Shown in pieces: positions 1 through 32,799 of a stretch of 32,799 bases of DNA. The notes beneath the pieces were generated by a model. That model was given only the letters and a program-made list of their open reading frames with translations, was not told the origin of the DNA and ran no database searches. The stretch's first letter is position 1. Each line of letters begins with the position of its first letter. The position numbers and the translations under genes are program-made. The DNA is from Deltaproteobacteria bacterium (lineage in GTDB: Bacteria; Myxococcota; Myxococcia; Myxococcales; UBA5297), in contig JACRCT010001018.1 of assembly GCA_016218885.1 (NCBI GenBank), positions 1-32,799 of the forward strand, in the 5' to 3' direction.

Positions 1-383
1 GTCCGATTTCGACGCAAACCGGGGGAGTACGCTTTGCAGGCCTGTGGAAGCGCTCCCCTCCGGCCCGCCTCACTCCGAACGGGCGAGCGGCATCCACGGC
101 TGCCATCCCCGCTTGGCCGCGACCCTTCTCCCAAGAGGCCAGCAGCCGTCAGGGCCTTCGAGAGCAGCCGGTACTGCCGGCAGACCAAGGCCCCGTCGGA
201 CGGCTGGCCTGCTCTGTCGTGGACGAGGACTCGCCCTGCCTCCAGGCCGGCGACTTGCGGCCAACCCGGCGTTCCTGCGCCCGGCCACCTCAGGTGAGTG
301 ATTCCCCACTTGCTCGCACGGGACGGTCCCCAGCAGGATCGGCGCGACACTCCAACCTCCCCCCATTGCCCTTTGGAACCCAA

Positions 384-1049
384 ATGGCCGGCAGACCTCA
401 CCCGCGGAACCGCCGCACCCCAGACTCTCCCGAGCTCGTCTTGGCCTCCACCTCGTCCTTCCGCCGGGCCATGCTGGAGGCGGCGGGCCTCCCCTTCCGC
501 GCCATTGCGCCCGAGGTGGACGAGTCCGCGCCCGCGAACGCCAGCCCTCGACGCCTCGCACGCGTCTTGGCTCTGGCAAAGGCGCAGGCCGTCTCCCGGC
601 GCTTCCCCGAGGCGCTGGTCATCGGGGCCGATCAGACCTCGGAGGTGGAGGGTCGGCTGCTGCGCAAGCCTCGGTCCCGCGCCGAGGCGCGCCGTCAACT
701 GCGGATGCTTTCCGGACGAGCACACCGCCTTCATAGCGCCGTGGCGCTGGTGCGCCAGAAACCGCCCCTGTCCAGGGTCGAGGTCGAGACCGCGAGGCTG
801 ACCTTGCGCCACCTCTCCTCTACCCAACTCGAGGCCTATCTCGACACCGGCGAATGGGAGGGCTGCGTCGGTGGATACCGGATCGAAGGCCGGGGCATCC
901 AGCTCATGGCCGCGGTGCACGGGCACTACCACACCATCGTCGGCCTGCCTCTCATCCGCCTGCTCTGCATGCTCGTGGCGGCGGGGTTTCCTCTGCTTCA
1001 AGAATGCCCGGACGCTCGGCCCTCCCGGCGCGCCGGAACCAAGCCATAG
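384..1049 (+). CDS. Maf family nucleotide pyrophosphatase, YceF-like (m7GTP pyrophosphatase type)
   Basis: Within ORF 219-1049; start taken at ATG 384 (MAGRPHPRN). PELVLASTSSFRRAMLEAAGLPF and VIGADQTSEVEGRLLRKP match Maf; the DQ pair resembles the YceF subfamily. Confidence 0.85.
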   Translation: MAGRPHPRNRRTPDSPELVLASTSSFRRAMLEAAGLPFRAIAPEVDESAPANASPRRLARVLALAKAQAVSRRFPEALVIGADQTSEVEGRLLRKPRSRAEARRQLRMLSGRAHRLHSAVALVRQKPPLSRVEVETARLTLRHLSSTQLEAYLDTGEWEGCVGGYRIEGRGIQLMAAVHGHYHTIVGLPLIRLLCMLVAAGFPLLQECPDARPSRRAGTKP

Positions 1050-1183
1050 ACGTCCTGGGGTCCTGCGACGGTCCACCCTCCGTTCCTGGCGAGGGCCGGT
1101 GCGCGCACACGTCGAGGCGGCGGGCGACGCCGCTTTCCGGTCGAACGGACTCCGCGCATTCTTCCGGGGGTGGCGAGGGTCCG

Positions 1184-1993
1184 ATGGCGACGTACGCCGT
1201 GGGCGACATCCAGGGCTGCATGAAGGCGGTCGAAAGGCTCCTGAAGAAGGTGTGCTTCGACCCCCGCCGCGACAGGATTTGGCTCGCCGGAGACCTGGTC
1301 AACCGCGGCCCCGACTCGCTGGGAGTCTTGCGCTGGGCCCGGTCGCTCGGTGATCGCGCGGTGGTGGTCCTGGGCAATCACGACCTGCACTTGCTGGCGG
1401 TCGCTCACGCCGGAGCCCCGGCGAAGCGCAGGGACACGCTGGCTCCCATCCTCGAAGCGCCGGATCGCGACGAGTTGCTCGGCTGGCTGCGCCGCCAGAA
1501 GCTGCTGCACCGGGAGGACCGCTACGCGATGGTCCACGCGGGCTTGCTTCCAGGCTGGTCCGTGGCGCAGGCGCTCGAACTCGCGCGCGAGCTGGAGGAC
1601 GCCCTCGCCGGCCCCCATGCCGGGGGCGTCTTCGAGCGGATGTATGGCGACGAGCCCCGGAGTTGGCGCGACGGTCTCCGGGGCCCCGATCGGCGGCGGG
1701 TCGTCATCAATGCCCTGACGCGCATGCGCATGCTGACTCGCCGCGGCGAGATGGACCTCGGCTACTCGGGGTCCCTTGCGGACGCGCCGCCGGGGCTGAT
1801 TCCGTGGTTCGACTTTCCGGGGCGCAAGAGCCGTCGGACAACTCTGATCTGTGGGCACTGGGCGGCACTGGGGCTGGTCATGCGCCAGGACCTCCTGGCC
1901 CTCGACTCGGGCTGCGCCTGGGGCCGTCAGCTGACGGCCGTGCGGCTGGAAGACCATGCGGTGTTCCAGGTGCGCTGCCCCGGCCTCGGATGA
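1184..1993 (+). CDS. apaH: Symmetrical bis(5'-nucleosyl)-tetraphosphatase ApaH
   Basis: MATYAVGDIQGCMKAVERLL, LAGDLVNRGPDSLGVLRW, VVLGNHDLHLLAVAHA: metallophosphatase motifs characteristic of ApaH. In-frame ATG 1184 inside ORF 854-1993. Confidence 0.93.
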   Translation: MATYAVGDIQGCMKAVERLLKKVCFDPRRDRIWLAGDLVNRGPDSLGVLRWARSLGDRAVVVLGNHDLHLLAVAHAGAPAKRRDTLAPILEAPDRDELLGWLRRQKLLHREDRYAMVHAGLLPGWSVAQALELARELEDALAGPHAGGVFERMYGDEPRSWRDGLRGPDRRRVVINALTRMRMLTRRGEMDLGYSGSLADAPPGLIPWFDFPGRKSRRTTLICGHWAALGLVMRQDLLALDSGCAWGRQLTAVRLEDHAVFQVRCPGLG

Positions 1994-2104
1994 GGCGTCT
2001 CTAATCCCAAACCTGTGCCAGATCAGCCCGCTACACTGCCCTAGAGAACGGGTTGCGTCTTCGCTTGGCAGCGTCATACCCTCGACGCGGCGAGGGCCAA
2101 TGGC

Positions 2105-2926
2105 ATGTCATCGATGGCGTTTGTGATCCGGCGCGGCGTGTGGCTCTGGCCCCCCCTGCTTCTCTGCTTAGCCGCTCTACCGGCTGCAGCGGAGGATCTC
2201 CCTGAGCCTGCGGCCGACCCTGGCCTCTTTGTCGTGACCCAGCCGAGCCCTTCCGTCGCGACGTCCTGGGCGTGCACGAAGCGCACGCTCGCCAGTGGCG
2301 AAGACTGCGTCTTCGAAGGGGCTGCGCGCCCGTCAGCGCCCGACCAGCAGCGGCGCAGGAACGTTGCCTCTGCGACCGCGATGGGCCCGAGCCTGTGCCA
2401 CGGTGCCTCGGTGCCGGACCAGACGCGCGGCCCCATTCCCGAGCTCAGGGAGCTGTGCCTGAAGGACTTCAACAAGGCCGCGGCCGAATGTGACCTGCAG
2501 GGAGCGGCAGTGCTCCTCGATGCCAAGGGGCGATTCACCTTGGAGAGCAAGCCCTGCTACCACGCTCTCGGAGAGGTCCTGCGCAACGTCGCTCGCATGT
2601 CCGCCACCTCGGCACCGTGCTGCCGCTGCGCCGTGGTCAACAGGTGCATCTCTTCGGCCCATGCCTGCTTCCGCTACCTTGCCGAGGACCCCCCCGTCCT
2701 TCCGCGCTGCGCTCCGACCGATTGCTTCCATGACTGCCATGCGCTGCTCCCCCAGGCCAAGCGCGCGCCCCAGAAAGCACCTGCCAGCGAAGCGGCCTCC
2801 GACCCCGAAAGGCTGCTCGAGGCGCCCATTCTCGCCCCCGGCAGCCAGAGCCCCTCCGTCTATCCTCCCCACCAGGGCCCCATCCACGGGGGCACGCGCC
2901 CCCTCGTTGAGGAGGCGTCTCCATGA
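2105..2926 (+). CDS. Secreted cysteine-rich hypothetical protein
   Basis: Signal peptide-like N-terminus (RRGVWLWPPLLLCLAALPAAAED), 14 Cys in the predicted mature part, Pro-rich C-terminus; GAGGG SD 8 nt before ATG; 3' end overlaps next CDS by ATGA. Confidence 0.65.
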   Translation: MSSMAFVIRRGVWLWPPLLLCLAALPAAAEDLPEPAADPGLFVVTQPSPSVATSWACTKRTLASGEDCVFEGAARPSAPDQQRRRNVASATAMGPSLCHGASVPDQTRGPIPELRELCLKDFNKAAAECDLQGAAVLLDAKGRFTLESKPCYHALGEVLRNVARMSATSAPCCRCAVVNRCISSAHACFRYLAEDPPVLPRCAPTDCFHDCHALLPQAKRAPQKAPASEAASDPERLLEAPILAPGSQSPSVYPPHQGPIHGGTRPLVEEASP

Positions 2927-3801
2927 AATGGCCGCTCTTCCTTCTCGCAATGCTGCTATCCGCCTGCGCTTCCCCGGGGCTCCGAGACCGGACCATCCCC
3001 GACGAGCCACCCGCCAGCGAGCCGGCGCCTGCAGCTCAGGCCCCGCCGGCTCCCAGAGCGTTCAATCCCAAGGCGTTTGCGGCAGGCTTCACTCGTTTGG
3101 CTGACTGCGAGCAGGCTGCTCGTGACTTGCAGCCCAAGGGCCCCGAGCAGGCATGGGCAGTCCTACGCGAATGCGTCTCGCGCGGCTTCGTCAATCTCAA
3201 GCGGGTCACGGATGGGGGCTGGGAGTCCGACCTGGGTTCCCGGAAGGACGCCTCCCTGCTCCTCGCCAGGATGATTGCCGCCCGGGGTGGGGAGCTGGAG
3301 AGCGACCTCGCCGTCCTGCGCGCCCGGCGTATCCCCATCTTCTCCCTCGCGTCCGCGATGGAGCAGCCGAAGACCTACTCCGGGCGCCTGGTGTTGGTCC
3401 GCGCGAGGATCGCCGAGATGAAGGAGGAGAGCGGCCGGCCGACCGTCCTGATCTCCGAGACCGGCTTGGGCGGCGTCTCCTCGGAGGTCATGACGGGCTC
3501 TTCCACCTGGAAGTCGAGCGGGAATTCCAATGGACGCGGCGCCCCCAACAACTCGCGTTGGGAGTCGGAGTACGCCTCCTACGAGACACGCCACGACAAC
3601 GCGGTCCAGGAAACCGGCCGGGAGGCCCTGCTGCGCCTCTCCAAAGCCGACCCCTTCCTTGCCCCGGGCAAGGAGTTCATCGTGCTCGCCCGCTTCGAAG
3701 GAGTGCGCACCTCCGGCAGCGCAGAGGACGCCGAGCTCTCGAAGGTGGCGCAGCTGGGCGCGATCGTCTATTTCGAGCCCGCCGCTCTCGTCATCGAATA
3801 G
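2923..3801 (+). CDS. Hypothetical lipoprotein
   Basis: MKWPLFLLAMLLSACASPG lipobox; Pro/Ala-rich linker; ATGA overlap with upstream CDS. Confidence 0.75.
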   Translation: MKWPLFLLAMLLSACASPGLRDRTIPDEPPASEPAPAAQAPPAPRAFNPKAFAAGFTRLADCEQAARDLQPKGPEQAWAVLRECVSRGFVNLKRVTDGGWESDLGSRKDASLLLARMIAARGGELESDLAVLRARRIPIFSLASAMEQPKTYSGRLVLVRARIAEMKEESGRPTVLISETGLGGVSSEVMTGSSTWKSSGNSNGRGAPNNSRWESEYASYETRHDNAVQETGREALLRLSKADPFLAPGKEFIVLARFEGVRTSGSAEDAELSKVAQLGAIVYFEPAALVIE

Positions 3802-3811
3802 AGGACCTCGC

Positions 3812-4732
3812 ATGTCCCGCTTCGCCACTCTGGATGTCGGCACCAACACCGTCCTCCTGCTGGTCGCCGAAGCTCGCGCGGGTCGCTTCGTCCCGGTCGT
3901 CGAGAGGATGGAGATCACCCGGCTGGGACGCGGCGTGGACCGCTCGGGCAGGTTGGCCGAGGACGCCATCGAGGAGACCGTCCTCGCCGTCGCCCGCTTC
4001 GCCGCCGAGGCCCGCGCCCTGGGCGCTCAGGACATCGCCTGCGTCGCCACCAGCGCCGCCCGCGACGCCGCCAATGGCTCCGTGTTCCTAGAGCGCGTGA
4101 GGCGCCAGGCGGGTCTCACCGCGGAGATCATCCCCGGGGAGCTCGAGGCGCGCCTCTCCTTCGAGGCCGCCACCCGTGACCTGGGCGATTCCATCCCCAG
4201 GGTGGTCCTCGACATCGGCGGAGGCTCGACCGAGCTCGTCTACGGCGAGCGGGGGCAGGTCACCTTCAAGCACAGCTTCGATCTGGGCTCGGTGCGCCTG
4301 ACGGAGCGCTTCGTCCGGTCCGACCCCCCGCATCGTGAAGAGCGCGAGTCGATGCGTCGTGAGCTTGACCGGGCCTTCGCCCAGCTACCGCCACCGCCTG
4401 CCGGCTTCACCCTGGTCGGCGTCGCAGGCACCGTCACCACGGTCTGCGCGGTGGCCCGGGGCATCGACCCGTACGACGCCGAGCGCGTCCACCTCGCGCG
4501 TCTGGGGGCCGAGGAGGTCCGCCACGAGGTCGAGCGCTACTTCTCCCTCGACTTGGCGGCCCGTCGCGCCCTCAAGGGAATGCCCGCGAAGCGCGCCGAC
4601 GTCATCGCCGCCGGCAGCCTCATCCTCGAACGGGTCTTGACGCGCCTGGGGGCGGCTGAGGTCGTGGTCAGCGACCGCGGCATCCGCTGGGGCCTGCTCT
4701 ACCACCGGTTCGGGCACGCCTTGGCGCCCTAG
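3812..4732 (+). CDS. Ppx/GppA family exopolyphosphatase/pppGpp phosphatase
   Basis: MSRFATLDVGTNTVLLLVAE, VATSAARDAANG, VVLDIGGGSTELVYG, GVAGTVTTVCAV: ASKHA/Ppx-GppA motifs. Confidence 0.92.
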   Translation: MSRFATLDVGTNTVLLLVAEARAGRFVPVVERMEITRLGRGVDRSGRLAEDAIEETVLAVARFAAEARALGAQDIACVATSAARDAANGSVFLERVRRQAGLTAEIIPGELEARLSFEAATRDLGDSIPRVVLDIGGGSTELVYGERGQVTFKHSFDLGSVRLTERFVRSDPPHREERESMRRELDRAFAQLPPPPAGFTLVGVAGTVTTVCAVARGIDPYDAERVHLARLGAEEVRHEVERYFSLDLAARRALKGMPAKRADVIAAGSLILERVLTRLGAAEVVVSDRGIRWGLLYHRFGHALAP

Positions 4733-4820
4733 CGACCATTGGTCAGGGCCAGGAGCTGCGACCACGTGCGCGGCCAACCGTGCGATGATGCGTCCCCCTT
4801 CCGACTTCAGGAGGTTCGCC

Positions 4821-5105
4821 ATGGCCGACCAGAACGCCAATCCCGCCGAGGACATCCAGAAGGAGCTCGAGCGCCTGCGCGCCGAGAACGAGGCCCTCAA
4901 GAAGCGCAGCGCCAAGGGCCTGTCGATGAAGGTGAGCGAGAAGGGGGCTGTCTCCGTCTATGGCCTGGGGCGCTTCCCGGTGACGCTCTACAAGGAGCAG
5001 TGGGTGCGGCTGCTGGAGATGGCCGAGGACATCCGCGCCTTCATCCGCGAAAACGAGGCGCTGCTCAAGAAGAAGGAAGCCAAGGCCGAAGCAGCACCCG
5101 AGTAA
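4821..5105 (+). CDS. Small conserved coiled-coil hypothetical protein
   Basis: MADQNANPAEDIQKELERLRAENEALKKRSAKGLSMKVSEKGAVSVYGLGRFPVTLYKEQWVRLLEMAEDI; GGAGG SD (ttcaggaggttcgccatgg). Confidence 0.75.
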   Translation: MADQNANPAEDIQKELERLRAENEALKKRSAKGLSMKVSEKGAVSVYGLGRFPVTLYKEQWVRLLEMAEDIRAFIRENEALLKKKEAKAEAAPE

Positions 5106-5141
5106 CCGCGCTGCTCCGCCATCCGGTTGCCGAGCACTGCC

Positions 5142-8100
5142 TCAGAAGAGTCCGATGCTGAAGTGCAGGACTCCCACGGCCTCGTTGAGCGTACGATCCG
5201 GGGCAAGATTGATCCCCCCGTCCAGCGCCAAGGGACCGATGGGCGTCACCAGACGCAACCCGACACCTGTGGCATATCGCAGCCGCAGCGGATCGAACTG
5301 GGACTGGTCGAGCCACAGGTTTCCGGCATCGAAGAAGACCGCGCCTTCGAGACTGCTGTAGACGGGGAAGCGCACCTCGGCTCGACCGAGAAGGAAGAGC
5401 TCACCCCCTTCGGAGAGCAGCGTCTCGCCGCGGCGCACCAGCTCGGCCTTGGGATCGCACCCGGTCTTGTTCAGAATCGCGTCGCACTGCGCGACCTTCT
5501 CGCGCAGCCCCTGGCGCTGATCCTCGGCGACCATGCCGTCATCGAAGAAGCCGCGCATGCTGTTGGCGCCGCCCAGGAAGAAGCGCTTGGGCATGATGGT
5601 CTCGGAGGTGAGAGCGAGAGGGAAGACCTTGCCCCCTTTGAGCGACAGAGCCAGCACCGCGCGCCGAGGTAACGGGATGTAGCCGCTCGCCTGAGCAGTC
5701 GCCTTGATGAACAGCGAGCTCGGCTCGCGGGTACCACCGCCCTCCGCCTCCAGCGCTCCCCCGAGCGACTGCACAAACTCCGTGGTGGCGCTCAGGTGTG
5801 CGCCACGGTGGGGGTTGGCGGGGTCATCGCGCCAGTCGATGCTCACGCTCGGACGCAAGGAGTGCAGGTAGATCTGGCCTGGAGCGAAGCGCAGCCGCTC
5901 GATGTCGGAGCGGGACAGACCTACCGTCGAGGCCTCCGATTTCTTCAACACCTCGTCATATTCAATCTCGTAGGCGATGGTCGCGGAGACACCGTGCGGC
6001 CCGGCGAGATCCGCCCCGAGGATCGCGGCCGTGCGCTCGAAGTTGTAGGACGGCCGGTTGAGGAACTCGTGGACCAGGTCGACCCGCACCCCGGCCTCGA
6101 TGGGCAGCAGCGCCAGCACCCGCGGATACTGCAGACTCAGATTCAGGTGCCTTCCGAGCGCGTTGAAGCCGTCCTCCAAGGGCTTGCCCAAGGCGAGCTT
6201 GGGAACGTTCAGGTTGACGTAGTTGAACTTGAAGCGGGCAGACCCCTGCAGCGCGCGGCCCGCGAGGTTGGACTTGGTGTACTCGAGCGCCAACCGTGGA
6301 CCGTCTGCGAAGGAGTAGCCACCGGAGAGGGTTACGCTCTGGGTCGAGCGCTCCTCCACTGTCACGAACACGTCCTTGACCTCCTCAGGAAGCTCGGGCG
6401 TGTTCATGCGCAGGGCCACCGTGCGGAAGATGCCGACTCGCATCAGGTTGCGCTGGCTCTGGGCCATCTGCTCTGCGTCGAGCAGCCCCCCCTCTTCCAG
6501 CGCCAGGGCCCCGCGCACCACCGACTCATGGGTGCGGTTCAATCCTTGCACTACGATCCGTCCCACCCGCACCCTGGGCCCAGCCCAGACGCGGAAGGAC
6601 ACCTTGGCCTCGGTCCGGTCGGCGCTGAAACGCTCCTCGTCCTCCACCTTGGCAAACACGTGGCCTTCGCGTCCCAGGGCTCGCTGGATGGCCTGGCGCG
6701 AGGTCTCCACCTCGAGCGAGTTAAGGGGGCGTCCGCGCTTCACGGAGACCGCGGTCGCTCGCAGCTTGTCGCCGGCCGGTGCACCGAGGACCGCCACATC
6801 GGAAACGATGGTCTGAGGCCCCTCGTGTACTCGCAGCTGCACCCGCGCTTCCCGCCGCATTTCGTCGCGCTCTATGAGGGGCGGGTCAGCGTGGGCGGAC
6901 AGGTAACCGTCGGCGCGATAGAGATCGACGATGCGATCGAGCGCCTGCCGATAGGCGGGCTCGTACCAGACGGATTTCGGCAAGGTATGAAAGCGCGCGC
7001 GGGTGCCGGGCGGTCCTCCAGCGAAGACCTCATTGGGCTTTCCCCGCTCCTGCGTCCCCTCTCCGGCCGCCTCCAGCAGCGATTCGTCGAGGCGCTCCTG
7101 CAGAAACCGCGAGGCGAAATGGGAGTTTCCCTCGAACGCCACTGCCACCACCCGCAGCGGAGCCCCCTCGGAGATGTAGAAGACCAGGAAGCTGCGCCTG
7201 CGATCGCTCGCGCGCACCTCTCGCGCTACGACCTTGGCGTCGGCGAATCCGGAGAGGCGATAGTACGAGGTCAGGCGGTCCTGCAGCCCCGCGAGCAGCG
7301 CCTCGTCGAGCGTCTCCTCCGGGTCGTAGGCGAGCACTGCGAGGAGCTCGGCCTCGTCCAGAGCGTCGTTGCCCTTGAATCGGAGCTCCACCGCCGGCCC
7401 GGCGGTGATGGGAAGCCGCAGCGTGGCCCGGCCTCCCTCCTCCGAGATCTGGGGCGTCCCGAAGCGGGCCCGGTAGTGGGCCTCTGCCCGGTAGCGGGCT
7501 TTCAGCGCGGCGAAGCCGCTGTCGAGCCGGTCGAGATCGAGCACGTCGCCGGGCTTCATCCCCAACGTGCGAAGCATCTCCTCCACCGGCAGCTGAGGAT
7601 CCCCAGCCACATGGACGGCCTCGAGCCGCGATGGGGCTCCTTCCCTGATCTGGAAGGAGAGGACCGTCTCCCCCAGCTCGCCTCTGAGGAGTTGGTGGCC
7701 GATGCGAGCCCGGGTGTAGCCGATGCGCCGGTAGACCTCCCGGAGGCGTCCGGCGAGCCGATCGACGAACTCGGGGTAGTACTCGGGCTGCCCGTCCGTG
7801 AGAGCAAGGGCCTTGCGCAGCGCGGTCTCGGGGAGGACCTTGTTGCCCTCGAAGTCCACCCGGCCCACGAAGGTGCGCGTGTCGGCCTCGATCACCAGCG
7901 AAAGCCTCCCGTCGCCCTCCTTCGTGGCGGTGACGGAGATGTCCACGAAGCGTCCCGTCCCATACAGGCGCTCGAGCGTGCGTCGCACCTCCCGCTTGAG
8001 CAGGGGCGATCCCGGCCGCAGCGTGATGAGGGGCTCCAGCCCCGAAGCGTCTGCTCCCTTGGACAGGTGCAGCTCGACCGACCCGACGATGGGCGGCTCT

Positions 8101-8282
8101 GATGCCGGAAGGACCACCCCCGCGCTCTCCCAGGCAGGGTCAGCGCCATCGGCACCTGGGCGGTTGGACTCGCCAGCCGCGGCTTCCCGTTCGGCGAGGA
8201 CGAGCCCGCCCGCGGCGGCCTGTCCTGGAAGGACAACCCACAGCCACAGCACGACCACAGAAGGCGCTATTCGAATTCCCAC
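5142..8282 (-). CDS. Omp85 superfamily outer-membrane protein, TamA/BamA-like, about 7 POTRA units
   Basis: ORF 5142-8342; start proposed at GTG 8282 (VGIRIAPSVVVLWLWVVLPGQAAAGG signal peptide). Repeated POTRA-like units, then a barrel with NSMRGFFDD (VRGF-type motif) and terminal FSIGLF. Overlaps tamB stop. Confidence 0.88.
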   Translation of the reverse strand: MGIRIAPSVVVLWLWVVLPGQAAAGGLVLAEREAAAGESNRPGADGADPAWESAGVVLPASEPPIVGSVELHLSKGADASGLEPLITLRPGSPLLKREVRRTLERLYGTGRFVDISVTATKEGDGRLSLVIEADTRTFVGRVDFEGNKVLPETALRKALALTDGQPEYYPEFVDRLAGRLREVYRRIGYTRARIGHQLLRGELGETVLSFQIREGAPSRLEAVHVAGDPQLPVEEMLRTLGMKPGDVLDLDRLDSGFAALKARYRAEAHYRARFGTPQISEEGGRATLRLPITAGPAVELRFKGNDALDEAELLAVLAYDPEETLDEALLAGLQDRLTSYYRLSGFADAKVVAREVRASDRRRSFLVFYISEGAPLRVVAVAFEGNSHFASRFLQERLDESLLEAAGEGTQERGKPNEVFAGGPPGTRARFHTLPKSVWYEPAYRQALDRIVDLYRADGYLSAHADPPLIERDEMRREARVQLRVHEGPQTIVSDVAVLGAPAGDKLRATAVSVKRGRPLNSLEVETSRQAIQRALGREGHVFAKVEDEERFSADRTEAKVSFRVWAGPRVRVGRIVVQGLNRTHESVVRGALALEEGGLLDAEQMAQSQRNLMRVGIFRTVALRMNTPELPEEVKDVFVTVEERSTQSVTLSGGYSFADGPRLALEYTKSNLAGRALQGSARFKFNYVNLNVPKLALGKPLEDGFNALGRHLNLSLQYPRVLALLPIEAGVRVDLVHEFLNRPSYNFERTAAILGADLAGPHGVSATIAYEIEYDEVLKKSEASTVGLSRSDIERLRFAPGQIYLHSLRPSVSIDWRDDPANPHRGAHLSATTEFVQSLGGALEAEGGGTREPSSLFIKATAQASGYIPLPRRAVLALSLKGGKVFPLALTSETIMPKRFFLGGANSMRGFFDDGMVAEDQRQGLREKVAQCDAILNKTGCDPKAELVRRGETLLSEGGELFLLGRAEVRFPVYSSLEGAVFFDAGNLWLDQSQFDPLRLRYATGVGLRLVTPIGPLALDGGINLAPDRTLNEAVGVLHFSIGLF

Positions 8283-11200
8283 CGAAGCTTGAGATCGAGC
8301 CCGAGGTCGCCGAGCGAGCTCTCGCTCGACTCGTTGTCCCACTGCGCCTGGGCGGACATGTGTTCGTTGAACCGGTACTCGGCCTGTGCCCTCCGTCCCT
8401 TACCGGATATCACAGGCTGGGAAAGGCGCAGCTTCAGTGAGTCCGTGATGAACTTGGACTCCAGCTGGGCGGTCGGCTCCACCATCCCGCTCATGTCGGA
8501 GTACTGGGTGGAGATGTGGACGTTGAAGTCCCGCAGGATGGTGTTCTTGGGCACGAACTTCTTGAACTGCTTGTCGAGCCCCGCAATGTTCATGAGCGTC
8601 TCGCCCATCAGCCCCGCCCCTGCCGCGCCGGTGTAGGCGCCCTGGTCGCGGCTGGTGACCCCGAGGGTCAGGAGGGCGAAGACGTCCGAAGGATTCAGCT
8701 CGGGCTCGCTGGTCAACGTGACCTCAGGGTCCTCTACCGGGCCCGAGGCACGCAAGTGAACCTTGTAGTCGCGCACCTGGGCCTCGGCATGGACGTCCAC
8801 CGAGGCGGCGATCTTCTCGCGTTCGGTGAAGTTGACGGCCCCGCTCGAGATCCAGAACTCGTTGCCGCGGAAGTAGCCCCGTCCACCTTCCTCGGCCTCC
8901 AGCGTGCCCTGTAGACCGGTGTGCACGTTGGTGCCAACCACCTTCAGGTCGCCTGCGAGGCTCAGCTTGAGGAAGTTGTTGTCGATGCGCGCTCCTCCGC
9001 CTCCTTTCACGCTCACGTCGAGGTCGTAGCGCAGCCACTCCTCCCGCTTCTCGAAGCTCTTGGCGTCCACCCGCCGGTGTCGGGCGTTGGAGAGAATGGC
9101 GTCGAGGTCGAACTCCTCGGCATAGCGCAGCCTCACCAGGTCGATCTTGCCAGCGAGGACGGCGTTGGAGAGAGGGCCGACGAACTTGAGCTCGCCCGAG
9201 AAGGTACTGGGAACGGTCTCGGGATAGCGCACCTGCACTTCGTCGAGCTGCATCGAAAGGTCGAATCGGTGAGGCACGAAGTCCTTGAGCTCGATGTCAC
9301 CTCGGGCCTGCACCTGGCCGCCGTTGACGGTTCCCTCCACGTCGCTGAGGAAGAGCCTCTTCTGGCTGAACTCGAGCTTCCCGCGCACGTCCCGAGCACC
9401 GACCGCCGCCGGCCAGCCTCGGACCGTGAAACGCCCACTCTCAAAGGAGGCCGCCCCCACCACCTCGGGCCTGCTCGGCGGGCCCGAGACCGTGGCCGAG
9501 AGCTGCACCTTACCCGCCGCCTGGTCGACCCAAGGCAGCAGCAGCTCGAAGAGCTTCGCGTCGAAAGAGCCGTCCAGGGAGACATCGAGGTCGCCGTCCA
9601 GCACACCGAACGCACTCAGCCGCATCCCCGCCGGGCCCTTCACGATCGCGCTCTTGAGCTCGACCAGCCCTCCGCGGAACGAGAGCGCCACGGCCCCTTC
9701 ATTGGTCAACCGCCACTCGCCCTTGGCTGCGCTCACCTTGGGAATCCAGATGTCCCCGCGCGTCTCCCAATAGCGTGTGATCGCTCCCGTCGCCAGCAAC
9801 TCTCCGGAGAGCGCGCCCGTGAGCCCCTCGACGTCCGGGAAATAGTGGCCAAGGTCGGTCGTGTGCGCGCTCACGCCCATGGCGAAGGGCATCTCCCCTT
9901 CGAAGACAAGCCGCCCATCGAGCAGCAGGTCCGTCCCCACCGGCCCCCGCAGCGAAACCGTGGTGCGGTCCATCTTGAGGTCGAGGGTCCCACCCCCCAG
10001 CCCCACTCCGAATGCGGCGAGGTTCTGGGCCACCACCGTCCCCTCGGCGCGCGCGTGCTCGGTCGGGCCGAAGAAGCGAATGTTGGCCGACAGGGTCCCG
10101 CGCGCTCCCAGATGCTCGCCGCCCGGCTTGGCCAGCTCCTCGGCCACCAGCAAGGGAGCATCGAGCTCGAGGTCGATGCCCTGCTCGAAGTCGACCTTGC
10201 CCGCGAAGTGAAGCTTTCCGCACGGCCCCTCGAGCTCGATGGGCTCGAGCAGGATGCGCTGGCCATCCTCGGCGCGAAAGACCAATCGACCCGACCCGAG
10301 GTGGCGATCGAGCCACACCATGTCCTCGATCCGGGTTTCGACCCGCGCTCGAGCCGCCAGGACGGGCCCCTCGATGCTGGCGCTCCCTGTGAGGCGTGCA
10401 TCCGACCGCCCTCGCAGCGGCTCGAACACCCAGTGCACGTCGCCCAGGATGTCGACCAGATCGGCCAGGCGGGCCCCCTCGAAGCTCCCGGTGGCCTTCA
10501 CCCGGGGCTCGTGGCCCCCCAGGTCGAACGTGCCGTCGGCGTGGAAGCGCGAAAGCCCCTTGGCGGCCACCACCTCGTGAAAACCGAGCCTCGAGCCACG
10601 CAGGACGATCCTCGCCTCGGTGGTCCCCAGGGGCATCTTGAAGAAGCGGAACTCGCGGATCGTCGCCTGCCCGTCGATGCGGGGGACGCCGTCGATCACC
10701 TTGATCGAGCAGCGCCCTTTCACCTTGCCATCCACGGAAAGGCCGATGACGTGCTGCAGGTCGGCCAGGTCCACCTCGTCCGGGATGGCGTCGATGAGGA
10801 AGCCCTTCTGGGGATCGAAGTTGAGCGTGACGTCCGCCTCCACGTTGCTGCCACGGGGCGTGCGCACTCGGCCTTTGAGGAGTCGAACGCGCTCGGTGTT
10901 CACGTCGAGCACGAGCTCGACATGGGCCTGCTCGAGGTCCAGGACGTGGAAGGGGTCAGGGAGGTCCCATCCGCCGGAATAGACGTGGAAGTCCTTCACG
11001 TCCACGCTCGCCGGCCCGCTCAGATGGAAGGGCAGGAGCTCACCAGTGACATCCACGCGGCCACTCCCGCGGAAGTCGACCCAGGCGTGATCCAGGCCCA
11101 GCTTGTCCAGCAGCCGGGCAAAAGGCAGGTTCTCCAGGTCGGCGCCAGCAGCGAACGGGAAGCTCTTGCTCAGACCGAGCTTTCCCGCGACCTGCACCCG

Positions 11201-12175
11201 GCCCTCTCCCACCGCGAGATCGAGCTTGTCGATCTTCGCCTCCCCGTCCTCGACCCGCGCCTCGAGGAAGGCGTCTCCCACGTCCAGGCCCGCCACCTCG
11301 GCCCGCGCCAGGGTGACCTCGAGCTCCAGGCGAGGGTCGCTCAGCGTGCCCTCCACTCGGTTCAGGTTCACGAGCGCGGTGCCGGACATGGCCGGCGCCT
11401 GCGGCCCGAGGATCGCCGAGACCAGGTCCAGCGGGAGGCGCAACGACGCCTCCAGGGCGAGACTGGGCTCGCACAGGCTCTCCACGTCACCCTGAGCGAA
11501 CAGCGCGAGCTCACCGGCGGCGACCTCGAGGTGGTTGAGGGTGAGCCGTTGACGGTCCAGGTCGAGCGTGCTGGAGAAACGCATCCGCGAGAGCGGAACC
11601 TCGACCCGTCCGGTGGCGACCTTTCCGCGGGGAACGGACAACCGGACAGAGTAGGCATGTCGCCCCAGGCGGAGGTCGAGATCCACCTCGTCGAGGTCGA
11701 GGGTCCGTCCTCCCGGGCCAACCAGGTGGACCTCCGCTCCATTGACGGCCAACGTGTCCACCTCGATGCGAGCCATCTCATTGAGCCAGCACCCCTCGGT
11801 CGACGCCGCCCCGCCCAGCTCAAGGCGCGAGAGGTCTGCCCGGATGCGAGGGCGCTCGGCTTCTACTCGCTCGAGGCGTATCCGGCCCGTCAACAGCTCG
11901 AGCACCCGCAGCTGAGCCAAGAGCCGATCGGCGGCGAACAGCGGCTCAGTGGCACCCCGGGGCGTCGCGCTGAACCCGCGAATCTCCACCCCTCCGCTAA
12001 CCGGGTCGATCCTGCAGCTCGAGAGAGATACCTCCATCCCCAGCAGCTCGGGCAGGCGAGCGCGAGCGCTTGCGCAGGCCCTTTCTCCCGCCCATTCGGT
12101 GCGCAGCACTGCGGCCGCCATCGCGGTCAGGGCCACGAACACGAGCACCAGGGTGCGACCGAAGTGGCGCCTCAT
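8267..12175 (-). CDS. tamB: TamB-like translocation/assembly module protein (DUF490)
   Basis: 1302 aa, N-terminal TM anchor, long beta-rich repeats; C-terminus LTSEPELNPSDVFALLTLGVTSRDQG...ILRDFNVHISTQYSD...LKLRLSQPVISGKGRRAQAEYRFNEHMSAQAQWD...LRWEFE typical of TamB. Confidence 0.88.
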   Translation of the reverse strand: MRRHFGRTLVLVFVALTAMAAAVLRTEWAGERACASARARLPELLGMEVSLSSCRIDPVSGGVEIRGFSATPRGATEPLFAADRLLAQLRVLELLTGRIRLERVEAERPRIRADLSRLELGGAASTEGCWLNEMARIEVDTLAVNGAEVHLVGPGGRTLDLDEVDLDLRLGRHAYSVRLSVPRGKVATGRVEVPLSRMRFSSTLDLDRQRLTLNHLEVAAGELALFAQGDVESLCEPSLALEASLRLPLDLVSAILGPQAPAMSGTALVNLNRVEGTLSDPRLELEVTLARAEVAGLDVGDAFLEARVEDGEAKIDKLDLAVGEGRVQVAGKLGLSKSFPFAAGADLENLPFARLLDKLGLDHAWVDFRGSGRVDVTGELLPFHLSGPASVDVKDFHVYSGGWDLPDPFHVLDLEQAHVELVLDVNTERVRLLKGRVRTPRGSNVEADVTLNFDPQKGFLIDAIPDEVDLADLQHVIGLSVDGKVKGRCSIKVIDGVPRIDGQATIREFRFFKMPLGTTEARIVLRGSRLGFHEVVAAKGLSRFHADGTFDLGGHEPRVKATGSFEGARLADLVDILGDVHWVFEPLRGRSDARLTGSASIEGPVLAARARVETRIEDMVWLDRHLGSGRLVFRAEDGQRILLEPIELEGPCGKLHFAGKVDFEQGIDLELDAPLLVAEELAKPGGEHLGARGTLSANIRFFGPTEHARAEGTVVAQNLAAFGVGLGGGTLDLKMDRTTVSLRGPVGTDLLLDGRLVFEGEMPFAMGVSAHTTDLGHYFPDVEGLTGALSGELLATGAITRYWETRGDIWIPKVSAAKGEWRLTNEGAVALSFRGGLVELKSAIVKGPAGMRLSAFGVLDGDLDVSLDGSFDAKLFELLLPWVDQAAGKVQLSATVSGPPSRPEVVGAASFESGRFTVRGWPAAVGARDVRGKLEFSQKRLFLSDVEGTVNGGQVQARGDIELKDFVPHRFDLSMQLDEVQVRYPETVPSTFSGELKFVGPLSNAVLAGKIDLVRLRYAEEFDLDAILSNARHRRVDAKSFEKREEWLRYDLDVSVKGGGGARIDNNFLKLSLAGDLKVVGTNVHTGLQGTLEAEEGGRGYFRGNEFWISSGAVNFTEREKIAASVDVHAEAQVRDYKVHLRASGPVEDPEVTLTSEPELNPSDVFALLTLGVTSRDQGAYTGAAGAGLMGETLMNIAGLDKQFKKFVPKNTILRDFNVHISTQYSDMSGMVEPTAQLESKFITDSLKLRLSQPVISGKGRRAQAEYRFNEHMSAQAQWDNESSESSLGDLGLDLKLRWEFE

Positions 12176-12221
12176 CTACCTCGCCGCCCTGCCGGCCCCC
12201 AGGGCTCGGCCTCCAGGACCG

Positions 12222-13169
12222 TCACGTCCGCTTGAGCCCCTCGAGGAAACGGTCAATCTCGGCGAGGTCGACCTTGGCCTCGATAGGCTTGGCAGGCGAG
12301 GGGGGGTACAGACCCGCGCGCTCACGCGCCGCACGCGCCTCAGCCTCGGCACCGGTGCTTACCAGGCCCAGGTCGTGGGCCACCCGCGCGATCAACGGCC
12401 GGTCGACCACCTCCTGTCGAGCGACATAGGCCTCGAAGAGAGCGTTGTCACACAAGGTATTGATGACCCGTGGCGTGCCACCGGAGCAGCGGTGGATCTC
12501 CTGAACGGCCTCGGGCGTGAAGGGGTTGCGCGGCGCTCCCGCCAGTCGCAGCCGGTGCTTGACGTAGGCCTCCGAGGAGTCTGTGGAGAAGGGCTCGAGG
12601 CGGTAGCGCAGCGAGACCCGCTGCGCGAGCGGCGGATCGAGCTTGAGGTTCTGCTCGATCTCCGGGAGGCCGAAGAAGACGAAGGAGATGAGCTTGCGCT
12701 CGGGAACCTCCAGATTCAGCAGCCCACGGAACTCCTCCATGATCTCCCGGGTTTGCAGCATCTGAGCTTCATCGATGAGGACCACGGCCTTCTTGCCCTG
12801 CTCGTAGATCTGCAGGAGCCGCTGGTAGAGCTGGGAGAGCAGGGCCAGCTTCTCCTCTGCCGGACTCTCCACTCCCATCTGCAGCGCGATACGCTTCAGG
12901 AGCCAGTTGGCGGTGATGCCGCTGTGGATGATGACCAGCAACGCCGCCTCGTACTCTTGTTCGGGCAGCGAGTCGAGCATCCGGCGTGCGAGGGTGGTCT
13001 TGCCCGCCCCGATGTCGCCTACCAGCACCGCGAGCCCCTTCATGTACGAAGCCGCGTGCATCAGCCGCGTGAGCGCCTGCACGTGCTGCACGCTGTTGTA
13101 ATAGAAGCGGCTGACCGGGGCGTTGGAAAAGGGCTCCTGTGCGAGGCCGAAGTGCTCGAGGTAGGTCAT
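12222..13169 (-). CDS. ExeA/GspA-like AAA ATPase
   Basis: MTYLEHFGLAQEPFSNAPVSRFYY, Walker A VGDIGAGKTTLARR, Walker B AVVLIDEAQML, GGTPRVINTLCDNAL. Confidence 0.88.
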   Translation of the reverse strand: MTYLEHFGLAQEPFSNAPVSRFYYNSVQHVQALTRLMHAASYMKGLAVLVGDIGAGKTTLARRMLDSLPEQEYEAALLVIIHSGITANWLLKRIALQMGVESPAEEKLALLSQLYQRLLQIYEQGKKAVVLIDEAQMLQTREIMEEFRGLLNLEVPERKLISFVFFGLPEIEQNLKLDPPLAQRVSLRYRLEPFSTDSSEAYVKHRLRLAGAPRNPFTPEAVQEIHRCSGGTPRVINTLCDNALFEAYVARQEVVDRPLIARVAHDLGLVSTGAEAEARAARERAGLYPPSPAKPIEAKVDLAEIDRFLEGLKRT

Positions 13170-13182
13170 GGCCTTCTAGCGC

Positions 13183-16100
13183 TCACAGGTACCCAATCTT
13201 CCGTGCCTTCTTGCCGCCCTTGGGATCGGGCGGCTCCCTTGGCGCAGTCGGCTCCCCTGGCCCCGCGGCGTCGTCGGGCCTCCTGCCGTCGACCCTGGCG
13301 GCCCCGGACGAGCCGTTGGTGGGTACCTTGAGCGCCTTGAGAGCAGGCTCGGTACGCTCGGCCTCGGCCCCCGAGTCGATCAGCCGCGTGATGGCCTCTC
13401 CGACATTGCGGAAAGAGGAGTCCAGGCTCTGAACCTTCTGGAAGTGGTGCAGCGACTCGCCCGCTCGGCCCATCCTCTCCAGCGTCAGCGCCAGCTCAAA
13501 ATGCACGGCTTTGGAGATGTCAGGGGTTGCCTGGGGCAGCGTCAAGGCGCGCTCGAAGGCCTCGACCGACTCCGCCCACTCCGAGCGCTCCGCCCGGCAC
13601 AGCCCGACCATCGCCAACGCCTCATTCTCCTTCTTCTTGCCCGTTGCTGCCGCCGACGCCTGCTCGAACTCGCCGATGGCGTCCTCGAGCAGCCCCATCT
13701 CCTTGTAGGCGATGCCCAGGTCGTAGTGGGTCTCCACGTCCTCGGGCTTCACCACTTTCTTGAGCCCCTTCTTGAACTCGCCAAAGACGTCCTCGACCGA
13801 GACCTGGAAGTCGTCGGTTGCTGGAATGGCGGGCTCGTCCTCCAGCGCTCCCAGATCCTCCTTGGCGAGCTCGCTGGCCAGGTCGAAAGCGCCGTCGGTG
13901 GCCGCCGGCTCTTCAGGCAAGGGCTGCTCGTCGGTCGTGCGCGAGGCGCCGCTTTCCGCCTCCTCGAGCCTGCCCAACAGCTCCTTGGCCCGCTGGGACG
14001 AGGGGTAGGCCAGCAGAACCGTCTCGACGATCTCCCGCGCCTCCTCGAGCATGCCTTGCTCGATGAAGAACGAGGCCTCGTCGAGCTCGTCGCCTGCAGG
14101 CTCCTCTGCGACCGGAGGCTCCAGCGGCTCAGGTTCTGGACTCGGAAGGTTCTCCGGCTCCACGACGGAGGCGGGAACGACCGGCTTCGCCTCGGTCCGC
14201 TTCTGCACGAGCGCTTGGGCCAGCACCTCGTTGGCGCTGCGCAGATTGGGCTGCGTCAGAGAAGAGGAGGTTTTCTCGCCGACCGCCGGCATCCGCCCCA
14301 GCTGGAGCGCGGGCAGGACCGAGGTCGGCTCGTCTTCAAAGCCATCGCCGAGGACCTGCGGTCCTGCAGGAGGAGCCCGGCCTAGCCCAGCGTCGGCTTG
14401 CGCCGTCTCCCCATCCTGCACCAGCCGCGGCAATGGGGCGACGCGCGTCGCTTCGTCGTGGCGGTTTGCCTCCGGTCGCGCCCAAGCCTGGGCACCTGGA
14501 GAGACCCTCAAGGGCTTGGTCGGCCGCAGCTCGAGCTCGCCACCGCCCAAGGCACCCGGGCCCTCGAGCGGATCGCCAAGACCGGCAAGCCCGTGGGGCT
14601 CCGCCGGTGCGAGATCCACCGGCTCCTCGAATTGCGTTTCGAACTCAGAGGGGGCGGGCCCGACCAGGTCGTCGGGTTCGTTGAAGACGATCGCTTCGGG
14701 CTCCTCGAGCAGCTCCTGATCGAGTGGTGCGACGAACGGCGCCTCGAGGTCGAGGCTGGTCGGTTCAACGAGAGGCTCGGCCTCCGGCTCGAGCAGAGAG
14801 TTCTCGGCCGAGCTCAGGGCCAGCTCATCGTCCTCCTGGGGGGCAACGACGAACTCCTCGTCGAGGTGCGGCTCGGCGACGAGTTCCTGCGCCTCCACCG
14901 AAGCCGCCAGGGACTCGGCAGCAGCGGCGAGTGCGTCGTCATCGACGTCCTCGGACAGCGACCCGACCGACACCGGTTCGTGGGCCACGAGGTCTTCGGC
15001 CACTATCTCGGGCTCGGGCGCCACCTCGATGGCCTCGTCAGCGGCCTCCACGAGGATGGCGTCCTCCTCGATCTCGGCCACTTCCTCCGCCGAGGCCAAC
15101 CCCCCCACGGCGTTGAGGAAGTCGGGAATCGCCGGGTGCGAGGGTTCCTTCTCACAGAGCTTCTGGAGGCCTGCCCGCGCTCGGTCCAGGTCTCCCTTGC
15201 CGATGCACAGCTGCACTACCTTGACGAGGCTCCCGAGGGCCGCCTGCGCGTTGCCCGTGTTGAAGAACAGGTCGGCGGCCTTCTCATGCGCATCGACCGA
15301 CGAAGGATCAATGGCGAAGACCTTCTTCAGGTGCTCGATCGCCTTCTCGTGCAGCCCGTACTTGACGTAGACGTCGGTCTCCGTCAACAGCCTCGGGATC
15401 TGCTCGGCCGATGGCCGCGGAGCCGCTGGCTGCGCTCGAGCAGGCGCCACAGCTGGCTGCGGTGCAACCGTGACCGGGGGCACAATGGGCACAGGCGCGG
15501 CTTGGGGCATGCGCGCCCGGGCGTCCGGGTCGTCAGGAACAAGGTCCTGGATCTTCTTCCAGACCTCACGCTCATCGTCGACCCGGTCCTGCTCGGCATA
15601 GATCTTGGCGAGTTCCTTGTAGACGGAGACCGTCTTGGAGAGCTGTCCCAGGTCCTTGAAGGCCTGGGCCAGCATGTTCAAGGTCTCGACGTCCTTTGGG
15701 TCTGCCTTGAAGCAGAGCTGCAGCTTGGCCAGAGCGCGCTTGGTGTCCTGCTTGGTGAGGTAGATATTGGCGAGCTCGCGGGTGAGCTCCACGTTGTTGG
15801 CGTCGAGGAAAACCAGGCGCTCGGCGACCTTGATGTAGTCGTCGACCCGATTGTTGCGTTTGAGGTACTCGGCTGCGCGGCTGAACTCGGCGATGGCGTC
15901 GCCGTTCATCCCCTCGCGTGCGTAGAGCTCGGCGAGCTTGATCCGGCTGGCGATGTTGTCCGGGTCGAGGTCCACCATCTTGCGCAGGGTGTCCAGGCTC
16001 GCCCGGAGGTTTCCACTCTTCTCGTAGTGGTTGGCGACGAGCTGGTACTGCGCCATCGCATCGCTCATCAGCCACATCTGCTGATGGATCTCTGCGAGCT

Positions 16101-16431
16101 TGAGGTTCACCTCGATCAGGGTGGGGTTGAGCTTGAGGACCTGCTTGTAGACGGCGACCGCCTTGAGGAAGAAGCCATCTGCGGCATAGCTCTCGGCGAC
16201 CTTGAGGAAGCAGTCGGCCGCAAGAAGGTTGTCGCCCTTCTTCTGGTGGAGCTCCCCCAACTTCTGCTGGATGCGCGCGTCCTTGGGATCGACCTCAAGG
16301 AGCTTCTGGTACTCCTTGATTGCCTTGTCGTATTGGCCCTTCTGGACGAACTTCGTCGCGGCCTCGATGATCTTGTTCTTGTCGATCGCCACGATGCAGG
16401 GCCGCTCGCAGTGCGCCGCGCTGCTCGCCAT
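13183..16431 (-). CDS. sgmX: Large TPR protein, SgmX-like (type IV pilus polarity/activation)
   Basis: N-terminal TPR arrays (IQQKLGELHQKKGDNLLAADCFLKVAESYAADGFFLKAVAVYKQVLKLNP...), acidic low-complexity centre, C-terminal TPRs. Synteny with pil genes, ATPase, tamB and Omp85 matches what I recall of the M. xanthus sgmX locus. Alternative start GTG 16392. Confidence 0.6.
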   Translation of the reverse strand: MASSAAHCERPCIVAIDKNKIIEAATKFVQKGQYDKAIKEYQKLLEVDPKDARIQQKLGELHQKKGDNLLAADCFLKVAESYAADGFFLKAVAVYKQVLKLNPTLIEVNLKLAEIHQQMWLMSDAMAQYQLVANHYEKSGNLRASLDTLRKMVDLDPDNIASRIKLAELYAREGMNGDAIAEFSRAAEYLKRNNRVDDYIKVAERLVFLDANNVELTRELANIYLTKQDTKRALAKLQLCFKADPKDVETLNMLAQAFKDLGQLSKTVSVYKELAKIYAEQDRVDDEREVWKKIQDLVPDDPDARARMPQAAPVPIVPPVTVAPQPAVAPARAQPAAPRPSAEQIPRLLTETDVYVKYGLHEKAIEHLKKVFAIDPSSVDAHEKAADLFFNTGNAQAALGSLVKVVQLCIGKGDLDRARAGLQKLCEKEPSHPAIPDFLNAVGGLASAEEVAEIEEDAILVEAADEAIEVAPEPEIVAEDLVAHEPVSVGSLSEDVDDDALAAAAESLAASVEAQELVAEPHLDEEFVVAPQEDDELALSSAENSLLEPEAEPLVEPTSLDLEAPFVAPLDQELLEEPEAIVFNEPDDLVGPAPSEFETQFEEPVDLAPAEPHGLAGLGDPLEGPGALGGGELELRPTKPLRVSPGAQAWARPEANRHDEATRVAPLPRLVQDGETAQADAGLGRAPPAGPQVLGDGFEDEPTSVLPALQLGRMPAVGEKTSSSLTQPNLRSANEVLAQALVQKRTEAKPVVPASVVEPENLPSPEPEPLEPPVAEEPAGDELDEASFFIEQGMLEEAREIVETVLLAYPSSQRAKELLGRLEEAESGASRTTDEQPLPEEPAATDGAFDLASELAKEDLGALEDEPAIPATDDFQVSVEDVFGEFKKGLKKVVKPEDVETHYDLGIAYKEMGLLEDAIGEFEQASAAATGKKKENEALAMVGLCRAERSEWAESVEAFERALTLPQATPDISKAVHFELALTLERMGRAGESLHHFQKVQSLDSSFRNVGEAITRLIDSGAEAERTEPALKALKVPTNGSSGAARVDGRRPDDAAGPGEPTAPREPPDPKGGKKARKIGYL

Positions 16432-16505
16432 CGGGCGCAGCAGCGACCAGGGATCCCGTAGGCCCGCCGTGGGCCGGGAGCCCTGTCATAGGGCGCGGGG
16501 AGATC

Positions 16506-16535
16506 AGGTTAGCCACAAGCTCGGCGCGCCGTCAA
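16506..16535 (-). promoter_or_regulatory. Candidate sigma70-type promoter for the sgmX-like operon
   Basis: - strand TTGACG (16535-16530), 18-nt spacer, TAACCT (16511-16506). Confidence 0.35.
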
Positions 16536-16549
16536 GAATCGGCGCGGGC

Positions 16550-16573
16550 AAAAAAACCCTCACCGCCTGAGGA
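16550..16573 (-). terminator. Intrinsic terminator downstream of efp
   Basis: - strand TCCTCA-GGCGG-TGAGGG followed by TTTTTTT. Confidence 0.7.
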
Positions 16574-16640
16574 CTTAGGCGACTGCTGACCCACCAGAGC
16601 GACCTCGAGGGGCGCTCTCGGAAGGCAGGTCCATGTGCGG

Positions 16641-17216
16641 TCAGGCCGTGGCGACCCGGGTGAGGTACTCCCCGGTCCGGGTATCGATGCGAACGATGTC
16701 GCCCTCGTTGATGAACAGAGGCACCGAGACCGTGTAGCCCGTCTCGAGCGAAGCCGGTTTCTGGGCGCCCGAGACGGTGTCTCCGCGCACGCCGGGATCG
16801 CACTTGGCCACCCTCAGCTCCACCGTATTGGGAGGAGTGACGCCGACCGGCTTGCCCTTGTAGAAGACGATGTAGACGGTGAGGTTCTCCTTCAGGAAGT
16901 TGCGGGCCTCGCCCAGCTGCTCCTTGGACAGGAACGTCTGGTCGTAGGTCTTGGCATCCATGAAGTAGAAGTCGTCGTTCTGGACGTAGAGGAACTGCAT
17001 CTCCTTCTCCTCCACGTCGGCGCGAACGAACTTGTCGCCGGACTTGAAGGTCGGCTCGAGCATGCGCCCGGACAGGAGGCTGCGGATCTTGGTGCGTACG
17101 AAGGCCGAGCCCTTGCCCGGCTTGACGTGCTGGAAGTAGACGATCTCGAAGGGCTCGTTGTCGACCTCGATCTTGAGGCCGTTGCGGAATTCGCTGGTGT
17201 CGACCATGTCACCCAT
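16641..17216 (-). CDS. efp: Translation elongation factor P
   Basis: MGDMVDTSEFRNGLKIEVDNEPFEIVYFQHVKPGKGSAFVRTKIRSLLSG...; tip lysine in PGKGSAF; TGEYLTRV C-terminus. Confidence 0.96.
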   Translation of the reverse strand: MGDMVDTSEFRNGLKIEVDNEPFEIVYFQHVKPGKGSAFVRTKIRSLLSGRMLEPTFKSGDKFVRADVEEKEMQFLYVQNDDFYFMDAKTYDQTFLSKEQLGEARNFLKENLTVYIVFYKGKPVGVTPPNTVELRVAKCDPGVRGDTVSGAQKPASLETGYTVSVPLFINEGDIVRIDTRTGEYLTRVATA

Positions 17217-17296
17217 TGGCTTCTCGCTCCTCGCGAACAGGCCTCCCGCAATCGCAGGCGGGGGCTCTCGCACGTGGTTTGGTGGTGGGAGGCTCG

Positions 17297-17656
17297 CTAC
17301 AGCTCCGCCTTGACCCGGGGAGCGGTCACCCGCAGGGCATACCGGCCTTTGCCGTAGTTGCCCTGAGGAGTGAGCGCCAGCACCAGGTAGTACTCGGAAG
17401 TGAGGACCCTGGCGATCGTGCAGAGCTTCTCGGTGGTGATCGCCACCTCGCTCACCGAGCCGGCCTCAAGAGCCGAGGCCGCTTCCTTGAGCTTGCTCAG
17501 GACGTGGCCGTACTCGATGAGCACGGCAGACAGGTCGACGCCCGGGTCCTTGGTCTGCTCGGTCTCGACCGCGATGCCGTCGAAGCCCATGATGCTGCAG
17601 GCGACCGAGCCTTCGACATCCTTGAGCATCTGTTCCAGGTGGGTGCGGAAAGACAT
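17297..17656 (-). CDS. Roadblock/LC7 domain protein
   Basis: MSFRTHLEQMLKDVEGSVACSIMGFDGIAVETEQ...DLSAVLIEYGHVLSKLKEAASALEAGSVSEVAITTEKLCTIARVLTSEYYLVLAL matches the roadblock fold pattern. Start at ATG 17656. Confidence 0.8.
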   Translation of the reverse strand: MSFRTHLEQMLKDVEGSVACSIMGFDGIAVETEQTKDPGVDLSAVLIEYGHVLSKLKEAASALEAGSVSEVAITTEKLCTIARVLTSEYYLVLALTPQGNYGKGRYALRVTAPRVKAEL

Positions 17657-17733
17657 GCCTCGCCTCGGGTGCCGAGCGGTCGGCGCGCCTCTGGGCGGTC
17701 CAGAGGCCTCGCGCCGCATTCATCCCGACGGCT

Positions 17734-17762
17734 TAGCTAGCCTGCCCTTGCGACCGAGTCAA
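17734..17762 (-). promoter_or_regulatory. Candidate sigma70-type promoter for roadblock-efp
   Basis: - strand TTGACT, 17-nt spacer, TAGCTA. Confidence 0.3.
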
Positions 17763-17789
17763 GGTGCTACCAGCCGATCGCCACCGCGC

Positions 17790-18485
17790 TCAGAGCGCCG
17801 GGCCGCAGTAATAGTCGCTGTCCTGGCCGAAGAACAGGGTGCACTCGGGCGTCAGCATGTTCACCACATCGCCCGGCCGCTCGCACTCAGTCAGCCGCTC
17901 TCGCGCGTAGATGGTCAGGGGGAAGGTGTACTCTTCGGTCTCCAAAGCTCCGCCACTCGCAAGCACGCCTACGAACTTGATTCCTACCGCTGTCTGGATG
18001 GGGTCGGGACCCACGAAGGCGAGGAACTTCTCAACCGCGTCGGCTGTCAGGATATCGGTAAAGAGGTCGAAGTGCTCATCGACGGCGGCGACACCACTCA
18101 ACGCCACCTGCTGGGCTGCGATCTTGGGGAAGCCGGCGCAACGAGCTCTGGTGTCGGCGCAGGAATAGGTGAGTTCCATCCGCTCGAACAAGAAGTCATT
18201 GCGCGACGCCGGATTGATCGTCGACGCGTTGCCGCCACTCCCGGTTTCGAGGTCGCTGGCATCGAGGCGGTTCGCCAAGCGCATCACCAGGACGTAGGAG
18301 TCCCTGAGCTCCAGGTTCACAGAGCCGGCGAGGATTTGCATGGCGCCGTCTTTGATGTCCTCGAGCTTGCACTCGTCATCGTAGGGCGGGGCATAGGTCC
18401 CGATGAGCTCGATGCTCGCTCGGTCTCCTACGCACCCCAGCAGCCCCAGGGTCAGCGCCGCACATAGGGTAAGCGTTCGCTTCAT
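17790..18485 (-). CDS. Hypothetical lipoprotein directly downstream of pilQ
   Basis: MKRTLTLCAALTLGLLGCVGDRAS lipobox; no family recognised. ATG 18485 inside ORF 17790-18539. Confidence 0.75.
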   Translation of the reverse strand: MKRTLTLCAALTLGLLGCVGDRASIELIGTYAPPYDDECKLEDIKDGAMQILAGSVNLELRDSYVLVMRLANRLDASDLETGSGGNASTINPASRNDFLFERMELTYSCADTRARCAGFPKIAAQQVALSGVAAVDEHFDLFTDILTADAVEKFLAFVGPDPIQTAVGIKFVGVLASGGALETEEYTFPLTIYARERLTECERPGDVVNMLTPECTLFFGQDSDYYCGPAL

Positions 18486-18535
18486 GGCGTACCTCGCGAC
18501 CTCAAGCATGCGTCCAAGCTGTAGCAAGCCTTGCC

Positions 18536-21271
18536 TCACGGCGCGGCGGCCTCGTTCGCCACCACCATCTGGTTGCGGTTGACGATCCTAGGGGTGATGA
18601 AGACAAGCAGTTCCGTGCGCTTGTCCACGTCCCCCTTCTTCCGGAACAGGTAGCCCAGGATGGGGATCTTCGAGAGCACCGGCACGCCGGCGTCATTGAC
18701 CGCTGTCTGGCGGGTGTAGATGCCGCCGATGACCGTGGTGTCCCCATCCTTGACGAGCACCTGGGTCTGGGCCTCCTTCTTGCTGATGGCGGGCTGACCG
18801 TTGGCACCGGTCAACGATGGATCGGGCTGGTTGTTGGTGGCGTGGATGTTCATCAGCACACTGCCGTCCGCGGTCACATGCGGGGTCACCTTGAGCTCGA
18901 GCTTGGCTTCGATGAACACCGTGTTGACGCCGTTGGCGGACACCTGGCTGAAGGGGATCGCGTAGCCCTGGCCGATGGTAGCCGGGGTGTTGTCCAAGGT
19001 CGTGACCTTGGGCGCGCTGATGGTCTTGAGCTGGCCGCTGCTCTCGAAGGCGGTCAAGCGCAGGTTGAGCATGGCCGCGCCGCCCGCGGAGCCGAACAGC
19101 ATGCTCAGGCCACCGCCGCTCCCGATGCCCGTCGCTGCCGGGAGATTGACCGCCCAGGGAACCGACGACAGTGCCGCCGTCGCCGGGTTGCTGTCGTCGA
19201 GGCCTGAACCGTTGAGTCGCATGACGTTGGGGAAGGCCAGACCGGTTGCGTTGCCAGTGGTGGGACCGAAGGCGAGGCTGCCACCCCACTGCACGCCAAC
19301 CTCGCGGGTCATGGTGGAGTTCATCTCCACGATGCGGCTCTCGATGAGCACCTGCGGGGTCTGGGTGTCGAGCTTGCGCACCAAGCCTTCGGCTCGCGCC
19401 AGGGCGTCGAGGGTGTCCTTGACGATGATCACGTTGGTACGCTGGTCGACGCTCATGCTACCGCGCTCGCTGAGCAGATCCTTGACCTTGGTGCTGATGT
19501 CGGCGGCGACGGCGTAGTTGACGGGGATGAGGCGGACCTTGAGCGGCTCCTGGTTCTTGATCGCCTTGGCGATGGCCTCTCGAACCTTGCGCTCCTCTTC
19601 GAGATCCTTGAGCGGCGCGACGCGGATGATGCTGCCGCTCTCCTCCATGCCCAGGCCCTTGGACTTGAGGATGATGTCCAAGGCCTGATCCCAAGGAACA
19701 TTGCGCAGGCGGATCGTCACCTTGCCCTTGACGTCATCGGAGACGACCACGTTGCGCTTGGAGACCTCGGCGATGATGCGCAGCAGGTTGTGGATGTCGA
19801 TCTCCTTGAACTCGAAGGAGACCCGGCGTCCGGTGTACTTGGGACGGCGCGCCGTACCGGCAGCGGCGTAGGCAGGCGTCTCGGCAGAGAAGCCGCTGGC
19901 CCGAGAAGCGAGGAGCGCCTCCTCCTCCACATCCAGTCGCTGGCCATCGATGACGACCTCGGCGCTGGTGGCCGCCTTGGCCTTCGCCCCGCTCGCGAAC
20001 TCCCAAGAGAGCTGGCCGCCTTCGAAGACAACCTTGTCCTCGCTGCTCCCATCCAGACTGGCCACCACTTGCACGGTCTCCGACTGGCCCGGCGCGCTGA
20101 AGGAGCTGACCATCTTCACCGGCCCGCCAAAGGCTGAGGTATCGAGGCTGCGCTCGAGCCGCTTGGGCAGCACGGCCCCGGAGATCGTCAGAACAGCCGT
20201 GCGCGGATCCGGACGGGCGACGTGGTACTCGGTTCCCGGGGGCACCCCGATGACCACCCTGCCCTGGGCCTCGTCGCCCCGGAATGCTACATCGCGCACG
20301 CTCACGGCCTTGCCCTTCTTCTTGGCCGGTGCCGGCGCGGCGACCGCGACCGGTTCCTGCTTCTTCGGGGCCGCAAGCGCCACCGCTTCGCCTACCTTGG
20401 CACCCAGAGCGATCGTCAAGCCTGTACGGTCGCGGCTCACCTCGTATGCCGGCATGCGCTCACCCTTGCCGCCCTCGAGGACCACCCGGACCTTGCCGTC
20501 ATGCTTGCCGCAGCGAACCTCTTTGAGCAACGGGCTTCCCACCTTCTGCGCCTTGAGGCCCTTTTCGAAGCCCAGCAGGTCGAGGGCCAGACGAGGAGGA
20601 TCGCTCAGCTCGATCAGGTCGAAGGTGCCGATCTCGCCGTCAGCGGCGAGCCGCACCACCAACTGCCCATCCTTCTCGGTGAGCTTGACCGCCGAGAGCC
20701 GATGACCGGGGTTGGCCACGTCCTTCTCGTCACGGCGAGAGGTGACCAGGTTGGCCTCAGCCGATGCTGCCGGAGAGGGCAAGCTGGAAGCGAGCGGCGC
20801 AGCGAGCTCGGCAGCCGAAGACGCGAGCGTCACTGGCTGGGCGCTTTCGGTCTTGGCCTCAGGGGCAGACGCAGCGGCCTGAGCCCCTTGAGTGACGGCG
20901 ACGATGACGCTGTCGCCTACCGCGCGCACGTCATAGCGAGCCTCCTCGGCGATGGCGACGACCACGCGCCCCACTGCGACTCGATCGTCGGAGAACTGCG
21001 ACACTGCGACGCCGACGATGGGGCCCTTGCCGTCGAGCGGCCCCTTCACCGCCGCGACGTCGGCGCCGGCGAGGTCGACCACCACCCGAGCCGGGTCGGA
21101 CAAGCGGAAGACCGTGAAGGTCGGGGCGCTCGTCCCGGCGATGGCCAGTTGAGCGCCCGCCTCGTCCCCGCTGATTTGAAGGGTGCGGACGACGTTGCTG
21201 GCCGTGGCCGCCGCGGCAGGAGCCGAGGCAAGCAGCGCGAGGCAGCTGAAGAGCCAAGTGCGAAGGTTCAT
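18536..21271 (-). CDS. pilQ: Type IV pilus secretin PilQ
   Basis: Signal peptide MNLRTWLFSCLALLASAPAAAA, AMIN-like repeats, VSFEFKEIDIHNLLRIIAEVSKRNVVVSDDVKGKVTIRLRNVPWDQALDIIL, secretin core and C-terminal LLVFITPRIV. Start 21271 has SD GAAGGAGA. Confidence 0.96.
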   Translation of the reverse strand: MNLRTWLFSCLALLASAPAAAATASNVVRTLQISGDEAGAQLAIAGTSAPTFTVFRLSDPARVVVDLAGADVAAVKGPLDGKGPIVGVAVSQFSDDRVAVGRVVVAIAEEARYDVRAVGDSVIVAVTQGAQAAASAPEAKTESAQPVTLASSAAELAAPLASSLPSPAASAEANLVTSRRDEKDVANPGHRLSAVKLTEKDGQLVVRLAADGEIGTFDLIELSDPPRLALDLLGFEKGLKAQKVGSPLLKEVRCGKHDGKVRVVLEGGKGERMPAYEVSRDRTGLTIALGAKVGEAVALAAPKKQEPVAVAAPAPAKKKGKAVSVRDVAFRGDEAQGRVVIGVPPGTEYHVARPDPRTAVLTISGAVLPKRLERSLDTSAFGGPVKMVSSFSAPGQSETVQVVASLDGSSEDKVVFEGGQLSWEFASGAKAKAATSAEVVIDGQRLDVEEEALLASRASGFSAETPAYAAAGTARRPKYTGRRVSFEFKEIDIHNLLRIIAEVSKRNVVVSDDVKGKVTIRLRNVPWDQALDIILKSKGLGMEESGSIIRVAPLKDLEEERKVREAIAKAIKNQEPLKVRLIPVNYAVAADISTKVKDLLSERGSMSVDQRTNVIIVKDTLDALARAEGLVRKLDTQTPQVLIESRIVEMNSTMTREVGVQWGGSLAFGPTTGNATGLAFPNVMRLNGSGLDDSNPATAALSSVPWAVNLPAATGIGSGGGLSMLFGSAGGAAMLNLRLTAFESSGQLKTISAPKVTTLDNTPATIGQGYAIPFSQVSANGVNTVFIEAKLELKVTPHVTADGSVLMNIHATNNQPDPSLTGANGQPAISKKEAQTQVLVKDGDTTVIGGIYTRQTAVNDAGVPVLSKIPILGYLFRKKGDVDKRTELLVFITPRIVNRNQMVVANEAAAP

Positions 21272-21333
21272 CCCAGTTTCTCCTTCAACCCAAGCGCGAG
21301 GAGCTGCGCCTGCCACATCGCATCGGATACGAG

Positions 21334-21897
21334 TCATTCGGCGACCTCGGGCGTGAGGAGATTCTGGTCTTCTTGCCCGCCGGGGCCCTGCTCCGCAGGG
21401 AGCTTGATGGGGACCGGGTTCACGTGGGGCTTGCCCATCTGGTCCTTGTAGATCTCGGTGACTACCAGCTCGCCTGAGCGGATGTGCGTCACCTTGCCGT
21501 TGCGCTTGCCCACGAACGTGCCGCGGCGAACGATGTAGCCTCGACCGCTGGGATCCTCAACCATCGCCAGCGGGTTGGAGATACCGCTGATCACCGCTAC
21601 CAGCTTGAGCTGGTCCAGCTCCCACTTGCACAGCGGGCCGCAGTCGGGACGCTCCGGTCCTTCCGAGGGCCCCGTCCGCTCGTCAATGGCCGAGCGAAAC
21701 GGGTCGCGCTTGCCAACCGGGCTGTAGGCATACTCAATGGTCGGGACGGACTCGGCGAGCTTCTCCACGGGCAGCGGCGCTGCAGGCTTGGGTGCCTGTT
21801 GGGCCGGTGTCGCGGAAGCCGCAGGAGGGGGCGCCACGGATTCGCCACAGGCGGCGAGGCCGAGGAGCGCCACGGGGAGGTATTTTCGCAGGGACAT
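21334..21897 (-). CDS. pilP: Type IV pilus assembly lipoprotein PilP
   Basis: MSLRKYLPVALLGLAACGES lipobox; YSPVGKRDPFRSAI; KLVAVISGISNPLAMVEDPSGRGYIVRRGTFVGKRNGKV. Confidence 0.94.
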   Translation of the reverse strand: MSLRKYLPVALLGLAACGESVAPPPAASATPAQQAPKPAAPLPVEKLAESVPTIEYAYSPVGKRDPFRSAIDERTGPSEGPERPDCGPLCKWELDQLKLVAVISGISNPLAMVEDPSGRGYIVRRGTFVGKRNGKVTHIRSGELVVTEIYKDQMGKPHVNPVPIKLPAEQGPGGQEDQNLLTPEVAE

Positions 21898-21918
21898 TCG
21901 TCAACCTCGCGCGAACGC

Positions 21919-22524
21919 TCACTTCTTCTTGGGCTGCTGCGCCGGTTTCTGTTCGGATGCCTCTAGGAACCTGAAGGTCGTGGCCATGTAGCTGGCCTTG
22001 AGGACCACCTTCTCGTTCTTGCGCGTGGGCGCTTCGAAGGTCAGGCCGCTGATGTTCACGATACGACGCAGCTTGGACACGCTCTCGAAGAAGACGGCGA
22101 TCTCGTGATAGTTTCCGGCCGCCTGCATCTTGATGGGAATCGAGGCGTAGAAGTTCTGCGGCGACTCCGGCATCGGTTCGAGCCCGACGATCTCCAGACC
22201 ACTCTTCTTGCCGACGTCGTTGAGCTGGCGCAGCAGTTCGTCGATGTCGGCCTTGGGGGGCAGCTCAGTCAAGGCCTCAGCCAAGCGCCGCTCGAGCACT
22301 TCCTTGTCACGCCGGTACTGGTTGAGGTTGTCGGCGATGACCCTCTTCTTGACCAACTGCTCGTTCAGGTTGCGCTTCTTGTCCTGAGAGACCTTGATCT
22401 TGCCGTTGAGGTCGTCGACCAGGAAGAAGTAGTTGGCGCCGGAGAGGGCCGCCATCAGTACTGCTGCGGCAATGATCTTCTGCGCCAGGGGCACTTTCGC
22501 GAGGCGGTCCAGGAGATTGTTCAT
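21919..22524 (-). CDS. pilO: Type IV pilus assembly protein PilO
   Basis: Single N-terminal TM, coiled coil, FYASIPIKMQAAGNYHEIAVFFESVSKLRRIVNISGLTF. Confidence 0.95.
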   Translation of the reverse strand: MNNLLDRLAKVPLAQKIIAAAVLMAALSGANYFFLVDDLNGKIKVSQDKKRNLNEQLVKKRVIADNLNQYRRDKEVLERRLAEALTELPPKADIDELLRQLNDVGKKSGLEIVGLEPMPESPQNFYASIPIKMQAAGNYHEIAVFFESVSKLRRIVNISGLTFEAPTRKNEKVVLKASYMATTFRFLEASEQKPAQQPKKK

Positions 22525-22536
22525 CGCTCGCTCCGG

Positions 22537-23208
22537 TCAGATCGCGAAGTTCGCGTTGAGGGTGAGCTGAAACTCGACGAGCTTCGACTCGGAGCCGGCC
22601 GCCACGGGCTTGAGCTCGGCCTTCTTGAGGCGAATGTCCTTGAAGAAGGAGCCGATCTGGTCCACGAGGATGTCCTTGATCTGACCAGAAGGAGTGAGCT
22701 CGACGCGAGTGGAGTCGCCCTTGCGCCCGGTCTCCACCAGGCGACCCATCCCCTCGGGAGTCCACACCACGAACCCGAGGGCCTTCATGAACTCCGCGAG
22801 ATCGTCGTTGGAGAGGGCGGCGCCATCGATGGTCATGGCCCCGCTCTTCTCTTCGAGCTTCTTGAGCCAGACGTTCTTGGGGATGGAGGTGGCCAAAGCG
22901 TCGAGCATCTTCACCGGGCCGGTGCGCCCACGCTTGAGCTGATCAAGGACCTTGAGCTTCTCCTCGAGGGCCTTGTTCTCTTTCTCGTAGTTCTTCACCT
23001 CTCCGATGATGCGATCGAGGTCGGCGATCTCCTTCTCGATGCGCGCCACCTCGGAGCGCTCGCGCTCCTCGACCCCGGCGACCTGGGCGTACCAGTAGTA
23101 GTTGCCGATCAGCGCGCCCACGAGGACGAGCACGAAGAGGACGATCTGCCTCTGGCCCGTTTCCCGCTTCTTCGCCGCCCTTACCGGCAGCAGGTTGATG
23201 CGAATCAT
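22537..23208 (-). CDS. pilN: Type IV pilus assembly protein PilN
   Basis: MIRINLLPVRAAKKRETGQRQ start and single TM; LDALATSIPKNVWLKKL. Confidence 0.95.
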   Translation of the reverse strand: MIRINLLPVRAAKKRETGQRQIVLFVLVLVGALIGNYYWYAQVAGVEERERSEVARIEKEIADLDRIIGEVKNYEKENKALEEKLKVLDQLKRGRTGPVKMLDALATSIPKNVWLKKLEEKSGAMTIDGAALSNDDLAEFMKALGFVVWTPEGMGRLVETGRKGDSTRVELTPSGQIKDILVDQIGSFFKDIRLKKAELKPVAAGSESKLVEFQLTLNANFAI

Positions 23209-23249
23209 CGCTTCGCCCCTTGGGCTGACTGGTCCATTCCAGCTGCGAC

Positions 23250-24323
23250 CTACTTGTCACCCTGCCGCCGCAGCGCCAATCCCACTGAGACTGCGGCCAT
23301 GGGCGCGATGTCCATGATGTGGGCAGGATCGAACCGGCGGTTGTCGATCTCGATGTTCTTGAACGGGTTCAGGATCTCCACCGGCACCCCGACCCGCTGC
23401 TCGATGGTCTTGAACAGCGCAGGGATCTTGGCGGTCCCGCCCGAGAGCAGCACCTTGGCGAAGTGGCTGTCAGCCGCGGTGGAGGCATAGAAGTCGAGCG
23501 ACCGCTGGATCTCGCCGGCCATCTGCTCGGCCACCGAGCTCAGGACACGCTCCACCTCCTGGGGCACCACCGAGTCGGCGTCGGCGTGGTTTCCGCCGAT
23601 CTTCAGGGCCTCCGCCTCGTCGTAGGAGACGTTGAGCTGCTTCTGGATCTCTTCGGTGAACTGGTTGCCGCCGATGGTCACATCGCGGGTGAAGGTGGTG
23701 ACCCCGTTGGCGATGATGTTGATGTTGACCACCGAGGCCCCGGCGTTGATGAGCACCACCGTCTCGCCCTTGGGCAGGTCGTAGTTCGCCTCGAAGCAGT
23801 TCTGCACGGCGAAGGCGTCCACGTCGACGATCACCGGCGCCAGCCCGGCCTCGGTCACCACCGAGGTGTAGTCGTTGATCATGTCCTTCTTGGCGGCGAC
23901 CAGCAGGACGTCCATCTGCCCGGCCTGGTCATTGCCCGAGGGGAGCGGGTAGGTGTCGATGTTGACGTCCTTGACGTCGAAGGGGATGTACTGCTCGGCC
24001 TCCCACTGGATCGACTCGTCGAGCTCCTCCTGGGTCATGCGGGGCAGCGAGATCTTCTTGATGATGACCGAGTGGCCGCTGACCCCGATGGCCGTCTCGC
24101 GGTTGCGGATCTTGAGCTCACCGACCAGCTCCTGCACGGCCTGGACGATGGCGGTGGAGTTCATCAACGCGCCGTCGACGATGGCCTCGGGCGGCAGCGG
24201 CTTGGAGCCGAAAGCCTGCAGCTGGAAGGCGGTGGCGCCCCGGCGGCGGACTTCCTTGAGCTGCACCAACTTGACCGAGCTCGAGCCGATGTCGAGGCCG
24301 AGTGCGAGCTTTGCCTTGGCCAT
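23250..24323 (-). CDS. pilM: Type IV pilus assembly ATPase PilM
   Basis: LALGLDIGSSSVKLVQLKEV, LLSGGTAKIPALFKTIEQRVGVPVEILNPFKNI: PilM/FtsA-like actin fold. Confidence 0.96.
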   Translation of the reverse strand: MAKAKLALGLDIGSSSVKLVQLKEVRRRGATAFQLQAFGSKPLPPEAIVDGALMNSTAIVQAVQELVGELKIRNRETAIGVSGHSVIIKKISLPRMTQEELDESIQWEAEQYIPFDVKDVNIDTYPLPSGNDQAGQMDVLLVAAKKDMINDYTSVVTEAGLAPVIVDVDAFAVQNCFEANYDLPKGETVVLINAGASVVNINIIANGVTTFTRDVTIGGNQFTEEIQKQLNVSYDEAEALKIGGNHADADSVVPQEVERVLSSVAEQMAGEIQRSLDFYASTAADSHFAKVLLSGGTAKIPALFKTIEQRVGVPVEILNPFKNIEIDNRRFDPAHIMDIAPMAAVSVGLALRRQGDK

Positions 24324-24331
24324 CTAGGGGA

Positions 24332-24345
24332 CCCTCCTACGAGGG
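24332..24345 (-). promoter_or_regulatory. Hairpin overlapping the pilM Shine-Dalgarno
   Basis: - strand CCCTC-GTAG-GAGGG; GGAGGG is 8 nt before the pilM ATG. Confidence 0.4.
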
Positions 24346-24397
24346 GGAAATTGCCGTTTCGCGAGTGGCGAAGGGCTCCTGCAACTGAGGCGAGTGG

Positions 24398-24425
24398 AGC
24401 GTAGCATGGCGATCTCGACCCTCAA
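24398..24425 (-). promoter_or_regulatory. Candidate promoter for pilMNOPQ
   Basis: - strand TTGAGG, 16-nt spacer, TACGCT. Confidence 0.3.
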
Positions 24426-24446
24426 AACTTTCGCCCTTCCTTTTCG

Positions 24447-24671
24447 CTAGCGTCTCCGCTTGGCGTCCTCGAACACCTTGTCCTTGTCCGAGACCTTCAA
24501 CCCCAGCGCGAGGATGATCTTGCGCTTGGTGTCGACCCGGCAGGTCTCCCCTCGCTCCACCCGGTCGATGGTCAGGACCGAGACGCCAGCGCGACGCGCC
24601 AGCTCGGCCTTGGAGAGGAGCTGATCCTCGCGAAGCTGCTGCACGTTGTTGGCAACCTTGCGCTCTGCCAT
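24447..24671 (-). CDS. Small XRE-family helix-turn-helix regulator
   Basis: MAERKVANNVQQLREDQLLSKAELARRAGVSVLTIDRVERGETCRVDTKRKIILALGLKVSDKDKVFEDAKRRR: HTH_3/XRE pattern. Confidence 0.85.
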   Translation of the reverse strand: MAERKVANNVQQLREDQLLSKAELARRAGVSVLTIDRVERGETCRVDTKRKIILALGLKVSDKDKVFEDAKRRR

Positions 24672-24747
24672 GTTCTCCCCGTCCGTTGCGGGCCCTCGCG
24701 CCCCATCACACGCACTCCCACGCCACTCCCGTCCCAGAACGGGCGTG

Positions 24748-24777
24748 AGCATAGCCGCCCGCTCGCTCGGGCGTCAA
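24748..24777 (-). promoter_or_regulatory. Candidate sigma70-type promoter for the XRE gene
   Basis: - strand TTGACG, 18-nt spacer, TATGCT. Confidence 0.45.
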
Positions 24778-24884
24778 GAAGCCGAGGCATAAGTAGGTCT
24801 ATTTGATGCTTAATTGATATGACTTTATACCATCGCTAGTGGCCGCCCCGCGCCCACCCCCCAGCCCTTGGGGAGGCGCCGACT

Positions 24885-26312
24885 TCAGGCGATGGCCGCG
24901 CCCTTGGCTCCCTCGAGGTCGGGGTCGATGCCGTACTCCTTGACCTTGTAGAGCAGCGCCCGGTGGCTGATCTCCAGCAGCTCCGCGGCGCGAGTGCGGT
25001 TGCCGCGCGTCTTCTGCAGAGCGCGACGGATGAGATCCTCCTCCAGCGCTCGCGAAGCCTTCTTGATGGAGAGATCGCCGCCCGCGGGCGCTCCCGCCTG
25101 GCCCTGGGCGCCCCCGGCTGCAGCCGCCCCGGCCTTGGGCGCGAGGACCAGCTCCGGCAGCAGGTCGAGGGTGATGATCTCCCCGTCGCAGAGGACCATC
25201 GCCCGCTCGATGGCGTTCTCCAGCTCACGCACGTTGCCCGGCCAGGCGTAGTCGTGCATCAGCTGCAGGGCATCGGGGGCGACCTCCCCGATTCGCCGCC
25301 CCAGACGCGCGTTGTACTTGGCGATGAAGTGCCGCGCGAGGAGCTCGAGGTCGTCCTTGCGCTCGCGCAGGGGCGGCAGGCGCAGGTTGAGGACGTTGAG
25401 CCGGTAGTAGAGGTCCTCGCGAAAGGCGCCTCGCGCCACCTGCTGCGGCAGGTCGCGCTTGGTGGCGGCGATGACTCGCACGTCCACCTTTTCGCTGCGC
25501 GAGTCGCCCACGCGGCGGATCTCCTCCTCCTGCAGCACCCGCAGCAGCTTGACCTGCAGCTGCTGCGGCAGCTCCCCCACCTCGTCCAGGAAGAGCGTCC
25601 CGCCGTCGGCCTCGGAGAACAGGCCCTTCTTGTTGCGCACGGCGTCGGTGAAGGCGCCCCGGACGTGCCCGAACAGCTCGCTCTCCATCAGCTCGCCGGG
25701 GATGGCGCCGCAGTTGACCGCCACGAAGGGCATGGCCGCGCGGGGCGAGAGGTCGTGCAGCGCGCGGGCGACCAGCTCCTTGCCGGTGCCGCTCTCCCCG
25801 CTGACGAGCACGGTGGTCTTGACCTGGGCCACCTTGCGGATCTGCCGGGCGACCTCCTGCATCGGCGGGCTCGTCCCCACCAGGCTCTCCAGCCGGAAGG
25901 CGCGGCTGAGCTCTCCGCGCAGCCGCTCGTTCTCGCGCTTGAGCCGCTCACGCTCCTCGGCCTTGCGCAGCACCAGCACCACCTCGTCGGGCTTGAAGGG
26001 CTTGCTGATGTAGTCGTAGGCGCCCTCCTTCATCGCCGTGATGGCGGTGTCGGTGGTCCCGTAGGCGCTCATCACCACCACGGTGAGCTCGGGCTGTCGC
26101 CGGTGGATCTCCTTGAGCAGCGCGATGCCGTCCATCTTGGGCATGCGCACGTCGGAGAGGACCACGTCGTAGTCGCGCGCCTCGATCTCCTTGAGCCCCT
26201 CCTCGGCGCCGGGCACGCCGCGGACTTCGTAGCCGCGGTCCTTGAGGATGACGGTGAGCATGTGCCGCATGCTGTCGTCGTCGTCGACGATGAGGACGTT
26301 CTGGAAGCGCAT
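24885..26312 (-). CDS. NtrC-family sigma54-dependent response regulator, PilR/PilR2-like
   Basis: REC domain NVLIVDDDDSMRHML...VVLSDVRMPKMDG; AAA+ GESGTGKELVARALH, GAFTDA, GGTLFLDEVGELP; Fis-type HTH GNRTRAAELLEISHRALLYKVKEYGI. Confidence 0.93.
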   Translation of the reverse strand: MRFQNVLIVDDDDSMRHMLTVILKDRGYEVRGVPGAEEGLKEIEARDYDVVLSDVRMPKMDGIALLKEIHRRQPELTVVVMSAYGTTDTAITAMKEGAYDYISKPFKPDEVVLVLRKAEERERLKRENERLRGELSRAFRLESLVGTSPPMQEVARQIRKVAQVKTTVLVSGESGTGKELVARALHDLSPRAAMPFVAVNCGAIPGELMESELFGHVRGAFTDAVRNKKGLFSEADGGTLFLDEVGELPQQLQVKLLRVLQEEEIRRVGDSRSEKVDVRVIAATKRDLPQQVARGAFREDLYYRLNVLNLRLPPLRERKDDLELLARHFIAKYNARLGRRIGEVAPDALQLMHDYAWPGNVRELENAIERAMVLCDGEIITLDLLPELVLAPKAGAAAAGGAQGQAGAPAGGDLSIKKASRALEEDLIRRALQKTRGNRTRAAELLEISHRALLYKVKEYGIDPDLEGAKGAAIA

Positions 26313-26320
26313 GGTGGTTC

Positions 26321-27721
<1,401 letters not shown>

Positions 27722-27727
27722 GGGCGG

Positions 27728-27756
27728 CTAGTATCTCGCCCGCGCGCTTCGGTCAA
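27728..27756 (-). promoter_or_regulatory. Candidate promoter for the kinase gene (possibly leaderless)
   Basis: - strand TTGACC, 17-nt spacer, TACTAG, 6 nt before ATG 27721. Confidence 0.25.
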
Positions 27757-27763
27757 ACGACGA

Positions 27764-28555
27764 TCAGGCGAGGTCGCGACGACGGAAGATGGCGGTGGCG
27801 AGCACCAGCAGCAGCGCGATGTAGCACAAGGCGTAGACGATCGCCGCCACCACCGGGCCAGTCAGGATGGGGTGCGAGTAGAGCAATTGGGGCAAGGTGT
27901 CGAGGGCGGCGAAGTCGGGAAGGAACCAGTACAGCACGTCGCCGAGCAGCCGCGTGGCTTCGCTCTCGCTCTTACCCAGGAAGAAGCGCACCTCGGAGGT
28001 GAAGTAGCCGGCCACCGAGAAGCCCAGGGAGGCGATGAAGGAGACCGTGGAGGAGGTGAAGGTGGAGAACATCACCGCCACGGCGGCCACCACCGCCACC
28101 CGCAGCAGCATCAGCCCCAGGGTCGTCGCGTAGGCGCCCCAGGAGTACATGAAGCCCCCCTCCGAGCGATAGAGGAGGATCATCGCCGTGGCGGCGACCG
28201 TCATGAGCAGGAGGTTGAGGTAGGAGGTGAGCAGGACCCCCAGGTACTTGCCGACGACGTACTCGGCGCGCCCTACCGGCTTGGCGAGGATGGAGTAGGC
28301 CGTCCGCCGCTCGACCTCGCGGGCGACCGAGCCCACCCCCAACAGTACGGCGAGGATCATCCCCGCGAAGGTCATCGCCGACAGGGAGAGGTCGGTGACG
28401 ATGCGCACCCGGTAGCCCACCGTGAGGTTGGACAGCACCGCGGAGAGGAGGATGAGCCCGATGGCGAAGAGGACCAGGCCGTAAAGAATCCGGTCTCGGA
28501 GAGCTTCGGAGAGGGTCGCGCGAGCGAGAGAAAGCACGGAACCGAGTCGATGCAT
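27764..28555 (-). CDS. ABC transporter permease (ABC-2 type), PilI-like candidate
   Basis: MHRLGSVLSLARATLSEALRDRILYGLVLFAIGLILLSAVLSNLTVGYRVRIVTDLSLSAMTFAGMILAVLLGVGSVAREVERRTAYSILAKPVGRAEYVVGKYLGV: ABC-2 pattern, multiple TMs. Confidence 0.85.
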   Translation of the reverse strand: MHRLGSVLSLARATLSEALRDRILYGLVLFAIGLILLSAVLSNLTVGYRVRIVTDLSLSAMTFAGMILAVLLGVGSVAREVERRTAYSILAKPVGRAEYVVGKYLGVLLTSYLNLLLMTVAATAMILLYRSEGGFMYSWGAYATTLGLMLLRVAVVAAVAVMFSTFTSSTVSFIASLGFSVAGYFTSEVRFFLGKSESEATRLLGDVLYWFLPDFAALDTLPQLLYSHPILTGPVVAAIVYALCYIALLLVLATAIFRRRDLA

Positions 28556-28557
28556 GG

Positions 28558-29424
28558 CTACCTTGGCGTCGCCCTTATTTGGACATCGTCGACGTGCTTG
28601 ACCTTGAAGCGCTTTTCTTGAAGCGAGGTTGAGACCTGGCCAGTGGTCGGGTCGTATTCGAAAACAGCCAAGGGCTGAGAGAGACCCGTCAACGCTTCCA
28701 CCGGCAACTCCTTCAAGCCCTCCGGGAGGCGACCTTCCTCTTCCTGGAAGCTGGCAATGGCGCGCTCCAGGCACTGAAGATCGCGCTCCAAAATGAGCTG
28801 ACCCACCTTGTGATGGTACTGCTTTCGAGTCGCATCGTTGGGGGCTTGGCTCGCCATGGCCTTGGAGAAGTCAATCGCAGCATCCACATCGCCCGCAGTG
28901 GCGAGCAAGCGTGCCACCAACGAGGGCAAGTATTCGGGACGCCCCGGGACGTCAACTGCGAGTCGCAACCACGCAGCGCCCGCCGCATGATCTTGCCGCT
29001 CATACCATGCGTTGAACGCCAAATGGAAAGGGATCTCCCAACGTGTCGGGGCGTTCTTGAGCCCCTTTGACAGAATCTCGTCCGACTGATCGAGCCGGCC
29101 CTTTGCCGCCAGAACCAAGCCGCCGACCACGTAGGCATAGCCGTACTCGGGGTCGAGGTTTGTGATGAGGCAAAGAAGAGGAAGGACGGCGGGTTGCGGC
29201 TCATTCGCGACAGCCAGATATTGAATCAGCTTGAGCCAATACAGATCGGCCAATGCAGTCCGATTTCCAGGAACCAAATGACGCAATCCTTCGCCATCGG
29301 GAACATACAGCTCTCCCGCGAAGTCGTTGGCCGCCTGCCCGCCACGCGCGGCTTCGAAATGCGCCAGATGCGCGAAGACCGCAAGCAAGCAGACCGCGAG
29401 CGCACTAGCAAGATATCGAGTCAC
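28558..29424 (-). CDS. TPR-like protein with N-terminal signal/TM; pil-linked accessory protein
   Basis: GTG start MTRYLASALAVCLLAVFAHLAHFE; helical repeats (YGYAYVVGGLVLAAKGRLDQSDEILSKGLKNAPTRWEIPFHLAFNAW). Confidence 0.75.
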   Translation of the reverse strand: MTRYLASALAVCLLAVFAHLAHFEAARGGQAANDFAGELYVPDGEGLRHLVPGNRTALADLYWLKLIQYLAVANEPQPAVLPLLCLITNLDPEYGYAYVVGGLVLAAKGRLDQSDEILSKGLKNAPTRWEIPFHLAFNAWYERQDHAAGAAWLRLAVDVPGRPEYLPSLVARLLATAGDVDAAIDFSKAMASQAPNDATRKQYHHKVGQLILERDLQCLERAIASFQEEEGRLPEGLKELPVEALTGLSQPLAVFEYDPTTGQVSTSLQEKRFKVKHVDDVQIRATPR

Positions 29425-29443
29425 GATCGCGCAAATTCAACAA

Positions 29444-29470
29444 GGGCGGGCGCAGACCTCGCGCCCGCCC
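29444..29470 (-). terminator. Strong hairpin downstream of pilA (terminator or 3' stabiliser)
   Basis: - strand GGGCGGGCGC-GAGGTCT-GCGCCCGCCC, perfect 10-bp stem followed by TTGTTGAATTT. Confidence 0.65.
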
Positions 29471-29491
29471 AAAGAAGACGAAAAGTAGCGC

Positions 29492-29974
29492 CTAGTAGAC
29501 GTCTTCGGCCGTCACCCTTGAAACCGTATCTTCCGCGCTTGCTCCGCACACGGTAGCGACGGCGCCCTTCTGATATCCCCAGCAGGCAAACACGGCATTG
29601 CCGTCCACATCCGATCGGGCACCGATGCCAACCGCGGTTTCCGACGCATTGATCACGCTGTACTCGAAATAGACCATGCCCTCGGGACGCCACGCGAGAG
29701 TGTCGAAGCCACCACAGGCGCCGGGCGCTGGCCACGCCGCCTTGCTGGGGGTGGGAGCGCCAGGCAGGGCAGCTGCGTTAACGAACCAGTCATTGGTGCC
29801 CTGGTACGAGACCTCCGATGTGCGGATGGCGCCCACATTAATCGATCCCTCCTGCCTCTTGGTGCGCAACTGGTACTTGAGGAAGTTCGGGATGGCGATG
29901 GCCGCCAGGATGCCGATGATGGCGACAACGATCATGAGCTCGATCAGGGTGAAGCCGCGGGCCAGCTTCTTCAT
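29492..29974 (-). CDS. pilA: Type IV prepilin, PilA-like
   Basis: [44 protein letters not shown]: type IVa prepilin with G|FTLIE cleavage site. ATG 29974 inside ORF 29492-30184. Confidence 0.88.
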
Positions 29975-30019
29975 GGTCTTCCTCCATCTGCTAGGGGGAC
30001 TGCTGTTCAACTTCGGTTC

Positions 30020-30040
30020 GCCCTCCAACTTCTGGAGGGC
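30020..30040 (-). repeat. Perfect inverted repeat in pilA leader
   Basis: GCCCTCCA-ACTTC-TGGAGGGC; 8-bp arms, 5-nt loop. Confidence 0.85.
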
Positions 30041-30062
30041 AGCTGCTACTGCCACCCGACAA

Positions 30063-30078
30063 AGCAACGGATGTGCCG
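30063..30078 (-). promoter_or_regulatory. Sigma54 -24/-12 promoter of pilA
   Basis: - strand CGGCACATCCGTTGCT versus TGGCAC-N5-TTGCW; GG and GC separated by exactly 10 nt; predicted TSS ~30052. Confidence 0.75.
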
Positions 30079-30143
30079 TCCGGGCGAGCGGGCGTATGTA
30101 CCCGAGAATCCTCGTGGACTCAGATGCGCGTACACTGTGCCGC

Positions 30144-30164
30144 AGGTGACGCGTTTTGTCACCT
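30144..30164. promoter_or_regulatory. Palindromic operator 1 (candidate enhancer site)
   Basis: AGGTGAC-GCGTTTT-GTCACCT, perfect 7-bp arms. Confidence 0.65.
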
Positions 30165-30174
30165 TCTCGGGCCC

Positions 30175-30195
30175 AAGCGACCAAACGCGTCGCTT
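30175..30195. promoter_or_regulatory. Palindromic operator 2 (candidate enhancer site)
   Basis: AAGCGAC-CAAACGC-GTCGCTT, perfect 7-bp arms; reverse-oriented spacer matches operator 1 (AAAACGC vs CAAACGC). Confidence 0.65.
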
Positions 30196-30252
30196 TCCCT
30201 GCTCCGCGGAAGAGGTAGAATCCGGCGGCTTCCGCACGCGGAGAGTCGAACG

Positions 30253-31212
30253 ATGCCCGAGACCGTTCTCACCACAGAAGACCTCAACAAGACGTTTAGG
30301 CTCGGCCTGAAGCGCCGGGTGGTCGAAGCCGTTCGCGGGCTGTCGCTCACTGTGGAGAAGGGCGAGATCTACGGCTTCCTGGGCCCCAACGGCGCCGGCA
30401 AGAGCACGACCATCAAGATGCTGATGGGTCTCATCTTCCCCACCTCTGGGACTGCCCGCATCTTCGGGCAGCCCATCCCCTCCAAAGATGCCATGCGCAG
30501 CCTCGGGTACCTCCCCGAGAACCCCTCCTTCCATGAGTTCTTCACCCCCGAGGAGCTGCTCTGGTTCTTCGGCAGGCTCTGCCAAATGCCCTCCGGTGTC
30601 ATAGCCGACCGCATCCCGATGCTGCTCGACTTGGTTGGGCTCCAGACCTTCGCCAAGGTGCCGCTGCGGCGCTTCTCCAAGGGCATGGTGCAGCGCGCCG
30701 GCATCGCCCAGGCACTGATCAACGATCCGGCCCTGGTGGTGCTCGACGAACCCATGAGTGGCCTGGACCCCATCGGTCGCAAGGACGTGCGGGACATCAT
30801 CTTCCGCCTTCGCGAGCAGGGAAAGACGGTCTTCTTCTCCACCCACATCCTCCCCGACGTCGAGGCCATCTGCGACCGGGTGGGGCTGATGCTCAAAGGC
30901 GAGCTGAGGGCGCAGGGTAAGCTCGAGTCCTTGCTCACGGCCCACACCCGCGCCGTCGACGTCATCGCCGAGCGGGTCCCCGTCCAGCTTGCCGAGCTGC
31001 TCAAGGCTCGCGCCAGCCGTACCGTCCCCAAGGGCGACGGGTTCGCCTTCACGTTCCTGGAGGAGGGCCATGCTGACGAGGCGGTCGCCACGTTGGCCGG
31101 GGCAGGAGCGCGCTTGGCGCAGGTAACCCGGCACCGCGAGACGCTCGAAGACCTTTTCGTCCGGATGGCCAAGGAAGCGGGCCAATCAGGGGTGGGTGGA
31201 AAGGTCGCCTAA
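30253..31212 (+). CDS. ABC transporter ATP-binding protein, PilH-like
   Basis: [15 protein letters not shown]; Walker [10 protein letters not shown], signature FSKGMVQR, Walker [14 protein letters not shown]. Pil context suggests PilH. Confidence 0.9.
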
Positions 31213-31294
31213 GAGCCGTCTTCCACAGGACCTGAGCGCAGCGAGCCCGATCGAGTGTCCTCAGACCAGAGGCCGCCAGGCCCCCTTTGCCCCC

Positions 31295-32799
<1,505 letters not shown>

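Follow-up and report, generated by a model that had tools for sequence, protein, structure and literature searches.

Paired palindromes upstream of a myxobacterial pilA gene: a probable PilR-type upstream activating sequence

In a genome of the order Myxococcales (Deltaproteobacteria bacterium, assembly GCA_016218885.1), two palindromes, here called Dyad I and Dyad II, probably constitute a paired upstream activating sequence of pilA, to which PilR would bind in order to activate transcription in a sigma54-dependent manner. On the basis of sequence comparison, we give this reading a probability of about 85%. The palindromes are located in a stretch of 32,799 nucleotides (contig JACRCT010001018.1, forward strand), referred to below as the window, whose relevant features are the following:

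24885 to 26312, minus strand: NtrC-type response regulator, PilR2-type, with receiver, sigma54 activation, and Fis HTH domains
26321 to 27721, minus strand: histidine kinase, PilS2-like by position, adjoining the PilR2-type regulator
29492 to 29974, minus strand: pilA, type IV major pilin, with its start codon at 29974
30064 to 30078, minus strand: predicted sigma54 -24/-12 element of pilA, CGGCACATCCGTTGC, the best candidate in the region
30144 to 30164, no strand: Dyad I, AGGTGAC-GCGTTTT-GTCACCT, proposed PilR dimer site, centre 30154
30175 to 30195, no strand: Dyad II, AAGCGAC-CAAACGC-GTCGCTT, proposed second PilR dimer site, centre 30185
30216 to 30221, plus strand: TAGAAT, possible -10 of the ABC gene (a weak inference, with no good -35)
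30253 to 31212, plus strand: divergent ABC transporter ATPase, pilH-like (PF00005), with its ATG at 30253

The Palindromes and the pilA Promoter

An earlier note on this DNA had described two perfect 7-7-7 palindromes, and both are present to the letter. When the two sites are read in opposite orientation, their spacers agree at 6/7 bases, in keeping with the near-identity claimed for them, and their centres are indeed 31 bp apart. Against the TGAC-N7-GTCA core that is seen where PilR adjoins pilA, Dyad I agrees at 8/8 bases and Dyad II at 6/8, with GAC and GTC retained in the latter. A scan of the window's own genome with the joint motif of the two sites, which the same note had proposed as a check, found fewer than three mismatches only at the two dyads.

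From the sigma54 element, the pilA transcription start site is predicted at about 30052, and the dyad centres thus fall at about -102 and -133, as had been calculated. Both lie in the range expected for dyad-symmetric enhancer sites, roughly 70–200 bp upstream of a -24/-12 element, and the 31-bp separation is close to a whole number of helical turns, as expected for sites that act as a pair. An alternative sigma54 site, TGGCAGTAGCAGCTGCC, which would move Dyad I to about -127 and into the register of the relatives described below, was considered and set aside; its spacer of 11 bp is non-canonical. In addition, a perfect 8-5-8 inverted repeat, GCCCTCCAACTTCTGGAGGGC, occupies positions 30020–30040 of the window, in the predicted pilA leader between the start site and the start codon, where it could form a hairpin.

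A single perfect 7-7-7 palindrome is unremarkable in the window, which contains 18 of them in all, whereas a pair in the intergenic region is unusual: in 0/3000 dinucleotide shuffles did two such palindromes fall within this 280-bp region.

Conservation of the Dyad Core Upstream of pilA

The core was searched for in two sets of pilA regions: 20 upstream regions from Myxococcota genomes of the same order as the window, and 34 regions from Geobacterales. For the latter, the PilR HTH was used to search public genomes, which yielded many Geobacter, Geomonas, and related loci, many of them with pilA in the fetched flanks. TGAC-N7-GTCA occurs without mismatch in 12/20 Myxococcota regions (shuffle mean 0.04), with at most one mismatch in 17/20 (shuffle mean 1.4), and without mismatch in 27/34 Geobacterales regions (shuffle mean 0.125), although such comparisons with shuffles overstate the number of independent cases, since the relatives are phylogenetically linked. 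The length of the spacer is kept: with 5, 6, 8, or 9 bp in place of 7, no perfect match was found among the 20 Myxococcota regions, and a spacer of 6 gave one perfect case among the 34 Geobacterales regions. Seven more perfect dyads were found at additional, re-oriented minus-strand loci.

The aligned sites share preferences beyond the bases used as the search seed. R is found at -2, followed mostly by G/C directly before TGAC, and the spacer tends to begin with R, to end with Y, and to be A/T-rich in the middle. Copies in the relatives are often paired, at distances of 22 or 30–33 bp. When the dyad was combined with a promoter element (dyad, 66–96 bp, TGGCAY-N6-TGC), the pattern was present in 47/195 Myxococcota genomes, against 4 matches for a reversed control pattern; many of the matches in Anaeromyxobacter-type genomes adjoin the ABC gene, that is, they are at pilA. 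A different pattern, GGTGACG-N5-CGTCACC with one mismatch, gave many matches order-wide and was dropped as unspecific. Among the genomes matched by the combined pattern are four large ones of relatives (G066, G087, G088, and G089), in which TGAC-N7-GTCA dyads occur as pairs before sigma54-like sites.

The phylogenetic footprinting that had been suggested for this intergenic region thus finds the dyad core conserved with sigma54 pilA promoters in both Myxococcota and Geobacterales, and this conservation is stronger evidence than the rarity of the pair among shuffles. The 18 palindromes of the window might suggest that the dyads are functionless products of chance in GC-rich DNA. Such an origin is extremely improbable in view of the shuffle result for the intergenic pair and of a conservation that crosses phyla with the 7-bp spacer fixed.

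Target Gene and Binding Protein

The position of the dyads between two divergent genes raises the question of which of them they serve. They may serve as operators through which some regulator controls the ABC gene, or as a common switch linking this gene to pilA, the second being a possibility raised in the earlier note. Only 57 bp separate the end of Dyad II from the ABC start, and the dyad overlaps the place where a -35 would fall upstream of TAGAAT; a TTTGACA element of the ABC gene is 27–32 bp away from the dyad in most loci of the Anaeromyxobacter type; and in Pseudomonas aeruginosa it has been proposed that PilR bound at pilA helps the divergent pilB promoter (PMC6058289). However, among the divergent loci the dyad can be as near as 27 bp or as far as 65 bp from the ABC promoter-like element, whereas its distances to the sigma54 promoter of pilA form a small number of classes that differ by about one turn, which argues that the element belongs to pilA. 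Moreover, the dyads are still upstream of pilA in Myxococcus-like genomes, where pilA and a downstream ABC gene are co-directional, and in Geobacterales, where pilA is near pilR. Because they are retained even where the ABC gene is not divergent, the dyads are best read as a pilA enhancer; the proposed coupling is unsupported, and a role in controlling the ABC gene is very unlikely.

Two further observations concern the ABC side of these loci. In Anaeromyxobacter-type genomes, the ABC genes (L013–L026) have TTTGACA and GATCAT-like elements very near the start codon, which suggests a leaderless or near-leaderless transcript. In the window, the ABC ATPase is followed by an ORF of 396 aa (31196–32386), for which no Pfam match was found even at E values up to 10 and no NCBIfam match at 0.01.

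The earlier note had also recognized in the two sites the geometry used by an NtrC-type enhancer-binding protein (EBP), and had named the EBP encoded at 24885–26312 as a candidate. The first part of this proposal agrees with a conserved upstream activating sequence at a sigma54 pilA promoter; the second is unsupported. The protein, whose gene neighbours a histidine kinase, pilM, and pilN and whose C-terminal HTH is LEISHRALLYKVKEYGI, looks like PilR2, while an HTH of the PilR type, LTFRSMRYRLAKLGL, is encoded elsewhere in the window's own assembly (contig C776, positions 384–551; L173), as a C-terminal fragment of a gene that is cut by the start of the contig. PilR genes that adjoin pilA encode a C-terminal FRS-x-RYR helix (FRSMRYR-type); pilR is immediately upstream of pilA in two relatives (G033 and G005), and the two genes are close together in the Geobacterales loci retrieved by the PilR HTH search.

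PilR is not the only protein to be considered: the PilR2-type EBP could bind the dyads, either by itself or jointly with PilR. Its gene is about 4 kb away and encodes a complete NtrC-type EBP, Fis HTH included, and Geobacterales genomes with the dyad also contain PilR2-grade matches, so that presence alone does not decide the binder there. Nevertheless, its recognition helix is unlike the FRSxRYR of PilR, and one relative (G015) has kept the dyad and PilR with a best match to the window's EBP of only 49%, that is, without a PilR2-grade protein. In Myxococcus xanthus, whose cluster contains two pilRS sets (PMC6060248), motility requires both PilR and PilR2, but of the two it is PilR that pilA expression is reported to need (PMC6211767). 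Sequence evidence thus points to PilR as the likeliest binder of the dyads; the PilR2-type protein is less likely in this role, and its participation, alone or with PilR, would be unlikely.

Helical Register

In the relatives, dyad centres cluster at about -107, -118, -129, and -141. The window pair is displaced from this register by about 4–5 bp, i.e., a third to half of a helical turn: the phase of the two centres departs from the mean by 0.63 turn and 0.68 turn, respectively (taking 10.5 bp for one turn, and depending on a promoter that is predicted rather than mapped). This offset, the two departures of Dyad II from the core, and the fragmentary state of PilR in the assembly count against the reading of the pair as a PilR enhancer. 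The shared register is a trend found in this analysis and is no established defining feature of PilR enhancers. The shift would mean either that another pilA promoter is used or that this lineage tolerates it.

A broader and more doubtful proposal is that TGAC-R-(A/T-rich)-Y-GTCA represents one PilR code, common to Myxococcota and Geobacterales and kept in register with the pilA promoter. The pair of this lineage, shifted by a third to half of a turn, would then have PilR act from another face of the DNA or on a different pilA promoter, and might also affect the divergent ABC gene.

Proposed Mechanism

Direct observation covers the sequences and the fact that they are conserved, the spacing of the pair, the sigma54 element as predicted, and a PilR-type HTH in the assembly; from these we infer binding, the identity of the binding protein, looping, and activation. 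PilR is a sigma54 activator whose HTH is of the Fis type. One PilR dimer would occupy each dyad by way of the GTGAC half-sites, and the A/T-rich spacer would lie at the centre of the site. With the two dimers separated by three helical turns, the AAA+ ring of PilR would assemble more readily; it would then contact RNA polymerase-sigma54 at 30064–30078 by DNA looping, and this contact would lead to open-complex formation at pilA.

Significance and Comparison with Known Systems

The dyads of the window are most likely a well-conserved, ordinary control element, one more PilR-type pilA enhancer with a sharply defined consensus. The analysis defines precisely the consensus and spacing of a site that probably mediates the control of the main pilin by PilR, both in myxobacteria and in the relatives of Geobacter, two groups of interest for social motility and for iron reduction linked to pili. 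It also makes PilR, and not the PilR2-like protein encoded nearby, the first candidate for experiments.

Paired enhancers of the NtrC type consist of two dyads about three turns apart, roughly 100–130 bp upstream of the -24/-12 element. The window's pair is similar in pairing and placement, whereas its arm sequence is different and is attributed to PilR, not to NtrC. The pair also resembles the PilR-dependent enhancers at the sigma54 pilA promoters of Myxococcus and Geobacter, which have upstream TGAC-N7-GTCA dyads, often paired, as in the window; this likeness is one between the genome sequences examined here. The window differs from these in its divergent arrangement of pilA and the ABC gene and in the unusual register of its dyads.

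A literature search for a PilR binding site at the pilA promoter with TGTC, which did not cover the primary mapping papers, found nothing. According to PMC6058289, PilR enhancer sites at pilA are already known from work on P. aeruginosa and G. sulfurreducens. The P. aeruginosa sites are described there as NifA-like TGT-N11-AGA and GTCT elements, a printed consensus that differs from that of the window (the comparison being with the published description). Features common to both systems are the placement of EBP sites before a pilA promoter of the sigma54 type, a similar overall length, and GTC-containing half-sites.
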